A DNA stretch of 47,852 nucleotides from Candidatus Rokuibacteriota bacterium (GTDB taxonomy: Bacteria; Methylomirabilota; Methylomirabilia; Rokubacteriales; CSP1-6). Within the stretch, counting starts at the first letter, position 1. Each line of letters starts with the position of its first letter. Where the stretch lies: contig QHSI01000110.1 of the NCBI GenBank assembly GCA_003221515.1, positions 1 through 47,852 of the forward strand. Direction: 5' to 3'. Made by a program: the position numbers and the translations under genes. Below the pieces are notes generated by a model. It made no database searches and was not told where the DNA came from. It was given only the letters and a program-made list of their open reading frames with translations. Below are positions 1 to 47,852 of this stretch, one piece after another.

Positions 1-934
1 AGACCCGACGTGGCTCCGCGGTCACCTCGCTCAGGAATTTCCGGAGCGCGATCAGCAGCCCGGCCGGGTTGTCGCCCTGTACGGTGTGGCCGGCGCGCTC
101 GACCTTCACCCACCGGCCGTCGGGCAGCGCCCGGGCCAACCGCTCGGCGTCCTCGTCGTGGAACACGTCGCTCTCGGCGCCGCGCACGACGAGCGTCGGA
201 CAGGTCACCTTGGCCGCCGCCGACCAGAGGATCTCGCGGCGTCGCTCGGTAGCCGCCGGGTCGAGGGCGCGCCCGCGGTGGCGCTGGTCGTACTTCCACA
301 TCCATTTGCCGTCAGGCATCTGTCGCAGGTTGTGGAGCAGGCTCCGGCGCAGCAGCGTGGCGTTGCGGCGCGGGTTGAAGGCCAGCGCGCGGTTCACGAA
401 GTCCTCGACCGAATCGAGCGGCGTCGCCTCCGAGGTGAACGCGGCGATCTTCGCGCGCCCCGCCTGGCGAGTCTCCGGGCCGACGTCGACGAGCACGAGC
501 GCGGCGAGCCGCCGGCTGTGGGCACCAGCCCAGGCCAGCGAGGTGGCGCCGCCCAGCGACATGCCGACGAGGACGAAGCGATCGAGCCCCGAGCTGTCGA
601 CGAAGGCGTCCAGGTCGGCGGCATGGCTCTCGATGGCGTAATCCATCTCGGGCGACCACTCGCTGTCCCCGTGGCCGCGCTGGTCCAGGGCGAGACAGTG
701 GCGCTCGAGCCGGAGCGCCGCGCAGACGAGGTCCCAGGTGTGGACGTTGAGGCCGCCGCCGTGCAGGAACAGCATCGGCGCCCGGCCGCGCGTGCCCCAG
801 TCGAGATAGTGGAAGCGCATCCCTCGCAGGATGACGTGGTGGGCGGTGGGCAGGACCAGGTCAGGAAGCGTGAGGCCGGCGGTGGCTGACGCCAGCGCCA
901 GGTGCGCGCGAAACTCGTCGGGGCTCAGGCTCAC
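1..934 (-). CDS. alpha/beta hydrolase, C-terminus cut by window edge
   Basis: About 311 codons are visible, starting at a GTG whose GTGA overlaps the stop of the upstream dehydrogenase gene, so the two are translationally coupled. The alpha/beta-hydrolase layout is clear: an oxyanion motif HGGG near residues 58-61, the nucleophile elbow GMSLGG with Ser126, an acidic residue in the segment RGAESDVFHDEDAERL, and the late histidine in AGHTVQGDNP. The catalytic set is complete, and the frame is still open at base 2, probably within a few codons of the natural end. The substrate cannot be told; esters or C-C bonds of ring-cleavage products are typical for this fold. The neighbour is suggestive because acetoin-dehydrogenase E2 proteins (AcoC) carry a hydrolase domain of this fold, but no lipoyl domain is seen here. 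Confidence 0.85.
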   Translation of the reverse strand, partial: MSLSPDEFRAHLALASATAGLTLPDLVLPTAHHVILRGMRFHYLDWGTRGRAPMLFLHGGGLNVHTWDLVCAALRLERHCLALDQRGHGDSEWSPEMDYAIESHAADLDAFVDSSGLDRFVLVGMSLGGATSLAWAGAHSRRLAALVLVDVGPETRQAGRAKIAAFTSEATPLDSVEDFVNRALAFNPRRNATLLRRSLLHNLRQMPDGKWMWKYDQRHRGRALDPAATERRREILWSAAAKVTCPTLVVRGAESDVFHDEDAERLARALPDGRWVKVERAGHTVQGDNPAGLLIALRKFLSEVTAEPRRV

Positions 935-1914
935 GCGTAGACGTCCTCGTCCACCTGGCTCGCGGCCGGATAGGGCGCGGCCAGCGCGTACTGCACGCCG
1001 GTGTCGATCTCGGCCTTCACGTCGTTGCCGATGCGCTCGAAGACGCTCGCGTCGGCGAGCCCCTGCTGGCTGAGCCGCCCGGCCAGCGTCTGGAGCGGAT
1101 CGTGAGTGGTCATCCACTCGCGCTCTTCCTCGCGCGTGCGGTACTCGCGGTTGACGTCGCCGACGTGGTGACCGTAGTAGCGATAGGTCTTGCACTCGAG
1201 GAACGCCGGGCCCTCGCCGCGCCGCGCGCGCTCGACCAGCCGACGCATGGTCGCGTTGACGGCCTGCACGTCCTGCCCGTCGACGCTTTCGGCGAGGATG
1301 CCGAAGGCGCGGGCGCGCGCCAGGATCTCGCCGGCGATGGTGTCGCCGCAGGGCGTGTACTCGCCGTAGAGGTTGTTCTCGCACACGTAGATGACCGGCA
1401 GCTTCCACAACGCCGCCATGTTCATCGTCTCGTAGAGCAGCCCCTGGCCCAGGGCACCGTCGCCGAAGAAGCACGCGGCGACCTGATCGCTACCGCGCAT
1501 CTTGGCGGACAGCGCCGCGCCGGTGGCGATGCCGGCGGAGCCGCCGACGATGGCGTTGGCGCCGAGGTTGCCGGTGTCGGGATCGGCGATGTGCATCGAG
1601 CCGCCCTTGCCGCGGCAATACCCCGACTCCTTGCCGAGCAGCTCCGCGAACATCCGGTTGACCGACGCCCCCTTGGCCAGGCAGTGGCCGTGGCCACGAT
1701 GCGTGCTCGTGATGAAATCGTCGCGGCGCAGCGCCTCGCACACGCCGACCGCCACCGCCTCCTCGCCGATATATAGATGAGCGAGGCCCGGCATCTTCGC
1801 GCTCTTGTAGAGCTCGTTCACCTGCTCGTCGAAGGCGCGAATCTTCGCCATCTGCCGATACATGTGAAGGTTCTGCTCCAGCTCCATCCGCGGCTCGATC
1901 ACGTCCGTCCTCAT
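931..1914 (-). CDS. TPP-dependent dehydrogenase E1 component, alpha subunit (PDH/acetoin dehydrogenase type)
   Basis: 327 residues, the normal size for the alpha subunit of a heterotetrameric 2-oxoacid or acetoin dehydrogenase E1. The thiamine-diphosphate signature starts at GDG (151-153) and ends at the NN pair (180-181). The N-terminal MYRQMAKIRAFDEQ, RGHGH (73-77) and C-terminal YYGHHVGD with a following YR are standard family blocks. The start has an in-register purine-rich site (GGGAGA) about ten bases upstream. E1-alpha works only with an E1-beta partner plus lipoyl E2 and E3. None is seen on the upstream side, and the gene directly downstream is an alpha/beta hydrolase; beta could lie beyond base 1. 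The exact substrate (pyruvate, acetoin or a branched 2-oxoacid) is not decidable from sequence alone. Confidence 0.92.
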   Translation of the reverse strand: MRTDVIEPRMELEQNLHMYRQMAKIRAFDEQVNELYKSAKMPGLAHLYIGEEAVAVGVCEALRRDDFITSTHRGHGHCLAKGASVNRMFAELLGKESGYCRGKGGSMHIADPDTGNLGANAIVGGSAGIATGAALSAKMRGSDQVAACFFGDGALGQGLLYETMNMAALWKLPVIYVCENNLYGEYTPCGDTIAGEILARARAFGILAESVDGQDVQAVNATMRRLVERARRGEGPAFLECKTYRYYGHHVGDVNREYRTREEEREWMTTHDPLQTLAGRLSQQGLADASVFERIGNDVKAEIDTGVQYALAAPYPAASQVDEDVYA

Positions 1915-1971
1915 CGCCTGTCTCCCGTCTAGAGTTCCGATCTCACGCGAGGCTGCTCCAGGCCGGGCGCG

Positions 1972-1983
1972 GTGTCAAGACAC
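1972..1983. promoter_or_regulatory. candidate upstream activator site, palindrome
   Basis: GTGTCAAGACAC is a 5+2+5 palindrome lying about 140 bp upstream of the sigma-54 promoter element at 2112-2127. That is a normal distance for an enhancer-binding protein of the NtrC class. GTCAAG recurs at about 1990. Assignment as an activator site is inference from position and symmetry. Confidence 0.3.
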
Positions 1984-2111
1984 CTGCCCTGTCAAGGCGG
2001 CACGGTCGGTACCATTTTCCGACAATCGGAGCCATCCTCCCCCCGTCGCTCGGCACCCGCTCGAGAGCTAAATGCACATCGCAGCAACACTCGGCGTCGA
2101 TAAGTCATCGG

Positions 2112-2127
2112 TGGCACATGCGTTGCA
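2112..2127 (+). promoter_or_regulatory. sigma-54 (RpoN) promoter, -24/-12 elements
   Basis: TGGCACATGCGTTGCA reproduces the -24 (TGGCAC) and -12 (TTGCA) elements with the obligatory GG-N10-GC spacing. The predicted transcription start is near 2138, giving a leader of about 70 bases before the ATG at 2207. It faces the small exported-protein gene and sits in otherwise non-coding DNA. Matches of this quality in an intergenic region are uncommon by chance. Sigma-54 promoters need an ATP-driven activator, which is not encoded in this window. Confidence 0.7.
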
Positions 2128-2206
2128 CCAAGGCAGGTATAAGTTTCCGGATGTTTGGGTGGGCAGAAGTTGGTGCAGTGAATTTCAACACACGGAGAGT
2201 CAAACG

Positions 2207-2545
2207 ATGAAGTGGACAGGAGTCGTAGCGCTGTTCGCGGTGGTTGCGTTCGCCGTTCCGGCCTTCGCGCAGGCGCCGGTCGGGGCCTGGTGCGGTGGCT
2301 CGTACGGTGCTGAGGGTACCAACTTCGGCCCGTGCCCGACCGCTCAGTCCGCCCCGCAGGTCGCCGGACAGGCGTCGGGCGTCCAGGGTCAGAGCGTTTC
2401 GACGGAGCCTCAGTACCCGGCCACCCAGGTCACTTTCGAGGACGGCAAGGCCATGTTCAACAAGCAGCCGCTGAACCTTCCCTACGTGTCGTTCCCGGAT
2501 CGCACCCACGAGATCCAGGCCGGCGACAGCGGCGGCACCGAGTAG
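2207..2545 (+). CDS. small exported protein of unknown function
   Basis: 112 residues. The ATG at 2207 is preferred over the in-frame upstream ATG at 2072 because it follows a CGGAGAG site by about seven bases and begins a clean Sec signal peptide (MKWTGVVALFAVVAFAVPAFA, cut before QAPVG). The mature part of about 90 residues has two cysteines (WCGGSYG and FGPCPTAQ) and a hydrophilic C-terminus containing TFEDGKAMFNKQPL and ending GDSGGTE. No known domain is recognised. It is a single-gene unit with a sigma-54-type promoter upstream and a strong hairpin terminator just downstream, suggesting conditional and possibly abundant expression. A periplasmic or secreted role is inferred from the signal peptide only. 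Confidence 0.75.
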   Translation: MKWTGVVALFAVVAFAVPAFAQAPVGAWCGGSYGAEGTNFGPCPTAQSAPQVAGQASGVQGQSVSTEPQYPATQVTFEDGKAMFNKQPLNLPYVSFPDRTHEIQAGDSGGTE

Positions 2546-2574
2546 CGACGTTCACGGATCGACGCACCTGATGA

Positions 2575-2607
2575 CGGCGCGGGCCTCGGCCCGCGCCGTT
2601 GTCGTTT
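2575..2607 (+). terminator. rho-independent terminator of the small exported protein gene
   Basis: A perfect 10-bp stem, CGGCGCGGGC paired with GCCCGCGCCG, has a CTCG loop and is followed by TTGTCGTTTT. It lies 30 bases after the stop codon. Confidence 0.8.
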
Positions 2608-2731
2608 TGGTGGCCGCCTCTTCCGGAATACGGGGGGCGGTCAAACGCCGCCACTGATACGGATCCGCCATTGACACCAGAGCGACCACCACCGTATCCT
2701 CCTGGCCACACTTCGCGTGGCGGGAGGAACC

Positions 2732-2878
2732 ATGGCGGCTCTCAGGTACATCGGACTCGCGGCGTTCCTCCTGCTCGTCGGATGCGCCTCGATCGATCCC
2801 AAGCCGATCGAAGTCGAGATGCCGGCGGCGCAGAAGCACTTCATCGTCCAAGGGCCCAGCGACTCCGCACTTCGGTAG
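2732..2878 (+). CDS. small lipoprotein (48 residues)
   Basis: A short gene with a GGGAGG site five bases before the ATG. It encodes a lipoprotein signal MAALRYIGLAAFLLLVGC with lipobox LVGC, then a mature peptide of only about 31 residues (CASIDPKP..., ending SDSALR). Tiny lipoproteins starting CASxDP are common in high-GC bacteria and rarely have known function; entericidin-like or envelope-spacer roles are possible but not shown. It converges on the TRAP-type binding-protein gene, whose end lies ten bases away. The ribosome-binding site and lipobox together make it a real gene despite its size. Confidence 0.7.
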   Translation: MAALRYIGLAAFLLLVGCASIDPKPIEVEMPAAQKHFIVQGPSDSALR

Positions 2879-2887
2879 TCTCGCGCG

Positions 2888-3805
2888 TCACGCCTCGAGG
2901 TACGCGAACAGCTTGGCGTCGAGCTGCTTGCGATACTTCTCCACGACCGGCTGCACCGCGCGTATGAACGCCCCGCGCTCGCTGTCGGTGAGCCGGATCA
3001 CGTCGTTCGCGGCAGGATCGAGCTTCGCCATGATCTCGTCGTCCTCGGCCGCCGCCAGCTGACGCTGATACGCGGTCGCCTCGCGCGCCGCGACGTCGAC
3101 CGCCGCCCGCACCTCGGCCGGCCAGCTCCGGTAGTGGGCGGCGTTGCACACGAGGGCCGACGCGCCCCAGAAATGACCGCTGAGCGTGATGTAGCGATGG
3201 TGGCGGTGGACGCCGAAGTTGTAGATGTTGGTGAGCGGATTGTCCTGCGCCTGGAAGCGATCGCCACCGATCTGCTCCACGAACTCCTTGACGTCCGACG
3301 CAATGGGCTCGAAGCCGAGCGCGCGGAAGACCTCGCCGTGGAGGTCGCTCGTCTGGGTGCGGATGCGGATGCCGCGGCAGTCGTCGGGACGGCGGATGGG
3401 CCGCACGCGGTTCGAGAGGTGCCGGAAGCCGTTGTCCCAGTAGCCGAGCAGCCGGCACGGTGTCCGCTCGGCGACGTGGCCCGCGGCACGCTCGCCGTAT
3501 TCGCCGTCGAGCGCGCGGAACACGGTGCGGCGGTCCTTCACGAGGAACGGCAGCTCGAGCAATTGTAGGTCCGGCGCCGATCGTGAGAAGCGGACGGTGG
3601 ACATGTAGCAGAACGACAGCTCGCCGCGCTCGACCATCGGCACCAGGTCGCCCGAGGGTCGGCCGAGCTTCAGGATGCTGCCGATCAGCTCGAAGCCCAC
3701 GCGCTCGCCGAGCGCCTGCGTGAGCCGCTCGCCGAAGCGCGCGGCCGCGCGATTGTGGATCGACGCGGGCTCCTGATACCCACCGAATCTGATATCCAGT
3801 TTCAT
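2888..3805 (-). CDS. TRAP transporter DctP-type substrate-binding protein, lacking a signal peptide
   Basis: 305 residues matching the DctP fold: an early strand IRFGGYQEP, the segment MVERGELSFCYMSTVRF, the family hallmark WDNGFRHLSNRVRPIRRPDDCRGIRIR (about 122-148), and a helical C-terminus QPVVEKYRKQLDAKLFAYLEA. DctP proteins normally bind organic acids in the periplasm and hand them to DctQM permeases. Two things are odd. No DctQ or DctM gene is adjacent. The protein also starts directly at the first beta strand with no export signal, and an in-frame TAG lies only four codons upstream of the ATG, so no longer version exists in this frame. It may be cytosolic, be a relic, or have lost its signal by mutation. 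Confidence 0.85.
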   Translation of the reverse strand: MKLDIRFGGYQEPASIHNRAAARFGERLTQALGERVGFELIGSILKLGRPSGDLVPMVERGELSFCYMSTVRFSRSAPDLQLLELPFLVKDRRTVFRALDGEYGERAAGHVAERTPCRLLGYWDNGFRHLSNRVRPIRRPDDCRGIRIRTQTSDLHGEVFRALGFEPIASDVKEFVEQIGGDRFQAQDNPLTNIYNFGVHRHHRYITLSGHFWGASALVCNAAHYRSWPAEVRAAVDVAAREATAYQRQLAAAEDDEIMAKLDPAANDVIRLTDSERGAFIRAVQPVVEKYRKQLDAKLFAYLEA

Positions 3806-3961
3806 CGGCTTCCGCTACCCTCGGATACGCGGTGACGCGTGGCGTGGTGTCTGCTATATCACACGGATGACGGGTGACGTGAAGAGACTGCTCGCGCTCG
3901 CGCCTTCCACGACGAGCTTCGGAGCGATGCCCCTGAGCATCCTCGAGGTGAAGATGGATCG

Positions 3962-5980
3962 ATGGATCGAGGCACGGAGGCGCAAGCCCTCGTGACGGAC
4001 ACCGCGCGCGACGCCGCGGGCCCGTCGGGGGCCGAGGTCGATGCCGCCCTCAGGCGGCTGGGGCACGTCGCGTTCCGTCCCGGCCAGCGCGAGGCGATCG
4101 ACACGCTGCTCGCTCACGGACGGCTCCTGCTGGTCGCGCCGACCGGCGGCGGCAAGAGCCTGAGCTACCAGCTGCCCGCGACGATTCTGCCGGGCACGAC
4201 CCTGGTGGTGTCGCCCCTGGTGGCGTTGATGGCCGATCAGGTCCAGGCGCTCGAAGCCCGCGGTGTCCGCGCGACGTACCTCGCCTCCACGCTCGACGGG
4301 GCCGAGATGCGTCGGCGCATGGCGCGGATCGCGCGGCGCGAGCCGGCGCTCGTGTACGTGGCGCCCGAGCGGCTCGCGTTCCCCGGCTTCCGCTCGCTGC
4401 TCGGCGCGCTCGCCTGCCCGCTCGTGGCCATCGACGAGGCCCACTGCATCAGCGAGTGGGGGCACGACTTTCGTCCCGAATACCTCGAGATCGGCGGATT
4501 GCTCGGTGAGCTGCCGGGCGCGCGCGTGCTCGCGTGTACGGCGACGGCGACGCCCATCGTGCGCGACGAGATCCTGGCGCGGCTCGGCCTGCCGTCCGAT
4601 ACGCCGCAGATCGTCAGTGGATTCGCGCGCCCCAACCTGGCGCTGCGTGCCGCAGAGATCGACGGTCGCCGCGAGCGCGAGCGCCTGGTCGACGGCGCGC
4701 TCGCGGAGGCGCTCGAGGGCCCGGGCCGAAAGCGCGGCACGGCGATCGTGTACGCGCCGACGCGAAAGCGGGCGGACGAAGAGAGCGCGCGGTTGAGCGA
4801 GCGCGGCTGGCGCGCCCGCGCCTATCACGCCGGGCTCGACGGCAAGACCCGTGACGCCGTGCAGGGTGACTTCGCGGCCGGCGCGCTCGAGGTCGTCGTG
4901 GCCACCAACGCGTTCGGCATGGGGATCGACCGGGCGGACGTCCGCGCGGTCGTCCACCTCGGCCCCCCGGGATCGATCGAGGCGTACTACCAGGAGGTGG
5001 GCCGCGCCGGACGCGACGGAGCGCCCGCCCTCGGGCTGCTGCTCGTCAGCCCGAGCGACCTGCCGCTGCGCCGCGCCCTGCTCGAGCGCGGCACCGGAGA
5101 CGCGACACCCGACCCGGCGGTGGTCGAGCACAAGTGGAGCATGTTCCTCGAGCTGATCCGCTGGGCCGAGGGCGGCAGCTGTCGCCACGACGCGATCCTG
5201 CGCTATTTCGGCGACGAGGCCGAGACGCTCGCGGGGTGTGGCCGCTGCGACGTGTGCCTGGCCCTGGAGGACGAGCCGGAGACCGGCGATCCGGAGCAGG
5301 TGACGTTGATCGTCCGCAAGGCGCTCTCCGGCGTCGCACGCGTCGATGGGCGGTTCGGGCTCCAGCTCGCCGTCAAGCTCGTGCGCGGCGATGCCGACGA
5401 GCGGCTCGAGCGGGCCGGGCTCACACAGGTCCGGACCTTCGGCAACCTGAGCGAGCACGGGGCGCCGTGGCTGACGGCGCTGCTCCGCCGATGCGTGTCG
5501 GCCGGCTGGGTCAGCTTCGACGGCGGCGACCGTCCGGTCGTCACGCTGACCGACGACGGCCGCGCCGTGATGAAGGGCGAACGCCCGGCGCGCCTGCTCC
5601 TGCCGCCGATGGCCCGGCGCGCGAAGCTCGCCTCCGGCGCGCTTCGCGCCGGCACGGCGGAACACGCCACCGCGCCGGCCGTCGAGCCGGCGACCGATCG
5701 GGCGTCCGCGCGCGTCGCCCGGCGCGAGCCGGCCGAGCTCGACGCGGCGGGGCTGGCGCTCTTCGAGGCGCTCCGGCGTCACCGGCTCACGGTGGCGCGC
5801 GCCGAGCGCGTGGCGCCCTTCATCGTGGCGAGCGACCGCACGCTGCGCGACATCGCGATGCTGCGGCCGCGTGATCTCGTCGAGCTCGAGCGCGCGCACG
5901 GCGTCGGGCCGCACAAGGCGGCGAAATATGGCGCCGGGCTGGTCAAGGTCGTTGCCGAAAGTGTCGAACCGAGACGATAG
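3962..5980 (+). CDS. recQ: RecQ-family ATP-dependent DNA helicase
   Basis: 672 residues if the ATG at 3962 is used; a GTG at 3992 behind a GGAGG is an alternative. Superfamily-2 motifs are in order: motif 0 FRPGQREAI, Walker A PTGGGKS (60-66), DEAH box (158-161) followed by CISEWGHDFRPEY, motif III TATATP, and motif VI QEVGRAGRDG. Next come the RecQ zinc-binding cysteines (GSCRHDAILRYFGD...CGRCDVC), a winged-helix region, and a C-terminal HRDC domain (LFEALRRHRLTVARAERV...). It unwinds 3'-5' at forks and recombination intermediates. It is slightly longer than E. coli RecQ because of an Ala/Arg-rich linker before HRDC. The stop is 10 bases from the next lipoprotein gene, so they may share a transcript. 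Confidence 0.96.
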   Translation: MDRGTEAQALVTDTARDAAGPSGAEVDAALRRLGHVAFRPGQREAIDTLLAHGRLLLVAPTGGGKSLSYQLPATILPGTTLVVSPLVALMADQVQALEARGVRATYLASTLDGAEMRRRMARIARREPALVYVAPERLAFPGFRSLLGALACPLVAIDEAHCISEWGHDFRPEYLEIGGLLGELPGARVLACTATATPIVRDEILARLGLPSDTPQIVSGFARPNLALRAAEIDGRRERERLVDGALAEALEGPGRKRGTAIVYAPTRKRADEESARLSERGWRARAYHAGLDGKTRDAVQGDFAAGALEVVVATNAFGMGIDRADVRAVVHLGPPGSIEAYYQEVGRAGRDGAPALGLLLVSPSDLPLRRALLERGTGDATPDPAVVEHKWSMFLELIRWAEGGSCRHDAILRYFGDEAETLAGCGRCDVCLALEDEPETGDPEQVTLIVRKALSGVARVDGRFGLQLAVKLVRGDADERLERAGLTQVRTFGNLSEHGAPWLTALLRRCVSAGWVSFDGGDRPVVTLTDDGRAVMKGERPARLLLPPMARRAKLASGALRAGTAEHATAPAVEPATDRASARVARREPAELDAAGLALFEALRRHRLTVARAERVAPFIVASDRTLRDIAMLRPRDLVELERAHGVGPHKAAKYGAGLVKVVAESVEPRR

Positions 5981-5990
5981 GAGAGACGTG

Positions 5991-6458
5991 ATGAGACCGC
6001 GACTTTGGCTGGCTGCACTCGTGATCGCGCTCGGTGGCTGCGCGTCGGCGTCGCTTCCCTACAAGCCCGAGTCGCCGCCGTCCGGCGCGGCGCTCTCGGC
6101 CGACTACACGCTGCTCGCCGACCGGCTCCGCGTAGAGGTCGACACGAGCGGCTATCGCCTCGAGGACGCCCAGATCATCACGCCGGCTCAGACGACGGTG
6201 CGGCCACAGACGATCGAGCAGCCTCCGCTGTATGGCGGCGGCGGCACCGGAATCGGGATCGGCGTCGGCGGTTCGAGCGGCGGCGGGGTCGGCGTGGGGA
6301 CCGGAATCGGCGTCAGCATTCCCATGGGCTCGGGAACCCGCGTTCAGGGCAACACGGTCCTGTACTTCGCGCTGGATCAGATCGGCCCAGCGCCGTGGCG
6401 GCTGTCAGTCAAGGTGGCGCAGACGACCCCCGCGGTCATCGTTCTCCCAGCGCGTTAG
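5991..6458 (+). CDS. glycine-rich lipoprotein of unknown function
   Basis: 155 residues beginning at an ATG with AGGAGAG six bases upstream. The signal MRPRLWLAALVIALGGC carries a lipobox LGGC followed by ASASLPYKPE. Residues about 82-117 form a low-complexity block of alternating Gly with Ile/Val/Ser (GGGGTGIGIGVGG and similar), flanked by a mixed N-terminal part with YRLEDAQIITPAQTTVRPQ and a C-terminal part with TRVQGNTVLYFALDQIGPAPWRLSVKVAQ. The flanks look like one beta domain interrupted by a flexible Gly loop. It is predicted to be anchored in the outer membrane or periplasm. It may be transcribed with recQ, though no functional link is evident. Confidence 0.8.
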   Translation: MRPRLWLAALVIALGGCASASLPYKPESPPSGAALSADYTLLADRLRVEVDTSGYRLEDAQIITPAQTTVRPQTIEQPPLYGGGGTGIGIGVGGSSGGGVGVGTGIGVSIPMGSGTRVQGNTVLYFALDQIGPAPWRLSVKVAQTTPAVIVLPAR

Positions 6459-6478
6459 CCAGGCGCGGTGGCGCGTGG

Positions 6479-8134
6479 TTAGGCGCTGCGGAATCGGGTG
6501 AATCTCGCGAACAGGACGGAAAGCATCGGCAGGGCGAAGCCGATGATGGTCACCGTCAGGAGCACGTTCCCGAGCTCGCGGTAGTCGGCGGGGGTCACGA
6601 CGGCGCCGGTCGCGTCGCGCACCTCGCGCGTGACCGTGAAGATCTGGTTCAGGTACTTGGTCCCGAGCTGCGCGGCCACCAGCGACAGGTTCGCGAACGA
6701 TCCCATGACCGCGAAGTACGTCGCCTTCAACCGGTCGGGGGCGGAGTTGGCGATCCACGCCAGCAGCGGCACCATCGAGATCTGGCCCAGCGGCGACTCG
6801 AGCGCGGTGTCGACGAGCGCGATCGCGCGTGCGTCGACGATGCCGTGCGTGTGCGCCGCGGTCCACTCGTGGAGCCCGTAGTACATGCCGAGGACCGGGA
6901 GGGCGAGCAGGGTCGTCGCCACCGTGAGCGCCCCCACGATGTAGGCGATCGACCGCTCGGCCATGAAGCGGCGGAAGATGAACAACCCGGCCAGCGTGAG
7001 GACGCTGCTGATCAACGAGAGCTCGGCCAGGAACTCCTGGTCGAAGCCGAGGTAGTCGATCTCCCACCAGGTGGCCCCGGCGCCCGGGCTGGGCACCGCG
7101 CGGAAGATGAACACCACGATCGCCGTTCCGACCAGCACGTGCCGCGCCTGCGGCTCGAGCTCCCCGGTGATCCGCCCGATCAGGAAGACGAGGACCGCCA
7201 TCGAGAGGCCGAAGACGAGCTCCTGGCCAAAAGCCATGTCGCCGAGCCCGACGCCGACCGAGACGATCGCGAACGCGAGGCCACCGCCGAGAATCCACCA
7301 GTTGATCGGGACCCGCTCGCCGTGCGGGTTCAGCATCCGCCGCGCCTCGCTCGGCGCGAAGTTTTTCGCGACGAGCCGCCGCGTGTCGCGCCAGCGCAGG
7401 GCGAGCCCGAGGCCGACGCCCAGCACCGATACCACCGGGATGATCAGCGCCAGCTCGTAGACGCGGAGATAGACGAGCGCCTTGTCGGCCTCCGGCAGCT
7501 CGCCCACACCCTGCAGCAGATATACGTTGGCGAGCGAGACGAGGACGGTGCCGCCGATGATCGCGACCCGGCCCAGCGTCTGCACGGTCGTGTTCATGGA
7601 CTTGCGCGCAGCCATGTCGACCGGCCGCCCCTCCGCGTCGACGCGCGGCACCGCCTCGACGGTCATCGCGTCGGCGACGACGTCCTGCACGACGTAGCCG
7701 ATCGGCGCGAGCAGCGTGGCGAGCACGTACCACGCCTCGACGGTCAGCACCTTCGGCATCGACTCCGGGTGACCGAGCAGGCCGATCATGACGGCGATGC
7801 TCGCGGTGATCAGCCCGGCGCCGACGAACACCATCGTCGCCTTCCAGCGCCAGACGAGATCCACGAAGTGGCCCAGCGGCACCTTGAGCGCCCAGGGCAG
7901 CCCGGCCCAGAAGGCGAGCCCGGCGAGAAACTCCGCCGACAGTCCCAACCGCTCCTTCACGTAGAACGTGCCGACGATGGCGGTGAGCCCGGAGATCCCG
8001 GCGGCGACGTAGACCATCAGGGGCGGAAGGTACGAGAGCCGCATCTCGCGCCCGAGCCCGAGAATGTTGCGGTCGATCCACACCCGAACGACCGCGGGCC
8101 ACCCCGGTGCGAGCGAGGAAGGAGCCGGAGGCAT
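6479..8134 (-). CDS. MFS transporter of the BT1/folate-biopterin-like family
   Basis: 551 residues. The ATG at 8134 follows a GGAG by about six bases and begins MPPAPSSLAPGWPAVV; longer in-frame versions upstream would run through the divergent gene. About twelve hydrophobic segments are visible. Family-specific blocks include SGLTAIVGTFYVKERLGLSAEFLAGLAFWAGLPWALKVPLGHFVD in the first half and YVVQDVVADAMTVEAVPR near residue 170, which correspond to the BT1 signature of a DVVAD-like helix. BT1 proteins carry folates or pterins in protists and cyanobacteria, but in most bacteria the substrate is unknown. It is divergently arranged with the CMD-DUF1330-VOC genes and convergent with the lipoprotein. 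Confidence 0.82.
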   Translation of the reverse strand: MPPAPSSLAPGWPAVVRVWIDRNILGLGREMRLSYLPPLMVYVAAGISGLTAIVGTFYVKERLGLSAEFLAGLAFWAGLPWALKVPLGHFVDLVWRWKATMVFVGAGLITASIAVMIGLLGHPESMPKVLTVEAWYVLATLLAPIGYVVQDVVADAMTVEAVPRVDAEGRPVDMAARKSMNTTVQTLGRVAIIGGTVLVSLANVYLLQGVGELPEADKALVYLRVYELALIIPVVSVLGVGLGLALRWRDTRRLVAKNFAPSEARRMLNPHGERVPINWWILGGGLAFAIVSVGVGLGDMAFGQELVFGLSMAVLVFLIGRITGELEPQARHVLVGTAIVVFIFRAVPSPGAGATWWEIDYLGFDQEFLAELSLISSVLTLAGLFIFRRFMAERSIAYIVGALTVATTLLALPVLGMYYGLHEWTAAHTHGIVDARAIALVDTALESPLGQISMVPLLAWIANSAPDRLKATYFAVMGSFANLSLVAAQLGTKYLNQIFTVTREVRDATGAVVTPADYRELGNVLLTVTIIGFALPMLSVLFARFTRFRSA

Positions 8135-8251
8135 CGAGCTCCAGGTTAGGCAGGAATCTTCGGTCCCGCAACGGGTTGTGGGCCCACGCGCTGAACGTCC
8201 AGCCGATGTGATACCTTCCTGACGCGTCTCGCGACGCTCCAGGAGGGGACG

Positions 8252-8614
8252 ATGAGCGAGAAGGTCGACGGCAAGACCGCCAGCCCCTACGGCTATCCAT
8301 TCTGGGACTGGATGGCGAAAGAAGATCCCGAGTACGTCAAGGCGCGCGGGCCGCTGAGCGCGCTCTCGGTCGGCGAGGGCAAAGAGCTCTCGATCAAGCA
8401 TCGGGAAATGGTCATCATCGGCATCCTGGCCTATCGCGGCCGGGAGGACGGTGTCGTCACCCACATGCGCCGGGCGGTCCAGCACGGCGCGACCAAGCGC
8501 GAGCTGCTCGAGGCGATCGAGGCCGCGGCGGTGCCCGGCGGCGGCCCGACGCTCAGCTCGGGCGTCCAGGCGCTGATGCAGCTCGACCGCGAGGGCGCGT
8601 TCAAGAAGGCGTAA
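8252..8614 (+). CDS. carboxymuconolactone decarboxylase (CMD/AhpD-like) family protein
   Basis: 120 residues starting seven bases after AGGAGGGG. The CMD core is seen as LSIKHREMVIIGILAYRG, then VVTHMRRAVQHGATKRELLEAIEAAAVPGGGP. The AhpD-type CxxC redox pair is absent, so this is not a peroxidase-cycle AhpD. It is nearer to gamma-carboxymuconolactone decarboxylase in layout, and the final helix LSSGVQALMQLD is typical. Its actual reaction is unknown. It is first in a tight three-gene group with DUF1330 and VOC genes (gaps of 15 and 36 bases), an arrangement suggesting a small-molecule processing step. Confidence 0.85.
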   Translation: MSEKVDGKTASPYGYPFWDWMAKEDPEYVKARGPLSALSVGEGKELSIKHREMVIIGILAYRGREDGVVTHMRRAVQHGATKRELLEAIEAAAVPGGGPTLSSGVQALMQLDREGAFKKA

Positions 8615-8629
8615 CGAAGGGAGAAGCCC

Positions 8630-8923
8630 ATGGCCAAGGCGTACTGGATCGCGACCTATCGCTCCATCAAGAACCCGGACGCGCTGGCCGCCTACGCGAA
8701 GCTGGCCGCGCCGGCCATCCAGGCCGGGGGCGGCCGCTTTCTCGTTCGCGGCACGCCCGCCAAGACCTACGAGGCCGGAATCAACCAGCGCGTGGTCGTC
8801 ATCGAGTTTGACAGCGTCGCGCAGGCGACCGCGGCGCACGACAGTGCAGGGTATCAGGCGGCGCTCAAGGAGCTGGGAAGCGGCGCCGAGCGCGACATCC
8901 GCATCGTGGAAGGGGTCGCGTGA
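8630..8923 (+). CDS. DUF1330 (dimeric alpha+beta barrel) protein
   Basis: 97 residues with the DUF1330 pattern: KAYWIATYRSIKNPDALAAYAKLAAPAIQAGGGRFLVRGTPAKTYEAG, then the strand RVVVIEFDSVAQATAAHDSAGYQAALK. This is a ferredoxin-like fold related to EthD and ABM-type proteins, usually dimeric. Some relatives act on or bind small hydrophobic ligands, but no catalytic activity is established. A GGGAGAAG site precedes the ATG. It lies between the CMD and VOC genes and is probably co-transcribed with them. Confidence 0.88.
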   Translation: MAKAYWIATYRSIKNPDALAAYAKLAAPAIQAGGGRFLVRGTPAKTYEAGINQRVVVIEFDSVAQATAAHDSAGYQAALKELGSGAERDIRIVEGVA

Positions 8924-8959
8924 AGCGCCAACGAGATCGCGACGAAGGAGGATCACGCC

Positions 8960-9385
8960 ATGGCACGGATCAAACACATCGCCCTATCGACCGATGATCC
9001 CGCGAAGACCGCCGACTTCTACAAGAGCGTCTTCGGCCTGACCGAGCTGCGTCGTGTGCCGGCCGACACCGGCGCGGAGGGCGTCTGGCTGAGCGACGGG
9101 TACATCTACTTCGCGATCCTCAAGTACGGCGGCGACGACACGCCGAACCTGGGCGAGGGCACGTCCACCAAGGGCGTCCACCACATCGGCTTCTACGTGG
9201 ACGACCTCGAGCAGGCGTGCGCCACGCTCGAGTCGGCCAGCGCCACCGAGTGCCAGGGGAGCAGCAAGGTCAACCGCAAGTACAAGGGCCCCGACGGGCT
9301 GATGATCGACGTGCGGGCCCGCGGCTGGGACGAGCAGATCAAGGCCCGGATGCCGCTCTACCAGTTGACGACCGACCTCAGCTGA
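8960..9385 (+). CDS. VOC-family (glyoxalase/dioxygenase fold) protein
   Basis: 141 residues forming a single vicinal-oxygen-chelate module pair: an N-terminal MARIKHIALSTDDPAKTADFYKSVFGL and a second strand set GVHHIGFYVDDLEQACATLE. Candidate metal ligands are the histidine in KHIAL and the histidine pair in VHHIGF; the C-terminal acid could come from LMIDVR. Members include glyoxalase I, fosfomycin-resistance proteins and extradiol dioxygenases, and the substrate here is unknown. An AAGGAGG site sits about ten bases before the ATG. The 3' end overlaps the convergent MaoC-type gene by eight bases. Confidence 0.87.
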   Translation: MARIKHIALSTDDPAKTADFYKSVFGLTELRRVPADTGAEGVWLSDGYIYFAILKYGGDDTPNLGEGTSTKGVHHIGFYVDDLEQACATLESASATECQGSSKVNRKYKGPDGLMIDVRARGWDEQIKARMPLYQLTTDLS

Positions 9386-10250
9386 ACTCCGCGCGGGCGA
9401 TCGTCGCCACGGTGCCCTCGGGCGTCACCGCCCAGAGCTCGCACGCGTCGCCCGTCGTCGGGCGCCCGCGCAGCTCGAAGGGCGCAGTGTCGAAGAGCGG
9501 CGCGCGCGCCTGGACGCTGAAGCTCCGGAAGACCCGCCCGGGGTTGTGATCCCGGGCGAAGTCGATCAGGAGCGTCGACGTCAGCGGCCCGTGCACGACC
9601 AGCCCGGGATAGCCCTCGGCCTCCATCGCCCACGCCCGGTCGTAGTGGATGCGATGGCTGTTGAACGTGAGGGCCGAGAATCTGAACAGCAGCACCGCGG
9701 CGGGCGTGACGAGACGGCGCCACGGCACGTCGCTCGGCGCCGCCTCGCGCCGGGGCGCCGCGTTCTGCGCTCCGGCCTTCACCTCTTCCCGGAAGACACC
9801 GCGGCGTTCCTCCTCGAGCGCCAACCCCTCGGACGTGAAGACGCGATCCACGACGGTCGTGAAGACGAGCGTGCCGGTGGAGCCGGTCTTCAGGGCGACG
9901 TCCATCAGCTCGGTCTCGCGCCGCACGGCGTCGCCGATGCGAATCGGACGGTGGAAGCGAGTCTGCTGGCCCGCGAACATCCGCCGCGGCAGCGGCATCG
10001 GCGGAATCACGCCGGAGTCGATCGGGCTGCCGTCCGGTCGCAGGCCGTCGGGCGCGACGCGCGGGAGGAAGTAGATGACGTGCCAGCCCGGCGGCAACGG
10101 ATCGCCGAGCGCGAGCTCGGCCTCCGGTCGGCCGAACGTCAGGCGTAGCTGGTTGGCGGGGCCGGGATGAACGACGTCGGTCGACGCCAGACGCCGTCCG
10201 ATGTGCCGCTTGAGGCTCTCGATGCTCAGCTCGGTCGTCGCCACGCTCAT
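9378..10250 (-). CDS. MaoC/HTD2-like acyl-CoA dehydratase (mesaconyl-C4-CoA hydratase type)
   Basis: 290 residues with a double hot-dog layout. The N-terminal half holds WHVIYFLPRVAPDGLRPDGSP and MPLPRRMFAGQQTRFHRPIRIGDAVRRETEL, and the C-terminal half the hydratase-2 motif FSALTFNSHRIHYDRAWA followed by GYPGLVVHGPLTSTLL. In MaoC-type hydratases the Asp of the IHYD region and the downstream His are the catalytic pair, and both equivalents are present. The best guess is reversible hydration of a C4/C5 branched enoyl-CoA such as mesaconyl-C4-CoA. It is divergent from the amidohydrolase at 10362, with a repeated sequence between them. Confidence 0.85.
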   Translation of the reverse strand: MSVATTELSIESLKRHIGRRLASTDVVHPGPANQLRLTFGRPEAELALGDPLPPGWHVIYFLPRVAPDGLRPDGSPIDSGVIPPMPLPRRMFAGQQTRFHRPIRIGDAVRRETELMDVALKTGSTGTLVFTTVVDRVFTSEGLALEEERRGVFREEVKAGAQNAAPRREAAPSDVPWRRLVTPAAVLLFRFSALTFNSHRIHYDRAWAMEAEGYPGLVVHGPLTSTLLIDFARDHNPGRVFRSFSVQARAPLFDTAPFELRGRPTTGDACELWAVTPEGTVATIARAEFS

Positions 10251-10273
10251 AGCATCGCGAGTTCCGGCGCCGA

Positions 10274-10317
10274 GTCAAGGCGCTTGCCGTCGAACGTCAA
10301 GGAGCTTGCCGTCGTAC
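10274..10317. repeat. tandem 22-bp repeat in a divergent promoter region
   Basis: Two head-to-tail 22-base units (10274-10295 and 10296-10317) share GTCAAGG-GCTTGCCGTCG and differ at two positions. A 22-bp period is two helical turns, so both copies face the same side of the DNA. The second copy overlaps the -35 candidate at 10306. It is a possible operator pair for a regulator that is not in this window. Confidence 0.55.
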
Positions 10318-10335
10318 GTATCGCGGGTTTAGCAT
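10306..10335 (+). promoter_or_regulatory. candidate sigma-70-type promoter for the amidohydrolase gene
   Basis: TTGCCG (10306-10311), an 18-base spacer, then TAGCAT (10330-10335). Each hexamer matches the consensus at four of six bases. The predicted start near 10342 lies just before the AGGAGGG site at 10351. Confidence 0.4.
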
Positions 10336-10361
10336 CGGGGCAGCCTCGAGAGGAGGGCGCG

Positions 10362-11504
10362 ATGCAATATTCCCGGATCTCCGCCGACTGCCACATCGAT
10401 ATGCCCTGGATCCCCAACGACCTGTTCACCGCCAACGCCTCGGTGTCACTGCGTGAGCGCATGCCGTACGTCGTCGACGGCCCCGACGGGCCCCACTGGA
10501 CCTGCAAGAACGGCACGTCCTTCGGCCTGATCGGGGGCGTGGGCCCGGGCGGCCAGAAGCTGGTTCCCGGCCAGAACTACCGCGTCGACAAAATGGCCGC
10601 GGTCGGGCTGTACGAGGACGGCAAGAAGGGCATCCGGCGGCCGACCGATCCGCACCTCCGGATCAAGGACATGGAGCTGGACGGCGTGCAGGCCGAGGTC
10701 ATTTTCGGAATCCTCGGCGCCGCCACCCGTCTGAACGACCACGACGCGGCGAAGGAGATGTTCCGCATCTACAACGACTGGCTCAAGGACTTCTGCCGTC
10801 ACTACCCCGACCGGCAGATCGGCCTGGCCTGCCTGCCCTACGGCGACATCGACGCCGCCGTGCAGGAAGTGCGGCGCGTGGCGAAGATGGGCCTGAAGGG
10901 CATCGAGCTGTCGTGCTCGTGGGACATGGAGCCCATGTGGCATCCCGTCTGGGAGCCGCTCTGGCAGGCCGTCAACGAGGTGAACCTGCCGCTGCACTTC
11001 CACACCTTCCCGAGCACGCCGGCCAGCGTCCGCGAGAAGGCGACCACCCCGCTCGCGCGCCGGGCCGCGCTGTTCCAGGGCGTTTGTGGGTTTCAGATGA
11101 ACCTGGTCAACATCCTGTCCGCGATCATCGGCTCCGCCGTGCTCGAGCGGTACCCGAACTTGAAGATCTCCTTCGGCGAGAGCGGCATCGGCTGGATCCC
11201 GTACGCGCTCGATCGCATGGACTTCGAGTGGGAGGATCGCTTCCGCGACCTCGGCCTGACGATGAAGCCCAGCGACTACTGGCGGCGCCAGTGCAAGGCG
11301 ACGTTCCAGTTCGATCGCATCGGCACCCAGATGATCCACGAGATGGGCGCCGAGACGCTCATGTGGGCGTCGGACTACCCGCACACCGACGGGGTGTGGC
11401 CGGAGTCGTCGAAGTACATCGAGGAGCAGTTCGGCCACCTGCCGGCCGACGTTGTCCGCAAGATCACCTGCGAGAACGCGGGCAAATTCTACGGGTTGAT
11501 GTGA
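10362..11504 (+). CDS. amidohydrolase 2 family protein (ACMSD-like metal-dependent hydrolase), paralogue 1
   Basis: 380 residues. The start at 10362 follows AGGAGGG by five bases and gives the family N-terminus MQYSRISADCHIDMPW; an upstream in-frame extension has no support. It is a TIM-barrel metallohydrolase of the 2-amino-3-carboxymuconate-semialdehyde decarboxylase type. Metal or active-site segments are CHID (His with Asp instead of the usual HxH pair), LPLHFHTFP, FGESGIGWIPYALDRMD and ASDYPHTDGVWPES. Such proteins decarboxylate or hydrolyse aromatic or ring-cleavage acids; the exact substrate is unknown. It is very similar to the gene at 40430, sharing LYEDGKKGIRRP, ELSCSWDMEPMWHP, YWRRQCKATFQ and CENAGKFYGL. 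Confidence 0.92.
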   Translation: MQYSRISADCHIDMPWIPNDLFTANASVSLRERMPYVVDGPDGPHWTCKNGTSFGLIGGVGPGGQKLVPGQNYRVDKMAAVGLYEDGKKGIRRPTDPHLRIKDMELDGVQAEVIFGILGAATRLNDHDAAKEMFRIYNDWLKDFCRHYPDRQIGLACLPYGDIDAAVQEVRRVAKMGLKGIELSCSWDMEPMWHPVWEPLWQAVNEVNLPLHFHTFPSTPASVREKATTPLARRAALFQGVCGFQMNLVNILSAIIGSAVLERYPNLKISFGESGIGWIPYALDRMDFEWEDRFRDLGLTMKPSDYWRRQCKATFQFDRIGTQMIHEMGAETLMWASDYPHTDGVWPESSKYIEEQFGHLPADVVRKITCENAGKFYGLM

Positions 11505-11507
11505 GCC

Positions 11508-11571
11508 GGGGGGCGACACCCCCCCGTTCCCTCGGAAGCGCCCCGGCCAGCCCGGGGCGCTTCTCGGTTTC
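11508..11571 (+). terminator. two consecutive hairpins after the amidohydrolase gene
   Basis: The first is GGGGGG-CGACA-CCCCCC at 11508-11524. The second is a perfect 12-bp stem GAAGCGCCCCGG / CCGGGGCGCTTC (11535-11546 and 11552-11563) followed by TCGGTTT. The AGCGCCCCGG stem recurs after the paralogous gene, at 41649. Confidence 0.7.
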
Positions 11572-11620
11572 CGTAGGCTGACGCATCGGCACTCCGTCGC
11601 CGCTGCGCCAGGCGCCGCTC

Positions 11621-12805
11621 GTGCTGTTCCTGGGCTCGAGGGTGCTGTCGACGCTGGCGCTGCACATGCAGACGGTCGCGGTGGGCTGGCAGCTCTACGC
11701 CCTCACGGGGAGCGCGTTCGACCTCGGTCTCGTCGGCCTCGTCCAGTTCGCTCCCACGATCGTGCTCACGCTCGTCGTCGGCCAGGTCGCGGACCGCTAC
11801 GATCGCCGCTTCGTGGTGGCGATCTGTCACGTCGCCGGGGCCGGCGCCACCGCCGTGCTGGCCGTCGGCACCCTCGGCGGCTGGCTCCACCGCGACGGGA
11901 TACTATTCACGATGGCGGCGCTCGGCGCCGCGCGCGCGTTCGAGAATCCGGCGCGGGCGGCGCTGGTGCCGCGGCTGGTGCCGCGCGTGATGCTCTCGCG
12001 CGCGATCGCCGGCGTGACGGCCGCGGGCCAGACCGCCCGCATCGTGGGTCCGGCGCTCGGCGGCGTGCTCTACACCCTGGGGCCGGCCACGCTCTACGCG
12101 ATCGTCGCCGCGCTCTACGTCGTCGCCGGCGTCCTCGTCGCGTTCATGCGCGGCGCGGGGGCGGCGCGGCCGCGCGAGGAGGTCACCACGGCGTCGCTGT
12201 TCTCGGGGATCGAGTTCATCCTTCGCCGGCGCGTGCTGCTGGGCGTGCTGTCGCTCGACCTCGTCGCGGTGCTGCTGGGCGGCGCGACCGCGCTCTTGCC
12301 GATCTTCGCGCGTGACATCCTCGGCACCGGGCCCCTGGGGCTCGGTCTCTTGCGCGCGGCCCCGGCGTGCGGCGCGCTGGCGATGTCACTGCTGCTGGCG
12401 CGCCGGCCGGTCGAGCACGACGCCGGCCCGATCCTGTTCGCCGGCGTCCTGGTGTTCGGCGTCGCCACCATCGTGTTCGGCCTGTCCACGAATTTCGCGC
12501 TGTCGCTGGCGGCACTGGCGGTGCTGGGCGCGTCGGATCTGCTCAGCGTCGTCATCCGCCACTCGCTCGTGCAGCTCGGCACGCCGGACGCGATGCGCGG
12601 CCGCGTGAGCGCCGTGCACTCGCTGTTCACCGGCACCTCGAACCAGCTCGGCGAGTTCGAGTCCGGGCTGCTGGCGGCGCTGTTCGGCGCGGTCGCGTCG
12701 GTGCTCATCGGCGGCATGGGCACGATCGCGGTGGCGGCGCTCTGGATGTATCGCTTCCCCGAGCTGCGACGCTTCCGCCTGGTGGAGGGCGGTCCGTCGT
12801 CATGA
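11621..12805 (+). CDS. MFS transporter (EntS/MFS_3-like exporter)
   Basis: 394 residues from the GTG at 11621. The reading frame is open for another 13 codons (RIGTPSPLRQAPL) back to a TGA at 11579, and these residues look like the family N-terminus, so the true start may be an unusual codon or the N-terminus may be slightly eroded. No clear ribosome-binding site is seen. Hallmarks are MQTVAVGWQLYALTGSAFDLGLVGLVQF in helix 1-2, the loop motif GQVADRYDRRFVV, and ARAFENPARAALVPRLVPR in helix 4-5. About eleven to twelve helices are present. The family exports siderophores, macrolides or other small molecules. The 3' end overlaps the protease start as ATGA. Confidence 0.85.
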   Translation: MLFLGSRVLSTLALHMQTVAVGWQLYALTGSAFDLGLVGLVQFAPTIVLTLVVGQVADRYDRRFVVAICHVAGAGATAVLAVGTLGGWLHRDGILFTMAALGAARAFENPARAALVPRLVPRVMLSRAIAGVTAAGQTARIVGPALGGVLYTLGPATLYAIVAALYVVAGVLVAFMRGAGAARPREEVTTASLFSGIEFILRRRVLLGVLSLDLVAVLLGGATALLPIFARDILGTGPLGLGLLRAAPACGALAMSLLLARRPVEHDAGPILFAGVLVFGVATIVFGLSTNFALSLAALAVLGASDLLSVVIRHSLVQLGTPDAMRGRVSAVHSLFTGTSNQLGEFESGLLAALFGAVASVLIGGMGTIAVAALWMYRFPELRRFRLVEGGPSS

Positions 12806-14127
12806 TCCGGTTGCTCGTCGCGATCCTGGTGCTGGGCGTGGCGTGCGCCGCCACGGCGGAGCGGCGCGCGGGCGACGCCGCCCGCGACGACAGCGGAGCG
12901 CCGCAGGCGAGCGTGCCGCCGGCGGCCGCGGCGTCGATCGCGGCCCGCGGGATCCTCGATCGCGCGCGGCCGGCGATGATCCAGATCAAGGGGTTCTTCG
13001 GCACCAACACCGCCGAGGCCTTCCACGGCAGCGGGTTCGCGGTCGCGCGCGGCGGCGTGTTCGTCACGAACTGGCACGTGGTGAGCGACGCGGTCCTCTA
13101 TCCGGAGAAGTATCGGCTCGAGTACCGCACGCCGACGGGCGCGACCGGCCGCGTGCTCGTGCGCGCGATCGACATTCGTCACGACCTGGCGCTCGTCGAG
13201 GCCCAGGGGCTCGATCCGAGCCCGCTGACCTTGCGGCCCAACGTCGCCATCAAGGGCGAGCGCGCCTATTCGGTGGGATTCCCGCTCGACGTCGGCCTCA
13301 CGATCACCGAGGGGGTCAGCAACGGCCGCGTGGAGGACTCGTTCGAGCCGCGCGTCCACTACTCGGGCGCGCTCAACCCGGGGATGTCCGGCGGACCCGG
13401 ATTCGACGCCGCAGGCGGTGTCATCGGGATCAACGTCTCCGGCTATCGCGCCTCTCAGCTGGTCGCGTTCCTGGTGCCCGCCGACCGCGCGGTCGCCCTG
13501 CTCGCGCGCTCGGAGAAGTCCGCGCTCGATCCCATGCGCGCGCGGAGCGAAGTCGCGAGCCAGCTGCGGGCGCACTCCGAGGCGCTGCTGACGGCGCTCG
13601 GGCCGAAACTACCGACCCAGAACCACCAGGGGTACGAGCTGCCCGCGAAGCCCGCGGCGTTCGTCGAGTGCCACGCGGGCGGCGATCCCACGCCGGACCA
13701 GCCCGTCCACATCGAGCACGTCAGCTGCGACGCGAAGTCGACGCTCTACCTCGGCCGAGATCTCCAAGCCGGCGGCCTCAGCTTCCAGCATCAGATCATG
13801 AGCACGCCGAGTCTCGACGCCTGGCGCTTCGCATACCGGATGCAGAACGCGAAGACGCCGCACGGCAGCTTCGGCGCCCCGCGCCAGCTCGCGCCATTCG
13901 CGTGCAAGCAGCGGAACCTCGACCTGAACGGCTTCGCGGCGAACGCGATGGTCTGCCTGCGCGCCTACCGCAAGCTCGACGGCGTCTACGACCTCAACGT
14001 GCTGGTCGTGAGCAAGAACGCATCGAAGCAGGGGTTCGTGTCGAGCCTCAGCCTGACCGGCGTGGCCCCCGATCAGGCGCTGACCTTCGCCCGCGTCTAT
14101 CTGGAAGCGATCCGATGGAAGCCGTGA
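12802..14127 (+). CDS. exported trypsin-like serine protease (S1C type) with an unknown C-terminal domain
   Basis: 441 residues, with ATGA overlap to the preceding MFS gene. An N-terminal signal (MIRLLVAILVLGVACAATA) is followed by an Ala/Pro-rich linker. The protease domain has the full triad: His92 (TNWHVV), Asp128 (DIRHDLALVE) and Ser196 (NPGMSGGP). This resembles HtrA/DegP, but Met replaces the usual Asn before the Ser, and there is no PDZ domain. Instead about 200 residues follow with four cysteines (VECHAGGD, HVSCDAK, PFACKQR, MVCLRAYR), probably forming two disulfides in the periplasm. The downstream FHA membrane protein overlaps, so the pair probably acts together. Substrate and trigger are unknown. 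Confidence 0.88.
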   Translation: MIRLLVAILVLGVACAATAERRAGDAARDDSGAPQASVPPAAAASIAARGILDRARPAMIQIKGFFGTNTAEAFHGSGFAVARGGVFVTNWHVVSDAVLYPEKYRLEYRTPTGATGRVLVRAIDIRHDLALVEAQGLDPSPLTLRPNVAIKGERAYSVGFPLDVGLTITEGVSNGRVEDSFEPRVHYSGALNPGMSGGPGFDAAGGVIGINVSGYRASQLVAFLVPADRAVALLARSEKSALDPMRARSEVASQLRAHSEALLTALGPKLPTQNHQGYELPAKPAAFVECHAGGDPTPDQPVHIEHVSCDAKSTLYLGRDLQAGGLSFQHQIMSTPSLDAWRFAYRMQNAKTPHGSFGAPRQLAPFACKQRNLDLNGFAANAMVCLRAYRKLDGVYDLNVLVVSKNASKQGFVSSLSLTGVAPDQALTFARVYLEAIRWKP

Positions 14128-15137
14128 TCGTCGTCGAGGTCCTGGGCGGCCACGACCGCGTGCGGGCCCGGCACCGCATCGCAGCGCCCGACAGCCAGGT
14201 GCGCGTCACGGTCGGCCGGAGCGCCGCGTGCGACATCGTGCTCGACGATCCGTTCGTCGCCCCGATCCACGCCCGGATCGATGTCGACGGCGACGGCAAC
14301 GTCCTCGTCAGCGACCTCGACAGCGTCAACGGCGTAGAGGTCGGCGGCCTGCGCCTGCACGGCGTCGAGCGCGTGCCCCTGCCCAACGGCGCGTTTCGCG
14401 TCGGGCGTACGCGCCTGCGCGTGCGTACAGCGCGTGAGGTCCTGGCGCCCGAGCAGGCGGACCGCGGCGGGCCGTCGCGACCGGCGCGCGCCACCGAGCT
14501 CAAGATGCTGGCGGCCGGATTCGTGGTGAGCGTCGCCGCGATCGCGTTCGAGGTGTGGACGAGTACCACGCAGCCGCGCGAGCTGTCGACCGCCCTCGTC
14601 ACGATGCTGCTGACGGTCCTGGTCCTGTCGGGGCTGTGGATCGCGCTGTGGGCGCTCGCGAGCCGCGTCGCGTTCGGCGAGTCGCGCTGGGTGCGCCACG
14701 CGGCGACGGTGTTCGTCACCTACGCCGCGCTCGCCGCGGCAAGCCTGGGGGCCGAGGTGCTGAACGGCGCGCTCGGGTGGCACGTGCCGTCGTCCGTGAC
14801 TGGGCCCGTCCTGGTCGGCGTCGCGGCGGCCGTAGCGCTCTCCGGCCACCTCGTGAACGCGAGCCCGATGCGCGCGCCGATCGCGGTGGCCATCAGCGTC
14901 GCGATCCCGGCCGTCATCCTGTCCGCGATGCTGTGGATGCAGGCCCGGAGCGAGAACCGCAGCCCCAGTCACATCGCCGATCGCGACCGGATCGTGCCCC
15001 CGGCGCTGGTGCTGCGGCGTGGGCTCTCGCTCGACGACTTCGCGGTCACGCTGGCCGATCTCAAGGCAAGGGCCGACGCGCGGCGCGTGGTCGCGGAGAA
15101 AGAAGACCCGTCGCCCGGCGACGACGAGTCGGACTGA
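14115..15137 (+). CDS. FHA-domain membrane protein
   Basis: 340 residues, starting inside the last codons of the protease gene (13-base overlap). The N-terminal FHA domain (about 5-105) has VTVGRSAACDIVLDD with Gly-Arg-Ser at 34-36, His52 in APIHARI, and the S-x-N-G core at 70-73. The serine of the canonical SxxH is Ala49. FHA domains bind phosphothreonine. From residue 131 there are about four membrane helices (FVVSVAAIAFEVW, ALVTMLLTVLVLSGLWIAL, VFVTYAALAAASLGAEV, VLVGVAAAVALSGHL, VAISVAIPAVILSAMLW) and then a charged C-terminal tail ending GDDESD. No kinase or phosphatase is adjacent. It could relay a cytoplasmic phospho-signal to the periplasmic protease, which is inference from the overlap. 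Confidence 0.86.
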   Translation: MEAVIVVEVLGGHDRVRARHRIAAPDSQVRVTVGRSAACDIVLDDPFVAPIHARIDVDGDGNVLVSDLDSVNGVEVGGLRLHGVERVPLPNGAFRVGRTRLRVRTAREVLAPEQADRGGPSRPARATELKMLAAGFVVSVAAIAFEVWTSTTQPRELSTALVTMLLTVLVLSGLWIALWALASRVAFGESRWVRHAATVFVTYAALAAASLGAEVLNGALGWHVPSSVTGPVLVGVAAAVALSGHLVNASPMRAPIAVAISVAIPAVILSAMLWMQARSENRSPSHIADRDRIVPPALVLRRGLSLDDFAVTLADLKARADARRVVAEKEDPSPGDDESD

Positions 15138-15155
15138 GCCGGCGCGCGCGCCGGG

Positions 15156-16355
15156 CTACGGCGAGCCGGCCTCCCCTTCGAGGAAGCGCAGGGCCACCGC
15201 GACGTGCATCGCGATGCCGGCGGCCAGCGCCGACTCGTTCAGGAGCATCCGCGGCGAGTGATTCGGGAAGGCCGGGCCGTTCGCCGGGCGCGTGCTCAGG
15301 TTCGCGATCGCGCCGCGCACGCGCTGGAGCACGTACGAGAAGTCCTCGCTGGCCATGATCGGATGGCTGGTGGCGTGCGCCGCCTCGGACCCGAGCAGCT
15401 CGCGCGCGGTGTCCAGCACGAAGCCCGCGAAGTCGGCGTCGTTCACGGTGACCGGATAGCCGCGGATCAGCTCGACCGCCACCTCGGCGCCGTGAGCCGC
15501 GGCGACGCCCTCGGCGACGCGGCGCACTCCCTCCAGCACCCGCTCGCGGGTCGCCTCCGACACGGTGCGGATGGTGCCGAGCAGGCTCGCGGTGTCCGGG
15601 ATCACGTTGCGCGTCGTGCCGGCCTCGATCTTCGCCACGGTCACCACCGCCGGATCGAAGACGTTGACCTGGCGGGTTACCAGCGTCTGGAACGCCTGCA
15701 CGATCTCGCACGCGATCGGGATCGGGTCGAGGCAGTCGTGCGGCGCCGACGCGTGCCCGCCCCGGCCTAGCACCACGACCTGCAGCGTGTCACCGGACGC
15801 CATGGCCGGTCCGGGCCGCGCCGCGATCGCGCCGGCCGTCAGCCGATGGGTCACGTGCAGCGCGAACGCCGCGGTCGGCGGCGGCGTCCCGTCGAGCAAC
15901 CCCTCCTCGAGCATGACGCGGGCGCCGTGGTAGCCCTCCTCGCCCGGCTGGAACATGAACACGACGTTGCCGGCCAGCGACTCGCGGCGGGCGGCGAGCA
16001 GTCGCGCGGCGCCCACCAGCATCGCCGTGTGGGCGTCGTGGCCGCACGCGTGCATCGCGCCGGCGACCTCGGACGCGAACGGCAGGCCCGTCTCCTCGGC
16101 CATCGGCAGCGCGTCCATGTCGGCGCGCAGCAGGATGGTCGGCCCGGGCCGGGCGCCGGCCAGCCGCGCGACCACCGACGTCGTGCGCTGGCCGGTCCGA
16201 ACATCGAGCGGCAGGCCGGCGAGGGCCTCGAGCACGGTCGCCTGGGTGCGCGGCAGCACCAGGCCGAGCTCGGGGTGCCGGTGGACGCGCCGGCGAAGCT
16301 GGATCGTGTCGTCGAGGATGGCACGGGCGTCGTCGAGGATCGCTGACGGTTTCAT
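15156..16355 (-). CDS. M20-family amidohydrolase (hippurate hydrolase/aminoacylase type)
   Basis: 399 residues, the usual length for the M20D group. Metal-site motifs are LLRADMDALPM (75-85), MHACGHDAHTAML (101-113, with the conserved Cys104 of bacterial aminoacylases) and FQPGEEG (135-141), with later histidines in FALHVTHRL and TSHPIMASEDFSY. It hydrolyses N-acyl amino acids or related amides in the cytoplasm using two divalent metals. Other members act on hippurate, IAA conjugates or N-acetyl-diaminopimelate, and the substrate is open. It is divergent from the MDR oxidoreductase and ends next to the FHA gene. Confidence 0.93.
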   Translation of the reverse strand: MKPSAILDDARAILDDTIQLRRRVHRHPELGLVLPRTQATVLEALAGLPLDVRTGQRTTSVVARLAGARPGPTILLRADMDALPMAEETGLPFASEVAGAMHACGHDAHTAMLVGAARLLAARRESLAGNVVFMFQPGEEGYHGARVMLEEGLLDGTPPPTAAFALHVTHRLTAGAIAARPGPAMASGDTLQVVVLGRGGHASAPHDCLDPIPIACEIVQAFQTLVTRQVNVFDPAVVTVAKIEAGTTRNVIPDTASLLGTIRTVSEATRERVLEGVRRVAEGVAAAHGAEVAVELIRGYPVTVNDADFAGFVLDTARELLGSEAAHATSHPIMASEDFSYVLQRVRGAIANLSTRPANGPAFPNHSPRMLLNESALAAGIAMHVAVALRFLEGEAGSP

Positions 16356-16440
16356 GGAGAGAGATTATAGGCCGGTGTATGCTCTGGCGGAAACGCCCGC
16401 CCCGCTACGGAGGACCTGAAGCTGAAGGGACGGTGACGTC

Positions 16441-17451
16441 ATGAGCCAGACGATGAAAGCGTGGTTCGCGGTGCCGGGAGCCGAGGGCGCGGTGTTCGAG
16501 CTACGTGAGGCGCCGGCGCCGACGGCGGGGCCGGGCCAGGTGGTCGTCGCCGTGCGGGCGGCCGGCACGAATCGCGGCGAGCTGATCCGCGGCGCGGCGC
16601 TGCGGCCGTCGAGCGCGCCGGCCAACCCGGCGCGCGCCGGCACCGAGTTCGCCGGCGAGATCAGCGCGCTCGGCGAAGGCGTGAGCGGCTGGAAGCCCGG
16701 CGATCGCGTCATGGGCCGCGCGGTCGGCAGCTACGCGCAGTACGTGGTGGCGGCCCAGCGCGCGCTCATGCGGATCCCCGACGGGATGGGATGGGCCGAG
16801 GCCGCGTCCATTCCCAACGTCTTCGTCACCGCGCACGACGCGCTCGTGACCAACGCCGCCGCCAAGCCGGGCGAGTCCGTGATGGTCACCGCCGGCCCCT
16901 CGGGCGTCGGGACCGCCACGATCCAGATCGCGCGTCACATCGGCGCCAATCCGGTGCTGGCGACGACGCGCACGCCGGCCAAGGCCGTGACCCTGCGCGG
17001 CCTCGGCGCGCACGAGGTCGTCGAGACGCGCGAGGCCGGCAAGTGGGTGGACGCGGTGATGCGCGCCACGTCCGGCCGCGGCGTCGACGTCATCATCGAC
17101 CACGTCGGCGGCCCGATGCTGGCCGACAACATCCAGGTGCTGGCCCTGAAGGGACGGCTGGTGAGCGTCGGGCGCAACGCCGGACGGGTCGGCGACTGCG
17201 ATCTCGACGAGATCGCGCGCAAGCGCGCGTCGATCATCGGCGTCACGTTCCGCACCCGCACGCCCGAAGAGTCGCTGGCCTGCAGCGAGCGGTTCGCCGC
17301 CCACCTGCTCGGCGCGGTGGCCTCCGGCGCGCTCAAGCCCGTGCTCGACCGGACGTTTCCGTTCGAGGGGCTTCGGGACGCGCACAAGTACATGCTGAGC
17401 GACGCGCAGACCGGCAAGATCGTGCTCACCGTGGACGCCGGCGGGCGGTGA
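16441..17451 (+). CDS. zinc-free MDR oxidoreductase (quinone reductase-like)
   Basis: 336 residues. The N-terminal GroES-like domain includes AAGTNRGELIRG and AGTEFAGEISALGEGVSGWKPGDRVMGRAVG. The NAD(P) Rossmann motif is GPSGVGTATIQIARHIGA, near residue 150. The catalytic Cys/His zinc ligands of alcohol dehydrogenases are absent, so it belongs with NADPH:quinone or enoyl reductases. The MDR end VLDRTFPFEGLRDAHKYMLSDAQTGKIVLTV is normal. The stop codon is shared with the start of the downstream MFS gene (GTGA), so they are co-translated. The electron acceptor or substrate is unknown. Confidence 0.92.
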   Translation: MSQTMKAWFAVPGAEGAVFELREAPAPTAGPGQVVVAVRAAGTNRGELIRGAALRPSSAPANPARAGTEFAGEISALGEGVSGWKPGDRVMGRAVGSYAQYVVAAQRALMRIPDGMGWAEAASIPNVFVTAHDALVTNAAAKPGESVMVTAGPSGVGTATIQIARHIGANPVLATTRTPAKAVTLRGLGAHEVVETREAGKWVDAVMRATSGRGVDVIIDHVGGPMLADNIQVLALKGRLVSVGRNAGRVGDCDLDEIARKRASIIGVTFRTRTPEESLACSERFAAHLLGAVASGALKPVLDRTFPFEGLRDAHKYMLSDAQTGKIVLTVDAGGR

Positions 17452-18689
17452 GCGTTCGCGCGTCCGCGGCGCCCGCGGCGGCCACGAAGTTCGGGGCGCT
17501 CTACCACCGCGACTATCGTCACTACTTCCTGCTGGCGCTCGTCGGCATGACCGCCGAGAGCATCGAGCACGTCGCCAGCTACTGGGTCATCTACGAGTCG
17601 TTCCACTCGCCGACGCTCGCCGGTTTCGCCGTCATCAGCCACTGGGTGCCGTACTTGATCTTCTCGGTGTATACGGGCGCGCTCGCCGACCGGTTCGACT
17701 GCCGCCGGCTCATCCAGGTCTCGCAGGGGTTGCTGATGCTCGCCTCCCTCGCGTGGGGCGTCTTGTTCCTGACCGGCACGCTGCGCGCCTGGCACGCGGG
17801 CGCGCTCCTCATGGTCCACGGCGTGGCGGGAGCCATCGCGTCGCCGCCGATCCAGCTCATCGTCCACGACATCCTGGGCGCCGAGCATCTGCCGAGCGCG
17901 ATCCGCCTCAACGCGATCAGCCGCTACTTCTCGATGCTGGTCGGCCCCGCGCTCGGCGTCGGCCTCATGCGCGTGCTGGGCCCGGGCGTGGCGCTGCTCG
18001 TGAACGTGCTGCTCTATCTGCCGCTCACCCTCTTCCTGTTCCGCCTGCCCTACACGGGCCACGGCGCGGGCGACGGGGCGCGGCGAGCATCGCGGTTCAG
18101 CTTCGGCGAAGCGCGCCGCTTGCTGTCCGAGGTGCGCTCCGAGCCCCGGATCATCCGGATGATCGTGCTGGCCGGCGCCACGTCGCTCTTCGTCGGGACC
18201 GCGTTCCAGGCCCAGATGCCCGAGTTCGCGCACCACCACGGCTCGGAAGAAGCCGACGTCCGGTACAGCGTGCTCTTCGGCGCCAACGCCGCCGGCGCGG
18301 TGATCGGCGCGGTCCTGCTGGAAAGCGTCCGGGTCTTTCAGGGCGGCGCGCGCACGGCGATCGTGTGCGCGGCGATCTGGGGCATCGTGATGGGCATCTT
18401 CCCGCTCGTCGACAGCTACGCGGCGGCCGTCACGCTCCTGATGCTCGCCGGCGTCTTCAACATCGCGTTCACCTCGATGGCGCAGGCCATCGTCCAGATT
18501 CTGGCGCCGCCGGTGCTCCGGGGCCGCGTCGTGGGCCTCTTCAACACGTCGATGATGGGGCTGCGCGCCGGCAGCGGCGTGACGGTCGGCGTGCTCGGCG
18601 CCGCGATCGGCGTCGAGCTGTCGCTGGCGCTGAGCGCGGGGGCAGTGGTGCTGGTGGCCCTGGCGCTGTTGATGGCCGACGTCCGCTAG
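17448..18689 (+). CDS. MFS transporter (MFS_3/EntS-like)
   Basis: 413 residues starting at GTG, which overlaps the TGA of the oxidoreductase gene. It begins MSVRASAAPAAATKFGALYHRDYRHYFLLALVGM, the expected cytoplasmic N-terminus, followed by the loop GALADRFDCRRLI and about eleven to twelve helices. The central motif NAISRYFSMLVGPALGVGLMRV and the late segment APPVLRGRVVGLFNTSMMGLRAGSG are diagnostic of the exporter group that includes EntS. It is the second MFS_3 protein in the window, distinct from the gene at 11621. It may export a product related to the adjacent oxidoreductase, or be a general efflux pump. Confidence 0.88.
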   Translation: MSVRASAAPAAATKFGALYHRDYRHYFLLALVGMTAESIEHVASYWVIYESFHSPTLAGFAVISHWVPYLIFSVYTGALADRFDCRRLIQVSQGLLMLASLAWGVLFLTGTLRAWHAGALLMVHGVAGAIASPPIQLIVHDILGAEHLPSAIRLNAISRYFSMLVGPALGVGLMRVLGPGVALLVNVLLYLPLTLFLFRLPYTGHGAGDGARRASRFSFGEARRLLSEVRSEPRIIRMIVLAGATSLFVGTAFQAQMPEFAHHHGSEEADVRYSVLFGANAAGAVIGAVLLESVRVFQGGARTAIVCAAIWGIVMGIFPLVDSYAAAVTLLMLAGVFNIAFTSMAQAIVQILAPPVLRGRVVGLFNTSMMGLRAGSGVTVGVLGAAIGVELSLALSAGAVVLVALALLMADVR

Positions 18690-18738
18690 CGGTGCGCGCC
18701 GCCGGCCATCGCGGGGCGGCGGGGCGAGCCGCAGGGCC

Positions 18739-18762
18739 GCCCGGGGGCTGGGGCCCCCAGGC
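18739..18762 (+). repeat. GC-rich hairpin upstream of the MBL-fold gene
   Basis: GCCCGGGGG (18739-18747) pairs with CCCCCAGGC (18754-18762) at eight of nine positions. The surrounding 18725-18806 resembles 21008-21098 in order of blocks (GCCGCAGG, GGGCTGGGG, a hairpin, CCAAC, CCGAGG..GGCTA), so the two may be copies of one diverged intergenic element. Confidence 0.4.
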
Positions 18763-18823
18763 CCGAGGCGAGCGATCCCAACAACCCTGCCGGCCGAGGC
18801 ACGGCTACAAACAGGAGAATCAT

Positions 18824-19546
18824 ATGGAGACGCGGATCGACGAGATCGCCGCGCGCGTGTACCGGCTGTCCACGTATGTGGCGCCCGGCGCCGGCCTCAC
18901 GTTCAATCAGTTCCTGGTCGACGCCGACGAGCCGCTGCTGTTCGCGTGCGGCCAGCGCTCGCTGTTCGCCTCCGTGTCGGCGGCGACCGCGCGCGTGATG
19001 AGCCTCGACCGGCTGCGCTGGATCACCTTCAGCCACGTCGAGTCCGACGAGTGCGGTGCCCTCAACGACTGGCTCGTGGCCGCGCCCCGGGCCGTCGTCG
19101 CGCACGGGCGTCTCGCCTGTTCGATCTGGCTCAACGAGATGGCCGATCGGCCGCCGCGCGTCCTCGCCGACGGCGAGGTGCTCGACCTCGGCGGCAAGAA
19201 GGTGAAGCACATCGCGACGCCGCACCTGCCCCACAACTGGGAGGCGGCCCTCTGCCACGAGGAAACCACCGGCACGCTCTTCTGCAGCGACCTCTTCACC
19301 CAGCTCGGCGAGTGCCCGCCCACGACCACCGCCGACGTCGTCGCCCCCGCGATCGCGACCGAAGATCGCTTCCGCTTCGTGCCCGTCACCGCCGAGACGG
19401 CCCCCGCGATCCGCCGCCTCGCCGACCTAGCCCCCCGCACGCTGGCACTCATGCACGGCCCGACCTTCGTCGGCGAGGCCCGCACCCCGCTCGTCGCGCT
19501 AGCCGACTACTACAACGCCCGCCTCCGCCGCTCTATGACTGACTGA
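18824..19546 (+). CDS. MBL-fold metallo-hydrolase with an ODP/flavodiiron-like, altered metal site
   Basis: 240 residues starting seven bases after AGGAG. It has the metallo-beta-lactamase fold of the oxygen-binding diiron (ODP/FprA) group. The first metal motif reads FSHVESDECGALNDWL, where diiron members have H-x-E-x-D-H. The first His, Glu and Asp are kept but the last His is Glu. Other ligands fit: His in ATPHLPHNWEA, Asp in LFCSDLFTQLG and a C-terminal His in LMHGPTFVG. There is no flavodoxin domain. Relatives sense or reduce oxygen, or act in chemotaxis proteins. Whether this version holds two metals is uncertain. Confidence 0.83.
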   Translation: METRIDEIAARVYRLSTYVAPGAGLTFNQFLVDADEPLLFACGQRSLFASVSAATARVMSLDRLRWITFSHVESDECGALNDWLVAAPRAVVAHGRLACSIWLNEMADRPPRVLADGEVLDLGGKKVKHIATPHLPHNWEAALCHEETTGTLFCSDLFTQLGECPPTTTADVVAPAIATEDRFRFVPVTAETAPAIRRLADLAPRTLALMHGPTFVGEARTPLVALADYYNARLRRSMTD

Positions 19547-19550
19547 GGCG

Positions 19551-19732
19551 ACGCCGCGCGGTCGGGAGGGGCTCAGGGAGTCGGGTGGGGTCACGCCGAC
19601 CCGTTCCCTCCGAGCGGGCGGCGGACCGCCGCGAGCCCAGATGGAGCCCAGCCGCCGAGGAGCAGCGCACGCGTGCCGCGTGGTCGCCGTGACCCCACCC
19701 GACTCCCTGAGCCCCTCCCGACCGCGCGGCGT
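19551..19732. repeat. 51-bp inverted repeat with an 80-bp spacer
   Basis: The left arm at 19551-19601 and right arm at 19682-19732 are reverse complements at 50 of 51 positions; the single mismatch is at 19596. The arm core contains GGGAGGGGCTCAGGGAGTC. The spacer 19602-19681 is GC-rich with smaller self-complementary stretches. The element fills most of the gap between the MBL gene and the LLM gene. No obvious target-site duplication flanks it. It could be a very strong bidirectional terminator, a MITE-like remnant or a structured RNA; none is proven. Confidence 0.85.
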
Positions 19733-19834
19733 GTTGCAATGGTCCGCCATCCTGGTGTATCTCCGGAAGACGGCCGCGCGAGAGTCGACGTGCATACACG
19801 GCGGGCCGACATCGCGCCGGCACGGGAGGGTCGA

Positions 19835-20998
19835 ATGCATTTCGGCGCGTTCTTCTATGGCACCGTGGACATGCCCGACGCCGGCGTCGACGGGCCGCCG
19901 GCGCACGCGCGGAACTACGGCCAGGAGAGCTATCGCCGCGCCTACGACGACCTGATCGGCTACGCACAGGCGTGCGACACGCTCGGCTACGACTCGATGT
20001 GGACGGCCGAGCACCACTTCCACAACCACGGGTTCGAGGTCGTGCCGAACGTCGTGCTCTTCAACGCGGTGCTGGCCCAGCACACGCGCCGCATCCGGCT
20101 GGGCGCGCTGATCCACGTGCTGACCACCTGGCACCCGATCCACTTCGCCGAGGACTACGCGCTGGCCGATGTGCTCTCGGGCGGGCGGCTCTTGTGCGGC
20201 CTCGGCCGCGGCACCGAGGAGCGCGAGTCGAACGTGTTCGGGGTCAATGTCGGCTACAACGGCAACGCCGACGACACGCACAATCGCGACGTGTTCGAGG
20301 AGCAGGTGGAGATCTTCAAGGCCGCGACCACGAACGAGCGCTTCGCCTATCGCGGCAAGCACTACACGATCCCGCCGGCGGGGCTGACGTTCCGCGGCGA
20401 GCCCGTCACGGAGTTCCCGCTCGTGCCGCGGCCGATCGAGACGCCGGTGCGCATCTACCAGCCGATCAGCAGCGAGGAGACGCTGGTCTACGCCGCGCGC
20501 CAGCGGCACGTCGGCGTGCTGGCCAACCATCCGTGGGAGCGCATGGTGCCGTGGTGGCGGAAGTACGGCCAGCTGGTCGAGGAGACGCACCGGGTCACGC
20601 TGCGGCCGGGCGAGGACCGGATGCTCCAGGTCCAGATCCACGTCGCCGACTCGACGGAGGCGGCGATGCGCACGGCGCGGCGTGGTCACGACGAGCTCAC
20701 CAAGCTCTTGTGGCCGAACATCATCCGGCGCAATCCTGCGCTGGCGAGCCGCGGGCCGTTCACGCTCGAGGAGCGCATGGGGGGCAAGTCGTGGATCGTC
20801 GGCACGCCGGAGCAGGCGCGCGACGCGCTGCTCGAGATGCAGTCCGAGCTCGGCTTCGAGGCGCTGGTGATCTTCCCGCACCTGCCGGGCATGCGGCGGG
20901 CCGAGACCATCGAGCAGCTCGGGCGATTCTGGACCGACGTACGACCAGCGCTCGCCGCGCGCGCGCCGGTGAGCCAGCCGGTCTCGGCCGGCGTGTGA
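19835..20998 (+). CDS. LLM-class flavin-dependent oxidoreductase (luciferase-like monooxygenase) 1
   Basis: 387 residues. The ATG at 19835 follows GGGAGGG by five bases; longer frames would run into the inverted repeat. The bacterial luciferase-like TIM barrel shows MHFGAFFYGTVDMPD, the segment LGYDSMWTAEHHFHNHG, IRLGALIHVLTTWHPIHFAEDYALADVLSGGRL, the GRGTEE phosphate-binding turn, and a C-terminal WIVGTPEQARDALLEMQSELGF. Such enzymes use FMNH2 and oxygen, for example RutA, which opens the uracil ring, and alkanesulfonate or nitrilotriacetate monooxygenases. Its place at the head of the creatininase-ABC-deaminase-RidA run suggests the oxidative step of that pathway. The exact reaction is unknown. 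Confidence 0.92.
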   Translation: MHFGAFFYGTVDMPDAGVDGPPAHARNYGQESYRRAYDDLIGYAQACDTLGYDSMWTAEHHFHNHGFEVVPNVVLFNAVLAQHTRRIRLGALIHVLTTWHPIHFAEDYALADVLSGGRLLCGLGRGTEERESNVFGVNVGYNGNADDTHNRDVFEEQVEIFKAATTNERFAYRGKHYTIPPAGLTFRGEPVTEFPLVPRPIETPVRIYQPISSEETLVYAARQRHVGVLANHPWERMVPWWRKYGQLVEETHRVTLRPGEDRMLQVQIHVADSTEAAMRTARRGHDELTKLLWPNIIRRNPALASRGPFTLEERMGGKSWIVGTPEQARDALLEMQSELGFEALVIFPHLPGMRRAETIEQLGRFWTDVRPALAARAPVSQPVSAGV

Positions 20999-21040
20999 CA
21001 CCGAAGCGTGCGCCGCAGGTCGTCGCGGGCTGGGGGAGTC

Positions 21041-21065
21041 GAGAGGGGGGCGTAGCTCCCCTCTC
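21041..21065 (+). repeat. hairpin between LLM and creatininase genes
   Basis: GAGAGGGG (21041-21048) and CCCCTCTC (21058-21065) form a perfect 8-bp stem with a nine-base loop. No T tract follows. It sits in a leader that resembles the one upstream of the MBL gene at 18824. Confidence 0.5.
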
Positions 21066-21097
21066 CAACGCTCGCCCCGCCGACCGAGGGCGCAGCT

Positions 21098-21976
21098 ATG
21101 AATGAGGCGGAGGCGATCATGCTGAAGAAGCTACCGGACAAGATGGGCACGGGCCTGCACGGGTCGATCCCGCCCTCCCGCTACTGGGCGTACTACACGT
21201 GGCAGGAGATCGACGCGATCGCCAAGCACGATCGGAACGCGACGGCGGTGATCAACGTCGGCGCGGTCGAGCAGCACGGCCCGCACCTGCCCCTCATCAC
21301 CGACACGCTCGTGGGGATGGAGCTGCTCGGCGCCGCGCTCGCCCGCCTGCCCGACGACGTGATGGTGCTGGCGCTGCCGCCGACGATGTTCGGCAAGAGC
21401 GTCGAGCACATCACGTTCCCCGGCACCCTCACCTTCAGCGGCGACACGCTGCGCATGGTCCTGAGGGATCTGGCGGCGTCGGTGGCCCGGAGCGGGTTCA
21501 CGAAGCTCGTGCTGCTCGGTAGCCACGGCGGCAACGTTGGCACGACCGACGACTACTTCCGCGATCTCCGGATGGAGACGGATCTGCGGGTCTTCAAGAT
21601 CTTCCTGGGCGGCATCGCCCAGGTGCCCGGTCTGGTCGCGCCGGAAGAGGCGGCGATCGCGATGCACTCCGGAGACTCCGAGACCTCGATGGTCCGCCAC
21701 CTCGCCCCCGAGCTCGTGCACATGGATCGCGCCGAGGGCTACGTGTTCGATTCGACGCCCGACATCGGCTACTCGTTCAAGGGCCACGACGTGATCGAGG
21801 CGTGGGTCGCCTCCGATCTCTCCAAGACCGGCGCGATCGGCAACCCGCACCGTTCGTCCGCCGACAAGGGCCGGCTGATGTGCGAGGCCAAGGCCGTGCG
21901 GCTGGCCGAGCTGCTCGAGTCGATCTACCGCAGTCCGAAGCGTGAGATCCACCTGGCGCCGAAGGAGACCCCATGA
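21098..21976 (+). CDS. creatininase-family amidohydrolase
   Basis: 292 residues from the ATG at 21098; an ATG at 21119 preceded by GGCGGAGG is an equally good start. Metal-site motifs of the family are in place: NVGAVEQHGPHLPLITD (Glu58, His60, Asp69), LLGSHGGN (His143) and the late AMHSGDSETS (His190, Glu195). The family includes creatininase, FAPy deformylases such as ArfB and the MftE peptidase, all cleaving amide bonds with two metals. The stop overlaps the start of the binding-protein gene (ATGA), tying the enzyme to the ABC importer. A role in cleaving a cyclic or formyl amide of the imported compound is inferred. Confidence 0.9.
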   Translation: MNEAEAIMLKKLPDKMGTGLHGSIPPSRYWAYYTWQEIDAIAKHDRNATAVINVGAVEQHGPHLPLITDTLVGMELLGAALARLPDDVMVLALPPTMFGKSVEHITFPGTLTFSGDTLRMVLRDLAASVARSGFTKLVLLGSHGGNVGTTDDYFRDLRMETDLRVFKIFLGGIAQVPGLVAPEEAAIAMHSGDSETSMVRHLAPELVHMDRAEGYVFDSTPDIGYSFKGHDVIEAWVASDLSKTGAIGNPHRSSADKGRLMCEAKAVRLAELLESIYRSPKREIHLAPKETP

Positions 21977-22998
21977 GCGTCACCCGCCGCTCGTTCCTCA
22001 CCGCGTCGGCCCTCGCGGCGGCCGGTGCGCTCGCCGCCCGCCCGGCGGCGCCCGCGCGAGCGCAGACCGTCGACAAGCTCACGTTCGGCACGAACTGGAA
22101 GGCGCAGGCGGAGCACGGCGGGTACTACCAGGCGGTCGCCACCGGCATCTACAAGAAGTACGGCCTCGACGTGACGATCCGGATGGGCGGGCCGCAGATC
22201 AACCACCCGCAGCTGCTCGCGTCGGGCGCGATCGACTTCAACATGGGGAGCAACTGCTTCAGCGCCCTGAACTACGTCAAGAACAACATCCCGATGGTCT
22301 GCGTCGGCACCGTCTTCCAGAAGGATCCGCAAGTCCTGATCACCCACGCCGGCCAGGGCAACGACTCGCTGGCGGCGCTGAAGGGCAAGCCGATCATGAT
22401 CTCGCCGGTGGCTCGCGCTGGGTATTGGCAGTTCTTGAGAGTGAAGTACGGCTACAGCGACGAGCAGATCCGGACGTACACGTTCAACATGGCGCCGTTC
22501 CTCGCCGACAAGTCGGCCATCCAGCAGGGCTTCCTGACCAGCGAGCCGTTCAAGCTCGAGAAGGCCGGCGCCAAGGTCGTCGTCCACCTGCTGGCGGACG
22601 GCGGCTACTCCACCTATGCGACCACGATCGAGACGTCGTGGAAGCTCGTCAACGAGAAGCCGGACCTCGTCCAGCGGTTCGTGAACGGCACCATCGAGGG
22701 CTGGTACGGCTACCTCTACGGCGATGGGGGACCGGCCAACGCGCTGATCAAGAAGGACAACCCGGAGATGACCGACGAGCAGATCGCGCACTCGCTCGCG
22801 ACGCTCAAGAAGTACGGCATCGTCGACTCCGGCGACGCTGAGCGGCTCGGGATCGGGGCGATGATCGACGCGCGCTGGAAGGACTTCCACGCGACGATGG
22901 TGGAGGCCGGCCTCTACACGGCCGACCTCGACCTCAAGCGCGCCTACACCCTGCAGTTCGTCAACAAGAAGCACGGGATGAGCCTCAAGAAGTCGTGA
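21973..22998 (+). CDS. Tat-exported ABC substrate-binding protein, NMT1/THI5-like
   Basis: 341 residues. A twin-arginine signal (MSVTRRSFLTASALAAAGALA) ends near ARAQTVDK. The mature part has the NMT1/SsuA fold: TFGTNWKAQAEHGGYYQAVATGIYKKYGLDVTIRMGG, the block LASGAIDFNMGSNCFSALNY, and the hinge KGKPIMISPVARAGYWQFLRVKYGY. Relatives bind thiamine-precursor pyrimidines (ThiY), sulfonates, nitrate or aromatic acids. The GYYQA block near the start is shared with pyrimidine-binding members. It is coupled by ATGA to the creatininase gene and by GTGA to the ATPase gene, so importer and enzymes are made together. Confidence 0.92.
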   Translation: MSVTRRSFLTASALAAAGALAARPAAPARAQTVDKLTFGTNWKAQAEHGGYYQAVATGIYKKYGLDVTIRMGGPQINHPQLLASGAIDFNMGSNCFSALNYVKNNIPMVCVGTVFQKDPQVLITHAGQGNDSLAALKGKPIMISPVARAGYWQFLRVKYGYSDEQIRTYTFNMAPFLADKSAIQQGFLTSEPFKLEKAGAKVVVHLLADGGYSTYATTIETSWKLVNEKPDLVQRFVNGTIEGWYGYLYGDGGPANALIKKDNPEMTDEQIAHSLATLKKYGIVDSGDAERLGIGAMIDARWKDFHATMVEAGLYTADLDLKRAYTLQFVNKKHGMSLKKS

Positions 22999-23753
22999 TC
23001 GTTCGCCTGCACGACGTCGACAAGGTCTACGCCAACGGCGTCGTCGCCCTTCGCCACCTGGACCTGGATGTCGGCGAGGGCGAGTTCCTCAGCTTGCTCG
23101 GTCCCTCCGGCTGCGGGAAGAGCACGGTGCTGCGCCTGGTGGCCGGGCTCGGCGAAGTCTCCGGCGGCCGCATCGAGTGGCCGAGCGGCGACGGCCGCGC
23201 CGGGCTGCCGCGGGGCGACATCGGCTTCGTGTTCCAGGAGCCCACGCTCATGCCGTGGGCGACCGTGTTCAAGAACGTGCTCTTGCCGCTGAAGCTGCGC
23301 GGTGTGGCGCCGCACGAGGCGGAGGCGCGCGTGAGCGAAGCGATCGGGATGGTCGGGCTCGACGGCTTCGAGCGCGCCTATCCGCGGGAGCTCTCGGGCG
23401 GCATGAAGATGCGCGTATCGATCGCCCGCGCGCTGGTCACCCATCCGCGGCTGCTCCTGATGGACGAGCCGTTCGCGTCGCTCGACGAGATCACGCGCTT
23501 CAAGCTCGACAACGATCTGCTGGCGCTCTGGGCCCGCCAGCGGTGGACCGTCGTGTTCGTGACCCACAGCGTGTACGAGTCGGTCTATCTCTCGACGCGG
23601 ATCGCCGTGATGACCGCCCGCCCGGGACGCACCGCCAGCGAGGTCGCGATCCAGGCGCCGGCGCTCCGCGACGACGCGTTTCGGACTTCGACCGTCTACA
23701 ACGACTACTGCCGACAGGTCTCGGCCCGTCTGGCCGAAGCGACCCGCGCGTGA
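22995..23753 (+). CDS. ABC transporter ATP-binding protein (SsuB/TauB/ThiZ group)
   Basis: 252 residues, GTG start overlapping the binding-protein stop. The complete ATPase has Walker A GPSGCGKST (residues about 37-45), Q-loop FVFQEPTLMPW, signature LSGGMKMRVSIARAL, Walker B LLLMDEPFASLD and the switch His in FVTHSVYES. The sequence TLMPWATVFKNV is typical of nitrate/sulfonate/taurine-type importers. It energises uptake of the ligand bound by the preceding protein and pairs with the permease ten bases downstream. Confidence 0.95.
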   Translation: MIVRLHDVDKVYANGVVALRHLDLDVGEGEFLSLLGPSGCGKSTVLRLVAGLGEVSGGRIEWPSGDGRAGLPRGDIGFVFQEPTLMPWATVFKNVLLPLKLRGVAPHEAEARVSEAIGMVGLDGFERAYPRELSGGMKMRVSIARALVTHPRLLLMDEPFASLDEITRFKLDNDLLALWARQRWTVVFVTHSVYESVYLSTRIAVMTARPGRTASEVAIQAPALRDDAFRTSTVYNDYCRQVSARLAEATRA

Positions 23754-23763
23754 GTCGCTGAGC

Positions 23764-24663
23764 GTGGCGGGCACGTCGGTCGAGTCCGAGCGCGCGGCGA
23801 CCGGCGCTGACGGCGCCCGGGCCGGCGCCCGCGACGTCGATCAGTCGGCCACGCCCGCCCCACCGCGCGCGCTCGACCTCGGCCGGGCCCTGCGCCGCGT
23901 CGTGCCGCCCGTCGTCATCGGCGCCGCCGGGCTCGTGCTGTGGGAGCTGATCGTCCGGCTGAAGGACATCCCCTACTACATCCTGCCGGGGCCGCTGCTC
24001 GTGCTCCGGACGCTCGTGCGCGACTGGGGCACGCTCTATCCCTCGCTCCTGGTGACGCTGGCGATCACCGGCGCGGCGCTGCTGGTGGCCACCGTGGCCG
24101 GCGTGCTCATCTCGATCGTGTTCACCCAGTCCAAGCTGGTCGAGCTGAGCCTGTTCCCCTACGCGGTCATTCTTCAAGTGACGCCGATCGTGGCGATCGC
24201 GCCGCTCATCATCATCTGGGTCAAGTCGATTCCCCTCGCGCTGCTGATCTGCGCGTGGCTCGTCGCGTTCTTCCCGATCGTGTCCAACACGACGCTCGGC
24301 CTCAACAGCGCGGACCACAACCTGCTCAACCTCCTGCAGCTCTACGGCGCCTCGCGGCGTCAGGTCTTCTGGTACCTGCGGCTGCCGAGCGCGATGCCGT
24401 ACTTCCTCGGCGGGCTGCGCATCAGCGGCGGGCTCGCGCTGATCGGCGCGGTCGTGGCGGAGTTCGTGGCCGGCACCGGCGGATCGCAATCGGGCCTCGC
24501 CTATCGCATCCTCGAGTCCGGCTACACGATGCAGATCCCCCGGATGTTCGCGGCGCTCCTCATGATCACGTGCAGCGGGATCCTGATCTTCCTCGTGCTG
24601 ACCGGGCTGTCGCACCTGATCCTCCGCAAGTGGCACGAGAGCGCCGTCAGGCGCGAGAGTTGA
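23764..24663 (+). CDS. ABC transporter permease (SsuC/ThiX-like)
   Basis: 299 residues from a GTG. An Ala/Asp-rich cytoplasmic leader of about 45 residues precedes six or so membrane helices. The EAA-type coupling loop is YGASRRQVFWYLRLPSAMPYFLGGLR, close to the consensus of binding-protein-dependent permeases. VTPIVAIAPLIIIWVKS is the usual helix in this family. It most likely forms a homodimer because only one permease gene is present. It follows the ATPase gene directly and is followed after two bases by the deaminase-like gene. Confidence 0.94.
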   Translation: MAGTSVESERAATGADGARAGARDVDQSATPAPPRALDLGRALRRVVPPVVIGAAGLVLWELIVRLKDIPYYILPGPLLVLRTLVRDWGTLYPSLLVTLAITGAALLVATVAGVLISIVFTQSKLVELSLFPYAVILQVTPIVAIAPLIIIWVKSIPLALLICAWLVAFFPIVSNTTLGLNSADHNLLNLLQLYGASRRQVFWYLRLPSAMPYFLGGLRISGGLALIGAVVAEFVAGTGGSQSGLAYRILESGYTMQIPRMFAALLMITCSGILIFLVLTGLSHLILRKWHESAVRRES

Positions 24664-24665
24664 CC

Positions 24666-25994
24666 GTGACGGCAGGCTTCGTCACCGTCCCCGAGCGCGA
24701 CGCCATCCGGCTCCGCAACGCGACGGTGCCGGCGGCGTTGATGACCGGGGTGCCGCCGGGCGTGCCGGTCTCGCCGGACGGGCTCGCCGTCGTCGACCTC
24801 GCGATCCGCGACGCGCGGATCGCCGCGGTGCTGGCGCCGACGGAGTCACCGCTGGCCGACGCCGACGTCGATCTCCAGCGGGCGCAGGTCTGGCCCTGCC
24901 TGATCGACATGCACACGCACCTCGACAAGGGGCACACGTGGGAGCGCGCGCCGAATCCGGACGGCACCTTCGCCGGCGCCCTGCGCACGGTCGCCGCGGA
25001 CCGGGCCGCGAGCTGGTCGGCCGACGACGTCCGCCGCCGCATGGACTTCGGGCTGCGCTGCAGCTGGGCGCACGGCACCCGGGCGGTTCGCACTCACCTG
25101 GATTCCATGTCCCCGCAAGGCGCGATCACCTGGCCGGTGTTCGAGGAGCTTCGCAAGCAGTGGGCGGGGCGCATCGAGCTCCAGGCCGTGTCGTTGGCTC
25201 CGCTCCAGGTCTTCGGCACCGCCGAGGGTACGGAGGTGGCGAACCGGGTCGCCGCGGCCGGCGGGATCCTGGGCGCCGTCGCCTTCGTCTCGCCCGAGAT
25301 CGACGCGCTGCTCGATCGCCTGCTCGACCTGGCCGCTGAGCGCGGGCTCGCCGTCGACTTCCATTGCGACGAGAGCGGTGACGTCGGCGCGCGGGCGCTG
25401 GCGCACATCGCGCGCGCGATCGTACGGCGACGGTTCGCGGGCCGGGCCGTCTGCGGCCACTGCTGCAGCCTGGCGATCCAGCCGCCCGACGTCGTCGCCG
25501 AGACGCTCGATCTGACTGCCGCGGCCGGGATCAGCGTGGTCAGCCTGCCGATGTGCAACCTCTACCTCCAAGATCGCGTGCCCGGTCGCACGCCGCGCTG
25601 GCGGGGCGTCACGCTCCTCCACGAATTCGCAGCTCGGCACGTGCGAGTGGCGGTGGCCAGCGACAACTGCCGCGACGCGTTCTACGGCTTCGGCGACCAC
25701 GACATGGTGGAGGTGTTCCGCGAGGCCACGCGCCTCTGTCACCTGGACCGGCCCTACGGCGACTGGCCGCGGGCGGTGACGACGACGCCGGCCGACCTGA
25801 TGGGCTTGAGCGGAGCCGGCCGCATCGGGCCTGGACTGCCGGCGGATCTCGTGCTGTTCGAGGGACGGATGTGGAGCGAGCTGCTCTCGCGACCTCAAGC
25901 GAACCGGGTCGTGCTCCGCAACGGCCGCGCCATCGAGCGGCCGCTGCCGGACTATCGCGAGCTCGACGATTTGATCAGAGGGGGGCCTCGGTGA
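24666..25994 (+). CDS. cytosine deaminase-like amidohydrolase (CodA group)
   Basis: 442 residues from the GTG at 24666, two bases after the permease stop. The amidohydrolase-1 metal site is complete: LIDMHTHLDKGH (His83, His85), VDFHCDESGD, VCGHCCSLAI and the CodA-type VASDNCRDAFYGFGDHDMVEVF with its metal Asp. In CodA the HCDE glutamate does proton transfer, and it is present. The family deaminates cytosine, isoguanine, creatinine-like or other cyclic amidines, or hydrolyses related ureas. Position in the importer operon points to the imported compound or its first product as substrate. The last codon overlaps the RidA-like start by one base (TGATG). Confidence 0.9.
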   Translation: MTAGFVTVPERDAIRLRNATVPAALMTGVPPGVPVSPDGLAVVDLAIRDARIAAVLAPTESPLADADVDLQRAQVWPCLIDMHTHLDKGHTWERAPNPDGTFAGALRTVAADRAASWSADDVRRRMDFGLRCSWAHGTRAVRTHLDSMSPQGAITWPVFEELRKQWAGRIELQAVSLAPLQVFGTAEGTEVANRVAAAGGILGAVAFVSPEIDALLDRLLDLAAERGLAVDFHCDESGDVGARALAHIARAIVRRRFAGRAVCGHCCSLAIQPPDVVAETLDLTAAAGISVVSLPMCNLYLQDRVPGRTPRWRGVTLLHEFAARHVRVAVASDNCRDAFYGFGDHDMVEVFREATRLCHLDRPYGDWPRAVTTTPADLMGLSGAGRIGPGLPADLVLFEGRMWSELLSRPQANRVVLRNGRAIERPLPDYRELDDLIRGGPR

Positions 25995-26383
25995 TGGAGC
26001 GCGAGCTTCGGAATCCGCCCGGCGTTCACATGCCGCAAGCCCACTACTCGCACGTGGCGCGCGTCGGCAACACGCTCTACCTCGCCGGTCAGCTCGGGAT
26101 GGACGTCTCGGGCAAGGTCGTCGGCGTCGGAGACGCGAAGGCTCAGGCGCGACAGTGCTACGAGAACCTCGCGACGATCCTCGCGCACTACGGCGGCGGG
26201 CTTCGCGATCTGGTGAAGACCACCACGTTCATCACCCACTGGGGCTACCGGCCGCTCGTCGCCGCCGCGCGCGACGAGGTCTTCCCCGCGCCGCCCTACC
26301 CGGCCAACACGCTGGTCGTCGTGCAGGGCCTCGCCGAGCCGCACTTCCTGGTCGAGATCGAAGGCATCGCAGTCCTCGACTGA
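25994..26383 (+). CDS. RidA/YjgF-fold protein lacking the canonical catalytic arginine
   Basis: 129 residues. The fold is clear from YSHVARVGNTLYLAGQLGMD, ARQCYENLATILAHYGGGLRDLVKTTTFIT and the C-terminal PYPANTLVVVQGLAEPHFLVEIEGIAVLD. RidA enamine deaminases carry Arg105 in a P-A-R-S/T segment; here it reads PANT, so the Arg is Asn. The terminal Glu of EIEGIA is present. Such members belong to the Rid2-Rid7 subfamilies, often encoded beside catabolic enzymes (RutC in the uracil pathway is one). It probably assists hydrolysis of an unstable aminoacrylate-like or peroxy intermediate. The gene overlaps the deaminase stop by one base. Confidence 0.9.
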   Translation: MERELRNPPGVHMPQAHYSHVARVGNTLYLAGQLGMDVSGKVVGVGDAKAQARQCYENLATILAHYGGGLRDLVKTTTFITHWGYRPLVAAARDEVFPAPPYPANTLVVVQGLAEPHFLVEIEGIAVLD

Positions 26384-26454
26384 CGCGTCGGCCGCCATCA
26401 CGGACGCAGATCATGACGTGATCGATGCGGGTCGGCACGATGGCTCCCTCGGCG

Positions 26455-27438
26455 TCAGTAGCTCACCTCGATCAGCCGCCCCCGCCCCGAGCGCATGTCC
26501 TGGTCGAGCAGCTCGCGGAGGGCACGGGCGACGGGGCCGGGCGTACCGTCGCCGACCGGTTTCGCGTCCCACTCCACGATCGGCGCGACTTTGATCGAGC
26601 TGCCGATCAACAGCATCTCCCGGGCCGTTCGGGCCTCGGCCACGGGGATGTCGCACACCTGGATGTCGCTGACGAGGCCCCGCGTCCGCAGCGTGGCGGC
26701 CAGCTCGAGCAGACGGAGCGACGTGCACCCGGACAGGATGTGATCGAACTTCGGATGCTTCAGGGTGCCGTCCGCTGTGACGAACGCCACATTCATGTTG
26801 GAGCTCTCGCCCACGTTGCCGGCCGCGTCGATGAAGACGCCGTTGTCGAGACCGTGCGCCTGCGCCTCGAGCTGGATGAGGACGTTGGGCAGGTAGTTGG
26901 TGCTCTTGGTGACGGCGTAGAGCGGCGGCTTGATGGGGTAGGTCGTCGTCATGACCCGGAGCCCTCGCGTGTACCAGGCGTCGGGATACGCGAGCCCGGC
27001 GAAAATCATGACGAAGAACCCGGGCTCGGCGCCGGCGGCCGGGGTGAGGCCGAGGCTCCCCGGGCCGGCGGAGGCCCAGTAGCGGATGGAGCCATCGCGC
27101 CGCCCGCTCGCCGCCGTGGTGCGCACGATGATGTCGCGCATCTCCTCGCGCGGCGGGAGCTCGAGCTTCGAGGTCCGCGCCGATCGGACGAATCGATCGA
27201 GGTGTGCCTCCAGGTCGTAGATCTTCCCGTCCTGGATGGCCGCGGTATCGAAGATGCCGTGCCCGCGGTGCACCATGTGATCGTCGAACGGGATGACCAT
27301 CAGCGCGGGGTCGGTCACGATCCCGCCGAGCTGGCTGGAGTAGAACGCCCAGTACTTGACCGGCTGCCGGGTCCGGAGCGCCCGAAGCCGCGCCACGACC
27401 TCGTCGGCTGTCAGGGTTTGAAAGCTCGTCGTCGCCAT
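26455..27438 (-). CDS. class IV PLP aminotransferase (BCAT/D-amino-acid transaminase fold)
   Basis: 327 residues. The start at 27438 (MATTSFQ) is behind GAGAGGAGA; an in-frame ATG 14 codons upstream lacks such a site. The fold-type IV pattern is: VIPFDDHMVHRGHGIFDTAAIQDGKIYDLEAHLDRFVRSA at 60-100, the PLP-lysine region YAVTKSTNYLPNVL, GESSNMNVAFV and LIGSSIKVAPIVEWD. The family includes branched-chain, D-alanine and R-selective amine transaminases and 4-amino-4-deoxychorismate lyase. The substrate cannot be fixed from motifs. It is divergent from the molybdenum hydroxylase genes, with 89 bases between the starts, so the two may be co-regulated. Confidence 0.9.
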   Translation of the reverse strand: MATTSFQTLTADEVVARLRALRTRQPVKYWAFYSSQLGGIVTDPALMVIPFDDHMVHRGHGIFDTAAIQDGKIYDLEAHLDRFVRSARTSKLELPPREEMRDIIVRTTAASGRRDGSIRYWASAGPGSLGLTPAAGAEPGFFVMIFAGLAYPDAWYTRGLRVMTTTYPIKPPLYAVTKSTNYLPNVLIQLEAQAHGLDNGVFIDAAGNVGESSNMNVAFVTADGTLKHPKFDHILSGCTSLRLLELAATLRTRGLVSDIQVCDIPVAEARTAREMLLIGSSIKVAPIVEWDAKPVGDGTPGPVARALRELLDQDMRSGRGRLIEVSY

Positions 27439-27527
27439 GGGATTATCTCCTCTCCAAGTCGCGGAGACTGGATGATACACGGAGTCGCTGCCGTATCGAG
27501 GCCCCGCCCATACGCCCGGAGGGCACC

Positions 27528-28007
27528 ATGGCCAACTTCACGCTGCGGATCAACGGTGAGACCAAGACCGTGTCGGTCGAGCCAGACACGCCACTCCTCT
27601 ACGTCTTGAGGAACGATCTCGCGCTCAACGGCCCCAAGTTCGGGTGTGGCCTCGCGCAATGCGGCGCCTGCACCGTCCTGGTGGACGGCAAGCCGGCGCG
27701 CTCGTGTGTGACACCGGTGTCGACGGCGGCGAAGGGTCGCATCACGACCATCGAAGGCCTGGGCACGGTCGACCGTCTCCATCCACTCCAGCGGGCGTTC
27801 ATCGACGAGCAGGCGTGTCAGTGCGGCTTCTGCGGCAACGGCATGGTCATGTCGGCCAAGGCTCTGCTCGATCGCAATCCTCGCCCGACCGACCGGCAGA
27901 TCAAGCAGACGCTGAACGGTCACTTGTGCCGATGCGCCTCGCACAATCGCATCGTCCGCGCCGTGCAGCGCGCCGCGGTGGCGCTACGGGCGGAGGCACG
28001 GTCATGA
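27528..28007 (+). CDS. (2Fe-2S) small subunit of an IorA-type molybdenum hydroxylase
   Basis: 159 residues starting six bases after CGGAGGG. The plant-type ferredoxin cluster ligands are GPKFGCGLAQCGACTVLVDGKPARSC, and the second cluster ligands are QCGFC and HLCRC with NGxxxS-like spacing. This is the electron-transfer subunit of the xanthine-oxidase superfamily. The next gene, overlapping as ATGA, is a Tat-signal molybdopterin subunit. There is no FAD subunit, as in isoquinoline or nicotinate dehydrogenases of the IorAB type, where electrons go to a cytochrome. The subunit has no signal of its own and would be co-exported with its partner. Confidence 0.94.
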   Translation: MANFTLRINGETKTVSVEPDTPLLYVLRNDLALNGPKFGCGLAQCGACTVLVDGKPARSCVTPVSTAAKGRITTIEGLGTVDRLHPLQRAFIDEQACQCGFCGNGMVMSAKALLDRNPRPTDRQIKQTLNGHLCRCASHNRIVRAVQRAAVALRAEARS

Positions 28008-30226
28008 GCGCGACGCCGACTCAGAACGTTTCCCGCCGTGACTTCCTGAAGGTGAGCGGAGGACTCGTCATCGGATTCACGCTCGCTCCGCGACTGGCTC
28101 TGGGCCAGGACCGACTGCCGGGCAGCCTCGAGGCGAACCGCATGCTCGACGCCTGGCTGCGCATCGAGCCCAACGGCACCGTGACGATCTTCACCGGCAA
28201 GATCGAGCTGGGCCAGGGTATCGGCACCGCCCTGGCGCAGATCGCCGCCGACGAGCTGGACGTGAACCTCCAGCGCATCGAGGTGGTCTACGGCGACACC
28301 GCACGAACTCCGAACGAGGGTCAGACCGCCGGGAGCCTCTCGGTGGAGCAGAGCGGCACCGCGCTGCGCTTCGCGTGCGCGGAAGGGCGCGACATGCTGG
28401 TCTCGGCGGCGGCCGCGAAGCTCGGCGTGCCGGCCACCGACCTGCGAGTGAGCGACGGGACCATCTCGGCGCCCGGCGGCGCGACCGTCACGTACTGGGA
28501 TCTCGCACGCGACACGGATTTCAAGCGCCAGGCGACCGCGAAGGTGAAACCCAAGCCGCCCGCCGAGCACAAGTGGGTCGGCAAGAGCATCGCCCGGCGC
28601 GACATCCCGAAGAAGTTCACGGGCGGTGCCGCGTACGTGCAGGACGTGCGCCTGCCGAACATGGTGTTCGGCCGGGTCGTGCGCCCGCCCTCCCCGGGCG
28701 CTCAGCTCCTCTCCGTGGACGAAGCGGCGGCACGCCGCCTGCCCGGTGTCGTCGCCGTCGTTCGCGACGGGAGCTTCCTGGCCGTCGCCGCGGAACGGGA
28801 AGAGCAAGCCATTCGCGCGCGCGAAGCGCTCACGCGGAGCGCGCGCTGGAAGGAGGCCGCGTCGTTGCCACCGACCGGCGAGGCGCTGTATCGGCAGCTG
28901 ATGAGCTCGCCGGCGCCCGGGGATACTGTGGTGGAGAAAACCTCATCGGTCGCGGGGGCGCCGGTGAAGACGCTCGAGGCGCTCTACACGCGACCCTACC
29001 AGAGCCACGGCTCGATCGGACCGTCGTGCGCGGTCGCCCAATGGCAGGACGGCAAGCTGACCGTGTGGACCCATAGCCAGGGGGTGTTCCCCCTACGGGC
29101 GGACCTCGCCAAGGTGTTCGGCGTCAAGCCTCAAGACATTCGATGCATCCATGCCGAGGGCGCGGGCTGCTATGGCCACAATGGCGCCGACGATGTGGCA
29201 CTCGACGCGGCCCTGATGGCGCGGGCGACCAGGGGCCGGCCGGTGAAACTGCAGTGGATGCGCGACGACGAATTCATGTGGGCGCCGTACGGCTCGGCAA
29301 TGGCGGTGAAGCTCTCGGGGGGCATCGACGGCCAGGGCAACATCGTCAGCTGGTCCCACGAGATGTGGAGCCACCCGCACAGCACCCGACCCGGCTCCTC
29401 GGCCGGCGTGAATCTTTTAGCGGCCCGGCACCTGGCCCAGGCCTTTCAGCCCGTGCTCCCCGCGGATGTCCCGCAGCCGGCCGGCGGCGCGGCCCGGAAC
29501 GCGATCCCGCTCTACGATTTCCCGAACGTGAAAGTGGTCAAGCACTACATCGCCGAAGCGCCCCTGCGCACCTCGGCGCTGCGCACGCTCGGCGGCTACG
29601 CGAACGTGTTCGCGCTCGAGTCCTTCGTCGATGAGCTCGCGCTCGTCGCCGGGGCCGATCCGGTCGAGCTCCGTCTGAACCACCTGAAAGACGCGCGGGG
29701 CCGCGCGGTCATCGAAGCGGCGGCGCAGCGGGCCGGCTGGCAACCCGGCCTCCTCGGTGACGGGACGCGCGGTCGAGGGTTCGCATTCGCCAAGTACAAG
29801 AACCTCGCCTGCTACTGCGCGACCGTGGCGGACGTCGAGGTCGACCGCACGACCGGCCGGGTGAGCGTCGCCCGTGTCGTCGCCGCCGTGGATGCGGGCC
29901 AGATCGTCAACCCGGACGGAGTGATCAATCAGATCGAAGGGGGCATCATCCAATCGGCGAGCTGGACGCTGATGGAATCGGTGCGCTTCGATCGCACTCG
30001 GGTAACCACTCGATCGTGGTCCGACTATCCGATCCTGCGCTTCACCGAGGTGCCGGAGGTCGAGGTCGTGCTCCTCGATCAGCCCGCCGAGCGGTTCCTC
30101 GGCGTCGGCGAGGGGGCACAGGGTCCGGCCGCGGCGGCGATCGCCAACGGGATCGCGAACGCGACCGGCAAGCGACTCCGCGCGTTGCCGTTCACGGCCG
30201 AGCGCGTGAAGCAGGCCCTGGCCTAG
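28004..30226 (+). CDS. molybdopterin-binding subunit, IorB-type aldehyde/N-heterocycle dehydrogenase
   Basis: 740 residues. The Tat motif SRRDFLKVSGG (10-20) and hydrophobic stretch end near ALGQDRLPG. Family blocks are EPNGTVTIFTGKIELGQGIGTALAQIAADEL, GADDVALDAALMARATRGRPVKLQWMRDDEF, the LRTLGGYANVFALESFVDELA region, and the C-terminal VAAVDAGQIVNPDGVINQIEGGIIQSASW. The catalytic Glu is in LGVGEGAQGPAAAAIANGI. Swapped domain order with a duplicated N-terminal binding part is characteristic of IorB. These enzymes hydroxylate N-heterocycles or oxidise aldehydes on the periplasmic side. The substrate is unknown, but heterocycle processing fits the surrounding cluster. Confidence 0.94.
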   Translation: MSATPTQNVSRRDFLKVSGGLVIGFTLAPRLALGQDRLPGSLEANRMLDAWLRIEPNGTVTIFTGKIELGQGIGTALAQIAADELDVNLQRIEVVYGDTARTPNEGQTAGSLSVEQSGTALRFACAEGRDMLVSAAAAKLGVPATDLRVSDGTISAPGGATVTYWDLARDTDFKRQATAKVKPKPPAEHKWVGKSIARRDIPKKFTGGAAYVQDVRLPNMVFGRVVRPPSPGAQLLSVDEAAARRLPGVVAVVRDGSFLAVAAEREEQAIRAREALTRSARWKEAASLPPTGEALYRQLMSSPAPGDTVVEKTSSVAGAPVKTLEALYTRPYQSHGSIGPSCAVAQWQDGKLTVWTHSQGVFPLRADLAKVFGVKPQDIRCIHAEGAGCYGHNGADDVALDAALMARATRGRPVKLQWMRDDEFMWAPYGSAMAVKLSGGIDGQGNIVSWSHEMWSHPHSTRPGSSAGVNLLAARHLAQAFQPVLPADVPQPAGGAARNAIPLYDFPNVKVVKHYIAEAPLRTSALRTLGGYANVFALESFVDELALVAGADPVELRLNHLKDARGRAVIEAAAQRAGWQPGLLGDGTRGRGFAFAKYKNLACYCATVADVEVDRTTGRVSVARVVAAVDAGQIVNPDGVINQIEGGIIQSASWTLMESVRFDRTRVTTRSWSDYPILRFTEVPEVEVVLLDQPAERFLGVGEGAQGPAAAAIANGIANATGKRLRALPFTAERVKQALA

Positions 30227-30251
30227 TCAGATCAGGAACGACCGGTTCGGC

Positions 30252-31040
30252 TCAGGCTCCCTTCAGGAAGGGAACCGCGAGCTCGGTGAACAGGTCGGGC
30301 GTCTCCACCGCCATGAAATGCCCGGTGTTCGCCTCGACGTAGCGAGCGCCGGGAATCGCCGCGGCGGCCTTGGCGACCATGTCCGGCGTCCGGATCCCGT
30401 CGTGCGTGCAGCCGATCACCAGCGTCGGCGCCGTAATGCGCGCCAGGTCGGCGCTCAGGTCGAACGCGGGATTCGTCGACATTCTCAGCATCGCCGCCAT
30501 CGCCGCCGGATCGTTGCCGACCCAGCGACGACGGAACCGCTCGAAGCGCGCGGGGTCGAGGCGTCGCACGATCTCGGGATACGACGCACTCAGGCTCACG
30601 GACTCGACCGCGCGCACGCCGTCGCGCTCGAACTGGTCGACACGGCTCTGGCTGCCGACCCGGACCGTGTTCGCCCACGTGGCCGGGCTGGCGGCGACGA
30701 CGCGCGAGACGCGCGTGGGATGGCGGCCGGCGAACGCGAGCGAGATCGCGGCGCCCATCGCGCACCCGGCCAGGTGCACCGGTGCCCGCAGCCCGAGCGC
30801 GTCGAGCAGCGCCGCCAGGTCGGCCACGATCCCGTCCATCGTGATCACGCGCGTCTTCTCGGACAGCCCGAAGCCGCGCTGGTCGTAGCGCAGGACGCGG
30901 AAGGACCGCTGGAACGCTCCGACCGCGTCGTCCCAGCTCTCGATGAGTCCGCCCACCTCGTGGATCAGCGCGACGGTCTCGCTGCCGCCCCCGCTCAGCT
31001 CGTATCTCAGGCTCGCGCCGTTCGCCTCGATCCAGTCCAT
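30252..31040 (-). CDS. alpha/beta hydrolase with a cysteine nucleophile
   Basis: 262 residues resembling 3-oxoadipate enol-lactonase and C-C hydrolases. The nucleophile elbow, normally GxSxG, reads LAGCAMGAA with Cys93, and the codon is TGC. The acid is in VIGCTHDGIRTPDM and the late His in ANTGHFMAVETP. The oxyanion loop is HEVGG rather than HGxG. A Cys-His-Asp triad is seen in dienelactone hydrolase, whose gene type lies directly upstream on the same strand. Substitution of Ser by Cys could change substrate choice toward lactones or thioesters. The two genes are probably one operon (18 bases apart), acting on ring-cleavage lactones. Confidence 0.9.
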   Translation of the reverse strand: MDWIEANGASLRYELSGGGSETVALIHEVGGLIESWDDAVGAFQRSFRVLRYDQRGFGLSEKTRVITMDGIVADLAALLDALGLRAPVHLAGCAMGAAISLAFAGRHPTRVSRVVAASPATWANTVRVGSQSRVDQFERDGVRAVESVSLSASYPEIVRRLDPARFERFRRRWVGNDPAAMAAMLRMSTNPAFDLSADLARITAPTLVIGCTHDGIRTPDMVAKAAAAIPGARYVEANTGHFMAVETPDLFTELAVPFLKGA

Positions 31041-31058
31041 GGCCCCTCCGCTTCTATC

Positions 31059-31832
31059 CTAGGTGCGGTACGCCGGAATCTGACGGTTGAACATCGCGAA
31101 GATCAGCTCCCAGTCGCGCGCCGCGGCGCGCGCGTCGAAGATGTCGCGGTTGGGTAGCGCGTAGCCATGCTGGGCACCGGGGTGGACCGCGTGGTGATAT
31201 ACGACCGGGCACGGGCGCAGCAGCTGGTCGAGCTCCTTCACCATCGACATCGGCGCGTAGGGATCTAGCTCCGCGAAGCCGCAGTAGAGCTCGCCGCGAA
31301 ACTGTCTCACCAGGCGGTGCGGCGAGTCGGCGGCTTCGCTGACGAGGCTGGTGCCGTGCAGGCTCGCGGAGGCTCTGACGCGCTCCGGAAAATGACCGGC
31401 CACACACATCACGTGCCGCCCGCCCATGCAGTAGCCGATCGCGCCGACGCCGCCGGGGCGCGCCGGCTCGCCCCGCCCCAGGAAATCCAGGATCGCGCCG
31501 GTGTCGTCGACGACCATCTGATTGGAGAGCTTCCGGCCGGGCGCGGTCACGCGCTGCTTGAGCTCGTCGTCGAGGGCGTGGAGCGAGATCATCCGGTTCT
31601 GGGCGTCGCGGAACTCGTGCCGCACCTTGCCCTGGCGGTAGTAGAGGTCGGGCACCAGGCAGTAGTAGCCGACGGTCCCTACCCGGCGGGCGATCTCGAA
31701 AAGCTCCTCGCGCACGCCCCAGATGTCCATGTAGATGACGACCGGGGGAAAGGGCCCGTCCTGCTCCGGATGCGTCACGAAGGTCTCCATCCGGCCGGAC
31801 GGCGTCTCGATGGCGAGCAGGCGCTCACGCAT
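31059..31832 (-). CDS. dienelactone hydrolase family protein
   Basis: 257 residues. The DLH signature GAIGYCMGGRHVM holds Cys135. The acid is Asp in GFAELDPYAPM and the base is His in HPGAQHGYALPN. The opening block ETPSGRMETFVTHPEQDGPFPPVVIYMDIWGVREELFEIARR is the usual DLH N-terminus with a glutamate that positions the thiolate. DLH enzymes hydrolyse dienelactone in chlorocatechol degradation, but many homologues act on other lactones or esters. It is upstream of, and co-directional with, a second hydrolase that also carries a cysteine nucleophile. A 15-bp tandem duplication lies in its upstream region. Confidence 0.93.
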   Translation of the reverse strand: MRERLLAIETPSGRMETFVTHPEQDGPFPPVVIYMDIWGVREELFEIARRVGTVGYYCLVPDLYYRQGKVRHEFRDAQNRMISLHALDDELKQRVTAPGRKLSNQMVVDDTGAILDFLGRGEPARPGGVGAIGYCMGGRHVMCVAGHFPERVRASASLHGTSLVSEAADSPHRLVRQFRGELYCGFAELDPYAPMSMVKELDQLLRPCPVVYHHAVHPGAQHGYALPNRDIFDARAAARDWELIFAMFNRQIPAYRT

Positions 31833-31870
31833 GGCTCTGTGACACTATGCTGCGCCCGGCCGCAGCGTCA

Positions 31871-31900
31871 AGACGCCGGGTCGCCAGACGCCGGGTCGCC
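31871..31900. repeat. tandem duplication of 15 bp
   Basis: AGACGCCGGGTCGCC occurs twice, head to tail, with no mismatch. It lies between the DLH start and the end of the livJ-type gene. The function is unknown; slippage duplication is the simplest explanation. Confidence 0.6.
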
Positions 31901-31984
31901 TCCACTACGATTGCGCGGTGCCTCGACGGCGACACCGGGCTCTGGCGGCCCGATGTCGCCCTCGGCAACGCGCTGCGAAACCGA

Positions 31985-33202
31985 CTACTGCTTTCGGAAG
32001 GCGTCGAAGAGCTCGCCGAAGGTCACCCAGCGCTCGCCGTCGAAGCGAGCGAGCTGCTCCTGCTCGATGGGCGCGTGGTCGGTCGGGCTCGTGTTGACCT
32101 TGATGCCGGGCAGCAGCAGCGGCAGCTCGACGTTCTTCAGGTTGGCCGCCTGGCGGATGATGTTCTCGCGCGACAGGTCGTTGCCGCACTGCCTGAGCGT
32201 GTGCGCGACGAGGATTGCGACGTTGTAGCCGTAGCCGTTGGCCTGGTCGTCGAGCGCGCCCTCGGGATAGTACTTCTTCATGAAGGCGACCCAGTCCTGG
32301 AAGCCCTTGTCGTTCTTCCACTGCGGGTCCGTGACTTCTTTCATGTAGAGGGCGGTGATGAGACCCCTGGAGGCCTCGAGCCCCGCCGGCTTGAGGACGG
32401 TGGCCAGCGAGCTGGACACGTTGTTCAGGTAGTGCACGGGCTTCCAGCCGATGTCGTGCGACTTCTTGATCGCCTGCACCGCGAACTTCGGGATCGTGAT
32501 GTTGAAGAACACCGTTGCGCCGCTGTTTTTCAGATTCACGATCTGCGAGTCGATGGTGGGGTCGGTGACCTCGTGGCTCTGCTTGAGCACAATCATCTTC
32601 TTGGCGGCCTCGCCCAGGCCGTCCTCGAAGCCCTTGAGGTAGTCCTTCCCGTAGTCGTCGTTCTGGTACAGGATGCCGACCTTCGCGTCAGGGTGGTTCT
32701 TGAGGACGTGGGCCGCGTACACGCGCCCTTCCGTCTGGTAGTTGGGTTGGAAGCCCATCGTCCAGGGGAAGTTCTTCGGGTCGTTCCATTTGGTGGCGCC
32801 GGTGGCCACGAAGAGATGCGGCACCTTCTCCTGGTTCACGTACTTGTGGATGGCGCTGTTGGTCGGCGTCCCCAGTGTCTGGAAGACGAAGGCCACCTGG
32901 TCCTGCTCGACCAGCTTGCGGACCATCTCCACCGTCTTCGGCGGCGAGTAGCCGTCGTCGTAGGTGATGTAGTTGATCTTGCGCCCGTTGATGCCACCCT
33001 CGTCGTTGACCTTCTTGAAGTAGGCCCCGATGACCTTCCCGATGGTGCCGTAGGCCGACGCCGGGCCGCTGTAGGGGTTGGTGTTGCCGATCTTGATCTC
33101 CGTGGCGGTCACGCCAACGACGGTCTGGGCGGCCAGCGCGGGGATCAGCCCGGCCAAACCGACAGCCAGAACGGCGATGAGCAGCTTCCTGGTGCGGGTC
33201 AT
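31985..33202 (-). CDS. livJ: branched-chain amino-acid-type ABC substrate-binding protein (LivJ/LivK-like)
   Basis: 405 residues, with a GGAGGA site before the ATG. The Sec signal MTRTRKLLIAVLAVGLAGLIPALAA is followed by VTATEIKIGNTNPYSGPASAYGTIGKVIGAYFKKVNDEGGINGRKI, the standard type I periplasmic-binding opening. Later blocks VGILYQNDDYGKDYLKGFEDGL and NGYGYNVAILVAHTL are also typical. Homologues bind leucine-type amino acids, urea, amides or aromatic acids. Given the catabolic neighbours, an aromatic or amide ligand is as likely as an amino acid. It is the last gene of the five-gene livGFHMJ operon, 12 bases after livM. Confidence 0.94.
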   Translation of the reverse strand: MTRTRKLLIAVLAVGLAGLIPALAAQTVVGVTATEIKIGNTNPYSGPASAYGTIGKVIGAYFKKVNDEGGINGRKINYITYDDGYSPPKTVEMVRKLVEQDQVAFVFQTLGTPTNSAIHKYVNQEKVPHLFVATGATKWNDPKNFPWTMGFQPNYQTEGRVYAAHVLKNHPDAKVGILYQNDDYGKDYLKGFEDGLGEAAKKMIVLKQSHEVTDPTIDSQIVNLKNSGATVFFNITIPKFAVQAIKKSHDIGWKPVHYLNNVSSSLATVLKPAGLEASRGLITALYMKEVTDPQWKNDKGFQDWVAFMKKYYPEGALDDQANGYGYNVAILVAHTLRQCGNDLSRENIIRQAANLKNVELPLLLPGIKVNTSPTDHAPIEQEQLARFDGERWVTFGELFDAFRKQ

Positions 33203-33214
33203 AGAGTCCTCCGT

Positions 33215-34219
33215 CTACGTCGTGGTGTGGGCATGATGCGCGGGTGCAGGATCCCGCCCCGCCTGGAGAACACGAGAACGGGTCATCCGGATCCAGATGC
33301 GCCCGACGGCACCGGCGATGCCGAAGGGCATCACGTACATGAACACGATGAGGAAGACGCCGAAGATGGCCCAAGGCGCGGCCTTGGAGATATCCTGGGC
33401 CCAGTTGGGCACGAACTGGATGAAGAACGCCCCGAAGATGGCGCCGGAGATCGACGCCAGCCCGCCGATGACGCTGCCGATCAGGAGCGTGATCGAGAGA
33501 AACACGTTGAACGAGTCCGGGGCGACGAAGGCGATGACCGAGGCGGAGAGCGCGCCGGCCACCCCGGTGTAGGCCGCGCTCACCCCGAAGACCAGCGACT
33601 TGTAGAGCGCGCTGTTGATCCCCATGGCCTCGGCGGAGATATGGTTGTCGCGAATGGCCACGATGGCGCGACCCACGCGGCCCCGCAACAAGTTGGCCCC
33701 CAGCCAGAAGAGGATCACGAGCACGGCCAGCGTCAGGAAGTACAGCCATTGGTCCGGGCTCAACGGCAGCCCCAGGGGAGCCTTCGGCTTCGACAGCACG
33801 ATGCCCTGCGAGCCGCCCGTCCAGTGCTCGAAGTACTTGAGGATCTGCGGCACGGCCAGGGCGAGCGAGAAAGTAGCCAGCGCGAGGTACAGGCCCTCCA
33901 GGCGCAGCGCCGGCAGGCCGAAGAGGAAGCCGACGACCAGGCAGATCACACCCGCCACCGGGATCGTCCATCCGTAAGGCACGTGCCAGCGGTCCATCAT
34001 GATCGCGGAGACGTAGGCGCCTACCGCGTAGAACGCGCCGTGCCCCAGCGAGAACTGGCCGTTGTAGCCGGTGAGCATGTTCAGGCCTAGGATCGCGATG
34101 GCGTAGATGTACACCTGGGTGAACTGGAAGAGGCGGAAGTTGCTGAGCACGAACGGGAGCATGCAGGCCAGCGCCAGCACCGCGAGCAAACCGGCGTGGC
34201 GGGCGAGGCGCGAGGTCAT
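33215..34219 (-). CDS. livM: Liv-type ABC permease (LivM)
   Basis: 334 residues, starting at an ATG that shares one base with the livH stop (TGATG). It has about ten helices. Diagnostic blocks are YAIAILGLNMLTGYNGQFSLGHGAFYAVGAYVSAIM in the N-terminal half, LRLEGLYLALATFSLALAVPQIL, the coupling loop VAIRDNHISAEAMGINSALYKSLVFGVSAAYTGVAGAL, and the final GAIFGAFFIQFVPNWAQ. LivM pairs with LivH to form the channel. The C-terminal tail is Arg-rich (RIWIRMTRSRVLQAGRD) and ends in a His/Ala run. Its position second from the end of the operon is conserved. Confidence 0.94.
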   Translation of the reverse strand: MTSRLARHAGLLAVLALACMLPFVLSNFRLFQFTQVYIYAIAILGLNMLTGYNGQFSLGHGAFYAVGAYVSAIMMDRWHVPYGWTIPVAGVICLVVGFLFGLPALRLEGLYLALATFSLALAVPQILKYFEHWTGGSQGIVLSKPKAPLGLPLSPDQWLYFLTLAVLVILFWLGANLLRGRVGRAIVAIRDNHISAEAMGINSALYKSLVFGVSAAYTGVAGALSASVIAFVAPDSFNVFLSITLLIGSVIGGLASISGAIFGAFFIQFVPNWAQDISKAAPWAIFGVFLIVFMYVMPFGIAGAVGRIWIRMTRSRVLQAGRDPAPAHHAHTTT

Positions 34220-35112
34220 CACACCCGCTTCACCACCGTGCTGCCGAAGAGGCCGCTCGGCTTGACCAGCAGGACCACGATGATCATGGCCAGCGCCACC
34301 GTGAACTTGAGCTCGGTGCCGATGAAGCTCACGTAGGTGCCCACGAGGTTCTCCACGACGCCGACGATGAAGCCACCCAGCACCGCCCCGCCCGGGCTGG
34401 TGAAGCCGCCCAGCGTGGCCGCCGCGAAGGCGTAGATCTGCACGCCGCCCATGAGGTTGGGCTCCAGGGTGAGGCTGGGCGCCACCATCATACCCGCGAC
34501 CGCGCCGACGACCGCGGCCAGCCCCCAGCCCAGCGCGAGCATCCACCCCACGCGGATGCCGCAGAGCCGGCTCGAGACCGGGTTCTGCGCGGCCGCGCGC
34601 ATGGCCAGCCCCAGGGGGGTGAACCGGAAGAACAGGTAGATGCAGAGGAGCACGAACAGCGTGATGCCGATCTGCCCGATGTCGTGGGCCCCAAAGATCG
34701 TCTCGCCGGCGCCCAGGCTGACCTTGAAGGGTTTGGACGGAAAGGGGCTGGGGAAAGGTTTCTGCACGTAGGTCCAGATCCAGCCCGCTACGCTGTTGCA
34801 GATGACCAGCAGGCCGAGCGTCACGATGACGATCGACAGGATTGGCGCGTTCTCCACCGGGCGGATCACCACACGCTCGATCACGACGCCACCGATGAAG
34901 GCGAAGCCGAGCGTGGCCAGGAACGCCCCCCAGTAGGGCAGGCCCGCGTTGAGCATGGACCAGCAAATGTAGGTGGCGAACATCGCCATCTCGCCCTGAG
35001 CGAAGTTCACGACGTCGGTGGCCTGGTAGATCATCACCAGGGCCAGCGCGACGCTGGCGTAGATGCCGCCGGTGGCGAGACCCGAAACGACCTGCTGGGT
35101 GAAAATCTCCAC
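34219..35112 (-). CDS. livH: Liv-type ABC permease (LivH)
   Basis: 297 residues from a GTG (MEIFTQQVVSGLATGGIYASVALALVMIYQATDVVNFAQGEMAMFATYICW). This N-terminus is diagnostic for LivH, including the NFAQGEM loop. The C-terminal half has RVGWMLALGWGLAAVVGAVAGMMVAP and GGFTSPGGAVLGGFIVGVVENLVGTYV, the usual coupling region. It works with LivM and the LivG/LivF ATPases at the inner membrane. It begins eight bases after livF ends, and its stop overlaps livM. Confidence 0.94.
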   Translation of the reverse strand: MEIFTQQVVSGLATGGIYASVALALVMIYQATDVVNFAQGEMAMFATYICWSMLNAGLPYWGAFLATLGFAFIGGVVIERVVIRPVENAPILSIVIVTLGLLVICNSVAGWIWTYVQKPFPSPFPSKPFKVSLGAGETIFGAHDIGQIGITLFVLLCIYLFFRFTPLGLAMRAAAQNPVSSRLCGIRVGWMLALGWGLAAVVGAVAGMMVAPSLTLEPNLMGGVQIYAFAAATLGGFTSPGGAVLGGFIVGVVENLVGTYVSFIGTELKFTVALAMIIVVLLVKPSGLFGSTVVKRV

Positions 35113-35120
35113 GAGGCTCC

Positions 35121-35831
35121 TCAGTAGCCCAGGTACGCGCGACGGATCGCGTCGTCCCTGCGCAGCACGTCCGACGGCCCCTCCAGCACGACCCGGCCCG
35201 TCTCGAGCAGAAACACGTGATCGGCGAGGTCCAGGGCCAGCGCGGCGTTCTGCTCGACGAGCAGAATCGTCACGCCCGCCTGGTTCACCGTCCGGAGAAT
35301 TCGGAAGATCTCGCGCACGACCAGCGGCGCCAGGCCGAGCGAAGGCTCGTCGAGCAGCAGCAGCCGCGGCCGCAACATGAGAGCACGCGCCACGCAGAGC
35401 ATTTGCTGCTCGCCGCCGGACAGCGTGCCGGCCATCTGCCTCCGCCGTTCGCGCAGCACCGGGAAGTAGCCGAACACTCGCTCGAAATCCGCCTCGAGGC
35501 CGCCCCGCTCGCGCCGGCCCCAGGCGCCCACCTTCAGGTTTTCCTCCACTGTGAGGTGGACGAAGGTCCCCCGGCCCTCCGGGGCGTGGGCGATGCCGAA
35601 CTGAACGATATCCTCGGTGACCCGCGCTTCCAGCGGCTGGCCCTCGAAGCTGATGGTCCCCGCGGTCCGCACCATGCGGGAGATCGCCCGCAGCGTGGTG
35701 GTTTTTCCCGCGCCGTTGGCGCCGAGTATGGTGGTGATTCCGCCCGCCGCCATGCTGAAGCTCACGCCGTGCAGCGCCTTGGTCCGCCCGTAGAAGGCCT
35801 CGAGGCCGTGCACCTCCAGGAGCGCGCTCAT
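35121..35831 (-). CDS. livF: Liv-type ABC ATP-binding protein (LivF)
   Basis: 236 residues, the normal LivF size. Walker A is GANGAGKTTTLRAI (residues about 36-49), the signature LSGGEQQMLCVARAL, Walker B LLLLDEPSLGLAP, and the switch His is replaced by Gln in LLVEQNAALAL, as usual in LivF. The segment GIAHAPEGRGTFVHLTVEENLKVGAW is diagnostic of the group. The start overlaps the livG stop (ATGA). It forms a heterodimer with LivG. Confidence 0.95.
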   Translation of the reverse strand: MSALLEVHGLEAFYGRTKALHGVSFSMAAGGITTILGANGAGKTTTLRAISRMVRTAGTISFEGQPLEARVTEDIVQFGIAHAPEGRGTFVHLTVEENLKVGAWGRRERGGLEADFERVFGYFPVLRERRRQMAGTLSGGEQQMLCVARALMLRPRLLLLDEPSLGLAPLVVREIFRILRTVNQAGVTILLVEQNAALALDLADHVFLLETGRVVLEGPSDVLRRDDAIRRAYLGY

Positions 35832-36595
35832 GCCGCCTCTCCGAGATAGGCCCGGACGACGTTGGGGTCCCGTCGCACCTCGGCCGGCGTGCCCTCGGCG
35901 ATCTTCCGGCCGAAGTCGAGCACCACCACCTTCTCCGAGACCTGCATGACCATGCCCATGTGATGCTCGACCAGCAGCACGGTCAGCGCGCGCGTGGCGC
36001 GGACCTTTTGGATGAGAGCGCCGATGGCGAATACCTCCTCGTGATTCAGCCCACTCGCCGGCTCGTCGAGGAGGAGGAGCGAGGGCTGGCTCGCCAACGA
36101 GCGCGCCAGCTCGACGCGCTTGAGCGTGCCGAACGGCAGGCCCGCCGCCGGATGTTGCGCGAGCGCCGTGAGGTCGAGGAATTCCAGGAGCTCGAGCGCC
36201 GTGGCCTGGATGCGCGCCTCCTCTCTACCGACCCACGGCAAGCGCATCGCGTTCGAGAGGAAATCGCTCCGGCTCCGACTGTGGAGGCCGACCATAACGT
36301 TTTGCAGCACGGTGAGGGTTGGGAAGAGCGCGAGATTCTGGAACGTCCGCCCGATACCGAGCTCGGCGATGCGGTACGGCGGCAGCGGGAGGACCGGGCG
36401 ACCCCGGAAGAGGACCTCGCCGCGGTCCGGCGTGTAGAGCCGCGAGAGGCAGTTGAAGAGCGTCGTCTTCCCGGCGCCGTTCGGGCCGATGAGCCCAACG
36501 ATCTGGCCCTCGTCGACGTCGAAGGACACGGACTCCAGTGCGATGATGCCGCCGAAGCGGACCGTGAGATCGCGAACGGACAGGATCGGGGCCAT
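35828..36595 (-). CDS. livG: Liv-type ABC ATP-binding protein (LivG)
   Basis: 255 residues from the ATG at 36595 (MAPILSVRDLTVRFGG). A 27-codon upstream extension begins in the divergent intergenic region and does not look like family sequence. The motifs are Walker A GPNGAGKTTLFNCL, Q-loop GRTFQNLALFPTLTVLQNVMVGL, signature LPFGTLKRVELARSLA, Walker B LLLLDEPASGLNHEE and the H-loop LLVEHHMGMVMQ. It is the first gene of the livGFHMJ operon. The ribosome-binding site is weak. It is divergent from the LLM oxidoreductase gene, with 208 bases between starts. Confidence 0.94.
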   Translation of the reverse strand: MAPILSVRDLTVRFGGIIALESVSFDVDEGQIVGLIGPNGAGKTTLFNCLSRLYTPDRGEVLFRGRPVLPLPPYRIAELGIGRTFQNLALFPTLTVLQNVMVGLHSRSRSDFLSNAMRLPWVGREEARIQATALELLEFLDLTALAQHPAAGLPFGTLKRVELARSLASQPSLLLLDEPASGLNHEEVFAIGALIQKVRATRALTVLLVEHHMGMVMQVSEKVVVLDFGRKIAEGTPAEVRRDPNVVRAYLGEAA

Positions 36596-36803
36596 GGCAA
36601 GCCGCTTATACGGGCTCCCGACGACCGTGTCAACGCGACCCGTCAAGCGTGGCGTCCTCGACGACGAGGCAGACACGCATGCTATCCAGCCAGTCTTTTG
36701 AAGCCGCGAGGCGCGGGTGAAGGCCCGCCGTTGGACCGTCTCGGGCGTTGCTCTGTGTTAGCATGGCGGCGGTTTTCACTTTATCGGGGCCAGGAGAACG
36801 ACG

Positions 36804-38006
36804 ATGCGATTCGGTCTGCTCTACGAAACTCAGCGACCGTTCACCGGGACCAACATCGACTGGAATACGCTCTACAAAGAGACGATCGAGCAGTGCGTGT
36901 TGGCCGAGCGTATGGGCTTCGACAACCTGTGGTTCGTGGAGCACCACTTCCTCACCGGGTTCTCGGCCTCGCCGTGTCCCGAGGTGATCTTGGGCGCGCT
37001 GAGCCAGCTGACCAAGCGGATCCGGATCGGCTTCGGCGTGTGCATCCTGCCGTCGCACCATCCGATTCACGTGGCCGAACGCGCCGCGATGCTGGACCAG
37101 CTGACCGACGGGCGCCTGGAGTTCGGGACCGGTCGCTCCAACGCCTACGAGCAGGTCGGTCAAGGCATCGACCCCCGCAACACGCGCGCGATGTGGGAAG
37201 AGTCCATCAAAATGCTGCCGCACATCTGGCAGTCGGAAGAGTTCTCCTGGGAAGGGAAATTCTGGAACGTACCGAAGCGCCACGTGCTGCCGAAGCCGCT
37301 CCAGAAGCCGCATCCGCGCATGTACCTGGCGTGCACGCAGACCGACAGCTACGACGTGGCGGCCCAGAACGGCATCGGCGTGCTCTCGTCGGCCACGTTC
37401 GCCACCACGATCCTGGCCGGGCACGTCCAGCGCTACCGTGAGCGGGTCAAGCGGGCGACCCCGGTGGGCGCCGTCGTCAACGAGTACTGGGGCAACAACG
37501 TCCACGCCTTCTGCGGCGAGAACAACAAGGAGGCGCGGGCGCTCGCCGCGCTCTCGCTCAAGACGTTCTTCGGCCCCGACAAGCCCTACATCCGCGACCG
37601 CGTCAACGCCTACGAGCAGCTGCTGGAATCCTGGGGCGGCGTGCCCGATCACCTGAAGGCCGACTTCGGCCGCTGGCTCCGGCAATCGGACGAGGCGCAC
37701 AAGGAGCAGGCCGCGCAGGTCGGGATCTCGCTCGACAGCGGCCCGGGCGCGGCGCGGGCGGCCTTCGGTCAGATGGATCCCGACACGCTCTGCGAGCGCG
37801 GCATCATCATCGCCGGCGATCCGGACAGCTGCATCAAGGGTGTGCGGCTCTACGAGGAAGCGGGCGTCGACCAGGTCATTCTGATCATGCAGACGGAGAC
37901 CATTCCGCACGAGCGCACGCTGCAATCGATCGAGATGTTCGGCAAGCACGTGATCCCGGCGTGCCGCGCCGGCGCGCGCACGAGCGCCATCACGGCTGGA
38001 GTTTGA
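36804..38006 (+). CDS. LLM-class flavin-dependent oxidoreductase 2
   Basis: 400 residues, with AGGAGAAC before the ATG. Luciferase-like barrel blocks are MRFGLLYETQRPFTGTNIDW, CVLAERMGFDNLWFVEHHFLTGFSASPCPEVILGALSQLTKRIRIGFGVCILPSHHPIHVAERAAMLDQLTDGRLEFGTGRS and a late GIIIAGDPDSCIKGVRLYEEAGVDQVILIMQ. It is related to, but clearly different from, the enzyme at 19835. The first of four same-strand genes with an NTF2-like protein and an epimerase, it is probably the monooxygenase of a pathway fed by the divergent Liv importer. The substrate is unknown. Confidence 0.93.
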   Translation: MRFGLLYETQRPFTGTNIDWNTLYKETIEQCVLAERMGFDNLWFVEHHFLTGFSASPCPEVILGALSQLTKRIRIGFGVCILPSHHPIHVAERAAMLDQLTDGRLEFGTGRSNAYEQVGQGIDPRNTRAMWEESIKMLPHIWQSEEFSWEGKFWNVPKRHVLPKPLQKPHPRMYLACTQTDSYDVAAQNGIGVLSSATFATTILAGHVQRYRERVKRATPVGAVVNEYWGNNVHAFCGENNKEARALAALSLKTFFGPDKPYIRDRVNAYEQLLESWGGVPDHLKADFGRWLRQSDEAHKEQAAQVGISLDSGPGAARAAFGQMDPDTLCERGIIIAGDPDSCIKGVRLYEEAGVDQVILIMQTETIPHERTLQSIEMFGKHVIPACRAGARTSAITAGV

Positions 38007-38019
38007 AAAGGAGAACGTC

Positions 38020-38418
38020 ATGACACCACCAGTGGCGACCGAGACGACCGGCGTGGCGGCCGAAGTGCTGAGCGCCGACGACCGCCGCTTCGAGGCGATG
38101 CGCAAGGGTGACTGGGCCGGGCTCGACCGGGCGCTGGCCGACGACCTCACGTACGTGCACTCCACCGCGCGGCTCGAGACGAAGGCCGAGCACATCGCGA
38201 ACCTGCGCGCTGGCAAGCCGCACTACCGCGGGATCGCGCCGAGAGACCGGCGCGTGCGCGTCAACGGTGGCGTCGGCATCGTCAATGGCGTGTCGGACAT
38301 GCACGTCGAGCGCGATGGCAAGGAGAACCGCTTCACGGTCCGCTACCTCGCCGTGTACGCGAAGACCGGCGCCGACTGGCGCATGATCGCCTGGCAATCG
38401 ACGAAACTAGACTCGTAG
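38020..38418 (+). CDS. NTF2-like/SnoaL-fold protein (DUF4440 type)
   Basis: 132 residues with an AAAAGGAGAA site. The cone-shaped NTF2 fold is recognised from DDRRFEAMRKGDWAGLDRALADDLTYVHSTARLETKAEHIANLRAG and the strand series VRVNGGVGIVNGVSDMHVERDG...FTVRYLAVYAKTGADWRMIAWQSTKL. The family ranges from polyketide cyclases to ketosteroid isomerases and binding proteins, and no catalytic pair stands out. It is 13 bases from the LLM gene and 10 from the epimerase gene, so co-transcription is very likely. Confidence 0.88.
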   Translation: MTPPVATETTGVAAEVLSADDRRFEAMRKGDWAGLDRALADDLTYVHSTARLETKAEHIANLRAGKPHYRGIAPRDRRVRVNGGVGIVNGVSDMHVERDGKENRFTVRYLAVYAKTGADWRMIAWQSTKLDS

Positions 38419-38428
38419 GGGGCCCTCC

Positions 38429-39370
38429 ATGGCGGTGCTGGTGATCGGCGCGACCGGCTTCATCGGCCCACGGCTCATCAAGCGGCTGATCGACCGAGGC
38501 GAGTCCGTGGTCGGCATGGACCTGAACCCGGGTGCGGCCTCGTTCAGCGGCGTGCCGATCGGGGCGCCGGTGGTCCGCGGCGACGTCACCCAGTTCGAGG
38601 ACGTGATGCGAGTCGTCCTCGACGTGAAGCCGGACCGCCTCATCAACCTCGCGTATGCGCTCGGCGCCGGCGAGGGCAACCCGCACCAGGTCATGCGCCT
38701 GGACATCCTCGGGATGGACAACTGCTTCGAGGCCGCGCGGCTCGCCGGCGTGAAGCGCGTCGTGTACGCGAGCTCGATCGCGGTCAGCGGCCAGCAGAGC
38801 CACTTCGGCGACCGGCTCGTGAACGAGGACGATCCGGTCCACGGTACCAGCCAGTACGCGATGCACAAGATCTTCAACGAGTTTCAGGCGCGGAAGTACA
38901 TCAAGAACTACGGCATGTCGATCGTCGGCGTGCGCCCGGCCAACGTCACCGGTCCCGACAAGGTGCGCGGCTCGGTGGACCACGTGCAGATCATGACGGA
39001 CGCGGCGCGCGGCAAGCCGGTGCACTTGCCCAACAAGGGGATGATGCGGCTGCTGGTGCACGTCGACGACATGGCGGAGATCTTCATGCGGATCTTGCTG
39101 GCCGAGGCGCCGCGCCACCACCTCTACAATTCCGGTGGCATCCCGGTGAGCCTGGGCGAGCTGGCGGACGCCGTGCGCAGATTTCTTCCGGACGCGCAGA
39201 TCACCTTCGCCAACGAGGGCGGCCGCGAGGAGTCTGGGAACTATCTGGTCGACTGGAGCCGGCTGGCCAAGGAGTTCGGGATCGAGTATCCCGGCTTGCA
39301 CACGTGGGTCCTGCAGATCATCAACGACGTCCGACGGCAGGAAGGGCGCGCACCCGTCTCGGCGCGCTAG
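38429..39370 (+). CDS. NAD(P)-dependent epimerase/dehydratase (extended SDR)
   Basis: 313 residues. The Rossmann motif AVLVIGATGFIGPRLIKRLIDRGESVVGMDLNPG is at the N-terminus (Gly-x-x-Gly-x-x-Gly variant at 7-13). The active site has the serine pair in VVYASSIAVSG and Tyr/Lys in YAMHKIFNE (Y-x-x-x-K). The central RPANVTGPDKVRGSVDHVQI and the C-terminal YNSGGIPVSLGELADAVRRFLP are typical of extended SDRs. The family acts on nucleotide sugars or other carbonyls; here the neighbours suggest a ketone or alcohol intermediate. It shares a CTAG with the convergent VOC gene, so both end on that tetranucleotide. Confidence 0.92.
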   Translation: MAVLVIGATGFIGPRLIKRLIDRGESVVGMDLNPGAASFSGVPIGAPVVRGDVTQFEDVMRVVLDVKPDRLINLAYALGAGEGNPHQVMRLDILGMDNCFEAARLAGVKRVVYASSIAVSGQQSHFGDRLVNEDDPVHGTSQYAMHKIFNEFQARKYIKNYGMSIVGVRPANVTGPDKVRGSVDHVQIMTDAARGKPVHLPNKGMMRLLVHVDDMAEIFMRILLAEAPRHHLYNSGGIPVSLGELADAVRRFLPDAQITFANEGGREESGNYLVDWSRLAKEFGIEYPGLHTWVLQIINDVRRQEGRAPVSAR

Positions 39371-40305
39371 GCGACTTCGACCAGCTCCAGCGCTTCGCGG
39401 CTCGGGCCTTCGATCATTACCGCCCGCGTGCCGCCGAGCTTGTAGGGCTCCTCGAGAAACCGGACGCCCTCGCTCCGCAGCTTCGCGACCCACGCGTCGA
39501 GATCCGTCACGCTGAGCGCGATGTGGTCGTAGAGGTGGCCGCGCGAGCTCACCAGCGGCGCCTCGCCCTGACGCATGTACCAGGGCAGCGCGACGTCCCC
39601 GAACACCACCGCCGCCGACGGCGACCGGAACATCCCCTCGCGCTCGAGCGCGGGCCAGCTGCGATCGGCTCCGCGCTCCACCTTGCAAGTCGCTTCGGTC
39701 ATCGGCGCGCGGGGCGTGCGTCCGGCGAACACCGGCGCGTCCAGATGCTTCTGGTACCAGACCTGGGCGCAGAACGGATCGTCCTGGAACATGTGCACGT
39801 GGTTGAAGCGCTCGGCCGGATGGTTGCCCGCGTATTCCACCAGCGCGTTGTCGGGCCCGCGCATGTAGCCGAAGCCGCCCGTGCGCGTCGGCTGGACGCC
39901 GTTCGCCTTCGCCTCGGCGATCTGCGCTCTGGTCAAGCCGGGCGTGGGATTCGTGCTCGGCCACGTATCGCTGCTGAGGAACACCTCCCCGCCCTCGTCG
40001 GTGGTGTAGAGCGGCAGCAGCGTGAGGTCCGGGCGGCGCTTGTACGTCTCGAGGCTCGCGCGCGTGTCGGTGACGTGCCAGCCGAAGTGCCAGAGCGCGG
40101 TCTGCGGCGACGTCGGCGGCGCGGTCGCCACACGGGTGAACAGGACCAGCACGTTGTTCGGGCACTGGAGCGCCGGCAGCCCGCCCCAGCTGGTCTTCGC
40201 CGAGGTCGGGAAGTGGCGAACGTAGAACGCGATGGCCGCGTCGGGATCGACCGAGTTCAGGTGCAGATGATGAAAGCCTGGGGTCTCACGCATGGGCGGG
40301 AGCAT
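39367..40305 (-). CDS. VOC-family protein, two-domain extradiol-dioxygenase-like
   Basis: 312 residues; the ATG at 40305 follows a GGAG by seven bases, and a second ATG four codons later is possible. Two VOC modules are visible: FHHLHLNSVDPDAAIAFYVRHFP with TALWHFGWHVTD, and a C-terminal YDHIALSVTDLDAWVAKLRSEGVRFLEEPYKLGGTRAVMIEGPSREALELVEV. Potential metal ligands are His in HHLHLN, His in RFNHVHMF, His in LYDHIALS and Glu in EALELVE. The length fits type I extradiol enzymes. A ring-cleavage function is possible but not proven. It converges with the epimerase gene. Confidence 0.87.
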   Translation of the reverse strand: MLPPMRETPGFHHLHLNSVDPDAAIAFYVRHFPTSAKTSWGGLPALQCPNNVLVLFTRVATAPPTSPQTALWHFGWHVTDTRASLETYKRRPDLTLLPLYTTDEGGEVFLSSDTWPSTNPTPGLTRAQIAEAKANGVQPTRTGGFGYMRGPDNALVEYAGNHPAERFNHVHMFQDDPFCAQVWYQKHLDAPVFAGRTPRAPMTEATCKVERGADRSWPALEREGMFRSPSAAVVFGDVALPWYMRQGEAPLVSSRGHLYDHIALSVTDLDAWVAKLRSEGVRFLEEPYKLGGTRAVMIEGPSREALELVEVA

Positions 40306-40334
40306 ACCGAACTCCAGGGGCCTACGCGATCCCC

Positions 40335-40363
40335 TTGCGATTTGGCCGCAATCCTGACATAAC
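40335..40363 (+). promoter_or_regulatory. candidate sigma-70-type promoter for the second amidohydrolase
   Basis: TTGCGA (40335-40340), a 17-base spacer and CATAAC (40358-40363). Each hexamer matches the consensus at four of six bases. A start near 40370 would give a leader of about 60 bases. Confidence 0.4.
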
Positions 40364-40429
40364 CATCACCAATGTGAGGGGATTCGCGCAGCATTAGCGG
40401 TTTACCGGATAGGCGAGGGAGGAAACGGC

Positions 40430-41572
40430 ATGCGCACTTACAACCGGATCTCGGCGGACTGTCATCTCGACCTGATCTGGCTGCCGCCGGACCTTTTCGT
40501 GTCCGAGGCGCCCCAGGGGCTGAAGGAGCGTATGCCCTACGTGGCCGACGGCCCGGACGGAAAGCGGTGGGTCGCCAACAACGGCGCCGTCTTCGGCATC
40601 GCCGGCGGGGTCGGCGCATCCGGCACGAAGTATCAGCCGGGCAAGCAGCTCCGGGTCGACGTGATGGCCTCGACCGGGCTCTACGAGGACGGCAAGAAGG
40701 GCATCCGCCGGCCGGGCGATCCGCACCTGCGCGTCAAGGAGATGGACCGCGACGGCGTCGACGCCGAGGTGATTTACGGAATCCTGGCCGCCGCGGCGAA
40801 GCTGAAGGACATCGAGGCGTCCAACGAGATGCTGCGCATCTACAACACGTGGATGGCCGACTTCTGCCGCCAGTATCCCGACCGCCACATTGGGCTCGCG
40901 AACCTGCCGTACGGTGACATCGACGCCGCCGTCGCCGAGGTACATCGCGCCGCCAAGCTCGGCTTCAAGGGCCTCGAGCTGTCGTGCTCGTGGGACATGG
41001 AGCCGATGTGGCATCCGCAGTGGGAGCCACTGTGGGCGGCCATCAACGAGGTCGGAATCCCGCTGCACTTCCACACGTTCCCCTCGGTGTCGCCGGCGCT
41101 GCGGGAGAAGTACACCGGCCTCACCCAGCGCGCGCTGCAGTACAGCGGCCTCTGCCTGTTCCAGATGACGCTCGCCAACATCCTCACCGCGCTGATGGGC
41201 CGCGCGGTCTTCGAGCGCTATCCGAATCTGAAGATCGGGTTCGGCGAGAGCGGCATCGGCTGGATCCCCTACGTGCTCGACCGCATGGACTTCGAGTTCG
41301 AGGACCAGTATCACGACCTCCCGCTCAAGCTGAAGCCGAGCGAGTACTGGCGCCGTCAGTGCAAGGCGACCTTCCAGTACGACCGGGTCGGCACCAAGCT
41401 GATCGACGAGATGGGCGTCGAGACGCTGATGTGGGGCTCGGACTACCCGCATCCGGACGGGGTGTGGCCGGAGTCCGCCAAGTACATCTCCGAGCAGTTC
41501 AAGCATCTTCCGGATGACGTGACGCGGAAGATGACCTGCGAGAACGCCGGCAAGTTCTACGGCCTGATTTGA
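40430..41572 (+). CDS. amidohydrolase 2 family protein (ACMSD-like), paralogue 2
   Basis: 380 residues, identical in length to the protein at 10362 and alignable end to end without visible gaps. GAGGGAGGAA precedes the ATG. It starts MRTYNRISADCHLDLIWLPPDLF. The conserved segments are CHLD (again Asp in place of the second His), IPLHFHTFPS, FGESGIGWIPYVLDRMDFEFED, and GSDYPHPDGVWPES near the end. A decarboxylase or hydrolase role on an aromatic or ring-cleavage acid is likely by family. Differences from paralogue 1 cluster at residues 18-30 and 50-70 and in the helix after PSVSPALREK, suggesting altered specificity. Confidence 0.92.
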   Translation: MRTYNRISADCHLDLIWLPPDLFVSEAPQGLKERMPYVADGPDGKRWVANNGAVFGIAGGVGASGTKYQPGKQLRVDVMASTGLYEDGKKGIRRPGDPHLRVKEMDRDGVDAEVIYGILAAAAKLKDIEASNEMLRIYNTWMADFCRQYPDRHIGLANLPYGDIDAAVAEVHRAAKLGFKGLELSCSWDMEPMWHPQWEPLWAAINEVGIPLHFHTFPSVSPALREKYTGLTQRALQYSGLCLFQMTLANILTALMGRAVFERYPNLKIGFGESGIGWIPYVLDRMDFEFEDQYHDLPLKLKPSEYWRRQCKATFQYDRVGTKLIDEMGVETLMWGSDYPHPDGVWPESAKYISEQFKHLPDDVTRKMTCENAGKFYGLI

Positions 41573-41606
41573 TCTAGATGCCTGGAGGGTCTCGACGGCC
41601 CTTCAG

Positions 41607-41679
41607 AGCCGGGCGACTAGGTAGCGCCCGGCTGGCAGGAGTTTCGCGAGCGCCCCGGCGCAGCCCCGGCCGGGGCGCT
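41607..41679 (+). terminator. two hairpins after the second amidohydrolase gene
   Basis: Hairpin 1 is AGCCGGGCG (41607-41615) with CGCCCGGCT (41625-41633). Hairpin 2 is AGCGCCCCGGC (41649-41659) with GCCGGGGCGCT (41669-41679). The second stem shares AGCGCCCCGG with the terminator at 11535-11563 that follows the paralogous gene. T tracts are weak. From 41680 to 41737 no gene is seen, only a GTTAGAC core-like site at 41700. Confidence 0.6.
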
Positions 41680-41737
41680 GGTGCGTGTTGTGGCCTACGG
41701 TTAGACTTTCCGGCAGCCGTGCCCAATCGAGCCGCCC

Positions 41738-41887
41738 ATGCCGCGGATCGGCGTCGTCATTCTCGCCCTCTGGATGGCTCGCGCGGGCAGACCATGTCGT
41801 CGAGAAATGAGCAAGCGGGGTGGCGGCTCGAGCACTAACTTCAGCTTGCAGCGGCCGGCACCTCGCGTTGCTCGGCGCCGCCGCTGA
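41738..41887 (+). CDS. possible 49-residue open frame ending inside an attC-like site
   Basis: It opens with ATG at 41738 (MPRIGVVILALWMARAG) and stops at TGA 41885-41887 within the attC-like palindrome at 41833. The N-terminal 16 residues are hydrophobic, and the C-terminus is basic (ending VARRRR). There is no convincing ribosome-binding site and no recognisable domain. In integron cassettes, genes often run into their attC, so the position is suggestive, but coding is unproven. The 41573-41918 gap otherwise holds only hairpins and the attC-like element. Confidence 0.25.
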   Translation: MPRIGVVILALWMARAGRPCRREMSKRGGGSSTNFSLQRPAPRVARRRR

Positions 41888-41900
41888 AGCTGGCGTAGAC
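41833..41900 (+). other. integron attC-like recombination site 1 (degenerate)
   Basis: The 5' half CACTAAC-TTCAGCTTGCAGCGGC and the 3' half GCCGCCGCTGAAGCTG-GCGTAGAC are imperfect inverted repeats of the attC type. The arms CAGCTTGCAGCGGC and GCCGCTGAAGCTG pair fully except for a single unpaired G in CTTGCAG, which is the hallmark extrahelical base of attC L'' boxes. The outer R' box reads GTAGAC, as if GTTAGAC (GTTRRRY) had lost one T. The loop is about a dozen bases. The methyltransferase frame begins 4-19 bases after it, as cassette genes do. Confidence 0.6.
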
Positions 41901-41918
41901 GGCATGGAGTCGCCTTGG

Positions 41919-42506
41919 ATGAACGATCACGAAATCACGGACGTTCCGTCCACACTGGATACGATCCGTCAGGAAACCGAACGGGTCGGCTTCACGCTCG
42001 GGTCTGAACCCAAGACCGGCGCACTGCTCCGCGCACTTGCGGCGTCGAAGCCGGGCGGTCAGTTTCTCGAACTGGGTACCGGGACGGGCGTGGGAACGGC
42101 GTGGCTACTTTCCGGTATGGATGCTGGCTCTCACCTCGTCTCGATCGATAGCGACGCCAAGGTATCGGATATCGCGAGGCGGAATCTTGGGCACGACCCG
42201 CGAGTCACGTTTCATCTCGGGGACGGCGGCGAGTTCCTTAGAAAGGCAACGCCGCAGCAGTTCGACTTCATCTATGCGGACGCCTGGCCGGGCAAATTCA
42301 GCCATTTGGACGGGGCACTGTCCCTTCTCAAAATCGGCGGGATCTATTTCATCGATGATCTCCTGCCGCAGCCAAGTTGGCCTGAGGGGCACGCAACGAA
42401 GGTCCCAGTTCTGATCGCGGACTTGGAACGCCGCCGAGGTTTTGTCGCAACGAAGTTGGCGTGGGCATCAGGGCTGATGATATTGGTGAGAACGAGGGCC
42501 GTCTAA
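41919..42506 (+). CDS. class I SAM-dependent O-methyltransferase-like protein
   Basis: 195 residues from the ATG at 41919 (MNDHEITDVPSTLDTIRQETERVGF), with GGAG nine bases upstream; an ATG at 41904 would add five residues. The SAM-binding fold shows motif I GGQFLELGTGTGVGTAWLLSGMD, motif II acid HLVSIDSDAKVSDIARRNLG, and FDFIYADAWPGKFSHLDGALSLLKIGGIYFIDDLLPQPSW, resembling catechol-type O-methyltransferases. It is AT-richer than neighbours in codon use (AAA, TTT and TAT are seen). The stop codon lies inside the attC-like site that follows, as in integron cassettes. The acceptor substrate is unknown. Confidence 0.87.
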   Translation: MNDHEITDVPSTLDTIRQETERVGFTLGSEPKTGALLRALAASKPGGQFLELGTGTGVGTAWLLSGMDAGSHLVSIDSDAKVSDIARRNLGHDPRVTFHLGDGGEFLRKATPQQFDFIYADAWPGKFSHLDGALSLLKIGGIYFIDDLLPQPSWPEGHATKVPVLIADLERRRGFVATKLAWASGLMILVRTRAV

Positions 42507-42595
42507 CAGCGGCTGCACCCGACGGCGACCGCCCGACGATCGACTTGATTTGAATCCAACGTTCGCGGCCGCCGCGGGTTATCGGGGCGTTCGGC
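42501..42595 (+). other. integron attC-like recombination site 2 (degenerate 3' half)
   Basis: The R'' box GTCTAAC (42501-42507) fits RYYYAAC exactly and contains the methyltransferase stop codon. It is followed by AGCGGCTGCACCCGACGGCG, a common attC 5' layout. On the other side GGCCGCCGCGGG (from 42568) pairs with CCCGACGGCGACC, with one unpaired A. The R' box is GTTCGGC (42589-42595), one base off GTTRRRY. The spacer between R and L boxes pairs poorly, so the 3' half is decayed. The size of 95 bp is within the attC range. Confidence 0.5.
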
Positions 42596-42622
42596 AGCAG
42601 CCATAAGGGGGCTTGGCCGACC

Positions 42623-42955
42623 ATGCGAGCGAACATGAAGATCGACATCGACAAGCTCACCGAGGCGGAACTCATCGACCTGAACAATCGGGTTGTCGAG
42701 CGCCTGAGGTTCTTGAACCAGATGCGCGCGCACGGCGAAATGCTCCAGTTCAAGATCGGAGATCGAGTCTCCTTTCAACCAGAAGGCCATCCGGTCGTGG
42801 TTGGCATGCTGACCCGCTACAACCGGAAGACCGTTACCGTCGTCACGGACATCGGGCAGCGTTGGAATGTCGTGCCGAGGCTTTTGCGGCAAGCAGACGG
42901 CTCGAACGCAGCAGAAGGCCTCGCGCCCAACGTGATTCAGCTTCGTAAGAAGTGA
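42623..42955 (+). CDS. small conserved protein with a KOW/SH3-like core, cassette-borne
   Basis: 110 residues from the ATG at 42623, or 106 from 42635. An N-terminal helix (MKIDIDKLTEAELIDLNNRVVERLRFLNQM) is followed by a small beta barrel: FKIGDRVSFQPEGHPVVVGMLTRYNRKTVTVVTDIGQRWNVVPRLLRQ, which resembles nucleic-acid-binding SH3/KOW strands. The C-terminal tail is polar. I have no named family for it. Codon use is closer to the AT-richer methyltransferase and enolase genes than to the rest of the window. It sits between an attC-like site and a GTTGGGT core at 42968, consistent with being a mobile cassette. Confidence 0.75.
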   Translation: MRANMKIDIDKLTEAELIDLNNRVVERLRFLNQMRAHGEMLQFKIGDRVSFQPEGHPVVVGMLTRYNRKTVTVVTDIGQRWNVVPRLLRQADGSNAAEGLAPNVIQLRKK

Positions 42956-42974
42956 TCTACCGCGAGCGTTGGGT
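42925..42974 (+). other. weak attC-like site 3 (R-box pair only)
   Basis: GCCCAAC (42925-42931) fits RYYYAAC and GTTGGGT (42968-42974) fits GTTRRRY, and six of seven bases are complementary. The inner L boxes do not pair convincingly. The left box lies inside the coding region of the preceding gene, and 50 bp is short for attC. It could be chance; it is listed because it falls where a third cassette boundary would be. Confidence 0.25.
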
Positions 42975-43048
42975 GCGAAGCCACACGTCGCCGACGCGCA
43001 CGCAGCCGTGATACGGCAAGGTTCGCCGTCACCGGACGGAGGTAATTT

Positions 43049-44143
43049 ATGACGCGAGTCCAGCTGACGCTAAAGAGCGTTCGAGCGCGGCCTGTGGTCG
43101 TGCCCTTGAAGAGGCCGGTCGTCTCGAAAGTTGGCCTGTTTCAAGACTGGCCTCTGATTCTGATTGACCTCTACACCAACGAAGGGGTTGTGGGGCACAG
43201 CTACCTCGAGCCTTATCTCAAGCAATCCGCGCGGTACATCGTTCCCGCTATCGAAGACCTCGCCGAAGCAGCAAAAGGCCAACCGGTGGCGCCGTTCGAC
43301 AGTTATCGCCGAGGGATCGGCTCGCTGCATCTCATCGGCCGTGAAGGAGTGTCCCTGATAGCGGTATCGGGCCTCGATATGGCGGCATGGGATGCTTTGG
43401 CCAAAGCCGCCGACATGCCGCTCGCCGTGTTCCTCGGGGGGACGACCGGTCCGGTCCCCGCCTACAACAGTAACGGGCTATGGTTGACGCCGGTGGACAA
43501 GCTGGCTGCTGAGGCGGCGGCGCTCATGGCTGAAGGAGGGTTCACCGGCCTAAAGCTCAGACTGGGAAGAGAAACGCTAACCGACGATCTGGCGGCTATT
43601 GCCGCCGTGCGGGAGGCGGTTGGCGCCACAGTGAAGCTCATGTGTGACTTCAACCAAGGCTTGTCGCTGGGTGACGCGCTCGTGCGATGCCACGCTCTCG
43701 ACGACCAAGGGCTCTATTGGTTTGAGGAACCCACTATCTACGACAATATTCCGGGCTACGCTCAGCTGGCGAGTGAGCTGAAGACTCCGGTTCAGCTCGG
43801 GGAGAACTTCTACGGCGCGCGCCTACTGTATCAAGCAGTGCTCGCTGGCGCGGGCGACTATGTCATGCCCGACCTCATGCGCATTGGCGGTGTCAGCGGG
43901 TGGCTGCGTGCGGCAGCGATCACGAGCGCCGCGGGCATTCCAATGTCCACGCATCTCTACCCAGAGATGGCTGCGCATCTCCTGCGCGTCACCGATACAG
44001 CGCACTGGCTTGAGTGGCAAGATTGGGCTGACCCGATACTGTCCGAGCCCTTCCAAATCAAGGACGGTTATCTCATGGTTCCTGACAAACCTGGCCAAGG
44101 CATCGAGTGGGACGAGAAGGCGGTCGCAAAGTTCAGATTATGA
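43049..44143 (+). CDS. mandelate racemase/muconate lactonizing enzyme family (enolase superfamily)
   Basis: 364 residues; a GGACGGAGG site precedes the ATG. The capping domain starts TLKSVRARPVVVPLKRPVVSKVGLF. Barrel residues are Lys in TGLKLRLG (the second Lys of the KxK pair is Arg), Asp in LMCDFNQG, Glu in YWFEEPT, Glu in QLGENF, Asp in VMPDLMRIGG, and the mandelate-racemase-type His in MSTHLYPE, with a later Glu in HWLEWQDW. The metal site is complete, so it should be active on an acid with an acidic alpha proton: racemase, dehydratase or cycloisomerase. It is visibly lower in GC than the surrounding genes and follows the cassette-like units, suggesting acquisition by transfer. Confidence 0.92.
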   Translation: MTRVQLTLKSVRARPVVVPLKRPVVSKVGLFQDWPLILIDLYTNEGVVGHSYLEPYLKQSARYIVPAIEDLAEAAKGQPVAPFDSYRRGIGSLHLIGREGVSLIAVSGLDMAAWDALAKAADMPLAVFLGGTTGPVPAYNSNGLWLTPVDKLAAEAAALMAEGGFTGLKLRLGRETLTDDLAAIAAVREAVGATVKLMCDFNQGLSLGDALVRCHALDDQGLYWFEEPTIYDNIPGYAQLASELKTPVQLGENFYGARLLYQAVLAGAGDYVMPDLMRIGGVSGWLRAAAITSAAGIPMSTHLYPEMAAHLLRVTDTAHWLEWQDWADPILSEPFQIKDGYLMVPDKPGQGIEWDEKAVAKFRL

Positions 44144-44185
44144 GCCGGTCGTTCCGTGGACATCTCCTAGGAGGACGCAGTCGGC

Positions 44186-44560
44186 TCAGGCGCTAGGCAG
44201 CAGGCCCGCACGGTAGCTGCGTCGCAGCGTGTCGAGCTTCAGCGGCACCGGCGTGCCGAGCCACATCGCGTAGATGCTGTGGTCGTCGACCGAGTCGTCG
44301 GACAGCGGATGGACCAGCACGTCGAGACCGTCGCGGTGGAACATCAGCCACTCGACGACGGGCTGAAACTGGTCGGGCTTGAAGATGACCTGAGCGTTGG
44401 CGACCGGATGCGGCCCGATTGGCTCGTCGCGAAAGCCGCCGAACTCGACCTGGAACTTCTCGCCGATGACGGCGCACACGCGTTCGGCGGCCGGACGCGT
44501 CTTCTGCGGATCGTAGTAGATGTGCGCGTGATAGCCTCGGTTCGGGATGGTGTCGGTCAT
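44186..44560 (-). CDS. DOPA 4,5-dioxygenase family protein
   Basis: 124 residues, the expected length of the bacterial family, with a GAGGAGGA site upstream. Conserved blocks are RGYHAHIYYDPQKTRPAAERV (His pair near residue 11), GPHPVANAQVIFKPDQF, and HRDGLDVLVHPLSDDSVDDHSIYAMWLG with several histidines that can bind Fe(II). In fungi and plants the family opens DOPA to betalamic or stizolobic precursors; in bacteria it acts on catechols or is of unknown role. It is the last gene in the minus-strand hydroxylase operon, 35 bases after the CoxG-like gene, suggesting a hydroxylation then ring-opening order. Confidence 0.9.
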   Translation of the reverse strand: MTDTIPNRGYHAHIYYDPQKTRPAAERVCAVIGEKFQVEFGGFRDEPIGPHPVANAQVIFKPDQFQPVVEWLMFHRDGLDVLVHPLSDDSVDDHSIYAMWLGTPVPLKLDTLRRSYRAGLLPSA

Positions 44561-44595
44561 CGCTCATCCTCCTCGCTGGGGTCGTTCGGTTTGGA

Positions 44596-45042
44596 TCAGG
44601 CCACGAGCGCAGCACCGAGATTTCTCGCGAACTCCTCGAGGAGCGCGTCGGCTTTCTTCTTGATGACGGGCTGACCGAACTCGCCGATCCGGCCCAGGAT
44701 GGCGAGGTCGGTTTCGATACGAAGCCGCGTCCCTCCCTCTTCCGAAGCGAGGGTGAGGTTCATGCGCGCGCGGATGCCTCCGCCCACGCGGCGGTCGTTG
44801 GCCTCGGCCCGCATCCGAGCCCGCCACGAGCTGCGGTCCTGCTCTTCCACGGTCATCGTGCCCTGGAGCGACAGCCGGATCGGGCCGACCCGGACCCTGA
44901 GGCCGCCCTTGTAGGCGCCGGCGTCCACGGCCTCGACGCTCTCGACTCCCGGGACACAGCTCGCCACCTTGGGAACCTCCATCAAGAAATCCCACAGGCG
45001 CTCCCGCTCGACGGGGATCACGCACTCCTGGGCGAAGGTCAC
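44596..45042 (-). CDS. CoxG-like SRPBCC-fold protein
   Basis: 148 residues from a GTG at 45042 that overlaps the stop of the FAD subunit gene (GTGA); a GTG 12 codons upstream would overlap far more. The START/Bet v1-like fold starts MTFAQECVIPVERERLWDFLMEVPKVASCVPGVESVEAVDAGAYKGGLRVRVGPIRLSLQGTMTVEEQD, the pattern of CO-dehydrogenase subunit G. It ends IGEFGQPVIKKKADALLEEFARNLGAAL. CoxG recruits the hydroxylase to the membrane in some bacteria. It is placed after the medium subunit, as in many cox-type operons. Confidence 0.9.
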   Translation of the reverse strand: MTFAQECVIPVERERLWDFLMEVPKVASCVPGVESVEAVDAGAYKGGLRVRVGPIRLSLQGTMTVEEQDRSSWRARMRAEANDRRVGGGIRARMNLTLASEEGGTRLRIETDLAILGRIGEFGQPVIKKKADALLEEFARNLGAALVA

Positions 45043-45926
45043 CGCGTTCCGCGCACCGACGCCCGCGCCGCGTCCCACGCCTGGGTCAGCGCCCGGCCGG
45101 CCATGACCGCGGCCATCTCACGCTTGTACGCCGCCGACCCGCGGTGGTCGCTCAGGGGGTCGACGGCGCCCCGGACCGATTCTCCGGCGGCCCGCAGAAG
45201 GTCCGCGCCGACTCGTTGACCCGCCAGGAGCGCCTCGGCCGCCCGCGCCCGTATGGGCGTCACGCCGACCGAGCCGAGCGCGATCCGCGCCGTGCGGCAG
45301 CGCTCGCCGTCCGGCTCCAGGCTCACGGTCGCGGCGACGGCGACGGTCGCGTAGTCGTCCGCGGTCCGCGGAAGGAACTTCACGTAGGCGGCGCCGCTCG
45401 CCGCGGGAAGCGATGGGACGACGACACCGGTGACGACCTCGCCGGGCTCGAGCGCGCTCTCGTAGTAGTCGCGGAAGAACTCTTCGAGGGGCAGCTCGCG
45501 TCGGCCGCTGGCTCCGCGGATCTCCACGCGAGCCCCGAGCGCGATCAGTGTCACGGGTGGATCTTGATTCGGATCGGCGTGAGCGAGCGCCCCGCCGACG
45601 GTGGCCATGTGGCGGATCCGAACGCTCGCCACGCGACGGAACGTCTCGGCGAGAACCGGCAGCCGCTCCCGAACGCGTGGTGAGGTCTCCACTTCCCGAT
45701 GGGTAGCGAGGGCGCCCAGGCGAAGGCCGCCATTCGCGGCCTCGATGCGGTCGAGCCCCGCGATTTCGCGAAGGCTCACGAGGTAGCTCGGACGAACCAG
45801 GCGCTGCCGCATCATGGTCACCAGGGCGGTGCCACCCGCGATCACCCTGGCCTCGTCGCCGTGCTCGCCCAAGACGGCGAGGGCTTCGTCGAGCGTCCGT
45901 GGCGCCGCGTACTCGAAGGCGTTCAT
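45039..45926 (-). CDS. FAD-binding medium subunit of xanthine dehydrogenase/CODH family (CoxM-like)
   Basis: 295 residues from the ATG at 45926 (MNAFEYAAPRTLDEALAVLGEHGDEARVIAGGTALVTMMRQRLVRPSYLVSL), where the AGGTALV loop binds FAD phosphates. The second FAD motif is IRHMATVGGALAHADPNQDPPVTLIALGA. The C-terminal domain has LPRTADDYATVAVAATVSLEPDG and a CO-dehydrogenase-type SAAYKREMAAVMAGRAL. The start overlaps the FeS-subunit stop (ATGA), and the end overlaps the coxG start. It transfers electrons from the FeS clusters to NAD or quinone. Confidence 0.94.
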   Translation of the reverse strand: MNAFEYAAPRTLDEALAVLGEHGDEARVIAGGTALVTMMRQRLVRPSYLVSLREIAGLDRIEAANGGLRLGALATHREVETSPRVRERLPVLAETFRRVASVRIRHMATVGGALAHADPNQDPPVTLIALGARVEIRGASGRRELPLEEFFRDYYESALEPGEVVTGVVVPSLPAASGAAYVKFLPRTADDYATVAVAATVSLEPDGERCRTARIALGSVGVTPIRARAAEALLAGQRVGADLLRAAGESVRGAVDPLSDHRGSAAYKREMAAVMAGRALTQAWDAARASVRGTR

Positions 45927-46393
45927 GCGCGACTCGGCTGGGCCGCAGCCCGAATCGACTCGATGATCTTGTAGTAGCCGGTGCACCGACAGAGATTGCC
46001 GAGCATCCACTCACGGATCTCGGCGTCGCTCGGGTTCGGGATCGCGTCGAGGAGCGCCTTGGCCGACACGACCTGGCCCGGGGTGCAGATGCCACACTGA
46101 AAGCCGCCCGCGTCGATGAACGCCTGCTGCACGGGGTGGAGCCGCTCGTCCCCGGCGAGGCCCTCGATGGTCGTGATCTCATGACCGTCCGCGCTGACTG
46201 CCAGCGCGATGCAGGAGCTGATCATCTTGCCGTCGAGCAGCACCGTGCACGCCCCGCAAACGCCGACACCGCACCCTTCCTTCGAGCCGGTGAGCCCCAG
46301 ATCGTTCCGGAGGCAGTCGAGCAGCGTGCGGTACGTGGGAATCTCCACCGCGCGCGCCGTGCCGTTGACGGTGAGCCGGATCTTGCGGTTCAC
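45923..46393 (-). CDS. (2Fe-2S) small subunit of xanthine dehydrogenase/CODH family (CoxS-like)
   Basis: 156 residues from a GTG at 46393 that overlaps the large-subunit stop (GTGA). Cluster ligands are KEGCGVGVCGACTVLLDGKMISSC for the proximal plant-type centre, and FQCGICTPGQVVSAKALLD with NLCRCTGYYKIIESI for the distal one. The CRCTGY motif is the classical one; the IorA-like protein at 27528 has CRCASH instead, so the two hydroxylases are of different types. It is part of a large-small-medium-CoxG operon on the minus strand. Confidence 0.95.
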   Translation of the reverse strand: MNRKIRLTVNGTARAVEIPTYRTLLDCLRNDLGLTGSKEGCGVGVCGACTVLLDGKMISSCIALAVSADGHEITTIEGLAGDERLHPVQQAFIDAGGFQCGICTPGQVVSAKALLDAIPNPSDAEIREWMLGNLCRCTGYYKIIESIRAAAQPSRA

Positions 46394-47852
46394 GGGCGCC
46401 CCTCCTTCTCTTTGAGGGCGAAGTAGACCTTCTCGGCCGTGATGGGAAGGTCGAGAACGCGCACGCCGCACGCGTCGGCGACGGCGTTGGCGATGGCGGG
46501 CGCGACGGCGCTGATGCTGCCCTCGCCGATGGCCTTGGCGTTGAACGGTCCCGGACCCACCGGGTCCTCGAGGATCACCGTGGTGAGCGGCGGGATGTCC
46601 TGGATCGTCGGAAGCTTGACGTCACCGAGGCTCAGCGTCGTGATGCGGCCTTCTTCGGTCTTGATCTCTTCCATCAGCGCGTACCCAAGTCCCTGGATGA
46701 ACCCCCCCTCGATCTGTCCCTGGTGGCCGATCTGATTGATGATGGTGCCGACGTCGTGCGCCGTCGTGAAGCGGCGCACGGTCACCTGCCCCGTCTGCGC
46801 GTCGACCGCGACCTCGGCCACCTGCGCGGTGAAGGACGTGACCGCGCCGTGCGCCTTCGCGTCGTAGAAATGCGAGGCTTCCAGCGTGCGGCCCCCCCGC
46901 GCCGCGGCCCGAGCGATCTCGGCGAGCGAATCGGCCGGTACGCCGACCTTCGCCGCCTCGGCGTGGATCTGCGCCTTGAGCTTTTCGGCCGCGTGATAGG
47001 CCGCGCGGCCGCCCGTGTGCGTGACGCGGCTGCCGCCCACGCCGGAGTCGGTCGTGAAGTCGTCGGTGGTGGCCAGCTCGATCTCCACGTCGTCCACCGC
47101 CAGGCCGAGGACCTCGGCCACGACCTGGCGAAGCACGAGGTGGGCGCCAGTCCCGGTGTCGGGCAACGCGATCCGCAGCGTCACCCGCCCGTCGGCCTCG
47201 AGCCGCACGACCGCGTTGGTGAACCCGACGCCGATGTGTCGGTGCGTCATCGCCATGCCGCGCCCGACCAACAGCCCCGGCTTGGGCTGGGAATACTCGC
47301 TGGCCTTCAGCGCGGCCTCGAGCGTGTCGCTGGCCCGGACGTGCTCGAGATGATGGCCGTTGGCGAGGTGGTCGCCGTCGCGGAGAAGATTGCGCCGGCG
47401 GAAGTCCGCCGGGTCGAGCGCGAGCTCCTTGGCGATCATGTCCATATGCGACTCCTCGGCGAAGACCATCTGGGGCTCGCCGGGCGACCGGGCATGCCCG
47501 CAGGGGATGTTGTTCGTGTACACGCAGAACGATTCGATGTGGAGATTGGGGATCCGGTAGACCCCGGCGCCCATGCTGGCGCCGCCGAGGTTCACGCTCG
47601 GCGCCGGCTTGAAGGCCGCGTAGGCCCCGCTGTTGAACAGCGCTCTCACACTTCGGGCGACGATCCTTCCGTCCCGGCTCACGCCGGTGCGAATCGTGAT
47701 CACGGAGGGATGGCGCGGATTGCCCGCCATCAACTCCTCGGCGTAGCGCATGACCATCTTGACGGGGCGGCCGCTCACCCGCGCCAGGTGGTAGGCGAGC
47801 GGCAGATCCATGAGCGAGCCCTTGCCGCCGAAGTCGCCGCCGATCGGCGTCA
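46390..47852 (-). CDS. molybdopterin-binding large subunit, xanthine dehydrogenase family (N-terminus outside window)
   Basis: About 487 residues are visible, entering from the window edge at TPIGGDFGGKGSLMDLPLAYHLA, where GGDFGGKG is the molybdopterin loop; roughly 250-300 residues are missing. The next blocks are SGRPVKMVMRYAEELMAGNPRHP, GHARSPGEPQMVFAEESHMDMIAKEL and VTHTGGRAAYHAAEKL. The catalytic Glu is in NAKAIGEGSISAVAPAIANAV. The form I CO-dehydrogenase signature (AYxCSFR) is absent; the equivalent loop is GHARSPGEPQ, so it is a hydroxylase of unknown substrate and not a classical CO dehydrogenase. No Tat signal can be judged. Confidence 0.93.
   Translation of the reverse strand, partial: TPIGGDFGGKGSLMDLPLAYHLARVSGRPVKMVMRYAEELMAGNPRHPSVITIRTGVSRDGRIVARSVRALFNSGAYAAFKPAPSVNLGGASMGAGVYRIPNLHIESFCVYTNNIPCGHARSPGEPQMVFAEESHMDMIAKELALDPADFRRRNLLRDGDHLANGHHLEHVRASDTLEAALKASEYSQPKPGLLVGRGMAMTHRHIGVGFTNAVVRLEADGRVTLRIALPDTGTGAHLVLRQVVAEVLGLAVDDVEIELATTDDFTTDSGVGGSRVTHTGGRAAYHAAEKLKAQIHAEAAKVGVPADSLAEIARAAARGGRTLEASHFYDAKAHGAVTSFTAQVAEVAVDAQTGQVTVRRFTTAHDVGTIINQIGHQGQIEGGFIQGLGYALMEEIKTEEGRITTLSLGDVKLPTIQDIPPLTTVILEDPVGPGPFNAKAIGEGSISAVAPAIANAVADACGVRVLDLPITAEKVYFALKEKEGRP

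Follow-up and report, generated by a model that had tools for sequence, protein, structure and literature searches.

We analysed a stretch of 47,852 nucleotides (the window), which is contig QHSI01000110.1 of a Candidatus Rokuibacteriota bacterium (GenBank assembly GCA_003221515.1). Between two groups of chromosomal genes it holds three genes on the plus strand, interspersed with attC sites or with what is left of them, and preceded by a leader-like element and a gene remnant. The features, from left to right, are the following.

41647 to 41719, plus strand: terminator-like palindrome and promoter/leader-like element (GGTGCG..GTGGCCTACGGTTAGACTTTCCGGCAGCC), recurring upstream of various genes in the related genomes G053, G048, G055 and G046
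41738 to 41810, plus strand: out-of-frame remnant of a gene for an ABC-transporter substrate-binding protein, a decayed first unit, with start and end fused
41833 to 41900, plus strand: attC site 1, with R'' box CACTAAC, an extrahelical base and R' box GTAGAC
41919 to 42506, plus strand: cassette gene 1, SAM-dependent O-methyltransferase-like (Methyltransf_24 in Pfam), 195 aa, with its stop inside site 2
42501 to 42595, plus strand: attC site 2, with R'' box GTCTAAC and R' box GTTCGGC
42623 to 42955, plus strand: cassette gene 2, 106-110 aa, no assigned function
42956 to 42974, plus strand: attC site 3 remnant, reduced to its 3' end, where the R' box GTTGGGT (42968-42974) survives
43049 to 44143, plus strand: cassette gene 3, enolase-superfamily enzyme (MR_MLE in Pfam), 364 aa
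44144 to 44185, no strand: right-hand junction, beyond which synteny with G049 and G048 returns at the end of a DOPA-dioxygenase-like gene (44186-44560, minus strand)

On the left, the genes for an LLM oxidoreductase, an NTF2-like protein, an epimerase and an amidohydrolase keep their order in the related genomes G049, G048 and G051; on the right, those for the DOPA-dioxygenase-like protein, CoxG and the CO-dehydrogenase subunits do the same, but the DOPA gene is missing in G051. The locus is empty in G049, where 148 bp separate the flanking gene groups, and the array is likewise absent from G051. G048 carries one unrelated small gene between the flanks, and a second copy of that gene was not found in the relatives' loci examined. 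Given the conservation of the flanking order in relatives, the window contig is no chimera and the array is an insertion. The GC content of the three inserted genes is 58-60% versus 69% for the window overall, in agreement with the lower GC described for them in the first-pass annotation, which had been made from the letters alone.

That annotation had placed attC sites at 41833-41900 and 42501-42595 and had proposed a covariance-model search as a check. To assemble training sites, intI genes were located across the phylum, and the sequences flanking them, together with those flanking homologues of the window, were searched with a box-and-stem finder, which returned 63 attC sites versus 2 on reversed sequence. 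The model was trained on 49 attC sites from relatives, with the window sites and the homologues of site 1 left out; 92% of the cells in the alignment of these sites are paired, and its covariation score is 0.472, compared with 0.130 after shuffling and no more than 0.081 after sliding the partners. Run after calibration over both strands of the 47.9-kb window with filters off, the model matched both sites to the base, site 1 at 43.5 bits (E 9.6e-9) and site 2 at 31.9 bits (E 7.7e-6), the latter score being partly non-independent in that the 49 training sites include the attC of the methyltransferase homologue. The third-best match anywhere in the window reached 14.5 bits, and the syntenic regions of relatives, about 130 kb in all, gave at most 18.1 bits; the phylum-specific model thus supports both of the proposed sites.

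The details of the two sites agree with the earlier description as well. One extrahelical base is present in site 1, whose R' box, GTAGAC, lacks one T relative to GTTAGAC, and in site 2 the RYYYAAC box, GTCTAAC, holds the TAA stop codon of the methyltransferase gene. GTTCGGC, the R' box of site 2, is common in this phylum; the inner stem of site 2 is retained and its outer stem eroded, outer pairing is weak, and the score lies well under that of typical sites. Taken as a whole and as judged by the covariance model, both sites have the architecture by which attC is defined, an R'' box RYYYAAC and an R' box GTTRRRY around a hairpin with an extrahelical base, with single boxes deviating from it. 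Because both are eroded, a box-pair finder that expects near-exact R boxes did not detect site 1 and placed site 2 under its working threshold, and an Rfam scan of the window matched no family.

Genomes without an intI gene over the cut-off, picked as negative controls, turned out to hold attC-like sites too, and the background was therefore judged on the window and on its syntenic relatives. Among such genomes, G025, G031 and G008, which belong to other families of the same class and have no full-length intI, many model matches of 30-48 bits are scattered over the chromosome, about 9 of them in the single-contig genome G025. These could be dispersed single sites or an effect of composition.

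One way to dispense with an integron altogether would be to regard the insert as ordinary horizontally acquired genes accompanied by chance hairpins. GTTRRRY boxes do occur in the window at chance level (34 seen versus 32.4 expected), plain folding of site 1 does not stand out from that of shuffled sequences (z -1.2), and homologues of gene 2 are also found outside attC arrays, on plasmids and close to transposases. The scores of both sites against the 14.5-bit background speak against chance, as does the coincidence of the unit boundaries with cores, and what refutes this explanation is that each of the three genes stands beside attC in other genomes. We consider it very improbable.

When positions 41000-44150 were searched in relatives, they resolved into a mosaic of matches in which the boundaries between units fall at cores. 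The methyltransferase gene, gene 2 and the enolase-superfamily gene each occur alone beside attC in other Rokubacteria, never together, as expected of gene cassettes, in which a single gene and its attC move independently. Across 95 genomes of the phylum the methyltransferase is present in 5 and gene 2 in 6, and the window is the only contig with both. The comparison with relatives for the presence or absence of single units, which had been suggested on first inspection, accordingly came out in favour of cassettes: units are found singly, and a fixed order of the three genes without attC was not found among the relatives. Site 1 itself has homologues twice in G083 (97% and 91% identity), on contig C87 of the same genome as the window (90%) and in G050.

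The methyltransferase has a homologue in G039:C21, where about ten attC sites make up the array around it; there, as in the window, the stop codon of the gene falls within the R'' box GTCTAAC. Gene 2 is 92% identical at the DNA level to a cassette in G054:C230 with attC on both sides, and it also lies beside attC in G090:C44. Searches with gene 2 against Pfam and NCBIfam gave no match, and its AlphaFold2 model combines a long N-terminal helix with an SH3/Tudor-like barrel. The gene 2 family (L129-L155) is conserved, about 106 aa in length, and occurs across many phyla, with members on rhizobial plasmids too; homologues sometimes adjoin IS66, IS256, IS5 or IS21 genes. The enolase-superfamily gene is part of an intact cassette in G039:C34, with attC before and after it; in the window its own attC is absent, and the array extends to the end of the gene at 44143.

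The junction between genes 2 and 3 records a further loss. Homology to the G054 cassette ends at 42962 and homology to the enolase cassette of G039 (88%) begins at 42963, and this meeting point adjoins the GTTGGGT at 42968. The core noted there on first inspection is hence a true cassette junction, with an attC deleted to its last bases. An intact third attC at 42925-42974 was considered and ruled out, both by the model score (9.1 bits) and by the deletion seen in comparison with G054, which has a full attC after gene 2. The model recognises neither site 3 nor the last attC. The cassette proteins are constrained, because dN/dS against relatives is 0.31 for gene 2, 0.15 for the methyltransferase and 0.06-0.10 for the enolase-superfamily enzyme, values that may cover mostly the time before insertion.

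A different picture emerges at the left edge, where a GTTRRRY core had also been proposed. The GTTAGAC at 41700 falls within a leader/promoter-like element of about 70 bp, the version of which in relatives usually reads GGCTAGACT; it is no cassette core, and both attC and attI were ruled out for it, as the element precedes various genes in relatives. Two copies of the 41647-41719 element occur in the genome of the window itself, one of them on contig C146 (22783-22810). Leaders of about 50-70 bp (GGTGCGNNTNGTGGCCTTCGGCTAGACTCCCCGGCAGC), often following a GCGCCCCGG..CCGGGGCGC palindrome and directly 5' of start codons, recur in the genus and the family (L071, L074, L075, L076, L077). A scan of 41560-42000 for the sigma-70 consensus gave no match, so the reading of the element as a promoter derives from its recurrence before genes.

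Downstream of the leader lies what the first-pass annotation had taken as the first of three consecutive short frames on the same strand. This first frame is no gene and is instead the ABC remnant, which starts at 41738 and ends with LARADHVVEK* at 41810 in a different frame, most of the gene being missing. Its 3' end and site 1 match G050:C45, where an intact ABC substrate-binding gene forms a cassette in an array of about 20 attC sites, on a contig that also carries an intI fragment. Its start and 5' leader match a resident-type gene of G053:C266 that lies beside the same amidohydrolase gene.

No integron integrase accompanies these units. A profile search with TIGR02249 gave no match on the 47.9-kb contig, and no integrase fragment was found on it; in the 95%-complete genome as a whole the same profile gave seven weak matches, none over the cut-off and none on the window contig, and the ORFs behind the best of these resemble Xer/phage-type tyrosine recombinases. 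The array had been called integrase-less before any such search, and the search bears this out. Integrons are common in Rokubacteria: intI over the cut-off is present in 32 of the 95 phylum genomes and in 6 of 8 congeners. In the textbook layout of an integron, intI is oriented opposite to the cassettes. Rokubacterial integrons depart from this, as attC sites lie 3' of intI and on the same strand in all 19 loci with attC nearby (L008, L011-L015, L017, L018, L020-L025, L027, L029-L032), and in this they resemble those of Treponema, in which integrases pointing the same way as the cassettes are known. A GTTRRRY box about 190-245 nt past the end of intI in 10 of 18 loci is a candidate attI. The window locus differs from these same-direction integrons in having no intI.

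All of these observations lead us to regard the stretch from about 41738 to 44185, with a probability of about 0.93, as a decayed, integrase-less cassette cluster inserted between two conserved chromosomal gene groups. The first-pass annotation had reached much the same reading of a decayed or integrase-less array, and it is sustained by the two model-supported sites, the lack of intI, the presence or absence of units one by one and the decay at all three sites. Each unit originally consisted of one gene and an attC 3' of it. The substrate of integron integrases is the bottom strand of attC in its folded form, and an integrase acting in trans could have folded this strand into a hairpin, recombined it at the GTTRRRY core and so added or removed single units. 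The units were probably put down away from attI, or joined through the cassette-borne ABC substrate-binding gene. Erosion then took one base from the core of site 1, the outer stem of site 2, and all or nearly all of site 3 and the last attC. The cassette genes are still open and conserved, and the promoter-like element upstream may drive their expression. The damaged cores suggest low or no recombination activity, and excision of the window units today is doubtful.

How the cluster came to lack an integrase could be explained in a few ways, off-target insertion, loss of intI and rearrangement all having been proposed as origins of clusters of attC sites lacking an integrase, or CALINs (PMC8618304). 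First, the array could be the remnant of a complete local integron, with an intI once just upstream of site 1 and deleted later. CALINs are recognised to arise in this way (PMC8618304), congeners carry intI accompanied by arrays, and the ABC remnant does show a deletion. Against this, the terminator, the leader and the ABC remnant occupy the 260 bp that separate site 1 from the amidohydrolase gene, and they match DNA of relatives without intI at that place, whereas in every one of the 19 phylum loci intI stands immediately 5' of the array on the same strand, and the window contig bears no fragment of it. Local loss is improbable on these grounds, and off-site insertion or joining through the ABC gene would be more likely.

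Second, homologous recombination could have joined the cluster to the chromosome with no integrase involved, the partners being an ABC substrate-binding gene already resident there, as in G053, and a copy borne by a cassette, as in G050. The split origin of the remnant, resident-type at its 5' leader and start and cassette-type at its 3' end and site 1, speaks for this route. However, the halves meet out of frame and most of the gene is missing, which makes the event indistinguishable from an insertion followed by a deletion, and the right-hand junction is uninformative on this route. Joining of this kind is rather unlikely, though more plausible than the loss of a local intI.

The decayed cluster belongs to a known kind of element, the CALIN. 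As in CALINs defined by IntegronFinder (PMC9024848), which have two or more attC sites within 4 kb, units of a single gene that all point the same way, and no intI nearby, the window has two attC sites on the same strand with 600 bp between them (less than 4 kb) and no integron integrase in the vicinity. As in the CALINs of Xanthomonas (PMC12444791), it is sited away from any intI. It is unlike a typical CALIN in that only two sites are recognisable, both eroded, and two further sites have been deleted. With sedentary chromosomal integrons it shares the kind of attC and cassettes, as seen in G050, but the locus has neither intI nor attI; a complete integron, with intI adjoining attI and array, is not what lies here, there being no intI on the contig. 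Cassettes of CALINs can be mobilised in trans (PMC12444791; PMC9668308).

The lineage had been called little described for such arrays, and Candidatus Rokuibacteriota is indeed not among the phyla that a 2021 review names as integron carriers (PMC8618304). In the literature searched we found no more than passing mention of Rokubacteria or Methylomirabilota with integrons, which larger surveys may cover. Tentatively, Rokubacteria and related families of the class may possess a phylum-wide, previously unlisted integron system in which the integrase points towards attI and the cassettes, cassettes are regularly scattered to places without attI, and cassettes in soil Rokubacteria normally end up in small dispersed CALINs such as the one described here. 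The locus itself is an ordinary eroded example, and its interest lies in the host phylum and the phylum-wide layout. An uncultured soil phylum is added to the hosts of integron cassettes, and the empty locus and the fused remnant show cassettes turning into ordinary chromosomal genes as the sites at which they recombine erode. With the phylum-specific attC model and the consistently same-direction integrase, soil metagenomes can be searched for this pool of cassette genes.

Contig C177 of the same genome holds a second, larger integrase-less array near its start (L156, 1-5200). An intI may be cut off at that contig start or sit in the unassembled 5%; because the genome is 95% complete and the C177 array begins near a contig end, the term integrase-less applies to the locus and possibly not to the cell. 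The C177 array has four good attC sites on the plus strand (at 1200, 2462, 3112 and 3439) and two on the minus strand (4469 and 5062), and its cassettes include a RelE/Phd-like toxin-antitoxin pair and a serine-hydrolase-like gene.
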